Shown here piece by piece: positions 1 through 64,000 of a stretch of DNA of 64,000 bases. Made by a program: the position numbers and the translations under genes. Below the pieces are notes generated by a model. It did no database searches. It was not told the DNA's origin and saw nothing but the letters and a program-made list of their open reading frames with translations. The DNA comes from Bacteroidota bacterium (GTDB lineage Bacteria > Bacteroidota > Bacteroidia > Cytophagales > Spirosomataceae), in NCBI GenBank assembly GCA_020161355.1, contig JAIUOF010000001.1, positions 372,001 to 436,000 on the forward strand, given 5' to 3'. Numbering within the stretch: the stretch's first letter is position 1; every line of letters begins with the position of its first letter.

Positions 1-1107
1 AAGCTGAACTCTTATCCTGGCCTTACCCTTAGGAACAACCGGGAAGAAGAAACCAATTACATAAATGCCTTCCTCGAGAAGTTTGGCTGCAAATTGTTGT
101 GCCAGAGGGGCATCATAAAGCATAATAGGTACAATAGGGTGTACACCGGGCAATATATCAAAACCGGCTTCGGTCATTTTGCTTCTGAAAAGCTGGGTGT
201 TGGCTTCAAGTTTGTCGCGTAAATGTGTAGAAGCCGAAAGCATATCCAACACTTTGATAGAGGCAGCCACTATGGACGGGGCCAGAGTATTGGAAAATAA
301 ATATGGCCGGCTTTTTTGACGGAGCATCTCCACGATTTCCTTTTTGGCAGCAGTAAAACCTCCCATCGCTCCACCCAGAGCCTTTCCGTAAGTGCCGGTG
401 ATGATGTCAACCTTTCCGAAAACCTCTTTGAGTTCGGTGGTACCTCTTCCGGTCTTTCCTATAAATCCGGCGGCATGGCATTCATCTACCATCACCATAG
501 CATGGTGTTTTTCTGCCAATGCCACGATTTCGTCCAGTTTGGCGATGGAGCCATCCATAGAGAATACACCGTCGGTTACGATTAATTTTCTTCTGGCATC
601 TTTAGCGGCTATGAGCTGGGCCTCCAGGTCAGCCATGTCATTGTTTTTGTAGCGATAACGCTCTGCCTTACAAAGCCTTATGCCGTCAATGATGGAGGCG
701 TGATTTAGCTCGTCGGAGATGATGGCATCCTGTTCGTTGAGCAGAGGTTCAAATACACCTCCATTGGCATCAAAGGCTGCAGCGTATAAGATACAATCTT
801 CCATGCCCAAAAATTCGGCCGTTTTTTTCTCCAATTCTTTATGAATATCCTGAGTGCCACATATAAATCTCACCGAGGACATCCCAAATCCGTGGGTTTT
901 TATGCCTTCGATTCCGGCAGCAATCACTTCAGGGTGAGCCGATAGGCCCAGGTAATTGTTGGCACAGAAATTCAAAACTTCCTGTCCCGTGGTAGTTTTG
1001 ATCACCGCTCCCTGTGGAGTGGTGATAACCCTTTCCGACTTATATAATCCGGCATTTTTTATTTCTTCGAGTTCTTTGGCTAATTCGTTTCTCACCTGGT
1101 CAAACAT
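1..1107 (-). CDS. kbl: 2-amino-3-ketobutyrate CoA ligase (glycine C-acetyltransferase), 3' end cut by window edge
   Basis: PLP-dependent alpha-oxoamine synthase that cleaves 2-amino-3-ketobutyrate with CoA to glycine and acetyl-CoA, the second step of threonine degradation. Reading leftward from ATG at 1107 the frame stays open for 369 codons to the window edge; the family is about 398 aa, so roughly 30 C-terminal residues are missing. The N-terminus [13 protein letters not shown], the [10 protein letters not shown] motif, the DECHAAG segment and the PLP lysine in TYGKALGG (K242) match Kbl closely. The threonine dehydrogenase gene lies 188 bp upstream on the same strand, as expected for a tdh-kbl unit. 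Confidence 0.95.
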
Positions 1108-1295
1108 GTCTTTATGCTTTTGGTATTAAAGAAAATTATTTATTTTAAAAATTGGTCATTCATGTAATCTCTTAAGAGCGTTTTCGGCTCCCTCTCTTAT
1201 GTAGAATTTGTTTTATATACTTTCATTTTTAAACACCTGGGTAATTAAACTCCCTCTCCTGTAGAGAGGGGGGGCGGTCCGACGAATCGGTGAGG
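1108..1295. repeat. Intergenic spacer with CCCTCTC palindrome (REP-like)
   Basis: The 188-bp tdh-kbl spacer holds a short palindrome, CCCTCTC-ctgta-GAGAGGG, at about 1252-1270. It is followed by a G run and CCGA-cgaa-TCGG at about 1279-1290, ending at the tdh stop codon. A half copy (CTCCCTCTCTTA) lies at about 1191. GC-rich palindromes of this CCCTCTCC...GGAGAGGG kind are, from general knowledge, common between genes in Bacteroidota. It could fold in the tdh-kbl transcript and change the relative expression of the two genes; that is inference. Confidence 0.5.
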
Positions 1296-2255
1296 TTAAA
1301 TCACACTCTTTTCCTTCCCCAGCATCACCTTCAAATGCTCAATCATCACCGAGGTCATCTTATTAAGATCATATTCCGGCATCCAGTTCCAATCGGCTTT
1401 GGCAGTACTGTCATCCATTACTTGTGGCCAGGACTCCGCAATCTTTTGTCTGAAATCGGGCTTAAATGTAATTTGAAATTCAGGATAAATGGCCTTTATC
1501 CTTTCATAAATTTCGGAGGGATCAAAACTTACTCCTGCCAGATTGTATGATGTCCTGATCTTGATATATTCTGTCGGAGCATCCATGAGTTCTAATGTTG
1601 CTCTGATGGCATCATCTATATAAATCATCGGGAGGGTGGTATTTTCCTCAAGGAAACATTCAAATACCTGTCCTTTTACAGCAGCATGATAAATTTCCAC
1701 AGCATAGTCGGTTGTACCACCGCCGGGCAATGACTGATAGCTGATTACACCCGGGTATCGCAGCGACCGCACGTCTAAGCCATATCTTTTATGGTAATAT
1801 TGTGCCCAGTTTTCACCGGCCACTTTACTGATACCATAAACCGTGGTGGGTTCTGTCTGGGCAGTTTGCGTGCAAGGGTTCTTGGGAGCAGAATCACCAA
1901 AAACGGCGATAGAGCTGGGGTAGAAAACTTTCCTGACATTTAACTTTCTGGAGGTTTCAAGCACATTTAACCATGCCTGCATATTGATATCCCATGTTTT
2001 AAGGGGTTCCTGTTCTCCTTTGGCCGAGAGAATGGCCGCAAGATGGTAGATTTGGGTGATTTGTTTGTCAAAGACAAATTCTTCCAGTTTCTGGCTGTCT
2101 AAAACATCCAGTATACTTATGGCGTGCCGGTTGATTTCAGGTATTCTGATATCGGTGGCAAATACATTTTCCCAACCGTACTTTTCTATCAAAGCATCAG
2201 CAAGGACGGTTCCCAATTGTCCGTTAGCTCCCGTAATTAATATTCTTTCGGCCAT
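1296..2255 (-). CDS. tdh: L-threonine 3-dehydrogenase, short-chain (epimerase-like) type
   Basis: NAD-dependent oxidation of L-threonine to 2-amino-3-ketobutyrate, the substrate of the adjacent Kbl. The 319-aa protein has the extended-SDR layout: Rossmann motif ITGANGQLG (residues 7-15), acidic residue D35 after strand 2, catalytic YxxxK as Y140-GIS-K144 with S114/S115 upstream. It lacks the zinc-dependent medium-chain TDH signature of E. coli and matches the UDP-galactose-epimerase-like TDH known from Flavobacterium and animals. A generic sugar-nucleotide epimerase is the alternative, but linkage to kbl and an Lrp-type regulator favours TDH. Confidence 0.88.
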   Translation of the reverse strand: MAERILITGANGQLGTVLADALIEKYGWENVFATDIRIPEINRHAISILDVLDSQKLEEFVFDKQITQIYHLAAILSAKGEQEPLKTWDINMQAWLNVLETSRKLNVRKVFYPSSIAVFGDSAPKNPCTQTAQTEPTTVYGISKVAGENWAQYYHKRYGLDVRSLRYPGVISYQSLPGGGTTDYAVEIYHAAVKGQVFECFLEENTTLPMIYIDDAIRATLELMDAPTEYIKIRTSYNLAGVSFDPSEIYERIKAIYPEFQITFKPDFRQKIAESWPQVMDDSTAKADWNWMPEYDLNKMTSVMIEHLKVMLGKEKSVI

Positions 2256-2273
2256 AAAAGTTTAATATTTTAT

Positions 2274-2301
2274 TTATGGTCAAAATTAAATAATACCATA
2301 A
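2274..2301. promoter_or_regulatory. Inverted repeat in tdh/lrp-like divergent spacer, candidate operator
   Basis: TTATGGT (2274-2280) and ACCATAA (2295-2301) form a perfect 7-bp inverted repeat with a 14-bp gap, so the half-site centres are 21 bp (two helical turns) apart. It sits 19-46 bp upstream of the tdh ATG in the 154-bp spacer shared with the divergent Lrp/AsnC gene. The spacing suits a dimeric HTH protein; assignment to the neighbouring regulator is inference. Confidence 0.35.
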
Positions 2302-2409
2302 TAAATTCATAAAAAATAGTATTGAACAGGAATAATAGTTTTATTTTTATGAAAATATAGTTATTTGTGCTTTAATTGCATTTGAAATATTAGATTTAAA
2401 ATAAAAATT

Positions 2410-2871
2410 ATGGAAGAATTAGATGAAATAGATAAAAAAATACTGCGGGTATTGCAAAAAGACGCGAAAGTTACTGCCAAAGAGCTGGCTTCTTCGCTTA
2501 ATCTTACCGTTTCGCCTGTGTATGAGCGTATCCGCAGGCTGGAGTCACTGGGGTTTATCAAGAAATATGTGGCGATTTTGGACAAAAATCTGTTGAATAA
2601 ATCGGTTACCTCTATTTGTCAGGTTTCGATGCGTTACCACAATGAGGCTTTCATTGAGAATTTCGAACAGGAAATCCAGAAACTACATGAGGTGCAGGAA
2701 TGTTACCATCTGGCCGGTCAGGTTGATTTTGTGCTTAAGATTCATGTGAATAGTCTCGAAGAATATCATGATTTTGTAAAATACAAATTGTCAAAAATCG
2801 AAAACATCGGAGTCTTAAACAGCACTTTTGTTTTGAAAGAAATTAAGCATAGCTCGGAGTATTATATTTAA
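2410..2871 (+). CDS. Lrp/AsnC family transcriptional regulator
   Basis: Amino-acid-responsive DNA-binding regulator, 153 aa, the usual family length. The N-terminal winged HTH spans about residues 4-60, with recognition-helix region SPVYERIRRLESLGFI at about 35-50; the ligand-binding RAM domain follows at about 66-150, including the CYHLAGQVDFVLKI strand-turn region. It is transcribed away from tdh-kbl across a 154-bp spacer holding an inverted repeat, so it probably controls threonine catabolism and itself. Effector unknown; threonine, glycine or leucine are candidates by analogy. Confidence 0.93.
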   Translation: MEELDEIDKKILRVLQKDAKVTAKELASSLNLTVSPVYERIRRLESLGFIKKYVAILDKNLLNKSVTSICQVSMRYHNEAFIENFEQEIQKLHEVQECYHLAGQVDFVLKIHVNSLEEYHDFVKYKLSKIENIGVLNSTFVLKEIKHSSEYYI

Positions 2872-2972
2872 AGGTAACAGGGAGTAGGGAGTAGGCAATA
2901 GTTTTTTTAGTTAGAAAGTTGGGAAGTTAATGTGCTAATTAATAATGGGGTAATGTGGTAATTGGGGCAATA

Positions 2973-3322
2973 GGTTCTCGACAGCTACATTGGTAAGTTT
3001 CGCACTACCGTGCTCACTTATGCTCGAACTGGCAGTAGCGTGTCACATCGTGCGATAGTCGAGATGTAAACAGAAATGCTTTTTAATCCTGCTTAAATTA
3101 GCTTTTGAAACAGGTTCTCGACTAACTCGAACTGACAGTTGAATGTCACATCGGGCGATAGTCGAGATGTAAACAGAAATGCTTTTTAATCCTGCTTAAA
3201 TTAGCTTTTGAAACAGGTTCTCGACTAACGCTCGAACTGACAGTTGAATGTCACATCGAGCGATAGTCGAGATGTAAACTGAAATGCTTTTTAGAACCTG
3301 CTAAATTTAGTTTTTGAAAATG
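2973..3322. repeat. Three tandem copies of a long hairpin-forming element
   Basis: The unit begins GGTTCTCGAC and ends ATAGTCGAGATG. In copy 3 (3216-3274) the outer arms TCTCGACTAACGCTCGA and TCGAGCGATAGTCGAGA pair with one mismatch, and the inner arms TGACA/TGTCA extend the stem, leaving a small loop. Copy 2 (3113-3170) starts exactly 103 bp earlier and lacks two bases of the left arm; copy 1 (2973-3067) has a longer centre. The ~46-bp spacer after each copy (aaatgctttttaatcctgc...) is also repeated, so the whole unit was duplicated. A degenerate left end recurs at about 3323-3349. Confidence 0.85.
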
Positions 3323-3403
3323 TGTTCCCGACAACTACGCTGGTAAGTTAATGTGGTAATTAATAATATGCTAATTTGCTAATTGGTTTTGGGAATAGCC
3401 GGA

Positions 3404-3695
3404 CGCCTTTCCTGCTTAATGCCCTTCACTCCTTAATCTGCCTTAATGTTAAAAGTATTGGCGGTGTGAGGTTTTAAAAGATTAGGTATTTGATCTGATT
3501 TAAAGAAAACTCTTGGCGGATCTTCGCGTCTCCTTTGTGTGCTCTGTGGTTTAATTATTACACAAAAGACACTAAGAAGGCACAAAAGGCACAAAGGGAA
3601 TCTGTGTTTCGATAAAAAATAGATCCCTTTCCTTCTTAATGACCTTCACTCCTTAATCTACCTTAATGGTTAAAAAACAGATGGTGTGAGGTTTT
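3404..3695. repeat. Pair of ~75-bp direct repeats flanking a CACAAAG inverted repeat
   Basis: A segment reading CCTTTCCTGCTTAATG... through GGTGTGAGGTTTTA at about 3404-3475 recurs, diverged by a few bases and 220 bp downstream, at about 3624-3695. Between them CCTTTGTG (3532-3539) and CACAAAGG (3590-3597) form a perfect 8-bp inverted repeat, surrounded by looser copies of cacaaaagg. The direct repeats could be traces of a duplication or of repeat-mediated insertion. Confidence 0.65.
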
Positions 3696-3896
3696 ATGTT
3701 CTTCTCTCATTTTACTAAAAAACAATACTCCACCACCTATTAACAATATATAGATAGTCTTCTCATTATGAATAAAATACCTATTATGATAAATTACCAT
3801 CCGTTAATGAAATGTTAATTTCCACATATTTCTAAATATGCAAGCCACGAAAGGATTGATACAATCGTATTTATTAATATAAAAACAACAAACAAT

Positions 3897-4538
3897 ATGA
3901 AAAACTTATTTGTATTAATGCTATTGGGATTATTTTCCCAGTCATGTGATCAATCCAATATAGAACCGGTAGTATTTTCAACCGACCTCTCCACCGCAAT
4001 CAATTTACCTTCCGAAAGTCTGAGCGATTTCGAAAAGAATTCACTGATTCTGATGCGGGAAGAAGAAAAATTAGCCAGGGATATTTATACCTATTTGTAT
4101 AAAAAATGGGGAATCAATGTCTTCAATAACATTTCAAAAAGCGAAGACACCCATACCAGTGCCATTCTTTCCTTACTCAACAAATACCAGATCACTGATC
4201 CGGTAGGTAAAAATGCTGCGGGAGTATTTGATAATGCAGCCCTGCAAAAACTTTACAATGACCTTACGACTCAAGGCTCTGCCACTATTACTGCAGGCCT
4301 GAATGTAGGGGCAACCGTGGAAGACCTTGACATATTTGACCTGATGGAAGCTCAGAAACAGATTGATAATCAGGACATCAATGCGGTATATGCCAATTTG
4401 ACCAAAGGTTCCCGCAATCATATCAGGTCTTTTACAGCAAGGCTCTCAGATTATGGGGTAACCTACAAAGCACAGTATATTGAGGAAACCTTGTTGAAAG
4501 ATATCCTGAATTCACCGATGGAAACAGGTGGTCATTGA
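3897..4538 (+). CDS. DUF2202 ferritin-like secreted protein, probable lipoprotein
   Basis: 213 aa. A short hydrophobic N-terminus ends at Cys17 (FSQSC), a relaxed Bacteroidota-type lipobox, so the protein is probably anchored outside the inner membrane. The helical body carries the DUF2202 hallmarks: EEEKLARDIY (about residues 55-64), SEDTHTSAI (about 81-89) and, near the end, SRNHIRSF. Glu and His residues in these helices suggest a ferritin-like di-metal centre. Substrate and role are unknown. A rho-independent terminator follows 20 bp after the stop, so it is a single-gene unit. Confidence 0.85.
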   Translation: MKNLFVLMLLGLFSQSCDQSNIEPVVFSTDLSTAINLPSESLSDFEKNSLILMREEEKLARDIYTYLYKKWGINVFNNISKSEDTHTSAILSLLNKYQITDPVGKNAAGVFDNAALQKLYNDLTTQGSATITAGLNVGATVEDLDIFDLMEAQKQIDNQDINAVYANLTKGSRNHIRSFTARLSDYGVTYKAQYIEETLLKDILNSPMETGGH

Positions 4539-4559
4539 AAGTTATATAAAAATATAATG

Positions 4560-4590
4560 GGGCTCCTTATGGGAGCCTTTTTATTTATTT
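4560..4590 (+). terminator. Rho-independent terminator after DUF2202 gene
   Basis: GGCTCC-ttat-GGGAGCC stem (4561-4577) followed by a T-rich run. Confidence 0.85.
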
Positions 4591-4723
4591 AGCAAAAAAA
4601 TAAAGCAATAGAAAGGATATATTGATTTGAATGTCAAAGATTTAGAAATATTTCTGTAAAATTTAACATTGGAATTTGAAAAAATATTTTTTAATTTGAG
4701 CATAATTAAATTTTAAAACCTAG

Positions 4724-5053
4724 ATGAAAGAAGATAAGGCAATCTTAAAAAATAAAGTTAGCTCAGCTTTAGAAGATCTTACCAAAGAGTATTCAGGAAA
4801 ATCAATCAAAAAAGTAGTCAAAAAGGCAACTAAAGAATTGATTAAGGCCATTGAAGAAGCTCAAAAGAAAGAAAAGAAGAAAAAAGAAAAAGAAGCTAAG
4901 AAATTAGAAAAAGCTGCCAAAAAAACGGCTAAAAAGACCGCCAAAAAAACGGTAAAGAAGGCGATTGAGGCACCAAAAGAAGCTGGAGCTCCGGTGGTAG
5001 CTGAAAAATCAGCTGAAACACCTAAACCTAAGGAAGTTAAACCCAAAGCATAA
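4724..5053 (+). CDS. Histone H1-like lysine-rich protein
   Basis: 109 aa, about one third lysine. The first ~45 residues (SSALEDLTKEYSGKSIKKVVKKATKELIKAIEEA) could form amphipathic helices; residues ~46-80 are Lys/Ala/Thr repeats of the AKKTAKKTAKK type; the tail is Pro/Ala/Lys/Glu-rich and probably disordered. This resembles the Lys/Ala-rich tails of bacterial H1-like proteins, so a nucleoid-associated role is likely, though only composition supports it. It has its own terminator. Low complexity means homology to eukaryotic H1 should not be inferred. Confidence 0.75.
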   Translation: MKEDKAILKNKVSSALEDLTKEYSGKSIKKVVKKATKELIKAIEEAQKKEKKKKEKEAKKLEKAAKKTAKKTAKKTVKKAIEAPKEAGAPVVAEKSAETPKPKEVKPKA

Positions 5054-5059
5054 AGAAAG

Positions 5060-5083
5060 TGCCGGTGAAAACCGGCATTTTTT
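5060..5083 (+). terminator. Rho-independent terminator after H1-like gene
   Basis: TGCCGGT-gaaa-ACCGGCA stem (5060-5077) with a GNRA-type loop and a TTTTTT run, seven bases after the stop codon. The remaining 290 bp to the next gene are AT-rich with no further structure that I can support. Confidence 0.9.
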
Positions 5084-5372
5084 ATTCTTATTTTTTGTCC
5101 GGCACGATTTTTATTTCCCCCGAAAATGTTTAAAAAGTCTAATTTTTGGATATTATTTCCAGAAAATGGAAAAATGAAGATTCATTGCTTCGCTTTTTGA
5201 TGCTAAGGTTTAATTTTTTGTTTAAATCTGTTTAAAAGAATCTTTGAATAACTTGTTGAAATTAAGTATTTTATAAAATTTTCGAATGATCTGACAATTA
5301 AACAACCTTTTTGGATTAAAAAAAAATTAGAAATGGTCAAAAAATTGTTGCTTAATAGAAAAATACTAATGA

Positions 5373-5753
5373 GTGGTACAATTAAAATTAAATCTCAAGG
5401 AGAAAATAAGACTTGGGGACATTGACTTTTCCTATTTAAACACTATAACTGAAGGCGATTTCGAATTTTTATCCAATTTAGTTGAAGTTTTTATTAACAA
5501 CACCCCGCACGAGCTGGACTTACTTGAATCGGAAGTCAGGAACAAAAACTTTTCGGGTGTTACGATCAGGGCTCATGCTCTTAAATCCAATTTGCAGATG
5601 TTTTCATTAAATGATGAGGTTATGTTTCTTCTAAAGACGGAACAAGATGCCAAGTCCAATTTCCTGGATGCCGAAACGGAGGATAATCTGAAAGTTATGA
5701 AGCACAATGTGATGGGTATTGTAGAAATTTTAAAACAATTAAACGCAGCCTGA
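5373..5753 (+). CDS. Stand-alone Hpt (histidine phosphotransfer) domain protein
   Basis: 126 aa, nearly all one four-helix Hpt domain. The phosphorylatable histidine is H68 in RAHALKSN, the standard HxLKxxx signature; DFSYLNTITEGDFEFLSNLVEVF forms the first helices. It would pass phosphate between a hybrid histidine kinase and a response regulator, neither of which is encoded nearby. The start is unusual: GTG at 5373 is the first start after an in-frame TGA (5370-5372), and an out-of-frame ATG at 5369 opens an 18-codon ORF overlapping the beginning. The Hpt core from about residue 15 is secure whichever start is used. Confidence 0.8.
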   Translation: MVQLKLNLKEKIRLGDIDFSYLNTITEGDFEFLSNLVEVFINNTPHELDLLESEVRNKNFSGVTIRAHALKSNLQMFSLNDEVMFLLKTEQDAKSNFLDAETEDNLKVMKHNVMGIVEILKQLNAA

Positions 5754-5765
5754 TAAGGGAATCAT

Positions 5766-7199
5766 TTACTTTTTCCTAAGCACAGCAATTTTTCTTTTCA
5801 ATTCACTGATCTCTTCAGGAAGATATTCATGTATCTCGTCCAGAAGGTCGTTGATTCTTTGTGTTTGGTAAGCGTTATTCATCATTTCCTGGCTAGATTT
5901 CATAAGAGCAGCCAAAAATTTATCCTTACTGATTTGATTTTCTTGATATTCCAATACCAGTGAATAATATTGGATTACAGGCAGATAATCAGCCCGATGC
6001 ATTCTTTGCTTTTCCTTGGTAACTAATTTGTATCTCCGGCATATTGAGAGGGCTTTTGCATATTTCTTTCCGTGAATCAGGGCTTTCAGATAGTTTGAAA
6101 TAAACAAATGCCATCGGTGCTCAAATATCTCATTTTTAAATGCATCAAAAAATCCCGAGGCATATTCTATCGCCTGATTTACTTTGTTGATTTCGAGTAA
6201 AGTCCTGACGTAAAACGAAACAAACCCTATTTTATAATAGTAGTTTCCAGTTTGCTTTAAAGTGCTCAATGCACTCTGCATCAGCTTGTAAGCTTCTTCT
6301 TTCTTTTTTTGTTTAATCAATACATTGCAAAGATTTACAAGGTAAAAAAGATAGTCACTATTCTTATTTCTTATAGAAAGATAGCCATATTTTCTGGCCT
6401 GATCCAGCTCATTGAGTTTTGAATGCATCATGGCACGGTTGGCATAATAATTTGCCAAAACTCGTTTGCAATAAAAAATAGGCGTTTTTAAGACCTGATC
6501 CAGATTTTCATATATGGAAACCAGCTTTTGAAACTGCCGCTTGTTATAAAAATAGATAGTGAGCCTAACTACCGCCCGGTATCGGGTATAGCCATCGTTT
6601 TCCTCATTCCAGTAGGTTTCTGACAGAAAATTTTCAATTTCCTGTTGTTCTTCCTGTTTCAGATCTTCATTTTTTACGAGTTTATCAGTGATGTTATTCA
6701 GCTCCAGATTGAGCTCTTTTAACCGTTTATAGGTTTCGGCATTTTCGTTTAGAAAGTTGGCAACGATATTCAGGTTGTTGGTCTGTCCACGTACCATCAA
6801 ATATTCCCAATAATACTGAATAGCATTGTAAAACCTGATAAAATTGTAGTGAGCCGGCCTGATAGTTTTCATATTGGCTACCAACTCCGCCTCATCTTCG
6901 GGGGTTATTTTATCGGTGATTACTTTCAGTTCTGTTGCCATCAGCCACGAAAGATGTTCATCAATATCTATCTTGCTGAGGGTGGTCTGAATCCAGTTTT
7001 TGAGATAAGAATAGGTGCGTTTGTCAATATTCTGGTCAAATTCCTTCGGGGGTCTGCCTGAGGTGAGATTAAAATGTATTTGTCGGAGTATCTTTTCGTT
7101 TATTTCCTTATTGAAGTTTTGAATATGGATAAGATAATCAATCTCATGCGGGTACAATGATTGGGTAAATTCCTGGAAAGATTGTAGTTTTTGCCGCAT
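5766..7199 (-). CDS. Large helical (TPR-like) protein of unknown function
   Basis: 477 aa from ATG at 7199 (a further in-frame ATG at 7244 adds an unlikely hydrophobic tail). No signal peptide or membrane segment, so cytoplasmic. The N-terminal ~200 residues are helical and charged; from about 220 to 440 there are repeated helix pairs with Tyr/Ala/Leu spacing (for example RVLANYYANRAMMHSKLNEL, ARKYGYLSIRN, EEAYKLMQSALSTL) resembling degenerate TPRs. The family was not recognised; Bacteroidota genomes often carry such single proteins. It ends 13 bp from the convergent Hpt gene; no functional link can be claimed. Confidence 0.7.
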   Translation of the reverse strand: MRQKLQSFQEFTQSLYPHEIDYLIHIQNFNKEINEKILRQIHFNLTSGRPPKEFDQNIDKRTYSYLKNWIQTTLSKIDIDEHLSWLMATELKVITDKITPEDEAELVANMKTIRPAHYNFIRFYNAIQYYWEYLMVRGQTNNLNIVANFLNENAETYKRLKELNLELNNITDKLVKNEDLKQEEQQEIENFLSETYWNEENDGYTRYRAVVRLTIYFYNKRQFQKLVSIYENLDQVLKTPIFYCKRVLANYYANRAMMHSKLNELDQARKYGYLSIRNKNSDYLFYLVNLCNVLIKQKKKEEAYKLMQSALSTLKQTGNYYYKIGFVSFYVRTLLEINKVNQAIEYASGFFDAFKNEIFEHRWHLFISNYLKALIHGKKYAKALSICRRYKLVTKEKQRMHRADYLPVIQYYSLVLEYQENQISKDKFLAALMKSSQEMMNNAYQTQRINDLLDEIHEYLPEEISELKRKIAVLRKK

Positions 7200-7295
7200 T
7201 GGTTTACATTTTTGTATAAATATAAAGTACAAAAAAGAGAGCAAAAAATCAATTTGCTCCCTTTAAAACTTTTTTAACAATAAAACTTTTAAATT

Positions 7296-8252
7296 CTAAT
7301 TAAGAAATTTTTTCACCTCAGCATTAAACACCTCAGGCTTCTCAAACATCATAAAATGACCGGCTTTCGGCACCATCACCAATTTGCTTCCGGGGATTTT
7401 TGCAGCTCCTGTTTTCGCAATATCAGCTGTGCGTCCCGGATTTAAATATCGGTTGGGGATAAGGTTATCATTTTCTCCAAAAAATATGAGCGTGGGGCAT
7501 TTAATATCAGAAAGATAAGGCAATACCGGCTCATTAACCATCCCACTTACTGACTGCACCACCGCATAACAGTAGGCATTAAAATCGCTGGCAGTTCGCA
7601 TGGCCATTCTGTCTGTTACCATAAAATCGGCTTCTTTAGGCAAATCATAAAAATTACTGGCCAGATTACTTTGGATGGCTTCGGTGGTGGTTAACCTTAC
7701 GCCGTCGAGTGTCATGACATCTCTGAACCACTGTTTCTGTCCTTTGGTAAAGCTTTCAAAACCCGCTGGATCTACCAATATCAGTCCTTCAACAATTTCA
7801 GGATATAACAAATCTGTGGTCATCGAAATCTGCCCACCCATGGAGTGGCCCGCCAGATATACCTTTCCTAATTGAAGTTCCTGAATCAATTCTTTTACAA
7901 TACCTGCATAAAACGACATTTTTCCTGAATGCGGCTGTTTGCTTGATTTTCCATAACCCGGCAAATCTATCGCTATGCAACGATAACTTTTCCTCAGTTC
8001 ATTTACGTTTCTGTTCCATGCCGGCAGATAGCTTCCCAAACCATGTATAAAGATGATGGTCTTGCCACTTCCCTGGTCGGAATAAGCAATATCGTATCCA
8101 GAAACTGGTAAATGCACTTTTTTGGAGGCGTCGCGGTAATGCAATTCATCCATGCTTTTCAAATTTTGGATGGCTTTATAGGGGGTAGTACATTGGCCAA
8201 ATCCAAAAAGTGTTGCCAGAATTATAAGAAAGGTATTTATTCGTTTTTTCAT
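7296..8252 (-). CDS. Alpha/beta hydrolase, exported or lipid-anchored
   Basis: 318 aa. The N-terminal hydrophobic stretch ends in FGFGQC (Cys21), a possible but weak lipobox. The alpha/beta-hydrolase core shows the oxyanion motif FIHGLGS (about 68-74), nucleophile elbow AGHSMGGQ with Ser137, the acid region FFGENDNL and the final histidine in KAGHFMMFEKP. Substrate not predictable; esterase or lipase activity is the default reading. It lies 51 bp downstream of the porin gene on the same strand, so the two may be co-transcribed and cooperate in outer-membrane uptake or hydrolysis. Confidence 0.85.
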   Translation of the reverse strand: MKKRINTFLIILATLFGFGQCTTPYKAIQNLKSMDELHYRDASKKVHLPVSGYDIAYSDQGSGKTIIFIHGLGSYLPAWNRNVNELRKSYRCIAIDLPGYGKSSKQPHSGKMSFYAGIVKELIQELQLGKVYLAGHSMGGQISMTTDLLYPEIVEGLILVDPAGFESFTKGQKQWFRDVMTLDGVRLTTTEAIQSNLASNFYDLPKEADFMVTDRMAMRTASDFNAYCYAVVQSVSGMVNEPVLPYLSDIKCPTLIFFGENDNLIPNRYLNPGRTADIAKTGAAKIPGSKLVMVPKAGHFMMFEKPEVFNAEVKKFLN

Positions 8253-8303
8253 TTCAAAAATATTTTTTTTCTGAGAAAATTCATGAGCATATATTGAAAA
8301 TAA

Positions 8304-9899
8304 TCAGAACATCAGCCATTTAAAAACTGCAAACGCCGTCCAGGGGCTTACTGGCCTTCCGTCAATTCCACCATTTACGGCACTGCCGTAGGATGCCTGC
8401 TTGCTATCATAAAAATCACCCAGTTTCAAATAAGCTCCATGAACTTCCAAACTCATAAACGGACCAAAATTGTAACTTAGACTTGAATTGAGCTCTGTGC
8501 CCATGTAATGCCTGCCACCTTTGGGTGCCACATTTCCAAATGCATTGGCAATACCCACTTTACCTATAACTTTATTGGGGATAAAGCCTTTAGAGGCAGT
8601 CAATACGGCCGCCGTAAGGCCATAACCCATATTGGAAATGTCGGGAATAGTAGGCGTGAAGCGGTTAACTACATTGCCATGGGGCATAAGTAAGTAAGAG
8701 CCACTGCTGATAAAGATGGCACCGGGAGCTCCCCATTGATTACCGGTGATTACACCAGAATACTTTTTGTCAGCCAGACCATTGGCATCGCCCGAAGTGT
8801 AGGTCACATCGAGTGTGAGGTTGTCATTGAGTGTTTGGCCATACCGGTAAGAGGCCCGAAGATTTCCGGCATAACCGAAAATATTGGTGGCTCTGGTGAA
8901 ATCGGTTTTTGAGACTTTTTGATTGCTGAGGGTATCGGCTTTGCCAAAGTTCATATTAAAGAAGCCACTCAGCTGCCATGGATCCACCCAGTGATCGGCA
9001 TTGCGGCTGAAAAACATACCTGCCCAGCCTACGTCAGCTCGGTTAGGAACATCCCCATAAGCAAACTTATAGACGCCATTGTGGCTGGCCATCAGGCTGT
9101 TAAGTCCTTGACCTAATATCGAAACACCACCCGCTCCTGAGGCTCTGTCACGTACATAATATAGCGAAGCTCCAAGTTTCCAGTTTTTGGTAATATCTTT
9201 TTCGCCGGTAAGTTCCATCAAAGATACATCGTCGTTGAGATGGACATAGTTTTCATAAAGTTTATAAAAGCCGGCTTTTATCCTGGAAAAGTCATTGTCT
9301 TTTCTTACTGAAATTCCTGTGCCATCGGTACCAAAATAAGCCAGACGGTACCCTGTATTTGACATTTTATCAAATACTGTCCGGTAGGGATTATAAGGTG
9401 TATCAAAGATTCGTTGTAATCCCAGGTTAATAGCCCAGGTTTTGGCTGGAATAAGCTCCAGTTCCAGGTTTTGGGTTTGAAGGTTAACCTGATCTGCCGA
9501 AAATCCGCCACCGAAATTTCCCCCAACGCCATAAGCAGCGTCTCCCCATGTCCAGTCCAACTCAAAAGATGCCCTTAAAATGGCTTTTCCATTAAAGAGG
9601 CTGGGTTGATAAATGAAAAATGGAATCAAACGCTGCTCAACATAGGCACTGGTTTTGGTATTACTTGTTTTTGAAGTGTTTCCGCCGAATAGTCGCCCCA
9701 CGATCTGACCTTTCAGAAAGTCATTTTCAGGATACATATTTGAAGTTACCCCCTGATTGATGTAGTAGGCAATAAACTGAAACTCGCGATTGGCTTTTTC
9801 AGGAATTTCTTTGGTGAAATATTGATTCCCGGGAATGTTTTGAGACATTAAATGACTGGAAATCAATAAAAGTATAATAAAAGCACCAAACTTTTTCAT
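8304..9899 (-). CDS. Outer-membrane beta-barrel porin
   Basis: 531 aa with signal peptide MKKFGAFIILLLISSHLMSQ (cleavage near residue 20). The mature protein alternates aromatic and hydrophobic residues in many short strands (for example LGASLYYVRDRA, NLRASYRYGQTL, LTLDVTYTSGDA) and ends in WLMF with a C-terminal Phe, the usual barrel-insertion signal. Length and glycine-rich turns fit the alginate-export/porin superfamily; the substrate is unknown. A lipoprotein gene with its own terminator lies upstream and a hydrolase downstream. Confidence 0.8.
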   Translation of the reverse strand: MKKFGAFIILLLISSHLMSQNIPGNQYFTKEIPEKANREFQFIAYYINQGVTSNMYPENDFLKGQIVGRLFGGNTSKTSNTKTSAYVEQRLIPFFIYQPSLFNGKAILRASFELDWTWGDAAYGVGGNFGGGFSADQVNLQTQNLELELIPAKTWAINLGLQRIFDTPYNPYRTVFDKMSNTGYRLAYFGTDGTGISVRKDNDFSRIKAGFYKLYENYVHLNDDVSLMELTGEKDITKNWKLGASLYYVRDRASGAGGVSILGQGLNSLMASHNGVYKFAYGDVPNRADVGWAGMFFSRNADHWVDPWQLSGFFNMNFGKADTLSNQKVSKTDFTRATNIFGYAGNLRASYRYGQTLNDNLTLDVTYTSGDANGLADKKYSGVITGNQWGAPGAIFISSGSYLLMPHGNVVNRFTPTIPDISNMGYGLTAAVLTASKGFIPNKVIGKVGIANAFGNVAPKGGRHYMGTELNSSLSYNFGPFMSLEVHGAYLKLGDFYDSKQASYGSAVNGGIDGRPVSPWTAFAVFKWLMF

Positions 9900-9935
9900 G
9901 GAGTATTGGGTTAATTTCGAAAAAACGAAACAGAA

Positions 9936-9974
9936 TAAAAAAAAGGCCAGAAAGACTTTTCCTTACTGACCTTT
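9936..9974 (-). terminator. Rho-independent terminator of the lipoprotein gene
   Basis: On the minus strand AAAGGTCAG pairs with CTGGCCTTT (one G:T), followed by an eight-T run (A run at 9937-9944 on the plus strand). Confidence 0.8.
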
Positions 9975-9985
9975 ATCCGCAAAAA

Positions 9986-10495
9986 TTATTTTACGATTTT
10001 GATGTATTTTTGAATGTTAATAGTTCCAAGCTTTCCGCCATTGGTACTTCCAAAACCACCTGAGGCAGTAGGAGCAGTAGCACCGATACTTGGTGAAGTC
10101 TGAGCCACTTCGTATTTCATAAGATATTTGCCCGAAGCATCTTTTGAAATTTCAAAAATACCTTCTGAGGTCAACGCAGTTGGAGTTGACTGATTCAGGG
10201 TGATCGTCCAGATAGAACCTACATCTGATTTCTTCTGAGCAAATGTACCTTCAAGCGTAGTTTTAGCACCTGCTGCAAATGATTCAACTTTGTAAGTGTT
10301 GTTGGTATTAAACACCGCATGAATCGAATCAATTTTAAAGCTTACCAATAGGGGAGCAATGTTGGTTTTAGAAGAATACCATTCACCAACTAATCCGTCA
10401 GTAGCGGGGTTATAAACCGGTGCAACTTCTTCGCTTTCCTTACAAGCAATGGCAAGAAGAGAAACACCAACCAATAATAAAAATAATCTTTTCAT
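9986..10495 (-). CDS. Lipocalin-like lipoprotein, function unknown
   Basis: 169 aa from ATG at 10495; the upstream ATG at 10528 would add 11 residues before a normal signal peptide and is unlikely. MKRLFLLLVGVSLLAIAC is a clear lipoprotein signal with Cys18. The mature part starts with a Ser/Glu linker, then GLVGEWYSS, a motif typical of lipocalin-like proteins of this phylum, followed by beta strands and a Gly/Ala/Thr-rich loop. A second, distantly similar lipoprotein is at 24547. No partner is evident. Confidence 0.75.
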   Translation of the reverse strand: MKRLFLLLVGVSLLAIACKESEEVAPVYNPATDGLVGEWYSSKTNIAPLLVSFKIDSIHAVFNTNNTYKVESFAAGAKTTLEGTFAQKKSDVGSIWTITLNQSTPTALTSEGIFEISKDASGKYLMKYEVAQTSPSIGATAPTASGGFGSTNGGKLGTINIQKYIKIVK

Positions 10496-10661
10496 AGTTA
10501 TATCCTTTAAAATATTAATAAAATACAAATTTGATGATATTGTTAAAAAAATTAAATGCTAAACCAAAATATAAGTGGTTGACTTATTTAAGAATTTTTG
10601 GAGATAATGAATGTAAATATTTAATATTCAGTAATATATATATCCAAAAAAATCCTGCGAC

Positions 10662-11678
10662 TTAAGTGCCCCATCTAATCACATTGGCTCCCCAGGCATA
10701 GCCTATTCCGGCAGCAATCATCGAAATAACCGAACCGTTTTTAAGCATACCCCTTTCATTGGCCAGATGCAAAATCAGGATCTGGTCGATTTGACCCATA
10801 TGGCCGAAATGATCCAAATAGATGCTTTGATTTTCCTGAAGAGAGAGTTCATTCAAGATATGCTCATACATACTTTTTTTGAAATGCAGAGAGCAAAGAA
10901 AATCCAGTTTATTTTTGGGAATTCCCGACTTTTCAAAGGCCTTGTCAATACATAAAAACCAGTTGCTGATGGAGACTTCATTCAATCTGTCTTTCATGTG
11001 TTTTTCATCAAAAACAGAGAGTGATTTATAGGCTTTATTCAAATTTTCAGAATTAATAGGTTCTGCCGTTCCACCATATCTTACACCCACATCTCTTGAC
11101 ATAGAACCATCCGTAATCATGTGTGTACCGAGGATTTCATTTTCCGGGTGGTCGCGTTTCACTATAATAGCACCACCACCAGCCGAAAGATTAAACATGA
11201 AGGATACAGAGGAGTCTCCAAAATCTATCAGGTCGCCATTTCGGTAACCCCCTGCAATTAAAACAATATTGACTTCCGGGTCGGCGATGATCATGTCTTT
11301 TGCCATTTTGAGAGCCGCCACGGTTGTTCCGCATCGCTGCTGAATATCAATTGCCCAGGCTTTATGGGCACCTATCTCATTCTGAATGTAGATTCCGGTG
11401 GTGGTGAGTGGATATTCCTTCCATTCTTCTCCAATACTCAGTATTACATCAATGTCAAGCGGGTCAATCCCTGTATTTAGTAAAGCATCTTTGGCAGCCA
11501 TAGCTCCCATAAATTGCGTACCATCCAATGGTCCTGCAATGGGTTTTTCAATAATTCCAAGTTTCTCGATTACAGCTTGCTCGCTCCAGACGCCATGGGT
11601 AGCAGCAGAAATCTGTGCTGCAGTCATCCTTTCTTCAGGTAGATAAATCCCGGTACCAACTATACCAACTTTTGTCAT
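10662..11678 (-). CDS. KAS III-like condensing enzyme with Cys-His-His site
   Basis: 338-aa thiolase-fold protein of the FabH type. The acyl-accepting cysteine is C116 in DIQQRCGTTVAA. The FabH histidine (PHQAN) corresponds to H265 in SLHFKKS, so His is kept but QAN is lost; the FabH asparagine (GNT) corresponds to H293 in DHFGHMGQ. A Cys-His-His set is the KAS I/II arrangement, placed here on a KAS III frame. The alignments to E. coli FabH were done by eye. Last gene of a tight leftward operon, 3 bp after another KAS III paralogue, which suggests the two form a heterodimer. The acyl substrate is unknown. Confidence 0.82.
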   Translation of the reverse strand: MTKVGIVGTGIYLPEERMTAAQISAATHGVWSEQAVIEKLGIIEKPIAGPLDGTQFMGAMAAKDALLNTGIDPLDIDVILSIGEEWKEYPLTTTGIYIQNEIGAHKAWAIDIQQRCGTTVAALKMAKDMIIADPEVNIVLIAGGYRNGDLIDFGDSSVSFMFNLSAGGGAIIVKRDHPENEILGTHMITDGSMSRDVGVRYGGTAEPINSENLNKAYKSLSVFDEKHMKDRLNEVSISNWFLCIDKAFEKSGIPKNKLDFLCSLHFKKSMYEHILNELSLQENQSIYLDHFGHMGQIDQILILHLANERGMLKNGSVISMIAAGIGYAWGANVIRWGT

Positions 11679-11681
11679 GAT

Positions 11682-12698
11682 TTAATATATAAATAAATTG
11701 CTGCCCACCGAAAGTCCCGCTCCCGATGCCACAAATAATATTTTTTGTCCCCTTTTTACCAAATTTGATTTTACAGCTTCATGAAATGCCATAGGTATGC
11801 AAGCAGAGCCCGTGTAGCCGTAACGATCCATCACACATACTGTTTTTTCCATGGGTTGCCCTAGTGCCTCCATTACTTTTTCTATTACCGATTTATTGAT
11901 TTGGGTAAAAAAGAAATAATCAATGTCACTAATTTGGAGCGAATGCTTTTCAAGAATCTTTTCAACAACCATAGGCCATAACCTTACATTTCTGTCGCCT
12001 GGGAGGGGTTGAAGATTTAACAGACCGTTTTCGTTTTTGTCGAGCACCTCCTTCGTTACAGGAATTTTGGATCCGCCGGCATATACACCGATGTAGTCAT
12101 ACTGTGTACCATCTGCAAGCATTTGACTTCCCAGATAAGAAGCGTTTGATTCCAGATCTCTGGTTAAAACAAAAGCGGCTGCACCATCTGAAAAAATACT
12201 GTAACCGAAGGCGTCGCCATCTCTTACAAAAGCAGGCATATTGTACACCCCTGTAATCAAAGCATATTTTATTCCGGCATTTGCGGCCAAAATACTCGCC
12301 GCAGTATCAAAGGCCATTGTGAAACTGGCACAGGAAGAAGCTACATCGAAAGCCATAGCCCATTTTTCGCTTTTCTGAATCCTTCCCTGTAAAACAATAG
12401 CCGTTGCGGGAGTAATGTACTCCGGAGTATCTGTAGCTACGATTAAAAGACCAATTTCTTCAGGATTTATTCCTGCATTTTTTATCGCTTCCTCTGAGGC
12501 ATGTGTTGCAAAATCAAGTGTGGTTTCTTTAATGGCCCTCAGTCTGGCAATGTGTCTGGTTTTTATACCTAGTTTGGCCTCCATTTTTTCAGCATCAAAT
12601 TCAATGCGGGCCAAATGTTTGAGCTCCTGATTGCCAATCGGTTCACCAGGGACATATAAACCGGTACCTACTATTTTAATTGGTAACATATTTTTCAA
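11682..12698 (-). CDS. KAS III-like protein lacking catalytic His and Asn
   Basis: 338-aa FabH-fold protein. The active-site cysteine is present (C123 in DVASSCASF). At the FabH histidine position (PHQAN) the sequence is FTQIN with T265, and at the FabH asparagine position (HGNTS) it is YGYTG with Y295, so the decarboxylation residues appear lost. It may therefore do acyl transfer or hydrolysis without decarboxylative condensation, or be a structural partner of the next enzyme, as in PqsB/PqsC. It starts 6 bp after the CoA-transferase gene, indicating translational coupling. Alignment by eye only. Confidence 0.82.
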   Translation of the reverse strand: MKNMLPIKIVGTGLYVPGEPIGNQELKHLARIEFDAEKMEAKLGIKTRHIARLRAIKETTLDFATHASEEAIKNAGINPEEIGLLIVATDTPEYITPATAIVLQGRIQKSEKWAMAFDVASSCASFTMAFDTAASILAANAGIKYALITGVYNMPAFVRDGDAFGYSIFSDGAAAFVLTRDLESNASYLGSQMLADGTQYDYIGVYAGGSKIPVTKEVLDKNENGLLNLQPLPGDRNVRLWPMVVEKILEKHSLQISDIDYFFFTQINKSVIEKVMEALGQPMEKTVCVMDRYGYTGSACIPMAFHEAVKSNLVKRGQKILFVASGAGLSVGSNLFIY

Positions 12699-12704
12699 AA
12701 ATAA

Positions 12705-14018
12705 TTAATCGATATAACCCATTTCAATTCCTTTTCTTGTCAATTCATCTCTAAAGTCAGGATGAGCAATGGAGATCAACGCATGGGTTCTTTCTCTTAC
12801 AGTCAATCCCGTCAACCTTACACTTCCAAATTCTGTAACTATATAATCTGTATTGCTTCTGTGTAATGTGACAGCTGTGCCCGGTGGCAAAACAGGAACT
12901 ATCGTCGAAATGCTTCCATTTCTTGCAGTTGCCCGGCATGCAATAATGGATTTGCCGAGCCCATCCAGCCCTTCCGTTGCACCTACAGCTGTGTCGGTTT
13001 GACCACCTGTTCCGGAATATTGCTCAATACCAATACTCTCACTGGCCACCTGACCTGTAAAATCAATCATAATACAGGTGTTGATCGAAACCATTTGGGT
13101 ATTTTGCCTGATCAAACAAGGGTCGTTAACGTATTTACCTCTGAGGAATTCCACTGCGGTATTATTATCCAGCCATTTGTAAAGTTTTTCACTGCCCATC
13201 GCAAATGTGGCTATGAACTTTCCTTTATGAATTCCCTTCTTTTTATTGGTGATTACGCCCATTTCGTAGAGCTCCATCATCGAATCGACCATCATTTCGG
13301 TATGTACACCGAGGTCTTTCTTATCTTTGAGCATCATTGCTGCTGCATTGGGGATTTCTCCGATACCCAACTGAAGCGTTGAACCATCCTCTACCAATTT
13401 GGCAATGTTTTCACCAATGGCCATGGCCGTCGCATCAGGTACAGGCTTTGGAAGGGTGGGAGGGAGCTGCGAATATTCCACAAAATAATCCACTTCTGAA
13501 ACATGAACCTGTGTATCACCAAAAGTCCTTGGAAGTTGGTCATTTACTTCCAGAACAGTTATTTCTGCATTTTCAAGAATATCTTTTTCATAGGTTATTC
13601 CCAGCGAAAGGGAAACGAATCCTTTATCATCAGGCGGTGTACAGGTACCCACAAACAGGTGCGGTCTTCTGACTTTCATACGGTCAGAGGCAGCTCTATG
13701 CAGCATATTGGGAACAAATGTAACCGTACCGGTTTTTTCCTTTAATGCCTGTCTTGAACCCGGGGCATGAAACCAGCTACAAAGCTCAAAGTGGCCTTTC
13801 ATTTCGGGTTTCATGTAAAATTCGTAGGGCTTCAAAGTAAGCACTGAAAACACTTTTACGCCTTTTACCCGCTCTTTTGCCAGGTGAAATTTACCCATAC
13901 ATCCCTGAGGTTCAGAGGCACATTGAGCCACAATTACATCAGAGTCACTGACCAGTAAATCAGCCACTTTTTCCAATGGTAAAAGCTTACTTTTATATAT
14001 TTCTTTAAAATCATTCAT
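12705..14018 (-). CDS. Acetyl-CoA hydrolase/transferase family CoA-transferase
   Basis: 437 aa, the usual length for class I CoA-transferases related to 4-hydroxybutyrate CoA-transferase and acetyl-CoA hydrolase. Features: GFVSLSLG (about 133-140), EVNDQLPRTFGD (about 157-168), the catalytic glutamate E241 in VHTEMMVD, and the GGQTDTAVGA loop near residue 345. It moves CoA from an acyl-CoA donor to a free carboxylate. It is placed between a sodium:solute symporter and two condensing enzymes, so it probably activates an acid imported by that symporter. The acid is unknown; short hydroxy- or keto-acids are plausible. Confidence 0.9.
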   Translation of the reverse strand: MNDFKEIYKSKLLPLEKVADLLVSDSDVIVAQCASEPQGCMGKFHLAKERVKGVKVFSVLTLKPYEFYMKPEMKGHFELCSWFHAPGSRQALKEKTGTVTFVPNMLHRAASDRMKVRRPHLFVGTCTPPDDKGFVSLSLGITYEKDILENAEITVLEVNDQLPRTFGDTQVHVSEVDYFVEYSQLPPTLPKPVPDATAMAIGENIAKLVEDGSTLQLGIGEIPNAAAMMLKDKKDLGVHTEMMVDSMMELYEMGVITNKKKGIHKGKFIATFAMGSEKLYKWLDNNTAVEFLRGKYVNDPCLIRQNTQMVSINTCIMIDFTGQVASESIGIEQYSGTGGQTDTAVGATEGLDGLGKSIIACRATARNGSISTIVPVLPPGTAVTLHRSNTDYIVTEFGSVRLTGLTVRERTHALISIAHPDFRDELTRKGIEMGYID

Positions 14019-14030
14019 GAATCAAAATTT

Positions 14031-15581
14031 TTAAGAATTTTCTACTTTGGATTTTCTGGTAACCAAATACACAATAAAACTTATGATTAATGATAAAATG
14101 ATTGCCAGTGAGGCAGCAATAGCCGGATTTTGTGTTTTTCCCGAAAAATAAATATTAAAATAACCCATGTCCAGACCACCTGACTGAACCAAACCCGGAA
14201 GCAGGTAGTAAAGAAAATAATACACTATCAGAGCAGTAATGGAACCCGAAAGCGGCACCGATATTTTTATATTTTTAAGAAATATTCCAAAAACAATGGG
14301 AACAAATAAGATTGAAAAATAAGCATAAACCCCATTTTGAGCAAATATGGCAACACTCAGATTTGGATAAAGGATTTGTTGTCGTGCAAAAATAAAAGAC
14401 ACAATCCCAAGTACAACAATCACGATTCTGTTGACGGTAATCTGATTCTCTTCTTCCATCTTTAGGCCTGCAAGGGGTTTAATGATGTCTGTTGTGATAG
14501 TGGTGCTCAAAGATTGAATCAACCCTTCGATGGTGGAAAAACCAGCACTCATCAGCCCTAATATTACCAATAAGCCGACCAATAAAGCTGTAATTCCACC
14601 CGAGAAAACCTGAATCACATAGGCTGAAATAATACTGTCGATATTCAGGGGCTTGCCGGAATATTGTAAATCAGGGAATTCCAGTCTGGCAAATAAGCCT
14701 GCAATTACCACGGAAAAAAATAAAAACTGTACGATGACGGCGGTAGTAAGGTACTTGTTTACGTCAGTTTCTTCTTTTAATAATAATGATTTGGTAATAA
14801 TATGTGGTTGACAAACCACCGCTGCACCCACCACCATTTGAGCAAAAATGATTTCGAAAAAATCGCGGAAAAGTGGGCTTTCTGTGTTTGAAGTTTTGAC
14901 AAGATGCTCATCTATGGCTTTTAATCCATCAAAAATCCCTGTGAAGCCATTTTGAAAAAATCTATAACCTGAACCAATTAATATAGCCGCAACAGCAATC
15001 ATAATAATGGCCTGAATGGTATTGGTATAAACCATGGAATTGGCTCCTCCAAACATCATATATCCAAAAATGAAAACAACCAAAATACCTAAAACCCAGA
15101 TTTGGTCTGCATTTAAAGCCTGGCTTATTACTTTGGTGAGGGCAACCAATATCAGAATGATAAAGGTGATCAACAATAGTGAGAGTACCGCTACAAATAA
15201 TGAATAACCCTTACTGTTATATCGATTACCAATCCAGCCGGCCAAAGAAACCGCCTGAACTGACTGTCCGAATTTTCGGAAGCTTTTGCTCAATACCACC
15301 AGAGAAACCAGTGAAGCTAACGGGAAAAACACACCGAATGACAAGTATGCACTTAGCCCATAAGTGGCTACCAATCCGGGATTTATCACAAAAGTCGCCG
15401 CACTGGTCATGGCAGCTGCCAGGGATAATCCCACAAATACCGGTGAGAATGCCAAACTCCCAACGGCATAATCGCTGAAACTTTTGGTTTTTTTTGAACC
15501 CTTATATACGAAATAAATGATAACTGCTCCGTAAAGTAGAAACAGTATTTTTGCTCCAATAACCTGGTCTGAAGTGGCCAT
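14031..15581 (-). CDS. Sodium:solute symporter (SSS family)
   Basis: 516 aa with about 13 hydrophobic segments, the normal SSS topology. N-terminal region KKTKSFSDYAVG (about 30-41) and the following helices containing AAAMTSAATFVINPG match the family; a later helix has GLMSAGFSTIEGLIQSLS, the conserved region near helix 8. Imports an organic solute with Na+. It is the second gene of the SDR/CoA-transferase/KAS III operon, 16 bp after the SDR gene and 12 bp before the CoA-transferase gene, which makes a short carboxylic acid the likely substrate. Confidence 0.9.
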   Translation of the reverse strand: MATSDQVIGAKILFLLYGAVIIYFVYKGSKKTKSFSDYAVGSLAFSPVFVGLSLAAAMTSAATFVINPGLVATYGLSAYLSFGVFFPLASLVSLVVLSKSFRKFGQSVQAVSLAGWIGNRYNSKGYSLFVAVLSLLLITFIILILVALTKVISQALNADQIWVLGILVVFIFGYMMFGGANSMVYTNTIQAIIMIAVAAILIGSGYRFFQNGFTGIFDGLKAIDEHLVKTSNTESPLFRDFFEIIFAQMVVGAAVVCQPHIITKSLLLKEETDVNKYLTTAVIVQFLFFSVVIAGLFARLEFPDLQYSGKPLNIDSIISAYVIQVFSGGITALLVGLLVILGLMSAGFSTIEGLIQSLSTTITTDIIKPLAGLKMEEENQITVNRIVIVVLGIVSFIFARQQILYPNLSVAIFAQNGVYAYFSILFVPIVFGIFLKNIKISVPLSGSITALIVYYFLYYLLPGLVQSGGLDMGYFNIYFSGKTQNPAIAASLAIILSLIISFIVYLVTRKSKVENS

Positions 15582-15597
15582 AATACCTTGAATTATT

Positions 15598-16344
15598 TTA
15601 GATTGTCATACCTCCATCTACACTCAAAACCGCTCCATTGATGTAGGAGGCGTCATCACTACATAAAAATAGATAGGCAGCTGCAATATCCTCAGGTTTT
15701 CCCAGCCGCTTTACCGGTACTTTCTCTTCCATTCCTTTTAATACTTCCTCCGGCATTTTCTTTACCATTTCTGTGGAAATAAATCCGGGAGCTATGGCAT
15801 TTACCGTGATACCTTTCCTCCCCAATTCGCGGGCAAGGGTTTTAGTCATTCCAATCACCCCCGCTTTGGTAGCCACATAGTTGGTCTGTCCAAAATTTCC
15901 ATAGAGAGCCACAACTGAAGATGCATTAACTATACGACCATAACCTTTTTCTACCATGTAGTCAGATATCACTTTGGAGCAATTAAAAACCCCGGTGAGA
16001 TTTACATCAATGACTTGTTGCCAAAGTTCAGGCGTCATTTTTTTGAGTGAGGCATCTCTCGTTATCCCTGCATTGTTAATCAGGATATCAATTTGACCGT
16101 ATTGGGCAATAATGGTTTGGGTGGTTTCTTCCACCGTTTTGAAATCTGCTGTATTGACTTTATAAAAGGCCGCTTTACCTCCTTCATTAAGAATTTGCCC
16201 CACAGTTTCAGTGCCTTTTTCCTCATTCCAGTCCCAGATAAGAGCCGTAGCTCCTTCTGAGGCAAATCTTAAGGCTGTGGCCTTCCCAATTCCGTCTGCA
16301 CCGCCGGTTATTACGGCGATTCTATTTTCCAATATTTTTTTCAT
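15598..16344 (-). CDS. SDR family 3-oxoacyl-[ACP/CoA] reductase (FabG-like)
   Basis: 248 aa from ATG at 16344, the standard FabG length; a longer frame to 16485 exists but would begin upstream of the promoter -7 box at 16405-16412. Motifs: TGGADGIG (about 13-20), NNAG (about 90), catalytic Ser in NASSVV, YVATK catalytic Tyr/Lys, and the C-terminal SVDGGMTI. Reduces a 3-ketoacyl thioester to 3-hydroxyacyl, or the reverse. First gene of the five-gene operon ending in the two KAS III paralogues, which supports a role on a ketoacyl intermediate made or used there. Confidence 0.9.
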   Translation of the reverse strand: MKKILENRIAVITGGADGIGKATALRFASEGATALIWDWNEEKGTETVGQILNEGGKAAFYKVNTADFKTVEETTQTIIAQYGQIDILINNAGITRDASLKKMTPELWQQVIDVNLTGVFNCSKVISDYMVEKGYGRIVNASSVVALYGNFGQTNYVATKAGVIGMTKTLARELGRKGITVNAIAPGFISTEMVKKMPEEVLKGMEEKVPVKRLGKPEDIAAAYLFLCSDDASYINGAVLSVDGGMTI

Positions 16345-16404
16345 TGATTTAAGATTAAAATTTTCATCCGATATCATTTTCAAGGAAATGATAATTGTAT
16401 TTTT

Positions 16405-16412
16405 CAAAGGTA
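16405..16412 (-). promoter_or_regulatory. -7 box of the SDR-SSS-CoA-transferase-KAS III operon
   Basis: TACCTTTG on the minus strand matches the Bacteroidota -7 consensus TAnnTTTG. It lies 60 bp upstream of the ATG at 16344; no clear TTTG -33 box is seen. Confidence 0.55.
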
Positions 16413-16587
16413 TTTTAAAACAAAAAGAATAAAAATTTAATATAAATAAAAATACGACTGGACTTTGAAAGCTTTTTTTTTGCAAAAGATCTTAAATGCC
16501 TGAAAATGTATATTTTAATTGTAAAATGTAGTCCCTTGACTTAAAATAATCTGATATGAAGAATTGCTATAAATAATTAGAAACAAA

Positions 16588-16616
16588 AAAGCCTTCCTAC
16601 CGAAAGTAAGAAGGCT
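16588..16616 (-). terminator. Rho-independent terminator of tRNA-Leu
   Basis: On the minus strand AGCCTTCTTAC pairs with GTAGGAAGGCT (stem 16590-16615), followed by a TTTTTT run, 12 bases past the tRNA 3' end. Confidence 0.9.
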
Positions 16617-16627
16617 CTGTTTTGTTG

Positions 16628-16711
16628 TACCCAGGGCCGGAGTCGAACCGGCACGAGTGTTACCTCATTGGTGTTTGAGACCAACGCGTCTACCGATTCC
16701 GCCACCTGGGC
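16628..16711 (-). tRNA. tRNA-Leu (anticodon CAA)
   Basis: 84 nt, class II with long variable arm. Acceptor GCCCAGG pairs with CCTGGGT (first pair G:U), discriminator A; the T arm contains GGTTCGACTCC. The anticodon stem TTGGT/ACCAA encloses the loop CTCAAAC, giving anticodon CAA (reads UUG). The CCA end is not encoded. It stands alone with its own terminator. Confidence 0.97.
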
Positions 16712-16871
16712 GGGTACAACTGCTGTTGGGACTGCAAAAGTAGAATATGATTTTTTAGCTTACAAATTTTGTTTGCATATTTTTTGATTTTTTTGAAGCT
16801 CAATTCTCCAAATGTCTGATTATTAAAAACATCGGAAAAACGAATAAATCAAAATATTTCAAAAAAAAGAT

Positions 16872-18113
16872 TTATTCGTATCTCAAAGCCTCGATAGGAT
16901 CAAATTTAGAAGCTTTGAAGGCCGGATAATATCCTGAAATTAATCCTACGATAATTGTCACCATCAATCCTAGAATGATCCAGTTCCATGGAACCACAAA
17001 AGCTCCGCCACTGGTCATAAAATAGGAAACCAGGTTGCCTGCAGAAATCCCAAGTATGACACCTGCAAGGCCTCCAATGAGACAAATAACTATTGCTTCC
17101 ATCAAAAACTGGAATCTAATTTTTCTGGGTGAGGCTCCCAATGCTTTTCTGATGCCGATTTCACGTGTACGCTCAGTTACGGATACCATCATTATGTTCA
17201 TGAGTGCAATGGAGGCTCCGATAAGTGTGATTAATGAAATGGCGAAACCACCAATGCGTAAATAACCGGTAACTTCATTCAGGTCATTTAGTAAAGCATC
17301 TGACCGCTCTATTTTAAATGAATCTTCATCAGTGATTTTGTCTCTTCTTACCTGTCGCATAACAGAACTGGCTTCAGCCAGGGTATATTCAAGATCTACC
17401 GCATCAGGAACAGAGGTAGTTATGTCAAATGAAAATTTTCCGTTTTGATCATAGTTTCTGGCTACTTCAAGCGGAATCAAAGTTACTCTGTCATCGTCAC
17501 CACCGGTGATACTTCCTTTTTTCTCCAAAACCCCCACGATCGAAAACTTTTCGCCCATAACGGTAATTTCTTTACCGATAGGCGACACATTGGGGAAAAA
17601 CTTCAATGCAAGCTCGTTTCCAATAATTACAATTCGATTAAAATAGGATCTGTCATTTATGGAAACATTGCGACCGGTTTGAATTTTATAACCTTTCATT
17701 CCCAAATAATTCTCGTCTATCCCAACAACTACTATATTTGGATTCGATTTTTGGTCATTATATTTTACTGTTTCACCTTGTGAGGCAAATGTATAAATAC
17801 TCACAAATGATTTGGTCTTCTCCGTGAATTTTTTCTTGTATTCCAGTGCTTGCCTGAAAGTAATTGCTTTGGGTTGCTTAGCAACCATACCTCTCATTCT
17901 CCGTCCGGTATTTTGTTCAACTTTAATGTCAAAAGTATTTACACCCAGTCCTTCAAAGCTTTTGTTGACTGAGCCTTGCATGCCTTCAATTGCTGTAAGA
18001 ATCCCCACCAGGGCCATGATGCCAAAAGTGATGATGCTGGCAGTAAGAATTGTCCTGAGTCTGTTGGAGTTAATTGACCTAAGTCCTTCCAATACATTTT
18101 CTTTAAGATTCAT
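16872..18113 (-). CDS. ABC transporter permease, MacB/FtsX type
   Basis: 413 aa. One N-terminal membrane helix (about 21-43, after [15 protein letters not shown]), a periplasmic domain of about 220 residues of the MacB-PCD type, then three C-terminal helices (about 285-310, 335-360, 375-400) of the FtsX domain with the cytoplasmic motif [19 protein letters not shown]. Typical of MacB-type machines that export lipoproteins, peptides or drugs. No ATPase or adaptor gene is adjacent, so its partners are encoded elsewhere. Substrate unknown. Confidence 0.9.
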
Positions 18114-18184
18114 TCTTTTAAAAAAGTAAGTTTGGAACTATCTTTGATGAGATTTCATACAAAAACGCCCTTAATTATAATAAA

Positions 18185-18202
18185 AAACCTCGCTTGAGGT
18201 TA
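18185..18202 (-). terminator. Terminator-like hairpin upstream of ABC permease
   Basis: On the minus strand AACCTC-aagc-GAGGTT is followed by TTTTTA. It points leftward although the gene to its right (18243) runs rightward, so it could stop antisense transcription or act as a leader attenuator for the permease gene. Confidence 0.45.
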
Positions 18203-18242
18203 TTAATGCAAAGTTCAAAATTCTAATTTTTATAAACAAACC

Positions 18243-19505
18243 ATGAAGAAAGGCATTTTACCGCTTATCATTTTTTTCCTGATAACCACCCGGTCAATGG
18301 CAAATCAATTGTTTATTCCTATGGATGAGGTTCAGAAAAATCATTTGAAAGCATATGGTTTGGCTTTTTGGGTTTTAAAAAATTATGATACTGAAATCGA
18401 TTGGTTACTAAATTATCGCGGCGGTAGTTTTTCTATGCCGGTCACTCAAAATTTCATCAACGAATGTATCGTAAGAGGTATTTCCTATCAGGTGATTTCT
18501 GACTCAGAATATGATACCATCATCAGGCAGGTAAAACACCCTGATGCCAATATGGATGCGGTGAAGCTTCAAAAAGCACCAAAAATTGCTGTCTATACAC
18601 CGAAATCTGCCCGCCCATGGGACGATGCCGTAACTTTGGCCCTTACCTATGCCGAAATTAGCTTTGACAAAATCTATGATGACGAAGTAATGCAGGGAAA
18701 ATTACCGGAATATGACTGGCTGCATCTACATCATGAGGACTTTACGGGGCAATTTGGGAAATTTATTAATCTGAAAAGCACTAACTGGTATCAGGAACAA
18801 AAAAAAGAAATAGAATTTATCGCCAGAAAATATGGCTTTACCAAAGCATCGGAACTAAAAGGTGCGGTGGCAAAAAAAATAAGTGAGTTTGTATTGGGAG
18901 GTGGCTATATGTTTGCCATGTGTAATGCTACCGATACTTATGAAATCGCATTGGCAGCACAGGGTGTAGATATCGTGGAGACCGTTTATGATGGGGATGG
19001 TTCTGATGCTAACGCCAACGCCAAATTGGATTATCAGAGAACATTCGCATTTAAGAATTTCAAACTCGAGGAAGACCCCTATGTAGTTGAGTTTTCAGAA
19101 ATTGATAATCGCTATGAAGAAAGAGGCGTAAATGAAGCCAATGATTATTTCACTTTATTTGAATTTTCGGCAAAATACGACCCCGTGCCCACCATGCTTA
19201 CTCAAAATCACAGTAATTTGATCAAAGGGTTTATGGGGCAGACCACCGCCTTTAAAAAGCAGTTTATCAAATCGGAGGTCATTATTTTAGCCGAAAATCG
19301 TGCCTCCAACGAAGCCAGATATATCCATGGTACTGCCGGAAAGGGCTTCTGGACGTACTATGGGGGACATGACCCGGAAGATTATCAGCACATTGTAAAT
19401 GAGGAACCCACCGACCTTAACCTTCATCCAAATTCCGCCGGATACCGCCTCATCCTGAATAATGTGTTGTTTCCCGCTGCAAAAAAGAAAAAAATGAAGA
19501 CATAA
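18243..19505 (+). CDS. Secreted glutamine-amidotransferase-like protein (often misnamed asparagine synthetase B)
   Basis: 420 aa with a signal peptide ending near MANQ (about residue 21). The body has a class I glutamine-amidotransferase-like (ThuA/BPL-N-like) look: PKIAVYTPKSARPWDDAV, then YDWLHLHHEDF, GGGYMFAMCNATD with a possible nucleophile Cys, and a late FWTYYGGHDPEDYQ with a candidate His. I recall homologues in this phylum carrying the name asparagine synthetase B, which the sequence does not support. Activity is unknown. The peroxidase gene that follows has its own -7 box. Confidence 0.6.
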   Translation: MKKGILPLIIFFLITTRSMANQLFIPMDEVQKNHLKAYGLAFWVLKNYDTEIDWLLNYRGGSFSMPVTQNFINECIVRGISYQVISDSEYDTIIRQVKHPDANMDAVKLQKAPKIAVYTPKSARPWDDAVTLALTYAEISFDKIYDDEVMQGKLPEYDWLHLHHEDFTGQFGKFINLKSTNWYQEQKKEIEFIARKYGFTKASELKGAVAKKISEFVLGGGYMFAMCNATDTYEIALAAQGVDIVETVYDGDGSDANANAKLDYQRTFAFKNFKLEEDPYVVEFSEIDNRYEERGVNEANDYFTLFEFSAKYDPVPTMLTQNHSNLIKGFMGQTTAFKKQFIKSEVIILAENRASNEARYIHGTAGKGFWTYYGGHDPEDYQHIVNEEPTDLNLHPNSAGYRLILNNVLFPAAKKKKMKT

Positions 19506-19528
19506 ATACAATTGTATCAATTTTTTCC

Positions 19529-19536
19529 TATCTTTG
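19529..19536 (+). promoter_or_regulatory. -7 box before cytochrome c peroxidase gene
   Basis: TATCTTTG fits TAnnTTTG and ends 24 bp before the ATG at 19561; no good -33 box. It supports that ATG over a start at 19534, which would lie inside the box. Confidence 0.5.
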
Positions 19537-19560
19537 TTTGGTCAGGAAAAGAGTGATAAT

Positions 19561-20922
19561 ATGAAAAGATTGTTTCGTAAAATTGTTTTTGCGGTAACAG
19601 GTCTAACCGCAATTGCATGTAACAAAAGTAATCAGGATCCCGTAGCCAGCACCTTAGATACGGAACTTACACAAAAAATAGAGACCACTTCTTCAGGAAA
19701 AGGACTTTCTTTCTATGTTTTACCGGAAAGTTATGATTATGCAAAAATCCCGCAGGATCCAAAGAATCCCTTGTCAGAGGCCAAAGTTGAATTAGGTAAA
19801 TTATTGTTTCATGAAACAGCTTTGGGTCAAAATCCTAAAAAAATGGAGTCCTTTCAAAGTTACTCCTGTGCCAGTTGTCATCATGGAAAGGCTGGTTTCC
19901 AGGCATGTGTTTCTCAAGGGATTGGAGAAGGAGGTGCCGGATTTGGAATTCAGGGCGAAAAAAGAGTGATGAACAGCATTTATAAGGCATCTGAAATAGA
20001 TGTTCAACCTGTGAAGTCTCCATCTGCACTTAATATTGCCTATCAAAAAAATATCCTCTGGAACGGACAATTTGGCGGAACTGCCTTAAATGCCGGTACG
20101 CAAAGCAGCTGGACCAAGGGTACCCCAAAAGAAAACAATAATCTGGGGTATGAGGGAGTGGAAACACAGGCTATTGCAGGAAGAGAGGTACACAGGCTGG
20201 TCATTGACAAAATTCTGATTAGCAATCTTACTACCTATAAAAACCTTTATACTAAAGCATTTGATGCCGCATCCATTGATAATCCAGCTCAATTGAAAAT
20301 GAATGGTTCGTTGGCAATTGCCGCCTATGAGCGAACTTTACTGGCCAATCAGGCTCCGTTTCAGCAATGGCTGAAAGGTAATAAAAATGCAATGACCGAT
20401 CAGGAAAAGAGAGGTGCTGTTTTGTTTTTTGGAAAAGCAGAATGCACAGGATGTCATAACGGCCCTTCTCTTGCAAATATGGAATTTCATGCCATTGGTA
20501 TGAAAGATTTTCCAACCAGTGGAAATATTGCAATTCATAATGTGAAAGCAGGAAGTGTAGAATTTAAAGGCAGGGGAGGATTTACCGGAAAAGCTGAAGA
20601 TATGTACAAATTTAAAGTTCCTCAATTGTATAATCTAACCGATTCTCCATTTTACGGGCATGGTTCCAGAATGAAAACAATTGAAGAGGTATTGAAATAT
20701 AAAAATATCGCCAAAAAAGAAAATTCCTCGGTTCCTGATTCACAAATTTCTCCGAAGTTTCACGCATTAAATCTGACTGATGCTGAAATTGCAGATTTGG
20801 CTTCTTTTATAAAAAATGGATTGCGGGATCCCAATCTAATGAGGTATGTGCCCAAAACATTGCCTTCAGGACTTGCATTTCCAAATAATGACCGGCAGTC
20901 AAGAATTGATCTGGGATTTTGA
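19561..20922 (+). CDS. Di-heme cytochrome c peroxidase (CcpA/MauG family), lipoprotein
   Basis: 453 aa. Lipoprotein signal MKRLFRKIVFAVTGLTAIAC (Cys20) puts it on the periplasmic face of a membrane. Two c-type heme sites, CASCH (103-107) and CTGCH (about 295-299), give the two-domain di-heme layout of bacterial peroxidases that reduce H2O2 or, in MauG relatives, oxidise substrates. The C-terminal region with KVPQLYNLTDSPFYGHGS and LTDAEIADLASFIKNGL is typical. The 3' end overlaps the convergent ClC gene by 24 bp. Electron donor not visible here. Confidence 0.93.
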   Translation: MKRLFRKIVFAVTGLTAIACNKSNQDPVASTLDTELTQKIETTSSGKGLSFYVLPESYDYAKIPQDPKNPLSEAKVELGKLLFHETALGQNPKKMESFQSYSCASCHHGKAGFQACVSQGIGEGGAGFGIQGEKRVMNSIYKASEIDVQPVKSPSALNIAYQKNILWNGQFGGTALNAGTQSSWTKGTPKENNNLGYEGVETQAIAGREVHRLVIDKILISNLTTYKNLYTKAFDAASIDNPAQLKMNGSLAIAAYERTLLANQAPFQQWLKGNKNAMTDQEKRGAVLFFGKAECTGCHNGPSLANMEFHAIGMKDFPTSGNIAIHNVKAGSVEFKGRGGFTGKAEDMYKFKVPQLYNLTDSPFYGHGSRMKTIEEVLKYKNIAKKENSSVPDSQISPKFHALNLTDAEIADLASFIKNGLRDPNLMRYVPKTLPSGLAFPNNDRQSRIDLGF

Positions 20923-22269
20923 TTTTTCGAAACCCGCCAATATTCTTTCTTTCAGGATTTCATAAAAGGGTTTCCTGAGAATTCTTTCTGAGGCAAATTG
21001 TGCTATTATGCCTGCCATTAAAAAGTAAAAAATTGCACTATGTCGGTCCGTCATTTCCAATACCAATATACTGGAAGTAAAAGGAGTACGGGTTACGCCG
21101 GTGAGAAACGCTATCATAGTCATTAATACTAGTAAATTATGATGGCCTGTTGGAATATCAAAATAGGCTGCGATCCAATTGCCCAGAGCCGCCCCTGATG
21201 ACAATGAGGTTGCAAAAATTCCACCTGCTCCACCAGAGGAAAAAGACAACAAACTTCCCAAAAACCTTCCGGGAAATGTATACCAGGGAAGATCATGATT
21301 AGCATTGAAAAGAATTCTGTTGATTAAAGGTTTACCAGTACCAAGGGTGTCTTTTCCGGTATAAATGATTAATGCTGCAAATAACAAACCTAAAACTACT
21401 GGCATCACATATGGGTTGCTGAATTTTGTTGACAAACTAAAAAACTTCAAAACCAAAAGGGCCAAAAGTGAACCAAAAATACCCCCGAGTAAAGCTAACC
21501 CAAAACCAAGTGGAATGAGATTTAAAGGCAAGGTTTGTGTTTTGGGAAATCCCAAAAACAAATAGGATCCCATAAAAAATTGAGCGGTAAATCCGGCAAA
21601 GATAACGGCAGTAAAAACAGGAACCCTGAGTTTATTGATATGGGATTTACTTAATTCTTCAACTACATACACTATACCCCCCAATGGCGTGTTAAAGGCA
21701 GCTGCAAGACCCGAGGCCCCACTGGTGATAAGCATTGTTTTTAGGTCGATCTTTTTTGTTCCTGAAAAAATATTACTTATAAACTTAAATACTGAACCGG
21801 AGATTTGAAGCGTAGGACCTTCCCGGCCTATGCTTCCACCGCCTACCAACAAAATAAGACTGGAAACAATTTTTATTAAAATTACCCTCAAACCCAATAG
21901 CTTGTTTAAGATGCCTTTACTCCGGGAATCACACAAATCGATCGCAGCCAGTAATTGCGGAATACCGCTACCGTTGGAAAATCTTGAAAAATTCCGGATG
22001 GTATAAAAACTAAGAAAAAAACTAAATGGTGACAACACCCAGAAAACATGCGGACTGTATTCGTAGATTTGATGGCTAAGATTTTCGCCCCATTCAAACA
22101 GTTTTTCGTATAAAACAGAGATCAAACCAACTAAAACAGATGCAATTACAAGAGGAAGTCCGTCATTGGATAAACGCTGAGCCAACTTTTGAGGCACTTT
22201 TCTATCAAAAAAACGATATATTCGATTAGACTTGAGGAGGTTTCGAATTTCGAAATTGTTTTTTATCAT
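20899..22269 (-). CDS. ClC family chloride channel/transporter
   Basis: 456 aa with about 10-12 hydrophobic segments. The three ClC selectivity motifs are present: GSGIPQ (about 100-105), GREGPTLQ (about 148-155) and GGIFATS (about 350), the last with Thr where GxFxP normally has Pro. The gating glutamate lies in the GREGP motif. No C-terminal CBS domains. Moves Cl- (or exchanges Cl-/H+) across the inner membrane. Tail-to-tail overlap of 24 bp with the peroxidase gene. Confidence 0.92.
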   Translation of the reverse strand: MIKNNFEIRNLLKSNRIYRFFDRKVPQKLAQRLSNDGLPLVIASVLVGLISVLYEKLFEWGENLSHQIYEYSPHVFWVLSPFSFFLSFYTIRNFSRFSNGSGIPQLLAAIDLCDSRSKGILNKLLGLRVILIKIVSSLILLVGGGSIGREGPTLQISGSVFKFISNIFSGTKKIDLKTMLITSGASGLAAAFNTPLGGIVYVVEELSKSHINKLRVPVFTAVIFAGFTAQFFMGSYLFLGFPKTQTLPLNLIPLGFGLALLGGIFGSLLALLVLKFFSLSTKFSNPYVMPVVLGLLFAALIIYTGKDTLGTGKPLINRILFNANHDLPWYTFPGRFLGSLLSFSSGGAGGIFATSLSSGAALGNWIAAYFDIPTGHHNLLVLMTMIAFLTGVTRTPFTSSILVLEMTDRHSAIFYFLMAGIIAQFASERILRKPFYEILKERILAGFEKSKSQINS

Positions 22270-22312
22270 CTGAAATGCCTTAATTTCAAAATTTAGTATT
22301 CATTCACAGTGT

Positions 22313-23449
22313 CTAATTGGGTAACTCATACAGATTTCCCTCTTTTAATTTGATGGTTTCCGGTTTTATTCTCTTTACAAACAATAGCCTGTTGAGATTA
22401 TATTCAGAATAATTATGAGCTTTGGGATCAAAACTGTCGATCCGAACCATTCCTGATGAATGAATGAAAGACATTCCGCCTAACCACATCGCCACATGGC
22501 TCACTCTTTTGGTTTCAGTATTTCCAAAAAATAATAAATCGCCCACATGCAGACTCCTAAAAGTAGAATCTACCGGTACTTTTTCACCGATAAGTGCTTG
22601 TTGAGAAGCATCGCGTGGCAAATACAGACCTTTGGAAAGATAAGACATCCGGGTAAATCCACTGCAATCTACTCCCTTTGCCGAAGTGCCTCCCCACAAA
22701 TAAGGAGTGCCTAAATAATTGAGCGAAAATCTGGCAATATCGTCACCATAACTTTCTGAATGCTTCAACCAGGTATTTAGCCTGGATACAGATTTTGTGG
22801 TAACAAATCCTTTCATTTTATCCGGAAAAATCACTTCCGTGTAATTACCAGAAGCCTTACCTTTTACCAGTAAATTGCCAAAAGTCAAATCTCTTACGGG
22901 CAATGAGCCAGAAGTTGTATCTCTTAAAGCTTTACCATAAAAATCGGTATAAATTATAAGGCTATCTTTTTGATATTCAGATAATTGTTTCTCAGAATAG
23001 GGCTTCACAGTGCTGGCATCAATCCATCCTATGTATTGATCGGGGCATTGAACTCTGTACCAGCCTTTCAACTTTTCAAAAACTTTCAAAGGTGTACCCA
23101 GTAAAACCTGTGACGATAATTCCGCTGACTCCTCCGGCTCTGAACGTAAATTAGCAACAGAGACATTAGCAATTACAAAAGGCATTTGTCCGGGAAGCAG
23201 ATGAGGCAAAACGAGCAAGGAATCTTTAATATTTTTTCCTTTGTATTTATCAAGCAATGCCTTTTTTGCCGCAATATTATTGGTTTTACCTTTTAAAGAG
23301 TGTGTTACAGGATCATAAACGACTTCATATATTGTAGTTCTTCTGTCAATTTTAAATTGATTTTTAATCTCCGAAATTTCGTTTTGGCCAAAAACGTAAA
23401 TCGAAGAAAACAGACTTAATACAAGTATTTTAGTTATTAATTTAAACAT
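22313..23449 (-). CDS. NlpC/P60 cell-wall endopeptidase with SH3 domains
   Basis: 378 aa, signal peptide ending at VFGQ (about 22). Two bacterial SH3-like regions (about 100-155 and 185-232) precede a C40 peptidase domain. The catalytic cysteine is C272 in VDCSGF, with His in SHVAMWLG and a third polar residue in FIHSSG. It hydrolyses peptide bonds in peptidoglycan stems in the periplasm. Its start overlaps the thiL stop by 8 bp, so the two are translationally coupled, without obvious functional logic. Confidence 0.93.
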   Translation of the reverse strand: MFKLITKILVLSLFSSIYVFGQNEISEIKNQFKIDRRTTIYEVVYDPVTHSLKGKTNNIAAKKALLDKYKGKNIKDSLLVLPHLLPGQMPFVIANVSVANLRSEPEESAELSSQVLLGTPLKVFEKLKGWYRVQCPDQYIGWIDASTVKPYSEKQLSEYQKDSLIIYTDFYGKALRDTTSGSLPVRDLTFGNLLVKGKASGNYTEVIFPDKMKGFVTTKSVSRLNTWLKHSESYGDDIARFSLNYLGTPYLWGGTSAKGVDCSGFTRMSYLSKGLYLPRDASQQALIGEKVPVDSTFRSLHVGDLLFFGNTETKRVSHVAMWLGGMSFIHSSGMVRIDSFDPKAHNYSEYNLNRLLFVKRIKPETIKLKEGNLYELPN

Positions 23450-24461
23450 TTTTCCAGCCCGGGGCTATTAATTTGGTTCTTTCTCCAGAATTTAAAATTA
23501 ACCAGGAAGTACCATCATTGTTTACAAATCCTATGGGGGTAATTTCGGGTATATCTTTTACTTTTTCGTAGTCAGCCTGCGAAATGGTCATTAACAATTC
23601 ATAATCTTCACCTCCGTTAATTACGCTGGTTACAGGGTTTAAATTGAATTCGGCACAAGTTTCAAGTGTCTGATTATCAATAGGTATATTCTCGAAAAAA
23701 ACCGTGAAACCTTTTCCTGAGTTTTTGGCTAAATGTAAAATATCAGATGCCAGACCATCCGAAATATCTATCATGGATGTAGGCACAATTCCTTTTTCCA
23801 ATAAATCAAAAACAATATCTGTACGACTTTCGGGTTTCAGCTGCCGGCCTACTACATAGCTTTTATTGTCGATTTGAGGTTTCATGGCGGGGTTTGCTAA
23901 AAACTCCTGTTTTTCACGTTCCAATATTTGTAATCCCAAATAGGCGGCACCCAGGTCCCCTGTTACACATACAATGTCGTTTTCACTGGCACCGCTTCTG
24001 TATGTAATTTTATCTTTAGCTACCTCACCAACCACTGTTATTGAGATAACCAATCCCGATCTGCTCGATGAGGTATCGCCACCTATCAGATCAATATTAT
24101 AATCCTCGCAAGCAAGTTTGATCCCTTCATATAACTCGTCAATGTCGGAAAGCCCAAACCGGTTACTAATTCCTATGGAAACAGTTGCATGCAGTGGAAC
24201 ACCATTCATTGCTGCAATGTCAGAGATGTTTACAGCAATAGCTTTATAACCCAAATGCTTCAACGGGGTATAAACCAGGTCAAAGTGAACTCCCTCAAGG
24301 AGCATATCAGTGCTGATTAATTGATACTTTGAACCGGCATCAATTACTGCGGCATCATCACCTATGCCTTTAATGGTTGCAGATGAAATATTTTGAAAAC
24401 TTTCCGAAATACGATCAATGAGGCCAAATTCGCCCAAAGACTCCAATGTTTGATTTTCCAT
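23442..24461 (-). CDS. thiL: Thiamine-monophosphate kinase
   Basis: 339 aa. Phosphorylates thiamine monophosphate with ATP to the coenzyme thiamine diphosphate. Family features: GIGDDAAVI (about 32-40), STDMLLEGVHF (about 50-60), NISDIAAMNG (about 78-87), GGDT (about 127), TGDLG (about 167), the DISDGLASD loop and GGEDYELL. Full length. It has a complete promoter only a few bases from the ATG, so the transcript may be nearly leaderless. The downstream NlpC/P60 gene overlaps its end. Confidence 0.96.
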   Translation of the reverse strand: MENQTLESLGEFGLIDRISESFQNISSATIKGIGDDAAVIDAGSKYQLISTDMLLEGVHFDLVYTPLKHLGYKAIAVNISDIAAMNGVPLHATVSIGISNRFGLSDIDELYEGIKLACEDYNIDLIGGDTSSSRSGLVISITVVGEVAKDKITYRSGASENDIVCVTGDLGAAYLGLQILEREKQEFLANPAMKPQIDNKSYVVGRQLKPESRTDIVFDLLEKGIVPTSMIDISDGLASDILHLAKNSGKGFTVFFENIPIDNQTLETCAEFNLNPVTSVINGGEDYELLMTISQADYEKVKDIPEITPIGFVNNDGTSWLILNSGERTKLIAPGWKNV

Positions 24462-24465
24462 CTTA

Positions 24466-24497
24466 CAAAGGTAGATTTTATAGCTTAAATAAACAAA
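24466..24497 (-). promoter_or_regulatory. Promoter of thiL (-33 TTTG, -7 TACCTTTG)
   Basis: On the minus strand TTTG (24494-24497) is followed after 20 bp by TACCTTTG (24466-24473), fitting the Bacteroidota consensus. The -7 box ends 4 bp before the ATG at 24461, so initiation must be at or next to the start codon. Confidence 0.7.
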
Positions 24498-24527
24498 AAA
24501 GGTACTTTCCGTATGGGAAGTACCTTT
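24492..24527 (-). terminator. Rho-independent terminator after the 24547 lipoprotein gene
   Basis: Minus-strand stem AAGGTACTTCC/GGAAAGTACCTT around a short loop (24499-24526), followed by TTTTTT. The thiL -33 box lies in the T run, so terminator and next promoter are fused. Confidence 0.88.
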
Positions 24528-24546
24528 AAATATCGCTTAAATTCTA

Positions 24547-24987
24547 TTAATTCGCAGGAATCAAAGTATAAACATTAATAGTGCCGCCAGTTTTTGGATT
24601 TGGAGAAGCGTTGGTCAAAACAAGCGAGGTTTCGGTGGCGGTATTTACATCATATTCTATTTTTCCACCGGTACCGGTTGGTTCTGGTGTTAATGCCGAA
24701 AGACTGAGTTTACTCGAAGTTATCTCAAATTTTCCGGTGAAAGAGCTCCCATCCTTTTCTTTAAGAATTACAGTTGGGGGAGCCGACAAATCTAGTCTGA
24801 ATGAACCATAACCCGGCTGAATATTGCTGGTACTTCCTGATTTATAAACTTCAGTATTGCCTTCTTTTACAGTTTGAACTATCCAAATTTTCTTCACCAG
24901 TTCTTGTGTTGATTTCACTTTGGTCTTACAGCCGGCAAAAGCAAACACTGAAACAACTACTAATGAGAATAATATCTTGGTTTTCAT
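24547..24987 (-). CDS. Small lipoprotein of unknown function
   Basis: 146 aa with lipoprotein signal MKTKILFSLVVVSVFAFAGC (Cys20). The mature part begins with Lys/Thr-rich linker residues, then KKIWIVQTVKEG, resembling the W-containing first strand of the lipocalin-like proteins common in this phylum, followed by alternating strands and Gly/Thr/Pro loops. It has a strong promoter and its own terminator, so it is a single-gene unit. It is of the same general kind as the lipoprotein at 9986. Function unknown. Confidence 0.75.
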   Translation of the reverse strand: MKTKILFSLVVVSVFAFAGCKTKVKSTQELVKKIWIVQTVKEGNTEVYKSGSTSNIQPGYGSFRLDLSAPPTVILKEKDGSSFTGKFEITSSKLSLSALTPEPTGTGGKIEYDVNTATETSLVLTNASPNPKTGGTINVYTLIPAN

Positions 24988-25011
24988 TTTTTTGAATTTA
25001 TGTTATTAATG

Positions 25012-25042
25012 CAAATATATCTTTTATGATGGATTAGTCAAA
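25012..25042 (-). promoter_or_regulatory. Promoter of the 24547 lipoprotein gene
   Basis: Minus strand TTTG (25039-25042), 19-bp spacer, TATATTTG (25012-25019); the ATG at 24987 is 24 bp downstream. One of the best consensus promoters in the window. Confidence 0.75.
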
Positions 25043-25092
25043 AAAAATGCCATGAATTACAATTAAATATCAAAATAAACTGTCCAAACCCT

Positions 25093-25100
25093 TATTTTTG
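25093..25100 (+). promoter_or_regulatory. -7 box before cytochrome b5-like gene
   Basis: TATTTTTG fits TAnnTTTG. It covers the TTG codon at 25098, ruling that out as a start and supporting the ATG at 25116. Confidence 0.5.
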
Positions 25101-25115
25101 AACCAAACCTCAAAA

Positions 25116-25343
25116 ATGAAAAAAATTACAAGGAGTCAACTAGCTCTTAGAAACGGTCAGGATAAGCCTGAAATATGGGTTGCACTCGAAGGAATCGTGT
25201 ATGACGTAGGTAATTCCAGACTATGGAAAAACGGGAAACATTATGAACACTGGGCAGGGCAGGACCTTACGGAGGAATTGAAAGATGCCCCGCATACCGC
25301 AACAGTTTTTGAGAAGTTTGAGAAAGTTGGGATTTTGGAATGA
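25116..25343 (+). CDS. Cytochrome b5-like heme-binding domain protein
   Basis: 75 aa, a single small domain. The opening ITRSQLALRNGQDKPEIWVALEGIVYDVGNS follows the cytochrome b5 pattern of a basic first helix and a WVAxxGxVYDVT-type strand. Later HYEHWAGQDLTEELKDAPH contains the conserved HxxxAGxDLT region. This resembles the predicted heme/steroid-binding subfamily. No membrane anchor of its own, but the next small gene encodes one helix pair, 27 bp downstream, and may be its membrane partner. Redox partner unknown. Confidence 0.85.
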   Translation: MKKITRSQLALRNGQDKPEIWVALEGIVYDVGNSRLWKNGKHYEHWAGQDLTEELKDAPHTATVFEKFEKVGILE

Positions 25344-25370
25344 GTTTTTTTAGAAAGTATAATTTAGAAT

Positions 25371-25571
25371 ATGAAATTATTTGATTCTTTACTGTTGTTT
25401 GGAAGTTTGGGCTTATTGATCATTTGGTCTGATCAGGTGATTTACAAAAATGCGGGATTCAAGGATAGCTATTTCCTGTTGATGTTCGGTTTAGGGGGAT
25501 TTTTGTATTATGTTTACCGTAGAGGAATCAAAAAATTAAATGAAAAAGACAAGGATAAAAAGAAAAAGTAA
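25371..25571 (+). CDS. Small membrane protein
   Basis: 66 aa with two hydrophobic segments (about 3-20 and 34-49) separated by a short loop and a highly charged Lys/Asp/Glu C-terminus, so the tail is probably cytoplasmic. No family recognised. It follows the cytochrome b5-like gene closely, suggesting co-transcription, and its last 36 bp overlap the convergent UbiA-like gene. The charged tail is low-complexity. Confidence 0.6.
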   Translation: MKLFDSLLLFGSLGLLIIWSDQVIYKNAGFKDSYFLLMFGLGGFLYYVYRRGIKKLNEKDKDKKKK

Positions 25572-26345
25572 TCCATCAAAAACTTCCCGAAAATGAGTTT
25601 TTATTTTATGCTGAAAAACCAGACCCAGGGTATATAGGAATGAGATTAAGGTGATTATAAATGCTAACTTGTCGGGATAAGTTGAAAAATTTAAAAATAA
25701 TATTCCAAACAGAATAATATTGAAGGCTCCCAAATAATTAATCCATTTACGAATGCGATTCAAATCGAAAATCGTAGTAAAGTTGTTTTCTTTTTCGTGA
25801 TTTAAAGTTTCAAAAAATGAAAAAGCGAAGATATTTTGATAGATAAGTAAAAGATACATAAATGTTAAAATCCAGGAACTCAGATTGATACTACTGCTAA
25901 GAATTAAACCCGGACCAGTAATTGCGGTTAGAAAAATAAGGGGCATCAGAAATTCTTTGTAACTGCGTACCTTTTTGAATTTGTTGAGAACAAACAAGTA
26001 ACCTACAATAATCAACCCCAGAAAAAAACCAAAAATCAGGATTTCAGCTTTTTGAAAAAAGCATAACACCACATCTATTATTATAAGACCTATCAGCAGA
26101 AGTGAAAAGTTGTATTGGTTATTTTCAAAATATGCGTGCCTTGGACTCGTACTTTCATTGTAAATATTATCCAGAAGCCTGTCCACGATATATATGATCC
26201 ACGTTGAAATGAAGACCTGGAGGAGTGTTGGCCAATGCGTGATAGCTGTGCCAGAGGGTAAATTGAAAAAAGCCAACATGTGGATTCCAGAAATGAAGGC
26301 CACATGCAGGCTTGAGTATTTTAAAAAATTAGTAATTACTTTCAT
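25536..26345 (-). CDS. UbiA-like polytopic membrane protein
   Basis: 269 aa with about eight hydrophobic segments. IYIVDRLLDN (about 52-61) resembles the first Asp-rich motif of UbiA prenyltransferases, and SPRHAYFENNQ follows as in a UbiA-like subfamily with DRLLD...RH. The second Asp motif is not clear, so prenyltransferase activity is uncertain. A TACTTTTG -7 box lies 28-35 bp upstream of the ATG. The neighbouring hydrolase gene upstream runs the same way. Function not assigned. Confidence 0.6.
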   Translation of the reverse strand: MKVITNFLKYSSLHVAFISGIHMLAFFNLPSGTAITHWPTLLQVFISTWIIYIVDRLLDNIYNESTSPRHAYFENNQYNFSLLLIGLIIIDVVLCFFQKAEILIFGFFLGLIIVGYLFVLNKFKKVRSYKEFLMPLIFLTAITGPGLILSSSINLSSWILTFMYLLLIYQNIFAFSFFETLNHEKENNFTTIFDLNRIRKWINYLGAFNIILFGILFLNFSTYPDKLAFIITLISFLYTLGLVFQHKIKTHFREVFDGLLFLFILVFFI

Positions 26346-26372
26346 AAAATCTGTTTTTTACCCAAACAGACA

Positions 26373-26380
26373 CAAAAGTA
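26373..26380 (-). promoter_or_regulatory. -7 box before UbiA-like gene
   Basis: TACTTTTG on the minus strand, 27 bp upstream of the ATG at 26345, just downstream of the hydrolase stop codon (26385). It implies an internal promoter. Confidence 0.45.
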
Positions 26381-26384
26381 AGTT

Positions 26385-27182
26385 TTAGGCTTCAATAAAA
26401 GCTTCAATTAAAAAACTATATTGTTCGGGATTTTCTAAAACCCCGGTATGGCCGGCTTTAGGAATAACCTTTAAAATAGAATTCTCTATATTTTGATGTA
26501 AAAATTCAGACTTTTCAACCGGAGCCGGCACGTCTTCTTCCCCCACCAAAATAAGGGTTGGTACTTTAATGTTTTTTAATTCCTCATCAAACGAATCTCT
26601 TTGGATAACCCCTTCAGTAGCCATGGTTATGGTTGCACGGTTGTTTTCTTTAAGTTTTCTCAGATAAACTTCATATTCGGCTTTGCGATTGTCATCTTCT
26701 AGAAAAGTTTTACCAAACATAATATTCATAATTTGCTTTTCTACGGGCCAATATCCTACTGTTCTGACCAGTGTGTTTAACATTTTATATCTGGCGACAT
26801 TTTCAGAAGGCTCTGCTTCAGAGGAAGATTCCATCAATATAACCTTCTTAATCCATTCCGGACTTCGTGCAGCCAATCGCATTCCAATATACCCACCCAT
26901 TGATAAACCTGCAAAATGCACAGGCTTATCAGAAAGGATTTTAATGAGTTCCAGGCTATCCTGATACAGGCTCTCCATGTCATATTTAGAATTCAGGGCT
27001 TTTGATTTTCCCTGTCCCCTGAAATCGTAAGCGATGACTCTGTAGTTTTTTTGTAAATATTCAATCTGATGGTGGAACATCCAGTGGCTCCATAGCAGAC
27101 CGTGAGCAAATACAATGGTTTCACTACCTGAGCCATATTCCTCATAGTAGTACTCTGCATTAGAAAGTGTTAAAAATGGCAT
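26385..27182 (-). CDS. Alpha/beta hydrolase
   Basis: 265 aa, no signal peptide, cytoplasmic. Motifs: FAHGLLWSHWMF (about 25-36), nucleophile elbow AGLSMGGYIG with S94, acid in VGEEDVPAP, final His in PKAGHTGVLENPEQ. A serine hydrolase of the esterase/lactonase type; substrate not predictable. It begins 9 bp after the serine palmitoyltransferase-like gene on the same strand, so it is likely co-transcribed and may act on a lipid or acyl-CoA from that pathway (inference). Confidence 0.85.
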   Translation of the reverse strand: MPFLTLSNAEYYYEEYGSGSETIVFAHGLLWSHWMFHHQIEYLQKNYRVIAYDFRGQGKSKALNSKYDMESLYQDSLELIKILSDKPVHFAGLSMGGYIGMRLAARSPEWIKKVILMESSSEAEPSENVARYKMLNTLVRTVGYWPVEKQIMNIMFGKTFLEDDNRKAEYEVYLRKLKENNRATITMATEGVIQRDSFDEELKNIKVPTLILVGEEDVPAPVEKSEFLHQNIENSILKVIPKAGHTGVLENPEQYSFLIEAFIEA

Positions 27183-27191
27183 AACTTTTTA

Positions 27192-28472
27192 TTAAATATT
27201 TGAATAAATCTCACTTTTCAGCGGGATTTCATAATTGTATTCTCCCTGACTTAATTTTTCTCTGATTTGTTTAAAAGCATTGATAGTGTATTCAACATCT
27301 TCCTCGGTATGCATACAGGTTGGAATTAATCTTAACATCACAACACCCTTAGCAACAACAGGATATATAACTACCGAACAAAAAATATTCAGATTTTCTC
27401 TCAGGTCTATGATCATATTTCCGACCTCATTTTGAGTGAAATTCTGGTTAAAATACACTGGCGTCACGTGTGTGTTGGTGGTTTCCAGATTAAAACCTTC
27501 GGCAATTAAACCGTTTTGGAGCTTTTTAGCAATATACCATAATCTTTCTCTGAACTGCGGGTTTTCTCTGATCAGCTCGAGCCTTTTGATACCCCCCAAA
27601 ACATAACCCATCGGCAAAGCTTTGGCATATATCTGCGACCTTACGTTATATCTGAGGAATTTTACAACTTTTGAACTTGCTCCGACAAACGCACCCATGG
27701 CTGACATTGCTTTGGTAAATGTAGCAAAATAGATATCAACCTGATCCTGAACACCAAAATGCTCCGGCGTACCACGACCTGTTTTGCCCATCACGCCAAA
27801 ACCATGGGCGTCGTCAACAAGAAGTTTAAAATCATAGCGTTCTTTCATGGCCACAATTTCATCCAGTTTTCCTACCTGACCGGTCATTCCAAAAACCCCT
27901 TCGGTGATAACCAGAATACCCCCACCATTTTGGGCAGAAAGTTTGGTTGCCCTTTTGAGATTGAGGTCAAGGCTGGCCATGTCATTATGATTGTATTTAT
28001 AGTAAGCTCCACCTTTGGCTTTATGGAGGCGAATCCCATCAATAAGGCATGCATGGCTATCAGAATCAAATACGATTACGTCGCGATGATCCACCAATGT
28101 CTCTATCACAGACATGATACCCTGGTAGCCAAAGTTCATCAAAAATGCATCTTCATAACCTGAAAAATCGGCCAAATCTGCTTCAAAACGCTCATGATAA
28201 TGGGAATTGGCACTCATCATACGGGACCCCATGGGGTAAGATAAACCAAACTGGCTAACCGCATCAGCGTCAGCAGCTCTTACTTCAGGATGATTTGATA
28301 GTCCCAAATAATTGTTCAGTGACCAGTTGAGGACTTTTTTGCCGTTAAATTGCATGTACGGGCCAATTTCTCCCTCCAGAATAGGGTAGCTAAAATAATG
28401 ATGACCAAAATGTGAAATTGCACCCAATGGACCTAAGCTACGATCAATTTTTTCAAATATGGATACTCCCAT
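27192..28472 (-). CDS. Serine palmitoyltransferase-like alpha-oxoamine synthase
   Basis: 426 aa from ATG at 28472; an ATG at 28520 would add 16 residues of poor fit. PLP enzyme condensing an amino acid with a fatty acyl-CoA: substrate loop NNYLGLSNHP (about 53-62), FDSDSHACLIDGIR (about 135-148), cofactor-binding DAHG (221-224) and PLP lysine K254 in TFTKAMSAMG. Serine gives 3-ketosphinganine for sphingolipids; cysteate gives the precursor of capnine sulfonolipids found in many Cytophagia. Sequence alone does not decide. Compare kbl at the window start, a paralogue. A perfect inverted repeat lies 55-70 bp upstream of the ATG. Confidence 0.85.
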   Translation of the reverse strand: MGVSIFEKIDRSLGPLGAISHFGHHYFSYPILEGEIGPYMQFNGKKVLNWSLNNYLGLSNHPEVRAADADAVSQFGLSYPMGSRMMSANSHYHERFEADLADFSGYEDAFLMNFGYQGIMSVIETLVDHRDVIVFDSDSHACLIDGIRLHKAKGGAYYKYNHNDMASLDLNLKRATKLSAQNGGGILVITEGVFGMTGQVGKLDEIVAMKERYDFKLLVDDAHGFGVMGKTGRGTPEHFGVQDQVDIYFATFTKAMSAMGAFVGASSKVVKFLRYNVRSQIYAKALPMGYVLGGIKRLELIRENPQFRERLWYIAKKLQNGLIAEGFNLETTNTHVTPVYFNQNFTQNEVGNMIIDLRENLNIFCSVVIYPVVAKGVVMLRLIPTCMHTEEDVEYTINAFKQIREKLSQGEYNYEIPLKSEIYSNI

Positions 28473-28526
28473 TTTACTTATTTTTTTATGGTTAAAAAAT
28501 AGAGAGTAGTTACCCGACACTTAGAA

Positions 28527-28542
28527 TTCCGGTTGTCCGGAA
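28527..28542. promoter_or_regulatory. TTCCGG inverted repeat upstream of the palmitoyltransferase-like gene
   Basis: TTCCGG-ttgt-CCGGAA is a perfect palindrome with a 4-bp centre, 55-70 bp upstream of the ATG at 28472. No T run follows on either strand, so an operator is more likely than a terminator. Confidence 0.4.
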
Positions 28543-28587
28543 ACGTTAAGTTTTATCTTTGGAATTGAAAACACATGGCAATATTAT

Positions 28588-29982
28588 TTAAAATTGACCT
28601 ATATCAATCATGGCGATTAACATTTTTTCATAAAAATTGCGGGAAAATAATCCAGCGGTATCATTTAAGCCGGTCAGATAAATTGCAAATGTGAATAACT
28701 CGTTTTTTTGGTTTTTAAAATAACCGGCGAGATTTTTAACTCCACCGATAGAACCACTTTTCGCATGAATCCTTCCACCAGTTTTTTTATTTGGGTCAAA
28801 TCCTCGTACGGTGCCATTTTCTCCAACAATGGGTAAACTTTCAAAAAATACATCAAAATTTTCCGATTTTGTATTCCCTGATAAAAATCGGGTCATTGCT
28901 GATGTGCTAATGGTGTTTGAAGGCGAAAGGCCACTAGCATCATTAATTCGGAACAAATTATAATTGACACTGTCGCGGTTTCCAAAAATAGCTTTATACA
29001 TCTCTGAAAGGCTTTTTATGCCTGTTTTTTGTAAGAGAGCATTCCCAAATCCATCGGCTAAAAAATTCACACTCTTGTAATTGCATTCCCGTATGAGCTC
29101 ACTAATGGGTGGAGAACTTTCAGTAAAAAATGGTTTTCTTTCCTGATTATCATAATTTTTGCCTGCCACTTCAATGCCGTTTTCAATTAAAGTTTTGGTT
29201 AGAATTTCTTCAAAAACCAGATTAGGTTCTGGAATTGAGCCTTTTATCTCAAAATTCCGGCTATTTACAGGTATAGTTCCTATTGCTATTATTTCTTTAG
29301 AATAAGGCAAAGAAATGAAGTTTACCTGATCGCCCGTACCCTGAGCAGCAGCGGTAACTTTATTGATTATCTTCCATTTAGAATATTCCGGAATAATGCT
29401 TCCTATTTTTACAGTGTCTCCTAATTTGGTGTCTGAATCAAAGAAAACCGAGAACATATTTTCATTGTAATTAAAATCAGAAGGGAAAGCTCCATAATAA
29501 TTACCCACATCTCCAATTTGCCAATCCATCGGAATTTCCATTTTATCGGTTTTTTGAGCAATTACCCTGCCTTCAATTCTTGTTATATGGTTATTTTGTA
29601 AGCTCTTGACAATATCATTCAGGGTGTTTTTATTAAATCTTTTCGCACCAAATGCCGGATTAAAATTGCAATCGACCACAATATTTCCATAAAGTACATT
29701 TTCAACAATGTTTCCAGTGAGGTAGGCATCTGATTGAAACCGATACTCCGGACCAAAGTTTTCTAAAACTGCCGCTGTCGAAAGTAACTTAAAAGTTGAT
29801 GCCGGAGCAAGGGATAAATCAGATTGATAGGCAAAAATTTCGTTACTAGTATTAACTTCTCTTACCGAAACCGAAACATTCACATATTTGGCTTCAGGTA
29901 TTTTTTTAAATTCCTCTATAACTTTATTTAAGGATGCAGAATATTGACCAATCTGCAGTAATATCATACAAAATATACCCAT
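28588..29982 (-). CDS. dacB: D-alanyl-D-alanine carboxypeptidase/endopeptidase (PBP4 type)
   Basis: 464 aa. A short N-terminal hydrophobic stretch serves as signal. Penicillin-binding motifs: SxxK as S62-TFK65 in PASTFKLL, SxN as SVN in NYKSVNFLADG (about 308), KTG variant KSG in HAKSGSIGG (about 413). The insert domain between the first and second motifs is characteristic of PBP4. It trims or cleaves peptidoglycan peptides in the periplasm. The ATG is 20 bp from a TACCTTTG box, in a divergent promoter shared with the beta-CASP gene. Confidence 0.93.
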   Translation of the reverse strand: MGIFCMILLQIGQYSASLNKVIEEFKKIPEAKYVNVSVSVREVNTSNEIFAYQSDLSLAPASTFKLLSTAAVLENFGPEYRFQSDAYLTGNIVENVLYGNIVVDCNFNPAFGAKRFNKNTLNDIVKSLQNNHITRIEGRVIAQKTDKMEIPMDWQIGDVGNYYGAFPSDFNYNENMFSVFFDSDTKLGDTVKIGSIIPEYSKWKIINKVTAAAQGTGDQVNFISLPYSKEIIAIGTIPVNSRNFEIKGSIPEPNLVFEEILTKTLIENGIEVAGKNYDNQERKPFFTESSPPISELIRECNYKSVNFLADGFGNALLQKTGIKSLSEMYKAIFGNRDSVNYNLFRINDASGLSPSNTISTSAMTRFLSGNTKSENFDVFFESLPIVGENGTVRGFDPNKKTGGRIHAKSGSIGGVKNLAGYFKNQKNELFTFAIYLTGLNDTAGLFSRNFYEKMLIAMIDIGQF

Positions 29983-30001
29983 AACCGATTTTTTATTTAA
30001 A

Positions 30002-30027
30002 CAAAGGTAGTATTTTAATTATCTTTG
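30002..30027. promoter_or_regulatory. Back-to-back divergent promoters (dacB and beta-CASP gene)
   Basis: TACCTTTG on the minus strand (30002-30009) and TATCTTTG on the plus strand (30020-30027) are two -7 boxes pointing apart with only 10 bp between them. Their -33 regions would overlap the opposite -7 box, so the two promoters should compete. Confidence 0.55.
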
Positions 30028-30066
30028 CGGTTTCGAAGAGAGGATTATTCAATAGAAAATTGTTCG

Positions 30067-31485
30067 ATGAAGTTATCGTTTTACGGTGCAGCCAGAAGGG
30101 TTACAGGGAGTATGTTTTTGTTGGAGTTAGACGATGATTATCGGATTTTAATTGATTGCGGTTCATCTCTAAATGACACAAAAGAACGAAAAACTGTAAA
30201 AGAATACGGCATTTTTCCTTTTGATGCTTCGATGGTAAATGTAGTTTTTCTTACCCACGCACACATCGACCATTCCGGACAGATTCCCAATTTATATCAG
30301 GCAGGATTTGAAGGGCAGGTGTTGTGTACCAACCCCACCATTGATCTTTCTGAACTATTGCTTTATGATGCTGCAAACTTAAATACCCGTATTGCTAAAG
30401 GAATAGAAAAAAGTCATAAGAAATCTAAAAAATGGAAAAGCATAGAAACCCAGAGTTTGTATTTTGACAAACAGGTGAAAAATGCCATTGGGAATTTTGT
30501 TCCATTGGCCTATAATCAACGCTTTAGATTTAAAGATGATGGCTATGTGACGTTCATTCAGGCTGGCCATTTGTTGGGGGCAGCTCATATTTTAATCGAA
30601 ATAAAAGAGGATGGTCGATGGAAAAGAATAGGGTTTTCGGGTGATTTGGGAAGGAGAAATTTTACCTTGTTACCTGATCCTATGCCAATGCCCGAAGTGG
30701 ACTACCTTATAATGGAAAGTACCTATGGTAGTCGTAATCATAAAGACAGTGGTGAACCTGAGTTGATTTTGAAGGAAATTATTGAAGAAGCATGCGTAGA
30801 AAAAGCCGGAAGATTAATCATTCCCTGTTTTAGTGTAGGCCGAACGCAATGCCTGCTCTATACGCTCAATAAATTGTATGAAAAATATAATATCAAACCG
30901 ATTAAAGTATTTACAGACAGCCCTCTGGCAAAAAGTAGTACCAAGGTATATGAGAAATTCAGGAAATATCTGAATAAAGAGTCCAAAGACTTTTATGAGG
31001 ATACTGAAAGTCTTTTTGATTTTGCCAACCTGGAATATCTCGAAACTACCGCAGAAAGTCAGGCGATATCGACTCATGCTGAGCCTTGCATTATTATTTC
31101 GTCTTCAGGCATGATAAAAGGCGGGAGGATTGAGCATCATATTGAAAAAAATATTGAAAATCCTTATGCCACTATTCTGCTGGTTGGTTTTGCCACTGAA
31201 GATTCAATTGGGGGAAAATTGATGTCTGGCGAATTAAAAAACATTGTGATACGCAATAAAAAACATGAAGTCAATGCAAAAATTAGAAAAATTGATATTT
31301 TTAGTGGTCATGGCGGACTTGATGATTTGATATATTTTGCAAAGAATCAATCCAATGGAAAATTAAAAAAAGTATTCCTAGTACACGGAGATTTGGATGC
31401 TATGATTAATTTTAGGCAAATTTTGCTCGAAGATGGCTTTTCGGATATAGAAATTCCGGAAGAAAATCAAACTTACGAACTTTAA
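30067..31485 (+). CDS. Metallo-beta-lactamase fold beta-CASP ribonuclease-like protein
   Basis: 472 aa from ATG at 30067. The N-terminal metal-binding motif THAHIDHSG has HxHxDH at 64-69; GHLLGAAH, GDLGRRNF and YLIMESTYGS follow, then the beta-CASP block and the C-terminal FSGHGGLDDL. This matches the archaeal CPSF/RNase-like (YSH1-type) group rather than RNase J. Likely an RNA-processing nuclease in the cytoplasm. It is first in a close rightward array with accA 11 bp downstream. An in-frame ATG at 30025 lies inside the promoter region and is rejected. Confidence 0.9.
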   Translation: MKLSFYGAARRVTGSMFLLELDDDYRILIDCGSSLNDTKERKTVKEYGIFPFDASMVNVVFLTHAHIDHSGQIPNLYQAGFEGQVLCTNPTIDLSELLLYDAANLNTRIAKGIEKSHKKSKKWKSIETQSLYFDKQVKNAIGNFVPLAYNQRFRFKDDGYVTFIQAGHLLGAAHILIEIKEDGRWKRIGFSGDLGRRNFTLLPDPMPMPEVDYLIMESTYGSRNHKDSGEPELILKEIIEEACVEKAGRLIIPCFSVGRTQCLLYTLNKLYEKYNIKPIKVFTDSPLAKSSTKVYEKFRKYLNKESKDFYEDTESLFDFANLEYLETTAESQAISTHAEPCIIISSSGMIKGGRIEHHIEKNIENPYATILLVGFATEDSIGGKLMSGELKNIVIRNKKHEVNAKIRKIDIFSGHGGLDDLIYFAKNQSNGKLKKVFLVHGDLDAMINFRQILLEDGFSDIEIPEENQTYEL

Positions 31486-31496
31486 AATTACTATGA

Positions 31497-32450
31497 ATGA
31501 AGACTTTACTCGAATTTGAAAAACCTATAGCCGAACTGGAAGCCAAATTAGAAGACATGAAGAAACTCGCAGAGGAAAACAATGTTGATGTGAGTGCTGC
31601 CGTCAGGAATCTAAACGCTGCAATCGATACCCTTCGTACAGAGACTTTCCAGAACCTTACCCGCTGGCAGAGAGTGCAGCTGTCGAGACATCCCGACCGC
31701 CCCTATACCCAGGATTATATCGAAAGGATATGTTCAGAATTCCATGAGTTACATGGAGACCGTACCGTAAGGGATGATCCGGCCATTATTGGAGGACTTG
31801 CCAATATTAATGGTAAAAGTGTGATGGTGATTGGCCAGCAAAAAGGTAGAAAAACCAAAGAAAGACAATACCGGAATTTTGGAATGCCCAACCCCGAAGG
31901 CTATAGAAAAGCTTTAAGGTTAATGAAAATGGCTGAGAAATTCAATATTCCTATAGTTACACTTATTGATACTCCCGGTGCTTTCCCCGGTCTTGAAGCG
32001 GAAGAAAGAGGACAAGGGGAAGCCATTGCCCGTAATTTAAAGGAAATGATGGTGCTGAAAGTGCCTGTGATTTGCATCATTATTGGTGAAGGAGCTTCAG
32101 GTGGTGCATTAGGAATTGCAATAGGTGACCGGGTTTTAATGCTTGAGAATGCCTGGTATTCCGTTATTTCACCAGAAAACTGTTCAACTATTCTTTGGAG
32201 AACGTGGGAGTTTAAAGAGCAGGCTGCTGAAGCTCTAAAACTTACTGCCACTGATATGAAAGGCAATGGCCTAATTGATGGTATTATTCCTGAACCACTG
32301 GGCGGAGCTCATCAGGATTGGGAAAAAATGGCAGAAATTCTACAAAATACTATTTTGGCAGAAATCGAAAATCTTGAAAAACAAAGTCCTTCAGAAAGAA
32401 TCAATAACAGAATCGAAAAATTCTGTTCTATGGGGGTTGTAATCGAATGA
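31497..32450 (+). CDS. accA: Acetyl-CoA carboxylase carboxyltransferase subunit alpha
   Basis: 317 aa. With AccD it transfers carboxyl from biotin to acetyl-CoA, giving malonyl-CoA for fatty acid synthesis. Recognisable AccA features: [18 protein letters not shown] at the N-terminus, [12 protein letters not shown] (about 62-73), [35 protein letters not shown] and [11 protein letters not shown]. Full length. An ATG at 31493 in another frame closes after eight codons, so ATG 31497 is the start. It sits between a nuclease gene and a HAD hydrolase gene 1 bp downstream. Confidence 0.97.
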
Positions 32451-32451
32451 T

Positions 32452-33087
32452 ATGGTTTTAAAAGATGAAATTAAGGCTGTAGTATTTGATTTTGGTAATG
32501 TTATTATCAATATTGACCTTGAAAAAACCTATCAGGCTTTTGCAGATTTGACTTTCAAACCTGTTTCAAAAGTAAAGGCATTATTTTTAGAAAATGAAAT
32601 CTTCAGGAAATATGAGATAGGTTTTTTTGATGAAGAGGAATTCAGGGATGTAGTCAGACAAACATTGGGATACCCGCTCAATGATGATGAAATTGATGAG
32701 GCATGGAATGCTTTACTATTGGACGCACCGGTTAACAGGATAAAATATCTGGAAGAGTTAAGACTAAAAATTCCGGTTTACCTTCTTAGCAACACCAATT
32801 TTACCCACATTAAAGCAAGTAAAAAATATTTCAGAGATAAGCACGGTTTTCCTGAATTTTTTGAGATATTCAATCATGCCTTTTTTTCTTATGAAATAAA
32901 ACTTTACAAACCAGATTACGAAATATATCATCATTTAATAAAAGAATTAAAACTGGAACCTCACCAGATTTTGTTTTTAGATGATAATCAGAGCAATATA
33001 GATGCTGCTCTTGAAGTGGGCATCAATGCCATAAAAATCAATCCTCCAGAGGATTTCATGCCTATACTTGATTTGTTGATAGAATGA
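32452..33087 (+). CDS. HAD superfamily hydrolase (YihX/glucose-1-phosphatase-like)
   Basis: 211 aa. HAD motifs: VVFDFGNVI with nucleophile D13 (the second Asp of DxD is replaced by Gly, as is normal in the FDFGNV subfamily), LLSNTN (motif II), LYKPDYEIY with Lys (motif III) and LFLDDNQSNIDAA (motif IV). Cap domain between about 20 and 95. Cytoplasmic phosphatase of a small phosphorylated metabolite, substrate unknown. It is 1 bp from accA and overlaps the next gene by 4 bp, so translation is coupled through three genes. Confidence 0.9.
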   Translation: MVLKDEIKAVVFDFGNVIINIDLEKTYQAFADLTFKPVSKVKALFLENEIFRKYEIGFFDEEEFRDVVRQTLGYPLNDDEIDEAWNALLLDAPVNRIKYLEELRLKIPVYLLSNTNFTHIKASKKYFRDKHGFPEFFEIFNHAFFSYEIKLYKPDYEIYHHLIKELKLEPHQILFLDDNQSNIDAALEVGINAIKINPPEDFMPILDLLIE

Positions 33088-34223
33088 AAAAACTATTCAG
33101 TGGTCCGCGATTACACCTTTTGTTATTTCTGATAACCATTGTCACGACTACCGTATCGGGTTATGAATGGATCTCGGGAAAGCCGGTATTGGCTTTTTAT
33201 AAGACGATTAACCTCAATGACTTAATGCAAGGTTTCTGGTTTTCAGTACCTTTTCTTGCTTTTTTGACTTTTCATGAATTCGGTCATTATTTTATGGCTC
33301 GCATCAGAAATATTGAAGTTACCTTGCCTTATTATATTCCCGGATGGCTGGGAATTGTAACCTCATTAGGAACTTTCGGGGCGTTTATCAAGATCAAAGA
33401 AGTTATTAAAAATCGGAATGATTATTTTGATATAGGTATTGCAGGCCCCTTGGCAGGCTTTGTGGTTGCTGTAGGGGTGTTGATTTATGGATTTTCAAAT
33501 CTTCCAACTGATGATTTTGTATATGCGATTCATCCAGAGTACAAAAATTTCAATGGAAACTACCGCGATTTATTAAATCTTTCACCCAATAACCCTAACG
33601 CTATTGTTTTCGGGAAAAGTATATTGTATAGCTTTCTGGAAAGAACGTTTGCAGACCCTTTGCGTTTACCTCATGCATTTGAGCTTTCTCATTATCCGGT
33701 TTTATTGGCAGGGTACTTAGGTTTGTTGTTTACCTCATTAAATTTATTGCCCATCGGCCAATTAGATGGCGGACACATTATGTTTTCTTTAATTGGGAAG
33801 AAGGCATTTGACATAGTTTCACCAGTCTTTTTGGTTTTATTAGTTTCCTATTCCGGTCTGGGTCTTTTCAATTTACATGAGTTTGCGTATGCATATTCAG
33901 AACAGCAGTTTGATTTGATATTGAAATTTGTGTTTTTTGTTTATTTCAACTACCTTTCGTTTTCAAGGATTTTTGAAAATAAAGTTAATAACTGGATACT
34001 CGCACTTTCTGTGGTTTTGTTCCAATTGTTAATTACCAAATATTCACCCCAAACCTCTGGTTATTCTGGTTTTCTGGCTTTTGGTTTTTTGATTGGAAGA
34101 GTTTTGGGTGTTTATCATCCAGCCACCAAAGATGCCAAGCCGCTAAATTTCGCCAGACAGATATTAGGTTGGATTGCTATTTTGATTTTTGTATTATGTT
34201 TTTCGCCAAATCCAATTAACTGA
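33084..34223 (+). CDS. Site-2-protease-type M50 membrane metalloprotease
   Basis: 379 aa, about seven to eight hydrophobic segments. Zinc motif HEFGH at 64-68 in TFHEFGHYF, and the second motif LPIGQLDGGH at about residue 220-231 supplying the third ligand Asp. This is the layout of the plant EGY-like/bacterial S2P group without a PDZ domain. It would cleave membrane-bound substrates within the bilayer; the target is unknown. The start overlaps the HAD gene by ATGA. Confidence 0.9.
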   Translation: MKKLFSGPRLHLLLFLITIVTTTVSGYEWISGKPVLAFYKTINLNDLMQGFWFSVPFLAFLTFHEFGHYFMARIRNIEVTLPYYIPGWLGIVTSLGTFGAFIKIKEVIKNRNDYFDIGIAGPLAGFVVAVGVLIYGFSNLPTDDFVYAIHPEYKNFNGNYRDLLNLSPNNPNAIVFGKSILYSFLERTFADPLRLPHAFELSHYPVLLAGYLGLLFTSLNLLPIGQLDGGHIMFSLIGKKAFDIVSPVFLVLLVSYSGLGLFNLHEFAYAYSEQQFDLILKFVFFVYFNYLSFSRIFENKVNNWILALSVVLFQLLITKYSPQTSGYSGFLAFGFLIGRVLGVYHPATKDAKPLNFARQILGWIAILIFVLCFSPNPIN

Positions 34224-34271
34224 TAATTAAGTACTTTAGTTAGAAAAATAATCAGTTTGGGAATATTTATT

Positions 34272-34835
34272 ATGAATTTCATTTTCAGGTTTTTCTTTAA
34301 AATATTAGGTTGGAAGATTGAGGGCCGAGTTCCAATTGAACTCAAAAAAGGTATTTTTGTAGTTGCTCCTCACAATAGCACCAAGGATTTTTTTGTAGGC
34401 CTGGGATTAAGAGCTGCTATGAAAATGGATATAGGATATCTTGGAAAAGCTGAACTTTTCAAACCTCCATTTGGGTTTATATTCAGATGGTTGGGAGGTA
34501 CCCCAGTTTACAGATCAGAGAAAAACAACTTAGTTGAAAGCTATGTTAATGCTATAAATAGCAAAGAAAAAATGCTTTTTGCCCTTGCACCTGAGGGCAC
34601 CCGAGGCGACGTTCAAAAATTAAAAACCGGATTTTATTATATAGCTGAGGGTGCTAAAATTCCAATTGTGTTGGTTGGATTTGATTTGCCTTTAAAGACC
34701 TGTGTGTTTTCAGAGCCATTTTTTGTGAGTGGAGATTTTGAAAAAGACACAAAAGAAATCATAGTACCATTTTTTGAGAAAATTTCAGGTTTTCATAAAT
34801 CCTGGATTGAAAATTATAAAAACAATAAATTTTAA
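34272..34835 (+). CDS. 1-acylglycerol-3-phosphate acyltransferase family protein
   Basis: 187 aa from ATG at 34272 (another ATG at 34257 adds five residues). Acyltransferase motif I HNSTKD (H34, D39), then KAELFKPPFGFIF and LAPEGTRGD (about 104-112), which are the PlsC blocks. The protein is shorter than PlsC of E. coli (245 aa) and has one N-terminal hydrophobic helix. It probably esterifies a lysophospholipid or related lipid at the inner membrane; the exact acceptor is uncertain. Fifth gene of the rightward array, 48 bp after the protease. Confidence 0.83.
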   Translation: MNFIFRFFFKILGWKIEGRVPIELKKGIFVVAPHNSTKDFFVGLGLRAAMKMDIGYLGKAELFKPPFGFIFRWLGGTPVYRSEKNNLVESYVNAINSKEKMLFALAPEGTRGDVQKLKTGFYYIAEGAKIPIVLVGFDLPLKTCVFSEPFFVSGDFEKDTKEIIVPFFEKISGFHKSWIENYKNNKF

Positions 34836-34877
34836 TTTTATAAAGCCTTATATTTCAGTAGATTGGATATTATTTAT

Positions 34878-36047
34878 ATGAAAAAGCAAACCAAACTTAT
34901 CAGAACACAAACCCAAAAAAGTCAGTTCAGGGAACATTCAACGCCTCTTTACCTTACCAGCAGTTTTTGCTTTGAAGACGCACAGATGGGGAAAGAATTG
35001 TTTGATAATACCCTGGAAGGCAATATTTATAGCCGGTTTTCAAATCCTACCGTTCAGGAATTTGTAGATAAAGTTTGTATGCTTGAAGAAGCCGAAGAAG
35101 GCATCGCTACTGCTACAGGCATGGCGGCTGTTTTTGCAGGATTTGGAGCATTGTTAGCTTCGGGCGACCACATTGTTTCTTCAAAAGCTCTTTTTGGCTC
35201 TGCTCATCAGATTATTACGCAAATCTTACCCAAATGGGGCATAACCTACACCTACATTGATGCCTCTGAGCCTAAAGAAGCTTGGGAAGCTGCAATTTTC
35301 CCAAATACAAAAATGATTTATCTCGAAACACCATCCAATCCCGGATTGGAATTGGTTGATCTTGAGATGGTGGGTGATTTGTGCAAAAAACATAATTTGA
35401 TTTTTTCAGTGGATAATTGTTTCGCAACGCCATTGATTCAAACCCCAGGACAATATGGGGCTGATTTGGTCATTCATTCCGCAACCAAGTTTTTTGATGG
35501 ACAGGGTAGAGTATTGGGTGGAATTATTGTCGGTAAAAAAGAATATATCGAACATGTAAGATTCTTTAGCAGGCAAACTGGACCTTCCATGTCACCATTT
35601 AATGCCTGGGTACTCAGCAAAGGTTTGGAAACCCTTGGCTTAAGAATGGACCGTCATTGTGAAAATGCTCTTAAACTAGCTCAGGCTTTGGAAAATATCG
35701 AAGGAATTAAATCAGTGAAATATCCGTTTTTACCTTCTCATCCTCAATACAATCTGGCAAAAAAACAAATGGAATCAGGTGGGGCGTTGGTAACGTTCGA
35801 ACTGGAGGGAGGATTTGAAAGAGTGATAAGATTTACGCAGAAATTAACCATTCCATCTTTGACTTCGAATCTTGGCGATAGCAGAACCACTATAACCAAC
35901 CCAAACACCACCACCCACGCTAAAGTGGCTGTTGCTGACAAAGAAGCACTTGGGATTTTTGAAGGAACCATGCGGGTTTCGGTAGGTCTTGAAGATATTG
36001 AAGATTTGATAGAGGATTTTACGCAGGCGATTCTGAATTCAAAATAA
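34878..36047 (+). CDS. metZ: O-succinyl/O-acetylhomoserine sulfhydrylase
   Basis: 389 aa from ATG at 34878. Cys/Met-metabolism PLP enzyme: YSRFSNPTVQEF (about 50-61), ATATGMAAVFAG, LETPSNPGLELVD, SVDNCFATP and the PLP lysine in HSATKFFDGQGR. Strands through the C-terminus end in MRVSVGLEDIEDLIEDF, typical for MetZ. Makes homocysteine from an activated homoserine and sulfide. No other methionine gene is adjacent. A strong hairpin terminator follows at 36058. Confidence 0.93.
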   Translation: MKKQTKLIRTQTQKSQFREHSTPLYLTSSFCFEDAQMGKELFDNTLEGNIYSRFSNPTVQEFVDKVCMLEEAEEGIATATGMAAVFAGFGALLASGDHIVSSKALFGSAHQIITQILPKWGITYTYIDASEPKEAWEAAIFPNTKMIYLETPSNPGLELVDLEMVGDLCKKHNLIFSVDNCFATPLIQTPGQYGADLVIHSATKFFDGQGRVLGGIIVGKKEYIEHVRFFSRQTGPSMSPFNAWVLSKGLETLGLRMDRHCENALKLAQALENIEGIKSVKYPFLPSHPQYNLAKKQMESGGALVTFELEGGFERVIRFTQKLTIPSLTSNLGDSRTTITNPNTTTHAKVAVADKEALGIFEGTMRVSVGLEDIEDLIEDFTQAILNSK

Positions 36048-36051
36048 TAAT

Positions 36052-36078
36052 AAAAAAAGGCCGGTTAGGCCTTTTTTT
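36052..36078. terminator. Bidirectional rho-independent terminator
   Basis: AGGCC-ggtta-GGCCT (36058-36072) flanked by an A run on the left and a T run on the right; serves metZ and the convergent TonB receptor gene. Confidence 0.88.
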
Positions 36079-36101
36079 ATTTCGGATTTATAAAGCTCAA
36101 A

Positions 36102-38555
36102 TTAGAATTCTAAAATAAATCCAATCGTTGGTGTAACTAGTGCAGAAGGTTCGTTTACAATAAAATCAATCCCATTGGAACCGTCAAGTTTTATAGGATT
36201 TCCATCAGTGGTCAGGAAATTATTAGTGTTCGCATCTCTTTTCAGAGCAAATTGCGGCACATCAGGGCTTTTGGCTAAATACCAGTTAGTTACGTCAAGA
36301 TATAGATCTAATGTTGTTTTCCGGAAATTTAACTTTTTATCAATCCTCAAATCTGAACTATTAAATGCTCCTAATCTCATACTGTTCAACTTCGAATAGT
36401 CATAATAGGTGATTCCCTGCGTAACAAAATTCTTTCTTGAAGTTTCGATATCTATTGGAGAATATGGAGCACCGCCCTGGAACCGGAATTTAAGTCCTAT
36501 TTCCCAGTTTTTCCTAAACTTATAACCCAAAGCTGAACTCACTAAATGCCGGTTGTCCCAGCTACTTGAAATAAGTTTGCCGTCTGTACCGGCAAACAAA
36601 CTCCTGTAAAATGTGTATGCCATTACACCAAAAAACCTTTTGGTTAGTTTTTTCTGAGCGAAAAACTCAATGCCATAGGCTTTACCAGTTCCATCAAAAA
36701 GTACGGCCTCATTACCTAAAACATTAAAATCAGCACCCATGTTGGCCAAGTTTACTCCGGTCCTAACAGAGATAGGCATATTTTCATAGCCTTTGTAAAA
36801 CCCTTCTAGTGTAAATCTTAAACTTGCATCTGGCAAATATTCGAACCCGCCTGCCAAATGATTGGATATTTGATACTGAGCGTTTTGGTTGACAAGTTTG
36901 CCGGTGTTGTCGGCAAATCCAAGAATGGTATATGGTGCCAGTTTGGTGTATCTTCCTGCCGAGGCATTAATAGCCCAGTGATTATTTGCAAAATAACTAA
37001 AAGACACTCTTGGTGAAACTGTTTTGAGGAAATTATTTCCATCATCTGTAAAGCTGTTTCCATCAGTTCTGAGACCACCTGAAACACCTAACTTGTTGTT
37101 AACGAATCGTTTTCCTAATTGAACAAAAGCCCCATATTTGAAAAAGGGCTTCAATGGACTCACAAAATTTATTCTCAATTCGGGTTGAATTACCGCACCC
37201 GTTGAACTCAAAATTTCTTTCAGTATTACATTTTCAGTGGTATTTTGATATTTAACATATTGCACCATCGCACCATAAGAAAACTTCATGGCTCCAATGC
37301 TTTTGTTCATGTCCCAGCGAAGTTTGTTTTCAATTTCCCTCGAATTCAGGTCCAAAGTTTTAGCAGAAGATTCTGGTTTCTGGTTGTCCTCATATTTCAA
37401 AATGCTATTGTCAAACATATTTCTGCTGAGAGCCAGATTCCAGTATCCGTTATGAACCAGCCTTTTGAGCGATGCTCCAACGGTGTAATTCCACTGGTTA
37501 ATAGTAGGTGAAGAATTTATTGTTTCTGCTTTTTCAGGTGAATAAGCATCAGAAATAACAAAACTAAAATCATCTATGGCACCCAAACCAATAAAACTCA
37601 AGGAAGTCTTTTTATTGATTTGATGCTGAACTTTCGTTTGAAAATCCCAGTAGTTAGGTCTGATGGGCAAATCAAGGGCTTTAAACAATAATTGCAGATA
37701 AGATCTTCTGGCTGAAGCAAGAAAGGTAGTTTTTTCTGAAATAGGACCTTCCAATGTCCCCGCCAACTCTGTTGCACTCAGCCTGACATTACCCTGAAAA
37801 TCATTAGGATTGCCCGTTTTTTGTTTAAATTGAAAAACCGAACTCAGTGCATTATCGTATCTGGCATCAAAGGCCGAGCTACTCAGTTTCACATCTTCGA
37901 TAAAGCTCACATTGAGCATCCCTTGCGGGCCGCCACTACTTCCCTGGGTTTGAAAATGATTAATTACGGGTACTTCGATTCCATCAAGATAGAATACGTT
38001 TTCATTCGCTCCGCCACCTCTGATAATGATGTCGTTTCGAAAGCTACCACCGCCAACACCGCCCCCAACTCCCGGTAAAACCTGGATAACCTTGCTGATA
38101 TCAAAATTTCCACCAGGGCTAGCCTTTATTTCTTCTGTGGTTAGTTTTTGAACACTTAATGGTGTTTCGATTGTAGCCGTAACAGCGGTTTGCGTTTTTG
38201 CTTTTACTTCAACAGCATCGAGGGTAGCTATATCGGCTTCAAGCTCGATGATATAGTTATTCTCATTTCCGGTGTTAACCACTATATTATAAAGGGTAAA
38301 GGGTTTGTACCCCACATAAGAAACGACCAGATTGTAACTTCCCACCGGAATATTCGAAATCCTAAAGTTACCTGATTCATCGGTTGTGGCACCCTTTGTG
38401 GAATTGCTTAATTGAAGATTTACGAAAGCAAGCTCTTCCTGTGAACTTTTGTCACGAATCTTTCCTGAAATACTCCCTTGCTTCTGTGAAAAAACCGGAA
38501 AAATGGAAAAATAAAAAATTGCTGAAAAGATAATGGTTCTAAGCATTTTTGTCAA
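36102..38555 (-). CDS. TonB-dependent receptor with carboxypeptidase-regulatory-like N-terminus
   Basis: 817 aa. Signal peptide ending at VFSQ (about 24), then a CarboxypepD_reg-like beta domain (GSISGKIRDKSSQEELAFVNL...YNLVVSYVGYKPF, about 27-100), a plug domain (SVQKLTTEEIKASPGG through NENVFYLDGIEVP, about 130-200) and a beta barrel ending in FILEF. No SusD partner is adjacent, so polysaccharide import is not indicated; metal chelates or other ligands are possible. The glycine-rich GVGGGVGGGSF in the plug is unusual in length. Energised by TonB/ExbBD encoded elsewhere. Confidence 0.93.
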   Translation of the reverse strand: MTKMLRTIIFSAIFYFSIFPVFSQKQGSISGKIRDKSSQEELAFVNLQLSNSTKGATTDESGNFRISNIPVGSYNLVVSYVGYKPFTLYNIVVNTGNENNYIIELEADIATLDAVEVKAKTQTAVTATIETPLSVQKLTTEEIKASPGGNFDISKVIQVLPGVGGGVGGGSFRNDIIIRGGGANENVFYLDGIEVPVINHFQTQGSSGGPQGMLNVSFIEDVKLSSSAFDARYDNALSSVFQFKQKTGNPNDFQGNVRLSATELAGTLEGPISEKTTFLASARRSYLQLLFKALDLPIRPNYWDFQTKVQHQINKKTSLSFIGLGAIDDFSFVISDAYSPEKAETINSSPTINQWNYTVGASLKRLVHNGYWNLALSRNMFDNSILKYEDNQKPESSAKTLDLNSREIENKLRWDMNKSIGAMKFSYGAMVQYVKYQNTTENVILKEILSSTGAVIQPELRINFVSPLKPFFKYGAFVQLGKRFVNNKLGVSGGLRTDGNSFTDDGNNFLKTVSPRVSFSYFANNHWAINASAGRYTKLAPYTILGFADNTGKLVNQNAQYQISNHLAGGFEYLPDASLRFTLEGFYKGYENMPISVRTGVNLANMGADFNVLGNEAVLFDGTGKAYGIEFFAQKKLTKRFFGVMAYTFYRSLFAGTDGKLISSSWDNRHLVSSALGYKFRKNWEIGLKFRFQGGAPYSPIDIETSRKNFVTQGITYYDYSKLNSMRLGAFNSSDLRIDKKLNFRKTTLDLYLDVTNWYLAKSPDVPQFALKRDANTNNFLTTDGNPIKLDGSNGIDFIVNEPSALVTPTIGFILEF

Positions 38556-38612
38556 TTATGATGAATGGTTAGCTTTTATAACCATGTTTCAATAAATATT
38601 GTTTACGAAAAT

Positions 38613-38645
38613 GCAAAAAAAAAGAGGCGATTAGCCTCTTTAATA
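38613..38645. terminator. Hairpin terminator after small membrane protein gene
   Basis: AAAGAGGC-gatta-GCCTCTTT (38621-38641) with a T run on the minus strand (A run 38615-38623). Confidence 0.85.
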
Positions 38646-38662
38646 ATTTAATAGTATAGAGT

Positions 38663-38953
38663 TTAGATTAATATCAAAATGCCTACAATCATTGAAGCAC
38701 CTGCTGTAAACCACATTGGGACCCTTCTTGCTTTGTAAGCGTATAAATTATAATGCTTTAAATATTCAATTCTTAACCAAAAAGAAATTCCGATTAGCAT
38801 AAAAAACAGAGAGGCAGAAAAGGTCAAAGTTTTTGGGGCAAAACCTGCCAAATCAATGTATAACATCCCGGTAATGATGGCCAAAACTAAGGCAAAAAAC
38901 ATTAGGATTCCGAAAAGGTATTTGTAAGTCTGCTTGTCAATAGTATGTCTCAT
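38663..38953 (-). CDS. Small three-helix membrane protein
   Basis: 96 aa from ATG at 38953. Charged N-terminus MRHTIDKQTYKY, then three hydrophobic segments (about 13-35, 40-60 and 77-96) with a positively charged loop (HYNLYAYKARR) before the last. Family not recognised. The in-frame extension to 39100 is AT-rich, Phe/Asn/Ile-rich and looks non-coding. Own terminator, so a single-gene unit. The 295 bp upstream to the next gene are about 85% A+T without a clear promoter box. Confidence 0.65.
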   Translation of the reverse strand: MRHTIDKQTYKYLFGILMFFALVLAIITGMLYIDLAGFAPKTLTFSASLFFMLIGISFWLRIEYLKHYNLYAYKARRVPMWFTAGASMIVGILILI

Positions 38954-39248
38954 AGTTTCTTTTGTTTTGTTGTACAAATTTAAATGCATGATTTGGCTAT
39001 TTCCAAATATTTCAAAATAAAATTTTGAGAAAAAATGAAAAATAATGTTTAAAAATAAAATAAAATTTGAATATTTTTGAAAAATATTAGAAAAGTGCAA
39101 TTAAATATTATCGAAACCTTCATTAAAAATTAAAAAAAATAGAAAATAGGGTTATTCTTTTGATAAAATAATAAAATTGAATATCAAACGCTAAATATTA
39201 TAAAAATTTTGAATTTTAATGAAAAGTTGAAATATTATTCTGAATTGC

Positions 39249-39917
39249 TCAATCGGTTTCTCCAAAGAAAAGTTCATTGATATAATCAATGTAAGGTTTT
39301 AAGATTTTGAAATGATTCAAAATTACCTCCTGAAAGTTTTCACGAAAAACTTCATCATTGGTGAAGGTTTTGAAAAAAAACAATTCCTTGTATTTTAATA
39401 ATTCTACTTCAGGGTGTTCGGGGTCATAGCCTTTGGGTGCTTTTTTTAGTTTTTCACCATAAATCTCAGGAAAGTGCTTTCTAAATTCTTTGGATTCGAT
39501 AATATTTTTAAGTGTTTCAGGCGAATAATCGATTTCCTGCCTAAACTTAGCTAAGTTTGCCACACTAGGCTGCCACATTCCGCCACCGATAGAGGTTTTT
39601 CCATTTTGTAATTGAATGTAGTAATCAATTTTGCCGGAATTACGGCCACCAGGACCAAATGCAGCAGACAAATGATTTTTGTACGGACTTTTGTCTTTTG
39701 AAAATCTAATGTCTCTGTTAATTCTGAAAATACAATCCTTGATATTTGTGTTTGAAAAGTCTGGCTCAAATTGTTTCATTTCATTCAAAATTAAGCTGCA
39801 AAAATCAACAAAATTTGATTTTGAAGTTTCATACCATTTACGGTTCATTTCAAACCATTCTTTGGTATTATTTTCTTCCAGATTTTTTAAAAATTCAAGT
39901 GTACTTTCCTTAATCAT
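39249..39917 (-). CDS. DUF2461 (TIGR02453-type) protein
   Basis: 222 aa from ATG at 39917. Contains the family's main blocks: TLEFLKNLEENNTKEWFEMNRKWYE at the N-terminus, IFRINRDIRFSKDKSPYKNHLSA (about 66-88), GGGMWQPS (about 110-117) and LKKAPKGYDPEHPEVELLKYKE (about 155-176). Cytoplasmic, widespread, no established function. It is divergent from trpS with 48 bp between the two starts, and the trpS -7 box at 39930-39937 falls inside this space. Confidence 0.9.
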   Translation of the reverse strand: MIKESTLEFLKNLEENNTKEWFEMNRKWYETSKSNFVDFCSLILNEMKQFEPDFSNTNIKDCIFRINRDIRFSKDKSPYKNHLSAAFGPGGRNSGKIDYYIQLQNGKTSIGGGMWQPSVANLAKFRQEIDYSPETLKNIIESKEFRKHFPEIYGEKLKKAPKGYDPEHPEVELLKYKELFFFKTFTNDEVFRENFQEVILNHFKILKPYIDYINELFFGETD

Positions 39918-39929
39918 ATATTTAATAGC

Positions 39930-39937
39930 TAATTTTG
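39930..39937 (+). promoter_or_regulatory. -7 box of trpS
   Basis: TAATTTTG fits TAnnTTTG, 28 bp before the ATG at 39966, in the short spacer to the divergent DUF2461 gene. Confidence 0.45.
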
Positions 39938-39965
39938 TGAAATTAATAAATCGTAAAAATAACAT

Positions 39966-40940
39966 ATGTCAAGGATATTAACTGGCATTCAGGCCAGTGG
40001 AAGACCACATTTAGGAAATATTTTGGGAGCGATTGAGCCGGCTATCAAGCTGTCGCAGAATCCGGAGAACGAATCTTTTTTGTTTATCGCTGATTTACAC
40101 TCACTTACGACTATTAAGAATCCTGATTTATTAAAGGAGAATACCAAAGCGGTGGCCTCTGCATGGTTGGCTTGTGGATTTGATGCAGAAAAGAATTTCT
40201 TTTACCGTCAATCAAAACTCGCCCATTTTCATACGGAGCTCTTATGGTACTTAAGTTGCCTTACACCATATCCTATGTTGGCCAACGCTCATTCGTTTAA
40301 GGAAAAGTCGGACAAACTTTCTGACGTAAATGCGGGGCTATTTACCTATCCTGTCCTTCAAGCTGCTGATATTATTTTGTATCAGGCTCATTTTGTGCCG
40401 GTTGGGAAAGACCAAAAACAACATCTTGAAATGTCAAAAGACATTGCGGCTTCGTTTAACAGAGTTTTCGGAGAGCTTTTTGTGCTGCCCGAATCCCTGA
40501 TTAATGAGCAAATTATGACCATTCCCGGTGTGGATGGGCAAAAAATGAGTAAATCATACAATAATTACATAGATATTTTTCTTTCTGAAAAAGAACTTTA
40601 TAAACAAATCAAAGGAATTGTAACCGATGCTACGCCCTTGGAAGAACCCAAAAATCCGGATACCTGCCTTGTATTTAAACTATATTCTTTGATAGCCGAT
40701 GAAAGTCAAATCGCCGAAATGCGTCAGAAATATTTGGCGGGTGGTTATGGTTATGGACATGCCAAAAAAGAATTTTTGGATTTGATTTTGGATAAATATG
40801 GAAATCAACGAGATCTTTTTGATTATTATATGGCAGATAGTGCAGCTTTAGAGGCCAAATTAAAAGTAGGAGAGGAGAAGGCGGCGGATATTGCGTCGGA
40901 TACTATGAAAAAAGTAAGAACGCTTTTGAAGTTTGATTGA
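39966..40940 (+). CDS. trpS: Tryptophanyl-tRNA synthetase
   Basis: 324 aa class I synthetase charging tRNA-Trp. HIGH-type motif in GRPHLGNILG (about 12-21) and KMSKS near residue 194 in GQKMSKSYNN; FIADLHSLTT (about 40-49), DAEKNFFYRQS and YPVLQAADIILYQA match TrpRS. Full length. The PAP2 gene starts within its last codons, so a mixed operon of trpS, PAP2 and DUF2147 is likely. Confidence 0.96.
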   Translation: MSRILTGIQASGRPHLGNILGAIEPAIKLSQNPENESFLFIADLHSLTTIKNPDLLKENTKAVASAWLACGFDAEKNFFYRQSKLAHFHTELLWYLSCLTPYPMLANAHSFKEKSDKLSDVNAGLFTYPVLQAADIILYQAHFVPVGKDQKQHLEMSKDIAASFNRVFGELFVLPESLINEQIMTIPGVDGQKMSKSYNNYIDIFLSEKELYKQIKGIVTDATPLEEPKNPDTCLVFKLYSLIADESQIAEMRQKYLAGGYGYGHAKKEFLDLILDKYGNQRDLFDYYMADSAALEAKLKVGEEKAADIASDTMKKVRTLLKFD

Positions 40941-41502
40941 GTATCTGATAAATATTGACCATAAGTTATTTTTATGGCTAAATGGCTTCCATACAAGCAA
41001 TTTGGATCAGTTAATGCTTTGGATATCACATTCCCGAACCTGGTTACCACTATATGTTTTTCTTATTTTTTTATTGTTTAAAAAATTCGGGATCAAGCAA
41101 GGAGTTATTTACATCCTTATAATAATAGTTGCCGCAGGTTGCTCCGATTTTATTACTTCCGGATTGATGAAGCCATTTTTTGGTAGATTAAGACCATGTC
41201 ATAATCCAGAAATTATGTCTCAGATGCATCTGGTGGGCAATTGTGGCGGACAATATGGCTTTGTTTCATCTCATGCTTCCAATAGTTTTGCATTATTTTT
41301 TACAATATCACAAATTGGTATTTATAAAAAATATTTGAAACCAGCTCTGCTCTTTTGGGCAATAATTGTTTCCTACAGTCGTATATATCTGGGTGTACAT
41401 TTTCCTATGGATGTTTTTGTTGGAGCATTGATTGGAATTTGTATTTCCTTTCTTATTTTTGGATTTTACAAAAAAATACAATCAACAATAATCAAATCTT
41501 AA
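40933..41502 (+). CDS. PAP2-family membrane phosphatase
   Basis: 189 aa with about five hydrophobic segments. The three-part phosphatase signature is complete: KPFFGRLRP (about 78-86), SSHAS (about 111-115) and SRIYLGVHFPMD (about 148-159). Could dephosphorylate undecaprenyl pyrophosphate or phosphatidic-acid-type lipids on the outer face of the inner membrane. The start is a TTG at 40933 overlapping trpS by 8 bp; the first in-frame ATG would remove the amphipathic N-terminus and first helix, so TTG is preferred. Confidence 0.9.
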   Translation: MIEYLINIDHKLFLWLNGFHTSNLDQLMLWISHSRTWLPLYVFLIFLLFKKFGIKQGVIYILIIIVAAGCSDFITSGLMKPFFGRLRPCHNPEIMSQMHLVGNCGGQYGFVSSHASNSFALFFTISQIGIYKKYLKPALLFWAIIVSYSRIYLGVHFPMDVFVGALIGICISFLIFGFYKKIQSTIIKS

Positions 41503-41513
41503 ATAAAATCAGA

Positions 41514-41936
41514 ATGAAAAGAATTCTTTCAGTTGCATTTTTATTAATGGTTTTTGGAGCAAAAGCACAGGACATCACCAAAGGAACCTGGTACAATGAA
41601 GAGAAAACTTCCAGAGTGCAGTTTTATGAAAACGGCGGCAAGTATTTTGGAAAGGTAGTTTGGCTCAAAGATCCATTGGAAAACGGTAAACCACGCACCG
41701 ATACTAAAAACCCAGATGCAAAACTTAAAAGCACTCCTTTGATGGGTTTGATATTTATGAAAAACTTTAAAAAAGTAGGCGATAAAAAATGGGAAGACGG
41801 AACAATCTATGACCCTAAAAATGGCAAAACTTATTCCTGTATTATCACTCAGGTGAGTCCTACCCACCTTGATGTAAGAGGTTATATCGGAATTTCGCTG
41901 ATTGGCCGAACTTCAAAGTTTACTAAAGCAGAATAA
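41514..41936 (+). CDS. DUF2147 secreted protein
   Basis: 140 aa from ATG at 41514, just after the PAP2 stop. Signal peptide MKRILSVAFLLMVFGAKAQ. Mature DUF2147 beta domain: GTWYNEEKTSRVQFYENGGKYFGKVVWL (about 24-51), PLMGLIFMKNFK and KKWEDGTIYDPKNGKTYSCII, ending with RGYIGISLIGRTSKF. Probably a small periplasmic or outer-membrane-associated lipocalin-like protein; ligand unknown. A frame extension to 41355 overlaps the PAP2 gene and is not real. Confidence 0.9.
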   Translation: MKRILSVAFLLMVFGAKAQDITKGTWYNEEKTSRVQFYENGGKYFGKVVWLKDPLENGKPRTDTKNPDAKLKSTPLMGLIFMKNFKKVGDKKWEDGTIYDPKNGKTYSCIITQVSPTHLDVRGYIGISLIGRTSKFTKAE

Positions 41937-41947
41937 AAAACATCTCA

Positions 41948-41986
41948 TAAAAAAGCCTTCGGAATATCATTTCGAAGGCTTTTTGA
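41948..41986. terminator. Bidirectional rho-independent terminator
   Basis: AAAAAGCCTTCG (ending 41962) pairs with CGAAGGCTTTTT (41973-41984) between the convergent DUF2147 and DinB-like genes. Confidence 0.92.
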
Positions 41987-42002
41987 TTATAAATGCTACC
42001 TG

Positions 42003-42557
42003 TTAAATAAAATCATCTTCCAGATCATCTTCAAAATAGCGGCTACTTCCTATGAAATCGTCGTCACCACCTTTAGCGTTTTTGGCTGCAAGTTTTTTCA
42101 AAATGGCAATCTGACCGGCATGGTATAAATCATGATTGATGATCCCTGTCAATAAAGTGAAAAAGGTATATTCTGCCCCCGGAACTATCTTATTCAGAAA
42201 ATCATCAGTTTTGGTTTCCAGTTCTTTGATCAATTCATCATGACTTAAGGTAAGCTCCATCATGAGTGTCTCTAGCTCAAACTGGTCAATTTTTCCGATA
42301 TTTCCCCAGTTCAGTTTTTCGTCTTCAATCACATAGGCTTCGTCTCCCTGCATTTTTTTTACGGCAAAAATCCTCCAACTTGTGATATGGTAGATGAGCT
42401 CAGCAATATTATGTACGTTTCCAGCTTTGTAAGATACCTCCTTAACAGTAAGACCTTTGGTGAGCTCTAAAACTGAGGGACCATGCCACGCTCCGCCATG
42501 AAACGCAGAATTAAAAAGGTTTTTTAGGTTTTCGATATTGGTATTGGTATGTGCCAT
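42003..42557 (-). CDS. DinB-like (DUF664/YfiT-type) four-helix protein, copy 1
   Basis: 184 aa. DinB-fold metal-binding helix bundle: HGGAWHGPSVLEL (about 20-32), IAELIYHITSWR (about 46-57) and INHDLYHAGQIAILKK (about 138-153), where the spaced histidines would bind one metal. An acidic tail (DDDF...EDDLEDDF) is absent from the second copy. Members include thiol-dependent transferases, but most have no assigned role. Follows a paralogue with only 10 bp between the genes, an old tandem duplication. Confidence 0.88.
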   Translation of the reverse strand: MAHTNTNIENLKNLFNSAFHGGAWHGPSVLELTKGLTVKEVSYKAGNVHNIAELIYHITSWRIFAVKKMQGDEAYVIEDEKLNWGNIGKIDQFELETLMMELTLSHDELIKELETKTDDFLNKIVPGAEYTFFTLLTGIINHDLYHAGQIAILKKLAAKNAKGGDDDFIGSSRYFEDDLEDDFI

Positions 42558-42567
42558 AGCGATAAAT

Positions 42568-43032
42568 TTACTGCCACAACACCCAAATCATCCCCAGATG
42601 ATAGGTGTCATGCTGAATTATTCCATTTAATAGTTTATAAAAATTATAATATTCTCCGGGTACATTTCGCTCCAAAAGGTCATCATCATAGCTCTCGAGG
42701 CGGTCAATCAATTCATTGTGACTCTTTTTAAGATTTTCAACCAGAATCTGAAAGTTTTCAGCTTTAGTATCTTCAGCTTTTCCCCAGTTGTCTTCCTCAG
42801 TTTCGAGACTGTAATGTATGTTGTCGTTTAGTTTCTCCAGGGCAAACTTCCTCCATGCCATCAGATGAAAAACATGCTGAGCAATTGTTTCGCTGGAAAA
42901 CTGCTGTTTTTGGGTGACCTTCTCCAAGGGTAAGCTGTTGACGATTTCCATAACAGATGGACCATGCCAGGCGTCTCCTCTGAAAACGGTGTCGAGATTG
43001 TCGATGATGAGTTCTAAAGCTTTTTTGCTCAT
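42568..43032 (-). CDS. DinB-like four-helix protein, copy 2
   Basis: 154 aa, paralogue of the downstream gene. Shared motifs: GDAWHGPSVMEI (about 19-30), IAQHVFHLMAWRKFALEKL (about 48-66), SHNELIDRL, and IQHDTYHLGMI (about 138-148), keeping the metal-site histidines. Between the copies identity is moderate and mostly in these motifs, so the duplication is not recent or the genes diverged fast. Cytoplasmic, function unknown. Probably the promoter-proximal gene of a two-gene operon. Confidence 0.88.
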   Translation of the reverse strand: MSKKALELIIDNLDTVFRGDAWHGPSVMEIVNSLPLEKVTQKQQFSSETIAQHVFHLMAWRKFALEKLNDNIHYSLETEEDNWGKAEDTKAENFQILVENLKKSHNELIDRLESYDDDLLERNVPGEYYNFYKLLNGIIQHDTYHLGMIWVLWQ

Positions 43033-43103
43033 AATGATTTAAAAAACACACAAAAATGCAAAATCTGCTCTTTTAATAATAATGTTTTCAAATAAATTGT
43101 TTC

Positions 43104-44114
43104 TCAGGATATTTTAGTTTCGAAATTTTGGCCTTTCCAGTCTAATTTTTTAGAAAAAAGAAAAACGAAATACTGAACAAACCACGTAACCGGCATGTAA
43201 ATCAAAAATACAGGAAGCCACCGCAAATAACCTTTCAGAGCCAGTTTTTTCTCAAAAAATAATACAATAAAAAAATAAAAGAGGAACAAGATACAGTTTG
43301 TAATACCCAATAAAATAGGAGAATAGATTGCAAGAAATATAAATACAGGTAAATGAAATGCCTGAGAAAGGCCTAAAACAATGAGCCAGGACTTACTTTC
43401 CAAAGCACCTTTTATCCATCGTTTTCTTTGCTCCAGAAAATTTGAAGGTGGGCGGGTGTAAGCCACAATTTCGGGTTCAAATACATGTTTGAAGTCAAAT
43501 CCTTTGGCTATAATTGCCTGATAAAGAGCATAATCTTCGACGATTGAAAACCCAATTTTTTCATATCCACCCACTGCTTCATAAGCTTTTCTACTCACCA
43601 TCATGTTATTTCCCATTCCTGTGGTAGGGATTTTATTGTCCGAAAAGACCTTCATCATGGTCAGAGCCATGAGCCATTCTGTGCCTTGCATGGCATTGAG
43701 GAAATCAGTATTTCTGAAAGCTGTAACTCCAACCATTACACCCACATTGGGCTCCAGATTTTTGAGCATAGCTTTTATCCAACCTGCAGGTAGTTCAATA
43801 TCCGCATCTGAAAAAAACAAAAAATCTCCGGTGCTTTCTTTTATTAAAAAATTCAAAGTTCTGGTTTTTGCCTTCAGTGTTTCATTTTCTTCGGCTTTTG
43901 GAATATTTATGTACCTGACATGAGAATATTGATTGGCAAAGGCTTGAAGTAATTTCGGCGTAGCATCATCAGAATTATCATTTCCTAGTATTATTTCCAG
44001 CTTTTCTTTCGGGTAATCTATTTTTTCGAGCGATTTTAAGCAAAAAGGAAGATTGCTCTCTTCATTTCGGGAAGGGATGATAATGCTTACAGTTGGAAGG
44101 TTTTGTAAATTCAT
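43104..44114 (-). CDS. Family 2 glycosyltransferase, membrane-bound
   Basis: 336 aa. GT-A domain at the N-terminus: SIIIPSRNEESNL (about 10-22), ILGNDNSDDAT (about 41-51), metal site SDADIELPAGW (about 96-106), then VEDYALYQ and QRKRWIKGALES, the (Q/R)xxRW block of processive GT2 enzymes. Two or three C-terminal membrane helices (about 255-325) anchor it. Acceptor unknown; polysaccharide or glycolipid synthesis is likely. It begins 4 bp after the helicase gene, so the two share a transcript. Confidence 0.9.
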   Translation of the reverse strand: MNLQNLPTVSIIIPSRNEESNLPFCLKSLEKIDYPKEKLEIILGNDNSDDATPKLLQAFANQYSHVRYINIPKAEENETLKAKTRTLNFLIKESTGDFLFFSDADIELPAGWIKAMLKNLEPNVGVMVGVTAFRNTDFLNAMQGTEWLMALTMMKVFSDNKIPTTGMGNNMMVSRKAYEAVGGYEKIGFSIVEDYALYQAIIAKGFDFKHVFEPEIVAYTRPPSNFLEQRKRWIKGALESKSWLIVLGLSQAFHLPVFIFLAIYSPILLGITNCILFLFYFFIVLFFEKKLALKGYLRWLPVFLIYMPVTWFVQYFVFLFSKKLDWKGQNFETKIS

Positions 44115-44118
44115 GAGA

Positions 44119-45984
44119 TTACAAATTTAAGAATTCCCATGCACTTTTGTAAGCCTCAGTTTTCTCTGAGTTCTCAATAAATCCTGCATAAAATGGATGA
44201 CTGCCAATGGTTGCACTGTCGCCTACTACTACGAGCAATTTACGTGCACGGGTCATGGCCACGTTCATGCGTCGGGTATCAGCAAGGAAACCTATCTGGT
44301 TTTCGGGATTGGAGCGGGTCATGGAGATAAATACCGCATCACGTTCCTGACCCTGAAAACTATCAATCGTATTTATCGAAATATTGGTTAGAAAAGGTTT
44401 TAGGGTTTCGGATGCATTTACCAGTTCTTCCAGTATTTTAATTTGCTGTTTGTATGGGCTGATTACCGCTACGCTGGTCTTGTTATCAAAATATTTACTG
44501 AATTCCTCCATTCTTTTTACCACAAAAGCGGCCTCATCAGGGTTGGTGGCACTGGTTCCTTCGATTTTTTCATCAAAACTGCAACCTGCTGTATCAATGT
44601 AAAGCAGAGGCGGTATTTCCTGATTCAAGACCTGTTTTTTGACCGATTCATGGGCAATTAAGCGGTTTCCGTAGAATTCTCTTGACGAATGAGCCATGAT
44701 TTTCTCATTCATGCGGTACTGTGTGTCGAGTAGGGTTACAGCTTCGGGATGAGTATTTGCCAGTTTTTCGAGTAAAGTAACTGAAAGACCTTGTTGAGCA
44801 GCTATTTCAGACTTTATGGTAGGAGGGAGCTGAGAATGATCCCCCGCCAGAACTACTTTTTCAGCCTTAAGAATAGGTATCCAGCAGGCGGGTTCCAGTG
44901 CCTGTCCGGCCTCATCGATAATCACCACATCGTATTGATTTTTGGATACGGTATAATGGTTTGCTCCAACTAAGGTGGCTGCTACTATCTGCGTTTTTCC
45001 CCTTAAATCATCCATGATATACTCCTCAATGTTTTCGATTTCTTTCAAAATCTTATGAGCCTCATCAAAAAGTGCTTTGCGTTGGTCCCGCTCGGCTTTA
45101 CCAAAATTTCGCTTGTATTTGTGGGCTAGGCTGCGATATTCGTTGGCTTGAATTTTTAGTTTTTTAATATCCTTAAAAGCAGGATGTTGGCTCATTTTGG
45201 CTTCTAAAGTAAGCTTATTTAACCTTTCAGATACCCTCACCGGATTACCCACCCGCAGTACCTCCAAACCTTTTTCTGAAAGCTTTTCTGCCAGTAAATC
45301 CACTGCAGCATTACTCGGGGCGGTAACCAGTATTTTCTGATTTTTTGAAGCCATTTTCGTGATGGCTGCTACTATGGTGGTGGTCTTTCCTGTGCCCGGA
45401 GGGCCATGCACTATGGATAGTTGTTTTGCCGATATTATATTGTTGACCGCCTGATTTTGTGAGTTGTTTAGGTTTTGGATTTTTATTTTGTCGAAATTTT
45501 CTTCAAAAACCGGCTTAGAAATTCCGGTTAATACATCTGCATTTTTATAATCCTGAGCCTTTTTTATCGCCGACTCCATTTCTTCGTAAGAATTATTGTC
45601 GAAGAGTATTTCCAGCCCCAGTTTTCCGTCACGTGACCAGTCCGGCAGTTCGTCGGTTCTAAGGGTGATTTTGGCTCTGTTGCCACTTTGGTGATTGATT
45701 ATGCCTTCTACCCGGTCAACTTTGGGGTCATGATTGGAAAATATCACTGACGGTATTCCAAACCTGAATTGATGCGGGAGGTCCTGATGGGTGGTTCGCT
45801 CGACTTCTACGGTCAGGTAATCTCCGCGACCCAATTCCTGCCCTCTGATGGCGATGGGATACCAGGTGAGTCCGTTTGCCCGTTTTTCGCCTATCGAAGC
45901 CGTTTCCGTAAGTCTTTTATATTGAGCCTGATCTTCGATTTTTTCTGTTTTGAGCAAATCAGCCAGCTTTTTGAAATAATCCAT
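44119..45984 (-). CDS. SF1 DNA/RNA helicase (IGHMBP2/Dna2-like)
   Basis: 621 aa. N-terminal OB-like region (about 30-130), then helicase core: Q-region LNNSQNQAV (about 172-180), Walker A GPPGTGKTTT (194-203), VTAPSNAAVDLL (motif Ia), VVIIDEAGQALEP (motif II DEAG), LAGDHSQLPPT (motif III), TQYRMNEKI (motif IV), SFQGQERDAVFIS (motif V) and NVAMTRARKLLVVVGD (motif VI). The DEAG box and domain order are of the Upf1-like SF1B group. Role in nucleic acid repair or RNA turnover is unknown. A TATCTTTG box lies 20 bp upstream. Confidence 0.93.
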   Translation of the reverse strand: MDYFKKLADLLKTEKIEDQAQYKRLTETASIGEKRANGLTWYPIAIRGQELGRGDYLTVEVERTTHQDLPHQFRFGIPSVIFSNHDPKVDRVEGIINHQSGNRAKITLRTDELPDWSRDGKLGLEILFDNNSYEEMESAIKKAQDYKNADVLTGISKPVFEENFDKIKIQNLNNSQNQAVNNIISAKQLSIVHGPPGTGKTTTIVAAITKMASKNQKILVTAPSNAAVDLLAEKLSEKGLEVLRVGNPVRVSERLNKLTLEAKMSQHPAFKDIKKLKIQANEYRSLAHKYKRNFGKAERDQRKALFDEAHKILKEIENIEEYIMDDLRGKTQIVAATLVGANHYTVSKNQYDVVIIDEAGQALEPACWIPILKAEKVVLAGDHSQLPPTIKSEIAAQQGLSVTLLEKLANTHPEAVTLLDTQYRMNEKIMAHSSREFYGNRLIAHESVKKQVLNQEIPPLLYIDTAGCSFDEKIEGTSATNPDEAAFVVKRMEEFSKYFDNKTSVAVISPYKQQIKILEELVNASETLKPFLTNISINTIDSFQGQERDAVFISMTRSNPENQIGFLADTRRMNVAMTRARKLLVVVGDSATIGSHPFYAGFIENSEKTEAYKSAWEFLNL

Positions 45985-46004
45985 TCAGGAGGATGTTTTT
46001 TCTG

Positions 46005-46012
46005 CAAAGATA
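46005..46012 (-). promoter_or_regulatory. -7 box of the helicase-glycosyltransferase operon
   Basis: TATCTTTG on the minus strand, 20 bp upstream of the ATG at 45984. A GGAGG-like stretch (CATCCTCCTGAATGG on the minus strand) does not read as a Shine-Dalgarno in the right orientation. Confidence 0.5.
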
Positions 46013-46096
46013 AGTCTGCAATGCCCTGAAAGCATTTTTTTAAATTAAACTTCATAGAATATGCTCTGATTTTAAATTTGGATATGTTTTTGTAAA

Positions 46097-46204
46097 TTTA
46101 TCGGCTATATGACCGATAAATGGGATTATCGTCTCCTAAGCCGATAATTTAAAATATCGTCTCTGGAACCGATAATTAAGAATATCGGTTTATTAGGCGA
46201 TATT
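46097..46204. promoter_or_regulatory. Operator array: four 28-bp repeats, eight half-sites
   Basis: Half-sites alternate in orientation: TTTATCGG 46097, CCGATAAA 46113, ATTATCGT 46125, CCGATAAT 46141, AATATCGT 46153, CCGATAAT 46169, AATATCGG 46181, GCGATATT 46197. Equivalent half-sites recur exactly every 28 bp. Read one way these are four 24-bp palindromes with an 8-bp centre; read the other way, three 20-bp palindromes CCGATAAT-N4-ATTATCGG plus an end half-site on each side. The array ends at the -33 box of the SatD-like gene promoter, which is where a dimeric or cooperative regulator would bind. Confidence 0.85.
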
Positions 46205-46236
46205 TTTGGAAAAACAATATCTGTTGTATATATTTG
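46203..46236 (+). promoter_or_regulatory. Promoter of the SatD-like/DUF3307/VF530 operon
   Basis: -33 box TTTTTG (46203-46208), 20-bp spacer, -7 box TATATTTG (46229-46236), then ATG at 46255. The last operator half-site (46197-46204) overlaps the first two bases of the -33 box. Confidence 0.78.
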
Positions 46237-46254
46237 AATGTTTTTAAAACAAAA

Positions 46255-46857
46255 ATGGAAGCAATAATAACAGGCGATATCATAAATTCGAGGAAAGTAA
46301 GTCCTGACGACTGGCTGCCTGCCTTGAAGTCTGTATTGAAAAGATACGGCAAAGAACCCAAAAACTGGGAGATTTACCGCGGCGATAGCTTTCAGTTAAA
46401 TACTGCAACCATCGATGCCCTTGAGGTTGCAATCAGAATTAAAGCCGAGATAAAACAATGGGCGGGCCTGGATGTGAGACTGGCTATTGGGCTGGGGGAA
46501 GTAACCTATCGCAGTGCCAAAATCACGGAATCCAACGGTACGGCTTTTCTAAACTCAGGAGCGTGTTTTGATGAGCTAAAAAAGCAGACTTTGGCCATAA
46601 AAACTCCCAATAAAGACCTTGATGCTGCACTGAATGTGATGCTGTCGTTGGTGACTTTGACCATGGAAAGATGGACAGAAACCTCAGCAAAGCTGGTTAA
46701 ATTAAAACTGGACCACCCGGAAGCCAATCAAATGGAAATAGCAAAAAAAATCGGGAAAGATGGGCAGAGCACGATAAGTGAAGGCCTGAAAAGGGCAGGA
46801 TACGATGAAATACAAAAGGTATTGGACTACTATAAACTCAAAATCCAAAGCTTATGA
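46255..46857 (+). CDS. SatD-like protein with C-terminal helix-turn-helix
   Basis: 200 aa from ATG at 46255; an ATG at 46234 falls in the -7 box. The N-terminal domain (AIITGDIINSRK..., about 2-13; YRGDSFQLN, about 43-51; RLAIGLGEV, about 76-84; AFLNSGACFDEL) matches the SatD family and recalls nucleotide-cyclase-like alpha/beta domains. The C-terminal ~45 residues (LDHPEANQMEIAKKIGK, then QSTISEGLKRAGYDEI) form a good HTH. It is thus a candidate sensor-regulator that binds the 28-bp repeats just upstream and controls its own operon; this is inference. DUF3307 starts 4 bp inside its end. Confidence 0.8.
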   Translation: MEAIITGDIINSRKVSPDDWLPALKSVLKRYGKEPKNWEIYRGDSFQLNTATIDALEVAIRIKAEIKQWAGLDVRLAIGLGEVTYRSAKITESNGTAFLNSGACFDELKKQTLAIKTPNKDLDAALNVMLSLVTLTMERWTETSAKLVKLKLDHPEANQMEIAKKIGKDGQSTISEGLKRAGYDEIQKVLDYYKLKIQSL

Positions 46858-47558
46858 CTGAATTTGTCCTGAAACTCATTCTGGCTCATATTTTGGGTGA
46901 TTTTATGCTTCAACCCGACAAGTGGGTGGCCGATAAAAATCGCAAAAAGCACAAGTCAAAGTATTTGTATTTTCATGTGGCGATACATGCTGCTTTGTTG
47001 TGGGTACTGTTGCAATTTGAATTAAAATATTGGGCGGTATTCTTGATTATTCCCTTGTCTCATTTAGTCATTGACTGGACGAAACTGTATTTTCAGGGAA
47101 AAATGGAGCCCAGAAAACTCTTTATTATTGATCAGCTTTTACACCTGCTCGTAATATTTTTGGTTACAAAAATCTATTTTGAATTCAGGATAGATTACCT
47201 GATTTTACTACAAAAGAAATGCTTGCTTCTTTCAATTGCTTTTATATCAATTACTTATATAGCTTCAGTGGTGATTAAGTTGTTGATTTCAAAATGGAAA
47301 CAGGAAAACGAAACCACGAATGCTGCAGGCAAATACATAGGCATGATGGAAAGGATTCTGGTTTTTGTTTTCATAGTACTCAACCACTGGGAAGGTGTCG
47401 GTTTTTTATTAGCAGCCAAGTCGGTTTTCCGGTTTGGAGACCTTACCAAAAGCCACGAAGTCAGGCTTACTGAATATATTTTGATAGGCACATTGCTAAG
47501 TTTCGGAATCGCCATTGCGGTGGCTTTTATTTACCAAAAACTCTTAAAAATTATTTAA
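46854..47558 (+). CDS. DUF3307 membrane protein
   Basis: 234 aa, about six hydrophobic segments. Opening KLILAHILGDFMLQPDKWVADKNRKKHKSKYLYFHVAIHA is the DUF3307 hallmark, with His/Asp residues that might bind a metal or substrate; LSHLVIDWTK (about 64-73) and IDQLLHLLVIF (about 90-100) repeat the pattern. Inner-membrane protein of unknown function, coupled to the SatD-like gene by an ATGA overlap. The pair is, to my knowledge, recurrent in bacteria, which suggests a shared function. Confidence 0.88.
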   Translation: MTEFVLKLILAHILGDFMLQPDKWVADKNRKKHKSKYLYFHVAIHAALLWVLLQFELKYWAVFLIIPLSHLVIDWTKLYFQGKMEPRKLFIIDQLLHLLVIFLVTKIYFEFRIDYLILLQKKCLLLSIAFISITYIASVVIKLLISKWKQENETTNAAGKYIGMMERILVFVFIVLNHWEGVGFLLAAKSVFRFGDLTKSHEVRLTEYILIGTLLSFGIAIAVAFIYQKLLKII

Positions 47559-47777
47559 ATGGATCCATTACATGGCATGACGCTGGAAGCCATTCTCAGG
47601 TATCTGGTCATAAAAATGGGCTGGAACGCCATGTATGCACAGGTCAAAATCAATTGTTTCAGAATAGACCCCAGTATTAATTCTTCTTTGACTTTCCTCA
47701 GGAAAACACCATGGGCCCGCAAGAAAGTTGAAGATTTGTATATCAAAGAGGTCAAAAAAGATGCTTCTAAAGTCTGA
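47559..47777 (+). CDS. VF530 family DNA-binding protein (DUF2132)
   Basis: 72 aa, starting directly after the DUF3307 stop. The whole chain matches the VF530 pattern: PLHGMTLEAILRYLVIKMGW, INCFRIDPSINSSLTFLRKTPWARKKVEDLYI. These small helical proteins bind DNA in vitro (structure from Vibrio fischeri); their role is unknown. It ends 6 bp from the convergent phospholipase D-like gene with no hairpin in between. Third gene of the operator-controlled operon. Confidence 0.9.
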   Translation: MDPLHGMTLEAILRYLVIKMGWNAMYAQVKINCFRIDPSINSSLTFLRKTPWARKKVEDLYIKEVKKDASKV

Positions 47778-47783
47778 TCCTGA

Positions 47784-49448
47784 CTATATTTTTCCCGTAA
47801 ATACTTCCCTTTCTCTAAATTTATAACTTTTACTGGCAGCATTGTAGGCGGTGTCAGACCATTTTCCGGTTTTGTCTAGCTGCGGAATACCCGCCGGGTC
47901 TGTACCCAATTGGTTGATAAATGAGCGATTCTTGTAATGTTCCCACATCCTGATGAATTCGGTGGCTATGATGGCCGAAATACGCTGATTTCCCTCAATC
48001 AGTAAAAAGTTTTCGTCATTATCTGTACAAGCTTCATCGCTGAAATTTCCCGTACCTACAATCAGCTTACTGTCAGCACTCCAGGGGTCAATCACAAGCG
48101 ATTTGGTATGGATTTTATGGCTCCCAAAAGCTTTTGCGTCCCACGGAATACCCGCATATTTCTCAAGTCGGGTAGGGGTAAAGAACCGGGTATTGGCAAA
48201 ATTTAGTTTTTCGATTTTTGCTTTGGCAGTAGTGTTAACCAATCCATATTCAATAATCTTCGAAGCATTTATTCCTAACTCATCTACTAACACCTGATCC
48301 AATCCAAAAGGAGCCGAAAACAAAACCGCACTTTTGGCCTGCTTGATTAAATCAGAAGATTTTTCGAGCAAATGTTTTTTGGAGACAGGCGAAAAATTAA
48401 CTTTCCATTTTTCATTATTTAAAGTTGCATCCGTAGCTATAATCAAGTCAGAAATAGATTTTTTGGCAGGATTATTTTTACCTGACATATCCGGATCTGC
48501 CAACAAAATTTCGAAATATTTATTATATGCATCAGCAGTCAAAGGATGGCTGATTTCTGTAGCCATATTGGTCTGCAAGAAAAAACCGTTGAAGGTGAAA
48601 TTGCAGGTGCCGGTCCAAACGGCTTTTGGTGACCCATTTTTCAATAAAACCACAAACTTATTGTGACTGATATTTTGTATTTTAGTTCTGGCTTTGGCAT
48701 GATTGGGCAATAAGTGATATTTATTTAGCGTATGCTCATTCTTCTCTTTTCTTTCCTGGTTTTTGGCATGATACACAATCATCACTTCAGCATTTCTTTT
48801 AACGGCAGCTTCGAATGCTGCTGCAACCTCTTCATCCTCAAATTCATAAATGGCACAATGTAGCTGGTCGCCCGCCTGTGCCTGGTTGATAAATCTGATT
48901 AAAGATTCTTTCAAATCTCTGGAAAGCCATTTTTGGGCTTCCCGACTTTCTTTGGGATTGGTTTTTCCAAAATCTCTTAAATAAACCTGTGCTGCTGTTA
49001 CTCCCCGATTGGTATAAAGACCAAAGTGTCCATCATCGTTAATACTTGGTTTAAAACTTAATTCGGCAGGTTTCCCTTTTGTTGGATTTTTAGGATCACC
49101 CAAAAGTGGAAATATTTCAAATGAATAAGAAAAATTTGGATTGAGGGTGTAATCATTCCATACAAAACGCTGAAAAGGAGCTTCTTCTGAAGATAAACTT
49201 AATGCCGTTTGAGATTGAAAATCAAAACGTTTGTTGCCTTCCAGCCAGGCTTGATATCTCACCAGACCGTTAGATTCAAAAACCGTTTTCTTTATGGCAA
49301 ATCCCAAAAGGTCTTTTCGGTCAAAATTATCGGGTACCGACCAACCCATCACCACAGAGTTGATTCCGACCAATGCACAGGCAGTCAGCTGGTTATCAGA
49401 AGAATTTGAGATAATTCGAGGCGAATAAGTGTTTACAAAAGTAGCCAT
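47784..49448 (-). CDS. Phospholipase D-like protein with two HKD motifs
   Basis: 554 aa from ATG at 49448, no signal peptide. After an N-terminal beta-rich region (about 1-150, with GWSVPDNFDRKDLLGFAIKK, fibronectin-like), there are two PLD domains: ISHNKFVVLL...TGTCNFTFNG (about 270-305) and IHTKSLVID...GTGNFSDEA (about 455-480). Two HxK sites make one active centre. Could be a phosphodiesterase or nuclease rather than a lipase, since no export signal is seen. Convergent with the VF530 gene. Confidence 0.88.
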   Translation of the reverse strand: MATFVNTYSPRIISNSSDNQLTACALVGINSVVMGWSVPDNFDRKDLLGFAIKKTVFESNGLVRYQAWLEGNKRFDFQSQTALSLSSEEAPFQRFVWNDYTLNPNFSYSFEIFPLLGDPKNPTKGKPAELSFKPSINDDGHFGLYTNRGVTAAQVYLRDFGKTNPKESREAQKWLSRDLKESLIRFINQAQAGDQLHCAIYEFEDEEVAAAFEAAVKRNAEVMIVYHAKNQERKEKNEHTLNKYHLLPNHAKARTKIQNISHNKFVVLLKNGSPKAVWTGTCNFTFNGFFLQTNMATEISHPLTADAYNKYFEILLADPDMSGKNNPAKKSISDLIIATDATLNNEKWKVNFSPVSKKHLLEKSSDLIKQAKSAVLFSAPFGLDQVLVDELGINASKIIEYGLVNTTAKAKIEKLNFANTRFFTPTRLEKYAGIPWDAKAFGSHKIHTKSLVIDPWSADSKLIVGTGNFSDEACTDNDENFLLIEGNQRISAIIATEFIRMWEHYKNRSFINQLGTDPAGIPQLDKTGKWSDTAYNAASKSYKFREREVFTGKI

Positions 49449-49600
49449 AGTTTTACGTTTTGATTTGTTAAGCAAGTTTCAGGATTTAAAAACATCCATG
49501 CAAATCATTTTTATTATTTGGTATAAAAATCAGAAATTCAGACAGATAAATAAATTTATTCTTAATTTTAAGAAAGTGTTGAATTTATTATTTTATAAAA

Positions 49601-50686
49601 ATGAGAAAAACAATACTCCTAATTTTCATTCTTTTTTCAAGCAAAAATATTTTGGCACAAGATTCCCTATCTCTGATTTTCACCGGGGATATAATGGGTC
49701 ACGAATCACAGCTTTTAAGTGCAAAAAAAGGAAGAATTGAATTTGATTATAAGCCTTGTTTTCAATATATTAAACCTTTATTACTGGAGGCAGATTTGAC
49801 GATAGGAAACCTGGAAGTAACTTTGCCCGGCAGAAAACCTTATACTGGATTTATGCCTGTGCCAATATTCCGAAGTCCTGATGCCTATGCTGATGCTCTG
49901 AAAGATGCAGGATTTGATATACTTTTCAATGCTAATAATCACGCCAATGATGGCATGAGGAGAGGAGTGAGGCATACCATTGATAAATTGGACCAATTGC
50001 AAATTCATCACTCAGGGACATTTAAAAATAAAAAAGAAAGAGAGGATAAATATCCCTTAATTGTTGAAAAAAGCGGCTTTACACTTGCTTTTTTAAATTA
50101 CACTTTTGTGGGTACCAACGGTATTCCCACCATCAAACCTTCGGTTATCAATAAATCAGATACTAATCAAATCAAAATTGATATTGAAAAAACAAAAAGA
50201 ATAAAACCGGATTTTATCATTGCTTTTCTGCATTGGGGAAAAGAACACAGTCTTGAAATATCTGCTAAACAAAAGGAACAGACAGCATTTTTACTTAAAA
50301 ACGGTGTGGATATGATTGTGGGCATGCATCCTCATGTGGTGCAACCCATCGAAATTATTGAATACCAGACAAGTAAACATCTGATTGCCTACTCATTAGG
50401 GAATTTTATTTCAAACCACACCATGCCCAATGCCGACGGAGGAATCATGTTGAAAGTACTTTTGAAAAAAGATTCAAACCAAAAGGTTGAAATCGCAAAA
50501 GCTGGCTATTTGCCGGTTTGGAGATACATTGAAAAGAAACCCAAAAAGTCTTATTTTGTAATCCCAATTGCTGATTATGAACAAAATCCGTCCAATTTTC
50601 CAATCTTAAATCTGACAGATGATGCTGCTTTAAAATCTTTTGCAGAAATTGTGAGAATCCGTTTGAATTTCCCGGAATGGAAATAA
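49601..50686 (+). CDS. CapA-like (PGA_cap) metallophosphatase-fold protein, secreted
   Basis: 361 aa, signal peptide ending at ILAQ (about 20). Calcineurin-like fold residues: FTGDIMGH (about 27-34), GNLEVTLPG (about 69-77), NNHANDG (about 112-118), FLHWGKEH (about 210-217) and GMHPHVVQP (about 244-252). Homologues act in poly-gamma-glutamate capsule retention, but no capB/capC genes are here, so a periplasmic phosphodiesterase or cell-wall role is as likely. Followed after 89 bp by the GH92 gene in the same direction. Confidence 0.88.
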   Translation: MRKTILLIFILFSSKNILAQDSLSLIFTGDIMGHESQLLSAKKGRIEFDYKPCFQYIKPLLLEADLTIGNLEVTLPGRKPYTGFMPVPIFRSPDAYADALKDAGFDILFNANNHANDGMRRGVRHTIDKLDQLQIHHSGTFKNKKEREDKYPLIVEKSGFTLAFLNYTFVGTNGIPTIKPSVINKSDTNQIKIDIEKTKRIKPDFIIAFLHWGKEHSLEISAKQKEQTAFLLKNGVDMIVGMHPHVVQPIEIIEYQTSKHLIAYSLGNFISNHTMPNADGGIMLKVLLKKDSNQKVEIAKAGYLPVWRYIEKKPKKSYFVIPIADYEQNPSNFPILNLTDDAALKSFAEIVRIRLNFPEWK

Positions 50687-50775
50687 TTAATTAAAAATTT
50701 TAAAAACTACAATTTCCCATTCTTTTTTTTAAGCTATTTGCCTAATTTCACATTTTAAAACCAGATTTATTACCA

Positions 50776-53043
50776 ATGAAAAAAGCCTTTCTGCTTACCT
50801 TGTTGTCTTTCAATATTTTCGCTCAAAACTCTGATTTATCAGCATATATAAATCCATTGGTTGGGACCGATTCAGATTATAGCCTGTCAAATGGAAATAC
50901 CTATCCTGCTATTGCATTGCCCTGGGGAATGAACTTCTGGACACCCCAAACTAATAAAATGGGAAACGGCTGGGCTTATCAATACGGAGCGAAGAAAATC
51001 AGAGGTTTCAAACAAACTCATCAACCTTCACCGTGGATCAACGATTACGGTGCATTTTCGATTTTTGCAACTACCGAAAAACTTGTATTTGATGAAAATC
51101 AAAGGGAATCGTGGTATTCGCATAAGGCAGAAGTGGCTCAGGCACATTATTATAAGGCATATCTTTCAGACTATAATACGACGGTAGAAATCACTCCAAC
51201 TGAAAGGGCGGCGAGATTCAGAATTACTTATCCTCAAACCGATAAAGCTTATTTGGTTGTGGATGCTTTTTTCAAAAATTCTCGCATTGAGGTATTTCCG
51301 GAGGAAAGAAAGATAATTGGATATTCGTGCAATAACTCTGGCGGCGTGCCCGAAAATTTCAAAAACTACTTTGTGATTTATGTCGATAAAGCTTTTGATG
51401 AAGTTCATATTGCAAAGGACGGCACTTTAGATATGCTAAAAACAGAGGCTACCGGTAAGCATGTGGGAACGGTGATAAGGTTTAAAACCAAAACCAATGA
51501 GGCTGTTAATCTGAAAGTTGCTTCTTCTTTCATAAGTCCCGAACAGGCCGAAATCAACCTGCAAAGAGAAATCGGAAACAAAACTTTCGATCAGGTTTGT
51601 AAAGAAGGACAGGAAATCTGGAATAAACAGCTCAACCGAATCAAAGTAGAAGGCGGCTCAGAAACTCAAAAAGGCACATTTTATACGGCTCTTTACCGCA
51701 CCATGTTGTTTCCAAGGAAGTTTTATGAAATGGATAAAGACAACAAAATCATGCATTACAGCCCTTATAATGGAAAGGTACTGCCGGGTTATATGTTTAC
51801 TGACAATGGTTTTTGGGATACCTTCAGGGCGGTTTTTCCATTTTTTACATTGATGTTTCCAGAGTTAAATGGCCAGATCATGGAAGGGCTCTCTAATACC
51901 TACAAAGAAAGCGGCTGGCTACCCGAATGGGCTAGTCCGGGGCACAGAGATTGTATGGTGGGCTCCAATTCGGCTTCATTGATAGCTGATTCTTACTTGA
52001 AAGGCATCAGAGGCTACGACATTAATACTCTATATGAAGCTCTATGGAAAAATACCCGAAATGCCGGACCGCTGAGTTCAGTGGGGCGTTATGGTGTGGA
52101 GTATTACAATAAGCTGGGTTATATTCCTTATGATGTAAATATCAATGAAAATGCTGCTCGTACGCTGGAATACAGCTATGATGACTTCACCCTTTGGAAG
52201 CTTTCAAAAGCCCTTAATCGCCCGAAAGCAGAGCAGGATACACTTTATAAAAGAGCTTTCTATTACAAAAATGTTTTTGATAAAAATGTGAATTTTGTGC
52301 GTGGTCGCAATGCCGATGGCACTTTTCAGTCTCCATTCAGACCGGATAAATGGGGGGACGCCTTCACCGAGGGTTGCTCATGGCACTGGACATGGTGTGT
52401 TTTTCATGACATCAAAGGCTTACAAAACCTGATGGGAGGGAAGCAGAATTTTGTCAATAAAATGGATTCCGTAATTACCACCGCTCCGACTTTTGATTTT
52501 TCATACTATGGCCAGCAGATTCACGAAATCACCGAAATGCTGATTATGAATATGGGGCAGTACGCTCATGGTAATCAGCCGATACAACACATGCCATATC
52601 TGTATAATTATGCCGGTCAACCCTGGAAAACTCAGAAATTGGTGAGGAATATTATGGATAAATTGTACAAAAATGCCCCTGATGGCCTTTGCGGTGATGA
52701 AGACAACGGACAGACTTCCGCCTGGTATGTGTTCTCGGCACTGGGTTTTTATCCGGTAAGCCCGGGAACCAATGAGTATGTATTGGGTTCACCTTTATTC
52801 AAAAAAGCAACATTGACGCTGGAAAACGGTAAAAAGTTTGTGATCAATGCCCCAAACAATTCCTCAGAAGCAGTTTTTGTGCAAGATGCATATCTCAATG
52901 CCCAATCTTACACCAAAAATTTCCTTACGCATGAAGCCATTATGAAAGGAGGTATTTTAGATTTAAAAATGAGCCCAAAACCCAATGAAAATAAGGGAGT
53001 GAAAGAAGGTGATTTTCCCTTTAGTTTGTCTGGAGTAAAATAA
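50776..53043 (+). CDS. GH92 alpha-1,2-mannosidase
   Basis: 755 aa with signal peptide MKKAFLLTLLSFNIFAQ. Full GH92 architecture: N-terminal beta-sandwich (DLSAYINPLVGTDSDYSLSNG, PAIALPWGMNFWTPQ) and C-terminal (alpha/alpha)6 domain with NGFWDTFRAVFPF, GCSWHWTW, GNQPIQHMPYLYN and the closing DGLCGDEDNGQTSAWYVFSALGFYPVSP. Calcium-dependent removal of mannose from N-glycan-type or mannan side chains in the periplasm. It stands outside any SusCD locus, though GH92 genes often cluster in them. Confidence 0.95.
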   Translation: MKKAFLLTLLSFNIFAQNSDLSAYINPLVGTDSDYSLSNGNTYPAIALPWGMNFWTPQTNKMGNGWAYQYGAKKIRGFKQTHQPSPWINDYGAFSIFATTEKLVFDENQRESWYSHKAEVAQAHYYKAYLSDYNTTVEITPTERAARFRITYPQTDKAYLVVDAFFKNSRIEVFPEERKIIGYSCNNSGGVPENFKNYFVIYVDKAFDEVHIAKDGTLDMLKTEATGKHVGTVIRFKTKTNEAVNLKVASSFISPEQAEINLQREIGNKTFDQVCKEGQEIWNKQLNRIKVEGGSETQKGTFYTALYRTMLFPRKFYEMDKDNKIMHYSPYNGKVLPGYMFTDNGFWDTFRAVFPFFTLMFPELNGQIMEGLSNTYKESGWLPEWASPGHRDCMVGSNSASLIADSYLKGIRGYDINTLYEALWKNTRNAGPLSSVGRYGVEYYNKLGYIPYDVNINENAARTLEYSYDDFTLWKLSKALNRPKAEQDTLYKRAFYYKNVFDKNVNFVRGRNADGTFQSPFRPDKWGDAFTEGCSWHWTWCVFHDIKGLQNLMGGKQNFVNKMDSVITTAPTFDFSYYGQQIHEITEMLIMNMGQYAHGNQPIQHMPYLYNYAGQPWKTQKLVRNIMDKLYKNAPDGLCGDEDNGQTSAWYVFSALGFYPVSPGTNEYVLGSPLFKKATLTLENGKKFVINAPNNSSEAVFVQDAYLNAQSYTKNFLTHEAIMKGGILDLKMSPKPNENKGVKEGDFPFSLSGVK

Positions 53044-53057
53044 ATATTTTGAAAATA

Positions 53058-53095
53058 TAAAAAGGCCAATCCGATTTCTCTGATTGGCCTTTGTG
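53058..53095. terminator. Bidirectional rho-independent terminator
   Basis: AAAGGCCAATC (53061-53071) and GATTGGCCTTT (53082-53092) between convergent GH92 and M16 genes. Confidence 0.9.
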
Positions 53096-53097
53096 TT

Positions 53098-55824
53098 TTA
53101 CTTGATTTCTTTTCCGTCTTTATCCAGAATCTTTACGGGTCCGAGATTTAACTCTCTTATTCCGCTTTCAATTTTTGCACGGTCACCCACAATCAGCCAG
53201 GTAAGGTTTTGAGCTTTTACTACTTTCTTTGCCACATTGTGCATGTCGCTAAGGCTTAAGTTTTCCAGGTTGGTCGCATATTGATTTGGATAATCCAGTC
53301 CACGATCAAAAAGAATACTTCTCTGCAAAAAGCCGATGATGCCATTATTGGTTTGCCAATCGCCGGGAATTGACAAAATGGCAGCATTTTTCTCTTTCTC
53401 AAATTCATCCAGGGCAATAGGCTTACTATCATTGATTTGTGTCAATTCTTTCAATATTTCAACCACACTCTCTTTGGTTTTGTCGGTTTGGACACCTGTA
53501 CTTGCCAAAAACATCCCGGGTCCTTTGGTAGGCGAAATGTTTGATCCCGCACCATAGCTCCAGTGTTTATCTTCTCTGAGGTTCATGTTTAACCTCGAGA
53601 GGAAGGTCCCACCCAAAATATTGTTCATCAGACCAAAAGCATCGATGTCCTTGTCTTTGGCCGAAAGTGAAGTAAGTCCTGCAAAAATCTGAGATTGCGA
53701 AGCCTCAGGCTTATCAATGATGTAAACCGCTGGGGATGCCGCCACAGGAGCATCACCAATGGAGATAGCTGGAGTCGCTTTGGGTTTCCAGTTTACCAAG
53801 CTTTTCTCCAGTTTACTTTTCAACTCAGCTTCAGTAATATCACCCACTACCACCATAAATCCATTGTTGGGTACAAACCAGGTCTCATGAAACTTCTGCA
53901 AACTATTTCTGGATATTTTAGCAACAGATTCTGCCGTGCCCGTACCGGTTAAAGGCATATTATAGGCATGGTCGGCAGGGTAAAGCAAAGCGGGCAAAAC
54001 TCTTCTTCCAAGTCGATTTGGAGAAGCCTTTTCCTGGTCTATAGCCAGTAATTGTTCTTTTTTTACCCTTTCAAAATCTTTTTCAGGAAAAGAGGGATGC
54101 AGCAAAATATCGGAATAAAGTGCAAGTGATGCATCAAAGCTGGTTTTAAGACAACTCATATTTAAAATCGAATTATCGACTCCTGCATTGCTGGTAAGCG
54201 TAGTGCCCAATGAATTCAAAATATCACTGATCTGGGTTCCCGTTTTTGTGGCTGTACCTTCGAGCATCATGGTACCTGTCATTTTAGCTGTGCCTAATTG
54301 GGCAAATTTATCTGCCGTAAAACCACCTCCAAAGGTAGTAATCATATTTACCAAAGGCAATTCATGTTTTTCAGCAAGATATACTTTAAGGCCATTACTC
54401 AAGCTAAAGGTTTTAATTGCCGGAAATTTGGCTACCGAAGGCTTGGCAACAGGCGGCATTACTGTGCGGTCAATTTTGGTTTCTGTGGTAGTGAAATCGG
54501 GATAGGGCAATATCTCCAAAACATATTCCCCATCACTCAACCAGTCATTGGCAACTTTTTTTATTCCGGCCGGGTTCGCTTTTTTGATGTATTCCAAAAT
54601 GGTTTTATAGGCATCAGGACTTCCTCCATAAGTTTCACTCATGGCCAGCCAGTCACTTTTTCCTCCAAAACCTCCGATTGTTTCCAAACCCTTAAGCAAT
54701 TGTACGAAATAATTGGTTTTAGTTCTTTCTACTTCTTCTGCAGTTACTCCCGTAGTAAATATTTTCTTTAGCTCCTCATTGATGATATTATTGATTTTTT
54801 TCAGGCTCACTCCAGGTTTGGCATCAGTAAAAAGATAAAATTGTCCGCCGATTTCCCCTTCATTGGTATAGAAAAATACGTTTGTAGCCAAATCTTCATC
54901 CAAAACCAATCTTTTATACAATCTGGAAGATTTACCGTTGGTCAAAATATCACCTAACAAGTTCAACTGCGTAAGTTCAACTGTTCCCCATGCCGGCACA
55001 TTCCAGGTCTTTTGTAATCGTGCCTGAGGAACCCGGTCCTGTGCTTGCTGGAATATAGTTCCTTTCATTTTTGCGATATTCTGAGTGAATTTCGCAATTG
55101 GAGGGCTGGCTGGAATTTCGCCAAAATACTTTTTCACCAATTCCATTACATTCTCAGCATTCACATCTCCGGCAATGGCAACCACGGCATTATTAGGTCC
55201 ATAATAAGTTCTGAACCATTCCTTTACGTCATCCACACTGGCAGCACTAAGGTCAGCCATACTCCCAATCACTGTCCAGGAATAGGGATGTCCGCTTGGA
55301 TAAGTTGCTTTTACTGTTAATTCTTCAGCTATAGCATAAGGCTGGTTTTCTCCCTGTCGTTTTTCGTTCTGAACTACTCCCCGCTGAATCTCAATTTTGG
55401 TGCTGTCGAGTCCCTTTAACAAAAATCCCATTCTGTCGGCCTCTACCCATAAAACTCTTTCCAAACCGGTATTGGTAAAGGTTTCAAAGTAATTGGTTCG
55501 GTCGTTGTTGGTGGTTCCGTTATTGTTTCCACCGCCGACAGTTTGCATCACTTCGTCAAAATTGCTCCAGTGCTCAGTGCTGGTAAACATAATGTGTTCA
55601 AAAAGGTGTGCAAAGCCGGTCTTTCCTTGTTTTTCATTTTTACTTCCTACATGATACCAGATATTGAAAGAAGCGATAGGTAGTTTATGATCTTCGTGGA
55701 CGATTACCGTTAGTCCGTTTTCCAAAACAAATTTCTTATAGGGAATATCAATGCTTGGGTATTGTTTGGTTTGAGCCAATGCCCAATTTGTAACCAGGAA
55801 TAACAATAGCAATAGTTTTTTCAT
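53098..55824 (-). CDS. M16 family zinc peptidase, two-domain, secreted
   Basis: 908 aa with signal peptide MKKLLLLLFLVTNWALAQ. First M16 domain (about 25-240) has the inverted zinc motif HLFEH at 73-77 with later Glu in the VEADRMGF region; the second M16 pair (about 465-880) lacks HxxEH, as in processing-peptidase partners where one half is non-catalytic. Degrades peptides in the periplasm. Single gene, terminator shared with GH92. Mid-region SKNEKQGKTGFAHLFEH and NGTTNNDRTNYFET are the clearest family blocks. Confidence 0.93.
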   Translation of the reverse strand: MKKLLLLLFLVTNWALAQTKQYPSIDIPYKKFVLENGLTVIVHEDHKLPIASFNIWYHVGSKNEKQGKTGFAHLFEHIMFTSTEHWSNFDEVMQTVGGGNNNGTTNNDRTNYFETFTNTGLERVLWVEADRMGFLLKGLDSTKIEIQRGVVQNEKRQGENQPYAIAEELTVKATYPSGHPYSWTVIGSMADLSAASVDDVKEWFRTYYGPNNAVVAIAGDVNAENVMELVKKYFGEIPASPPIAKFTQNIAKMKGTIFQQAQDRVPQARLQKTWNVPAWGTVELTQLNLLGDILTNGKSSRLYKRLVLDEDLATNVFFYTNEGEIGGQFYLFTDAKPGVSLKKINNIINEELKKIFTTGVTAEEVERTKTNYFVQLLKGLETIGGFGGKSDWLAMSETYGGSPDAYKTILEYIKKANPAGIKKVANDWLSDGEYVLEILPYPDFTTTETKIDRTVMPPVAKPSVAKFPAIKTFSLSNGLKVYLAEKHELPLVNMITTFGGGFTADKFAQLGTAKMTGTMMLEGTATKTGTQISDILNSLGTTLTSNAGVDNSILNMSCLKTSFDASLALYSDILLHPSFPEKDFERVKKEQLLAIDQEKASPNRLGRRVLPALLYPADHAYNMPLTGTGTAESVAKISRNSLQKFHETWFVPNNGFMVVVGDITEAELKSKLEKSLVNWKPKATPAISIGDAPVAASPAVYIIDKPEASQSQIFAGLTSLSAKDKDIDAFGLMNNILGGTFLSRLNMNLREDKHWSYGAGSNISPTKGPGMFLASTGVQTDKTKESVVEILKELTQINDSKPIALDEFEKEKNAAILSIPGDWQTNNGIIGFLQRSILFDRGLDYPNQYATNLENLSLSDMHNVAKKVVKAQNLTWLIVGDRAKIESGIRELNLGPVKILDKDGKEIK

Positions 55825-56004
55825 GTTTTTTGGTTTAAAATATTTGTAATAAAATTTTCAAAATCGAATCATAAAGTTCCTGATTTTTAATTTCAAATTC
55901 ATTTTTCTTAATGATTATTTTATTTAAAGGATAGGTAAGATTAAAATAAAGGATTGTGGAATTTGAGATTTCGTTAAATAGGGGATTTCAGAATAAATTA
56001 TTAG

Positions 56005-56043
56005 CAAAAAAAATCGCAACCAATAAAATGATTGCGATTTTAG
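56005..56043 (-). terminator. Rho-independent terminator of ssrA
   Basis: On the minus strand AAAATCGCAAtCA pairs with TGgTTGCGATTTT (stem 56010-56042), followed by a TTTT run. Confidence 0.88.
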
Positions 56044-56045
56044 AG

Positions 56046-56420
56046 TGGAGACGCAGGGATTCGAACCCTGGTCCGAACACGGCTACTGTCGAGCCTTCTA
56101 CATGTTTAGTCAGTCTTAATTTTCGGGATCGGGAAGCCGTCTGACGTACCTAACCCTCACCTTATCTTCTCGTTTACTATTTCAGCGTAAGAAGTCCGCA
56201 CTGAAACGCCTCTCTATTTTCGACGCTCCTTGATCTCCCGCAACAGAGGTTAGCAAAAGAGGAACGATGGCAAATGCTAATTTACTCCGAAATTAAGCAG
56301 CCATGGCATACTGAGTATTGCCAGTTATTGTTCGGTAGATTTTTTGAATGGAGACCTTCCACCAACTCCATACATGCTTATACTCGCAATGGCATCATGC
56401 CGTCAAAACCGGTCGTCCCC
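56046..56420 (-). ncRNA. ssrA: tmRNA (ssrA)
   Basis: Transfer-messenger RNA, 375 nt, rescuing stalled ribosomes. The 5' acceptor strand GGGGACG pairs with 3' CGTCTCC plus discriminator A; the T arm is GGTTCGAATCC. The 5' segment GACCGGTTTTGACGG and the 3' segment with pseudoknot-like stems are standard. The tag reading frame starts with the resume codon GGC and reads GNTQYAMAA followed by TAA, ending in the AA that marks proteins for ClpXP. CCA is not encoded. A terminator follows. Confidence 0.95.
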
Positions 56421-56680
56421 ATTGCTATTTATTTCAACCATTTTGATAAAATATTAGTTCAGGTGGGCAAAAAATTCTTTAAATTATTTCAAGAAAAGTC
56501 AAAGGCTGCTTTTTCTAATTATTATTAATCTTATAGAAAAATCCTGATTTTCATTGTAATCCTTTGATACAATGCCTATTGAAAATACAATAGTATTGTA
56601 CTTTTTGAAGAAAATCACTAAAAATTAAAATGAAAAATAAAATATTTGCGAAATTTCGCTGGTTTATATTTTTTCGTTTT

Positions 56681-56688
56681 TATGTTTG
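56681..56688 (+). promoter_or_regulatory. -7 box of aceB
   Basis: TATGTTTG, 31 bp before the ATG at 56720. The rest of the 299-bp spacer between ssrA and aceB is AT-rich; nothing else is clear. Confidence 0.5.
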
Positions 56689-56719
56689 AATCATCATTTA
56701 CATTTTATCAGATCATTTT

Positions 56720-58306
56720 ATGGAAACCTTAATTAATGGCAATTACAAAATAATCAACGAGACCAATCCAACTGTTTCGAAAATACTCACTCCGGAGGCT
56801 ATCGAGTTTGTTACTCACCTCGAAAGTAAATTTCGAAACAAGAGAAAAGAGCTGTTGGCGAATCGCATAATCAGACAAAAAAAGCTGGAGGCTGATGAAC
56901 TTCCAAGATTTTTGAAAGAAACGGAGAAAATTCGGATTTCAGATTGGAAAGTAGCACCTATCCCTGAGGATCTACAGGATCGCCGTACTGAAATTACCGG
57001 ACCCGTTGATAAAAAAATGATAATCAATGCCCTTAATTCTGGTGCAAAGGTTTTTATGGCAGATTTCGAAGATTCTAATTCTCCAACATGGGACAATTGC
57101 ATCAACGGTCAGCAAAATTTGATTGATGCCAATCTCAGAACACTAACATTTCAAACACCAGAAAAAAAATACAAACTGGGAGAAAACCTGGCAGTGCTGC
57201 TGGTAAGACCACGAGGATGGCACCTGTTGGAAGAACATTTTTGGTTTGATGATGAACCAGTTTCAGCCTCGTTGTTTGATTTTGCATTGTATTTATTACA
57301 CAATCATCAGACCCTCGCCGAAAGAGGCTCAGGTACCTATTATTATCTCCCTAAACTGGAAGGACACAAAGAGGCCGCTTTATGGAATGAAGTGTTTGTT
57401 GAAGCTCAAAAATACCTTGGTTTGCCCCTGGGCACCATAAAAGCCACAGTTTTGATTGAAACTATTTTGGCGGCATTCGAAATGGATGAGATTATTTATG
57501 AATTAAAAGACCATTTGGCAGGGCTTAATGCCGGGCGTTGGGATTATATATTTAGCGTAATCAAAAAATTCAGCAAGAACCCTGATTTTATACTTCCCGA
57601 CAGGGCTTTGGTCACAATGAGAGTGCCGTTTATGAAAGCTTATACCAGTTTATTGGTAAAAACCTGTCATCGCAGAGGTGCTCATGCCATAGGGGGTATG
57701 GCAGCTTTTATACCCAACAGAAGAAATGCACAAATTAACGATATAGCCATAAAAAATGTAAAGGAAGATAAGAAAATTGAAGCTGAAAACGGATTTGATG
57801 GTACCTGGGTTGCCCATCCTGATTTGGTTCCGGTAGCACTTGAGCAATTTGATAAAAAACTAGGGACGAATCCTCATCAAAAACATATCATGAGGGAAGA
57901 TGTAAATGTCAAATCATTTGATTTGCTCAATGTGAATATTGATAATTTCAGTATTACAGAAAGGGGCATCAGAACCAATATTTCTGTGGCAATACAATAC
58001 ATAGCTTCCTGGCTGGATGGCTCCGGTGCAGTAGCTATCAATAATCTCATGGAAGATGCCGCCACTGCCGAAATCTCGCGGGCTCAAGTATGGCAATGGC
58101 TGCATCATGGTGTAAAAACCGATGAAAATCAAATCGTAAACCGTGAATATATCAAGCGACTCTTTGATGAAGAACTAGAAAAACTATTTCAGATTCCGGA
58201 ATTGTCCAAGTCAAAAATAGAACAAGCTGCAGGCTTATTCAAAAATTTGATTTTTACTGAAAATTTCGAAGAATTTTTAACACTAAAAGCATATAAGCAA
58301 TTATAA
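56720..58306 (+). CDS. aceB: Malate synthase
   Basis: 528 aa, type A malate synthase. Condenses glyoxylate and acetyl-CoA to malate in the glyoxylate shunt, allowing growth on acetate or fatty acids. Key blocks: KVFMADFEDSNSPTWDNCINGQ (about 112-133), RPRGWHL (about 159-165), GTYYYLPKLEGHKEA, LGTIKATVLIETI (about 236-248), GRWDYIFSVIKK and GAHAIGGMAAFIP. It is 45 bp before aceA on the same strand, a classic aceBA pair. Confidence 0.97.
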   Translation: METLINGNYKIINETNPTVSKILTPEAIEFVTHLESKFRNKRKELLANRIIRQKKLEADELPRFLKETEKIRISDWKVAPIPEDLQDRRTEITGPVDKKMIINALNSGAKVFMADFEDSNSPTWDNCINGQQNLIDANLRTLTFQTPEKKYKLGENLAVLLVRPRGWHLLEEHFWFDDEPVSASLFDFALYLLHNHQTLAERGSGTYYYLPKLEGHKEAALWNEVFVEAQKYLGLPLGTIKATVLIETILAAFEMDEIIYELKDHLAGLNAGRWDYIFSVIKKFSKNPDFILPDRALVTMRVPFMKAYTSLLVKTCHRRGAHAIGGMAAFIPNRRNAQINDIAIKNVKEDKKIEAENGFDGTWVAHPDLVPVALEQFDKKLGTNPHQKHIMREDVNVKSFDLLNVNIDNFSITERGIRTNISVAIQYIASWLDGSGAVAINNLMEDAATAEISRAQVWQWLHHGVKTDENQIVNREYIKRLFDEELEKLFQIPELSKSKIEQAAGLFKNLIFTENFEEFLTLKAYKQL

Positions 58307-58351
58307 AACAGTCAATTAAACTTTTTGCAAACTAAAAAAAAATATAATGTT

Positions 58352-59632
58352 ATGAAAAACCAGGAGAGAATTAATGCCCTTATCACCGATTGGGCTACCA
58401 ACCCAAGATGGAAAGGAATCGAGCGTCCGTTTACAGCCGAAGAGGTTATCAAACTTCGTGGATCTTATGATCTGGAATATTCCATAGCACGTTTGGGAGC
58501 CGAAAAATTGTGGAATACCCTTCAAACCAGACCATGGGTGGCTGGCTTGGGTGCTCTTACCGGCAATCAAGCCATTCAGGAGGTGGCTGCAGGGATGCCC
58601 GCCATTTATTTGTCAGGCTGGCAAGTAGCGGCTGACGCAAATTTAGCCGGACAAATGTATCCCGACCAAAGTTTGTACCCTGCCGACTCGGTTCCAGCGG
58701 TGGTTAAAAAAATCAACAATGCCCTGTTGAGAGCCGACCAGATTCAGTCCGTAAATAAAGATGGGGATAAAGATTGGTTAGTGCCAATTATAGCCGATGC
58801 AGAGGCAGGCTTTGGAGGTAATTTGAATGCATTTGAACTGATGAAGCAAATGATTGAAGCGGGGGCTTCGGGTGTTCATTTTGAAGACCAGCTATCTTCA
58901 GCCAAAAAATGTGGCCACCTTGGAGGAAAAGTATTGGTACCTACACAGGAAGCCATCAATAAACTAATTGCAGCACGCTTGGCAGCTGACGTAATGGGAA
59001 CTCCAACCTTGGTGGTGGCACGTACTGATGCCGAAGCAGCCAACCTCATCACCTCTGACATTGATCCTAGGGACCACAAATTCATTATTTCAAAAGAAAG
59101 AACAAGCGAAGGGTTCTTTTATGTTAAAAATGGTCTCGAGCAAGGTATTGACCGTGGACTGAGTTATGCACCTTATGCAGACATGATTTGGATGGAAACC
59201 GGAAATCCTGATTTAGGTCTGGCACGCGAATTTGCTCAGGGTATTAAAGAAAATTTCCCTGATAAAATGTTGGCCTACAACTGTTCACCTTCATTTAACT
59301 GGGCCAAGTACATGACTGAGGGTAAAATGGAAACCTTTAGAGAAGAAATTGCCGAAATGGGTTATAAGTTCCAGTTTATCACTTTGGCAGGTTTCCATGC
59401 CTTGAATACTTCTATGTTTGAGCTTTCAAAAGCCTATATGGATCGTGGAATGGCTGGTTTCTCTCAGTTGCAACAAAGGGAATTTGCTCTGCAAGAGCAT
59501 GGTTTCAAGGCTATTAAGCATCAGGCATTTGTAGGAACTGGTTATTTTGATGCTGTGCAAAACGTAGTTACTGCCGGTGCGACTTCTACCGCAGCACTAA
59601 AAGGCTCAACAGAAGAAGAACAATTTCATTAA
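58352..59632 (+). CDS. aceA: Isocitrate lyase
   Basis: 426 aa from ATG at 58352 (an in-frame TTG at 58325 is not needed). Splits isocitrate into succinate and glyoxylate. Signature KKCGH in [12 protein letters not shown] (Cys187), with [51 protein letters not shown] and [12 protein letters not shown]. Same length and order as bacterial AceA of about 430 aa. A terminator follows the stop. Confidence 0.97.
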
Positions 59633-59661
59633 GATTGTTATAGTATAAAATGATTTAACTA

Positions 59662-59694
59662 TAAAAGTAGCTTGAATTTCAGGCTACTTTTTTC
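59662..59694. terminator. Terminator after aceA
   Basis: AAAGTAGCTTGAA/TTCAGGCTACTTT stem (59664-59690, one G:T) with a T run; its right edge meets the stop codon of the convergent GyrI-like gene at 59693. Confidence 0.85.
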
Positions 59695-60166
59695 ATTTTA
59701 CAGGAATCCAGATTTCTTCTTCCGAATCCGGATCATTATTTTTATATTTTTCTCCCAAAACTTCAAAATGAGGCCTGTCATCCAGTTGATAACCAGAATT
59801 GGGCAGCCATTCACCAAAAATATACTGAAATACTTCCGGATTATTGCTAAGTCCCTTATACTCAAAAACAATGTATTTGCCTGCGGGTATCACCAGGATT
59901 TCCATTCCTTGTGGAAAATTTTCATTAGCTTCGTTTACTTCCATTGCTGCCCATTTTACAAAGTTTGTCGCTGGGCTAAAATTTTTGTAATAGTCAACCG
60001 GAAAAACCTGAACAGAATATAATAAGTTTGATTTCAACTTATTTATTTGATTTCTGTGTGGCATAAAACTCCTCCATAGCTCAAAAGTTTTATTTTCTAA
60101 CAAACTCATTTCTAAGCTTATACCCGCAAGGTTTTTCTCTGAAATTTCTTCAATCCTATTTTTCAT
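59693..60166 (-). CDS. GyrI-like small-molecule-binding domain protein
   Basis: 157 aa, one AraC-effector-binding/GyrI-like domain without a DNA-binding part. KTFELWRSFMPHRNQI (about 26-41), YSVQVFPVDYYKNFSPATNFVKWAAMEV, the strand MEILVIPAGKYIVFEYKG (about 88-105), IFGEWLPNSGYQLDDRPHFEVL and EEEIWIPVK fit the family end to end. Cytoplasmic; may bind a cationic small ligand. Functional role unknown. The M42 peptidase gene downstream has its own promoter and a terminator sits in between. Confidence 0.83.
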   Translation of the reverse strand: MKNRIEEISEKNLAGISLEMSLLENKTFELWRSFMPHRNQINKLKSNLLYSVQVFPVDYYKNFSPATNFVKWAAMEVNEANENFPQGMEILVIPAGKYIVFEYKGLSNNPEVFQYIFGEWLPNSGYQLDDRPHFEVLGEKYKNNDPDSEEEIWIPVK

Positions 60167-60167
60167 G

Positions 60168-60200
60168 TAAAAAAAATGCCACGAGCATTACTCATGGCAA
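60168..60200 (-). terminator. Rho-independent terminator of the M42 peptidase gene
   Basis: On the minus strand TGCCATGAG-taat-GCTCGTGGCA (60177-60198) followed by a T run that runs up to the next gene's start codon at 60166. Confidence 0.88.
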
Positions 60201-60215
60201 ATATTTATTTCCTTT

Positions 60216-61286
60216 TTATTTTATATATCTAAAATCAGTTCCCGCCTCCAGGTGGGTCAAAAACTCATAATATAGATCTATACATGTCTGCACATCATCT
60301 TTATGAACCATTTCTACAGTAGTATGCATATATTTCTGAGGCAAAGAAATCAATGCCGAGGCCACGCCTTCTGCCGAATACGCAAAACTATCGGTATCAG
60401 TTCCTGTAGATCGGCTAACTGCCGCACGCTGGAACGGAATCTTCTTTTCTTCTGCCAAATCAATTAACATATTCAGGAGATTGTTCTGTACAGCAGGGCC
60501 GTATGAAAGCGTTGGCCCTTTACCACAGGCTATATCTCCGTCACGTTTTTTATCATACATCGGTGACTGTGTGTCGTGGGTAACGTCAATCACCACCGCC
60601 ACATCCGGTTTCAGTCTTCTGGAAATCATCTCCGATCCCCGCAGACCGATTTCCTCCTGAACAGCATTAACGATATAAAGGGTAAATGGCAGCTCCTTTT
60701 TGTTTTCTTTCAATTTACGAGCTACCTCGGCGATAATGTATCCACCGATGCGGTTGTCAAGAGCACGTCCTACGTAATATTTCTCATTGAGTTCCATAAG
60801 GCCATCTTCAAAAGTAGCCACCGTTCCTACATGAATACCCATCGCTTCTACTTCTGCTTTAGAACTGGCACCTACATCGATAAAAATATTCTTTAGGCTG
60901 GGTGTTTCTTCTTTGGCCGCATCACGCACATGGATAGCCGGCCATCCAAAAATCCCTTTTACAATTCCATTTTTACGCGTATGCAGATTCACCCGCATCG
61001 AAGGGGCTATCTGGTGGTCAGATCCACCATTACGTCTGACATAAATGTAACCACTGTCAGTTATATAATTTACAAACCAGCTGATTTCGTCAGAATGAGC
61101 TTCAATAGCCACACTGTAGGGCTTACCCGGATTGATGACACCCACAGCAGTACCATACACATCCACAATTTGTTCATCGATAAAGGGTTTCAAATAATCC
61201 AGCCAAATCTGCTGCCCGGTCACTTCAAAGCCGGTGGGAGAGGCATTGTTGAGGTATTCGTATAAAAACTTTTCGTTCTTTTTCAT
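60216..61286 (-). CDS. M42 family metallo-aminopeptidase
   Basis: 356 aa from ATG at 61286 (an ATG at 61298 adds four residues). Di-metal peptidase: SPTGFEV at the N-terminus, AIEAHSDEISWFV (first His/Asp), RALDNRIGGYI (metal-bridging Asp), NAVQEEIGLRGSEM (catalytic Glu pair), VIDVTHDTQSP and, near the end, KYMHTTVEMVHKDDV. Cytoplasmic aminopeptidase of the glutamyl/deblocking kind. A consensus promoter (TTTTG-19-TATTTTTG) lies just upstream. Confidence 0.94.
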   Translation of the reverse strand: MKKNEKFLYEYLNNASPTGFEVTGQQIWLDYLKPFIDEQIVDVYGTAVGVINPGKPYSVAIEAHSDEISWFVNYITDSGYIYVRRNGGSDHQIAPSMRVNLHTRKNGIVKGIFGWPAIHVRDAAKEETPSLKNIFIDVGASSKAEVEAMGIHVGTVATFEDGLMELNEKYYVGRALDNRIGGYIIAEVARKLKENKKELPFTLYIVNAVQEEIGLRGSEMISRRLKPDVAVVIDVTHDTQSPMYDKKRDGDIACGKGPTLSYGPAVQNNLLNMLIDLAEEKKIPFQRAAVSRSTGTDTDSFAYSAEGVASALISLPQKYMHTTVEMVHKDDVQTCIDLYYEFLTHLEAGTDFRYIK

Positions 61287-61304
61287 TAAAAAAATCATTT
61301 TTCA

Positions 61305-61336
61305 CAAAAATACTTCAGAAAGCATCCTGCACAAAA
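61305..61336 (-). promoter_or_regulatory. Promoter of the M42 peptidase gene
   Basis: Minus-strand TTTTG (61332-61336), 19-bp spacer and TATTTTTG (61305-61312); ATG at 61286 is 18 bp downstream. Confidence 0.75.
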
Positions 61337-61349
61337 CTTTTTTCATTTT

Positions 61350-61453
61350 GGGGGTGCCCACCACGCCATAAGCGTGGCGGGCGGGCTATCCATTACAAGT
61401 CCGTCCACGCTCATCCAGCCGCACTACGGGCTTTCCATTTCTGTCCCTCACCC
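61350..61453. repeat. GC-rich extragenic palindrome
   Basis: GCCCACCACGC-cataa-GCGTGGCGGGC (61356-61382) is an almost perfect 11-bp stem with one mismatch. It is followed by GC-rich sequence up to about 61453 (ggctatccattacaagtccgt, then ctacgggctttcc). This block stands out from its AT-rich surroundings. It resembles extragenic repeats known in Bacteroidota with GGGCTTTCC-type ends. It lies between the M42 peptidase promoter and the start of the esterase gene. Confidence 0.6.
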
Positions 61454-61556
61454 GAATTTATCTTTTGAAAAACATTAAAACCAATAAAGTGAAATTTATC
61501 ACACCTCGCCAAAAATTATTATATTGCCTTCATTATTCAACCCTAAAAAAACAAAA

Positions 61557-63332
61557 ATGAAAAGAACGCTCACTTTTCTAGGTATTTTGTTTGTGCTTTC
61601 TTCCCAAGCCCAAACTCCAATGGAAAACTATCCTGTTGATCCGGCTTCCATCGAAAAACCGGGAGTACCCAAAGGCGAAATCATAAAATTTGTATTCGAA
61701 AATTCTAAAATATTTCCAGGAACTACCCGTGAAATCAGTGTTTATGTTCCTGCTCAATATCAATCCAATACTCCTGCTTGCGTATATGTAAACCAGGACG
61801 GAGTGCAATGGAAGGCCCCAACCGTTTTTGACAATCTGATTTTGGAAAAAGCCATGCCTGTCACCATTGGCGTATTTATTACTCCGGGACAGGTGAAAGC
61901 CTTCAACTCAGAGCAGGCCTTAAATCGCTATAACCGAAGTTTTGAATACGACGGATTGGGTGATAATTATGTCCGATTCCTGCTTGAAGAGATATTTCCA
62001 GAGGTAGAAAAACTGAAAACGAAAGACGGTAAGATTATTAAACTATCTACCAATGGAAACGATAGAGCCATCGGTGGTTCCAGCAGTGGGGCGGTATGTG
62101 CTTTCACTGCAGCATGGGAAAGACCCCATGAGTTTTCAAAGGTTTTCAGTGCCATTGGTACTTATGTCGGGCTAAGAGGAGCCGACCGATATCCCACTTT
62201 GATCAGGAAATATGAACCCAAGCCTATCAGGGTATTCTTGCAAGATGGCTCCAATGATCTAAATATCTATGCCGGTGACTGGTGGAAGGCCAATGAAAGT
62301 ATGGAGAGAGCACTATTTTTTGCGGGATATGATGTGAAACATATCTGGGGCGAAGGAGCACACAATAATCAGCACGGTACTGCGGTATTTGCAGATGCCA
62401 TGCGTTGGCTATGGCGGGATTATCCTAAAAAGATCACTGCAGGGGTTTCTAAAAATCAGTTTCTCAATGATATTTTGATAGAAAATGAAGACTGGACGTT
62501 GGTAGGAGAAAATTATGGTTTTACCGAAGGTACTGCAGTAAATGCAGCAGGTGAAGTGTTTTTTCAGGATATTCCTAACTCCAAAACCTATAAGATTAAT
62601 TCCAAAAGTCAACCTGAAATTTATATCGAGGATGCAAAAAAAGCCAGTGGTATCACCTTTACACCGGATGGAAATATGCTTACTATTACCGGAGGATGGT
62701 CGCAGCCACCTACCAAACAGGTGCATTTGTATGACAAAAATGGTAAATTCCTTAAGGCTTTGACTGAAGAAACCCCGGGTAACGACATCACCATTGCCAA
62801 AAATGGTAATATTTACGTAACCCAACCTGACGGACGGGAAAAACCCAGTAAAATTTTACTTATCAAACCCAGCGGTGAACAAAAAATAGTTGATGAAGGC
62901 CTGAAATTTGCCAATGGTCTCTGTTTGTCTCCCGACCAAACCCAGCTTTATGTGACCGAATCTACCTCACATTGGGTTTGGGTGTATTCTATTTTAGCAG
63001 ATGGGACACTGGCTAACAAACAGAAATTTGGTTGGTTACATGTCAGAGATCAGGACGAAAACGCCTGGAGTGATGGCCTGAAATGTGACCGTGATGGAAG
63101 AATATATGTTACTACGCTTTCAGGTATTCAGGTTTTGGATCAATTGGGAAGAGTCAATGCAATCATTCCGGTTCCAAAAACCAAAGGTCAGGTTTCGAAT
63201 CTCTGTTTTGGTGAGCCCGATTTCGACACCATGTATGTTTCGGTTCATGACAAGGTTTTCAAAAGGAAAGTGAAAGTTAAAGGGGCAAACAATTTTGATA
63301 ACCCCATTAAACCAAATGTACCCAAATTGTGA
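61557..63332 (+). CDS. Secreted esterase / SMP-30 (gluconolactonase-like) fusion
   Basis: 591 aa from ATG at 61557 with signal peptide MKRTLTFLGILFVLSSQAQ. The N-terminal domain (about 40-300) is an esterase-D/enterochelin-esterase-like alpha/beta hydrolase: REISVYVPAQY, GGSSSGAVCAF with the nucleophile Ser in the S-S-S-G elbow, VFLQDGSNDLN and GAHNNQHG with a candidate His. The C-terminal part (about 315-585) is a SMP-30/gluconolactonase beta-propeller: GENYGFTEGTAVN, GNDITIAKNGNIYVT, ANGLCLSPDQTQLYVTES and WSDGLKCDRDGRIYVTT. The two halves suggest sequential ester and lactone hydrolysis of a sugar derivative. Confidence 0.88.
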   Translation: MKRTLTFLGILFVLSSQAQTPMENYPVDPASIEKPGVPKGEIIKFVFENSKIFPGTTREISVYVPAQYQSNTPACVYVNQDGVQWKAPTVFDNLILEKAMPVTIGVFITPGQVKAFNSEQALNRYNRSFEYDGLGDNYVRFLLEEIFPEVEKLKTKDGKIIKLSTNGNDRAIGGSSSGAVCAFTAAWERPHEFSKVFSAIGTYVGLRGADRYPTLIRKYEPKPIRVFLQDGSNDLNIYAGDWWKANESMERALFFAGYDVKHIWGEGAHNNQHGTAVFADAMRWLWRDYPKKITAGVSKNQFLNDILIENEDWTLVGENYGFTEGTAVNAAGEVFFQDIPNSKTYKINSKSQPEIYIEDAKKASGITFTPDGNMLTITGGWSQPPTKQVHLYDKNGKFLKALTEETPGNDITIAKNGNIYVTQPDGREKPSKILLIKPSGEQKIVDEGLKFANGLCLSPDQTQLYVTESTSHWVWVYSILADGTLANKQKFGWLHVRDQDENAWSDGLKCDRDGRIYVTTLSGIQVLDQLGRVNAIIPVPKTKGQVSNLCFGEPDFDTMYVSVHDKVFKRKVKVKGANNFDNPIKPNVPKL

Positions 63333-63356
63333 ACTTATTACAATAGATATTTTATA

Positions 63357-63411
63357 AAATGAGCCTTGTACCTGATAAAAAGGTAAAAGGCTCATTTCAT
63401 TTTTTTTTTTG
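63357..63411. terminator. Bidirectional terminator between esterase fusion and msrB
   Basis: AAATGAGCCTT...AAGGCTCATTT (63358-63396) around an 18-nt loop, with a long T run after it. Confidence 0.82.
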
Positions 63412-63876
63412 TTATTTACTAGGTATAAATTTCATGGCCGCCGAATTCATACAATACCTTAAACCTGTAGGCTTTGGGCCATCGTCAAATACATGGCCCA
63501 GATGAGCATCACACCGTTTACATCTGATTTCATCTCTTATCATCCCATGCGAAGTATCTCTTTTAACTAATATCCGGCAATCATCAATAGCCTTAAAAAA
63601 ACTAGGCCAGCCACATCCCGCATCAAATTTTGTGCTTGAGTAAAAAAGCTCCAGACCGCATCCCACGCAAGCATAGATCCCTTTGGCCTGATGATTCCAA
63701 TAGATGCCGGTAAATGGCCGTTCCGTTCCTGATTGCCGGGTAACGTAATATTGTTCCGGAGTTAAAAGACTTTTCCACTCTTTATCTGTTTTCGTAATTT
63801 TGGGTTGATCACAATCCTTTTGTGCCATAATATTTTGGGAAATTAATATTGAAAATATGACAATTAGTTTTTTCAT
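63412..63876 (-). CDS. msrB: Peptide-methionine (R)-S-oxide reductase, exported
   Basis: 154 aa with signal peptide [19 protein letters not shown], so a periplasmic repair enzyme. Reduces methionine-R-sulfoxide in proteins. Zinc-binding CxxC pairs CVGC and CKRC, family block [27 protein letters not shown] and the catalytic Cys in RYCMNS. Recycling needs a thioredoxin-type donor not encoded here. The 124 bp from its start to the window end are AT-rich with no clear feature. Confidence 0.95.
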
Positions 63877-64000
63877 CGTAGCAAAATGTTAATTTAAAAC
63901 TTTAAATTCAAACAAGTATTTTTCATTCTTTTACATAAATACGAAAACTACGTGTATTTAGTTTAATTCTTAAAAAATACTGCAATTAAGGAACAAGTGA

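Follow-up and report, generated by a model that had tools for sequence, protein, structure and literature searches.

Four phased dyads lie directly upstream of a satD-like gene in a Lacihabitans-type genome. All coordinates are those of the analysed window, a stretch of 64,000 nucleotides on a 1.2-Mb contig; the nearest named relatives of the genome are Lacihabitans species. The array has helicase, satD, DUF3307, and VF530 genes as neighbours. The satD-like gene (46255–46857, plus strand) encodes a 200-aa protein with a palm domain and a C-terminal helix-turn-helix (HTH), as assigned with PF16264, AlphaFold2, and Foldseek/VIA. The codons for its recognition helix, residues 171–180, lie at 46765–46794 (plus strand), as placed by the AlphaFold2 model and by the covariation of residues 171, 173, and 176. 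The SatD family (PF16264) takes its name from the sat operon of Streptococcus mutans. The satD stop is overlapped by the gene for a polytopic membrane protein, DUF3307 (46854–47558, plus strand; PF11750, E 7e-29), and directly 3' of this follows the gene for a VF530-family small DNA-binding protein (47559–47777, plus strand; PF09905, E 1e-30). The VF530 gene is probably co-transcribed with DUF3307; its membership of the satD module is not shown. An Rfam scan of the region gave no credible RNA family, only one sub-threshold snoRNA match inside coding sequence. Elsewhere in the window, two adjoining similar genes of ~154 and ~184 aa on the minus strand (42003–43032), possibly DinB-like, seem to have arisen by tandem duplication.

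The array comprises four 20-bp dyads of the form TATCG-N10-CGATA. By direct reading, TATCG starts at 46099, 46127, 46155, and 46183, and CGATA at 46114, 46142, 46170, and 46198; both series confirm the exact 28-bp period over four units that the initial annotation had claimed. Dyad 1 (TATCGGCTATATGACCGATA, 46099–46118) was also returned by the dyad-chain finder, as were dyad 2 (TATCGTCTCCTAAGCCGATA, 46127–46146), dyad 3 (TATCGTCTCTGGAACCGATA, 46155–46174), and the promoter-proximal dyad 4 (TATCGGTTTATTAGGCGATA, 46183–46202), which were also seen in other computed scans; none is assigned a strand. Other details of the annotation needed correction. Its unit starts (46097 and onwards) keep the period, but they mark the ends of 8-bp arms, 2 bp outside TATCG. 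Its half-site spacings of 16 and 12 bp alternate as described, but the 5-mers measure 15 and 13 bp from start to start. Its dyad, CCGATAAT-N4-ATTATCGG, has an axis that falls in the linker and is not the one that relatives keep; theirs is TATCGGCT-N4-AGCCGATA, with axes here at 46108.5, 46136.5, 46164.5, and 46192.5. The array scores 74.2, against a maximum of 29.9 among dinucleotide shuffles pooled over loci and of 23.7 among 12 shuffles of the region with the period left free from 20 to 40. Chance or AT-rich composition was rejected as the source of the array.

A putative Bacteroidota promoter directly follows the array, in line with the initial annotation. TTTG (46205–46208, plus strand), 2 bp past dyad 4, is a putative -33 element that fits the Bacteroidota promoter form TTTG / TAnnTTTG. 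It is separated by 20 bp from a putative -7 element of the TAnnTTTG type, TATATTTG (46229–46236, plus strand), found by direct reading. Across satD genes, TAnnTTTG has a density of 8.6/kb in the last 80 bp upstream, compared with 1.0/kb farther up. A genome-wide pattern scan found no second occurrence of the two-unit pattern elsewhere in the 4.8-Mb genome, and single TATCG-N10-CGATA sites number only nine (two for the reversed control pattern), four being the array itself and the other five scattered. The site therefore looks dedicated to the satD-like promoter. Separately, we note an isolated near-perfect dyad, TATCGGTCTGAACACCGATA, outside the array (L191; G000:C13:231796-231815), which is possibly a second target or a chance occurrence.

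The N-terminal domain of the SatD-like protein adopts a palm fold. We call the protein SatD-like because its match to PF16264 (E 9e-5, 22.6 bits) falls under the 29-bit curated cut-off; among aligned relatives, 23 of 27 match at E<=0.01, the best at 1.5e-12. In the AlphaFold2 model (pLDDT 91), residues ~1–137 have the fold of nucleotidyl cyclases, GGDEF domains, and the Cas10 palm (Foldseek E 4e-4 to Ma1120; VIA Z ~8–9). A profile search of PDB sequences gave only weak HTH matches and one weak match to Ma1120. D8 and D44, in the motifs TGD and RGDSFQ, are invariant and stand where a metal-binding Asp pair is expected, judging by motif and position without superposition. The Asn and Arg of class III cyclases (G-x-x-[VT]-N-x-A-x-R) have no conserved counterpart, N or R, in G95-x-A97-x3-S101-G102, with the register set by motif. 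From these features we infer that the N-terminal domain is a nucleotide sensor, not an active cyclase.

Little has been recorded about these proteins. The naming of the SatD family after an acid-tolerance operon is cited in PMC10326533. Apart from such naming, open-access full text yielded no DNA-binding role or operator for SatD, and no function was found there for DUF3307. NCBIfam returned no match for SatD, DUF3307, or VF530, and neither did PADLOC, where a new defence system would not match anyway. SatD relatives were absent from the phage records searched.

Dyad arrays are widespread upstream of satD-like genes. We collected 167 of these genes from Bacteroidota and scanned the 200 bp upstream of 166 for repetition at any lag from 12 to 70 bp, with no sequence or period assumed. 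Repetition was significant in 129 of the 166, with a best lag of 29 in 58 and of 28 in 52; the remaining best lags were mostly multiples (56–58). Control regions gave 11 (farther upstream), 0 (coding), and 8 (downstream) significant cases and no peak at 28/29. The dyad-chain finder placed 142 of the 167 loci above the 99% shuffle level. The initial annotation had held that homologous loci without the repeats would refute its reading, but arrays occupy the same place with a period of 28 or 29 in 139 of the 167 (P=29 in 74, P=28 in 65), whereas periods in shuffles are flat over 26–31 with no preferred value. The majority of arrays consist of three or four units (range 2–6), and the 28- or 29-base rhythm recurs in related genes of more than a hundred species. 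The annotation had also thought such arrays rare for small chromosomal operons, which may be true of operons generally; within the satD family, however, they are usual. No array was detectable in a GC-rich satD clade (family code f18) and a few others, nor in a GC-rich Sphingomonas satD copy. Clade f18 (L125, L128, L129, L131, L132, L134, L135, L137, L138, and L140-L142) has a near-invariant recognition helix, RQA[VI]GDSL.RAHW.

The period of the arrays is conserved across the family, but the letters of the half-sites are not. Half-sites include TATCGG, TATCTG, TATCGT, TATAAG, TATTAG, TATTAC, TATTCC, TATAGC, TATGCA, TATATG, ATCAAC, and ATTGGC, among others, and they differ even between paralogues within one genome (L076/L173, L087/L155, and L120/L152). 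Because the half-site varies between lineages, a search for an exact motif would miss most arrays. Measured on bases 1–6, the centres of the two half-sites of a dyad are 14 bp apart, and those facing each other across the linker are separated by 14 bp (P=28) or 15 bp (P=29); half-sites thus alternate in orientation at almost even steps along the array. This near-even alternation suggests protein contacts along the row and cooperative binding, which is an inference. The length of the loop before the HTH correlates with the period (9 residues with P=29 in 47 of 48 cases). We dropped this as evidence, since only about two loop changes occurred on the tree, and keep it as a lead only.

Half-site bases follow the residues of the SatD recognition helix. 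All proteins were aligned and, for 56 representatives nonredundant in the N-domain, we determined which protein column was most informative for each half-site base. Residue 171 came top for bases 1–3, residue 173 for base 5, and residue 176 for bases 4 and 6. With 35 representatives the top columns were unchanged, except that 171 tied with 179 at base 3, where a single variant then remained. At base 7 the signal was weak and scattered, at base 8 the recognition helix gave no signal, and neither base was led by 171, 173, or 176. These three residues are positions 1, 3, and 6 of the helix that residues 171–180 form in the AlphaFold2 model. Relatedness alone would lift all columns alike, and does not explain why these helix positions stand out. 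The covariation strongly supports the earlier proposal that the C-terminal HTH binds the array as its operator, in the absence of binding data.

The residue-base pairings are chemically sensible, Gln going with A, Arg with G, Glu/Asp with C, and Lys/Arg with the G opposite C. Q171 accompanies A2 in 111 of 111 cases, while proteins without Q171 never have A2 (10/10); R171 accompanies G2 in both of its cases (2/2). At the other positions, E/D176 occurs with C4 in 29/30, K/R176 with C6 in 26/28, Q176 with G6 in 44/48, and A173 with A5 in 56/59. There are several exceptions, such as Q176 with TATCGT (L009) and K176 with TATCGC (L116). Among protein pairs with less than 30% N-domain identity, the whole 6-mer is shared in 45% if the trio of residues agrees and in 9% if it does not. 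A tree-based sign test on independent pairs was nearly all concordant, with only 2–5 supported pairs per residue-base trait, too small a number to reach significance. Proteobacterial plasmid copies bear similar arrays, and two of them obey the Bacteroidota code. The Vibrio lentus protein (T,T,K) has the half-site tTTAGC, like that of a Bacteroidota protein with the equal trio (L133, ATTAGC), and the Pseudoalteromonas protein (R,N,K) has tGTAAC, with G2 and C6. The Segatella copy, whose translation was in a wrong frame, was left out of this comparison.

The operator thus sits at the satD-like gene's own promoter, and its specificity follows the recognition helix, as judged from covariation, not binding. 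On this evidence the SatD-like protein almost certainly binds its own promoter and, in the absence of expression data, probably controls it. With high confidence, we read the array as a local autoregulator's operator, on which SatD dimers are inferred to bind the dyads cooperatively and to repress satD and DUF3307, probably under the control of a ligand. The array with its phase and conservation, the residue-base covariation, the gene neighbourhood, and the fold are what computation shows. In the mechanism that we propose, the C-terminal HTH would bind the array with one inferred dimer per 20-bp dyad, and residues 171, 173, and 176 would read bases 1–6 of each half-site. With the period fixed at 28 bp (29 bp in other loci), neighbouring dimers would stay in phase, and they may then bind cooperatively as a row and shut RNA polymerase out of the adjacent promoter; both cooperation and repression are inferred. 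SatD would thereby restrict the production of itself and of DUF3307, the membrane protein co-transcribed with it. A nucleotide or metal-nucleotide is the probable ligand of the palm-fold N-terminal domain, and it would switch DNA binding; the ligand is again inferred.

The sign of this control is less certain than the binding. Relative to the axis of the last dyad, the -7 box lies at -19 (in the linker), +10 to +12 (at the edge of the last dyad), or +31 to +42 (the array abutting the -33 element), depending on the clade. In every one of these arrangements, SatD on its array would cover part of the polymerase site or lie next to it, and autorepression is therefore our best guess. A SatD row upstream of the -33 element could instead recruit RNA polymerase and activate, and this is not excluded where the array abuts that element: the Lacihabitans array occupies a position open to an activator, with ~40 bp between its last dyad axis and the -7 centre downstream, an arrangement kept in the relatives L002-L005. 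Activation nevertheless remains unlikely, given that a -7 box in the linker between the last two dyads or directly on the last dyad, as in other clades, suits occlusion, and that a single sign is likely within one family.

Other identities for the array fare worse. As SatD binding lacks any experimental demonstration, some other regulator encoded in trans might bind the array, with SatD merely the regulated gene. We give this very little credence, since half-site bases follow the recognition-helix residues above any other SatD column, and a foreign regulator would not produce the differing half-sites of paralogues in the same genome. The initial annotation had likened the array both to plasmid iterons and to the sites of multi-dimer autoregulators; covariation upholds the latter likeness, and the former fails for want of a Rep protein and for the tie to a promoter. 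If the array were an iteron or a partition site belonging to a plasmid or an integrated element, its regular repeats would be accounted for, and satD-DUF3307 pairs do also occur on small plasmids, but the present array is on a 1.2-Mb contig with no adjoining Rep gene, and arrays adjoin the satD promoter whether they are on a chromosome or a plasmid. Furthermore, Rop is present on the small Enterobacteriaceae plasmids, and the Klebsiella plasmid has its own typed ColRNAI replicon, which leaves this origin highly improbable. Dyads are also inverted repeats and could form hairpins in a transcript. The promoter, however, lies downstream of all four, which would place them outside the satD transcript, Rfam offers no credible match, and half-site sequence tracks protein residues; an RNA element is hardly conceivable.

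The pairing of satD with DUF3307 extends beyond this locus. The two genes adjoin in 159 of the 167 loci, and they co-occur on plasmids of Gammaproteobacteria, Alphaproteobacteria, and Bacteroidota. They are the main cargo of the E. coli plasmid pEC34A (L185, 3770 bp) and of a Klebsiella plasmid (L183, 4424 bp); no match to the Enterobacter pair emerged when E. coli genomes were searched at the DNA level. DUF3307 has highly conserved residues (H12, D16, H41, H70, D74, D93, H97, E166, and R167), and its conserved His, Asp, and Glu residues lie in or near membrane helices, which suggests a membrane metal-dependent enzyme. Its model is of middling quality (pLDDT 71), and Foldseek gave no significant match and no recognisable solved relative. 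Enterobacteriaceae DUF3307 is ~100 residues longer than that of Bacteroidota. On a Sphingomonas insulae plasmid (L187, 1-5441), satD-DUF3307 stands amid TIR-domain, HTH/ImmA-IrrE, and Pycsar-effector/cyclase genes, a defence-island setting.

The pair is unevenly distributed, occurring in 119 of the 392 genomes sampled across the phylum and in 7 of 10 from the genus. Patchy and plasmid-borne occurrence fits a defence or addiction module. It is possible, though we offer this only tentatively, that SatD-DUF3307 is an undescribed mobile module for defence or plasmid addiction, in which a nucleotide-sensing row of SatD dimers frees a membrane-enzyme effector, DUF3307, on a signal. If so, the fixed 14-14(15)-bp spacing and the drifting letters would insulate copies in the same cell.

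The autoregulator reading turns an uncharacterised family into a readable DNA-recognition system: its array geometry is fixed, its residue-to-base code is simple, and its natural protein-operator pairs number more than 100. It also offers a first way into the function of SatD and DUF3307, which occur together in about one-third of the sampled Bacteroidota genomes. The occurrence of satD-DUF3307 on a 3.8-kb E. coli plasmid makes the system immediately testable there. Naturally insulated regulator-operator pairs might find use in genetic circuits.

The proposed system overlaps with several known ones. LacI-, TetR-, and Xre-type regulators and antitoxin autorepressors are local autoregulators with operators of their own. 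These likewise place an HTH protein beside its own palindromic operator, and their helix residues and operator bases co-change. They usually have one or two dyads, however, whereas the satD family has two to six at a fixed 28/29-bp period with diverging sequence, and the palm/cyclase fold of its sensor domain is unlike those of LacI-, TetR-, and Xre-type autoregulators. With the SatD family (PF16264) the SatD-like protein shares its overall make-up, but its 22.6 bits fall short of the 29-bit cut-off. The fold of residues ~1–137 is shared with class III nucleotidyl cyclases, GGDEF domains, and the Cas10 palm, but the SatD-like domain is fused to an HTH and has no conserved equivalent of the catalytic Asn/Arg found in class III cyclases. 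Plasmid iterons have phased repeats in common with the satD array; these are direct repeats, whereas the array consists of dyads, tied to a promoter and without a Rep protein. The searchable literature holds no description of this SatD operator system. Autoregulators with matched operators are already known, while a multi-dyad array that keeps its phase as its letters drift, coupled to a palm-fold sensor, is new as far as that literature shows.
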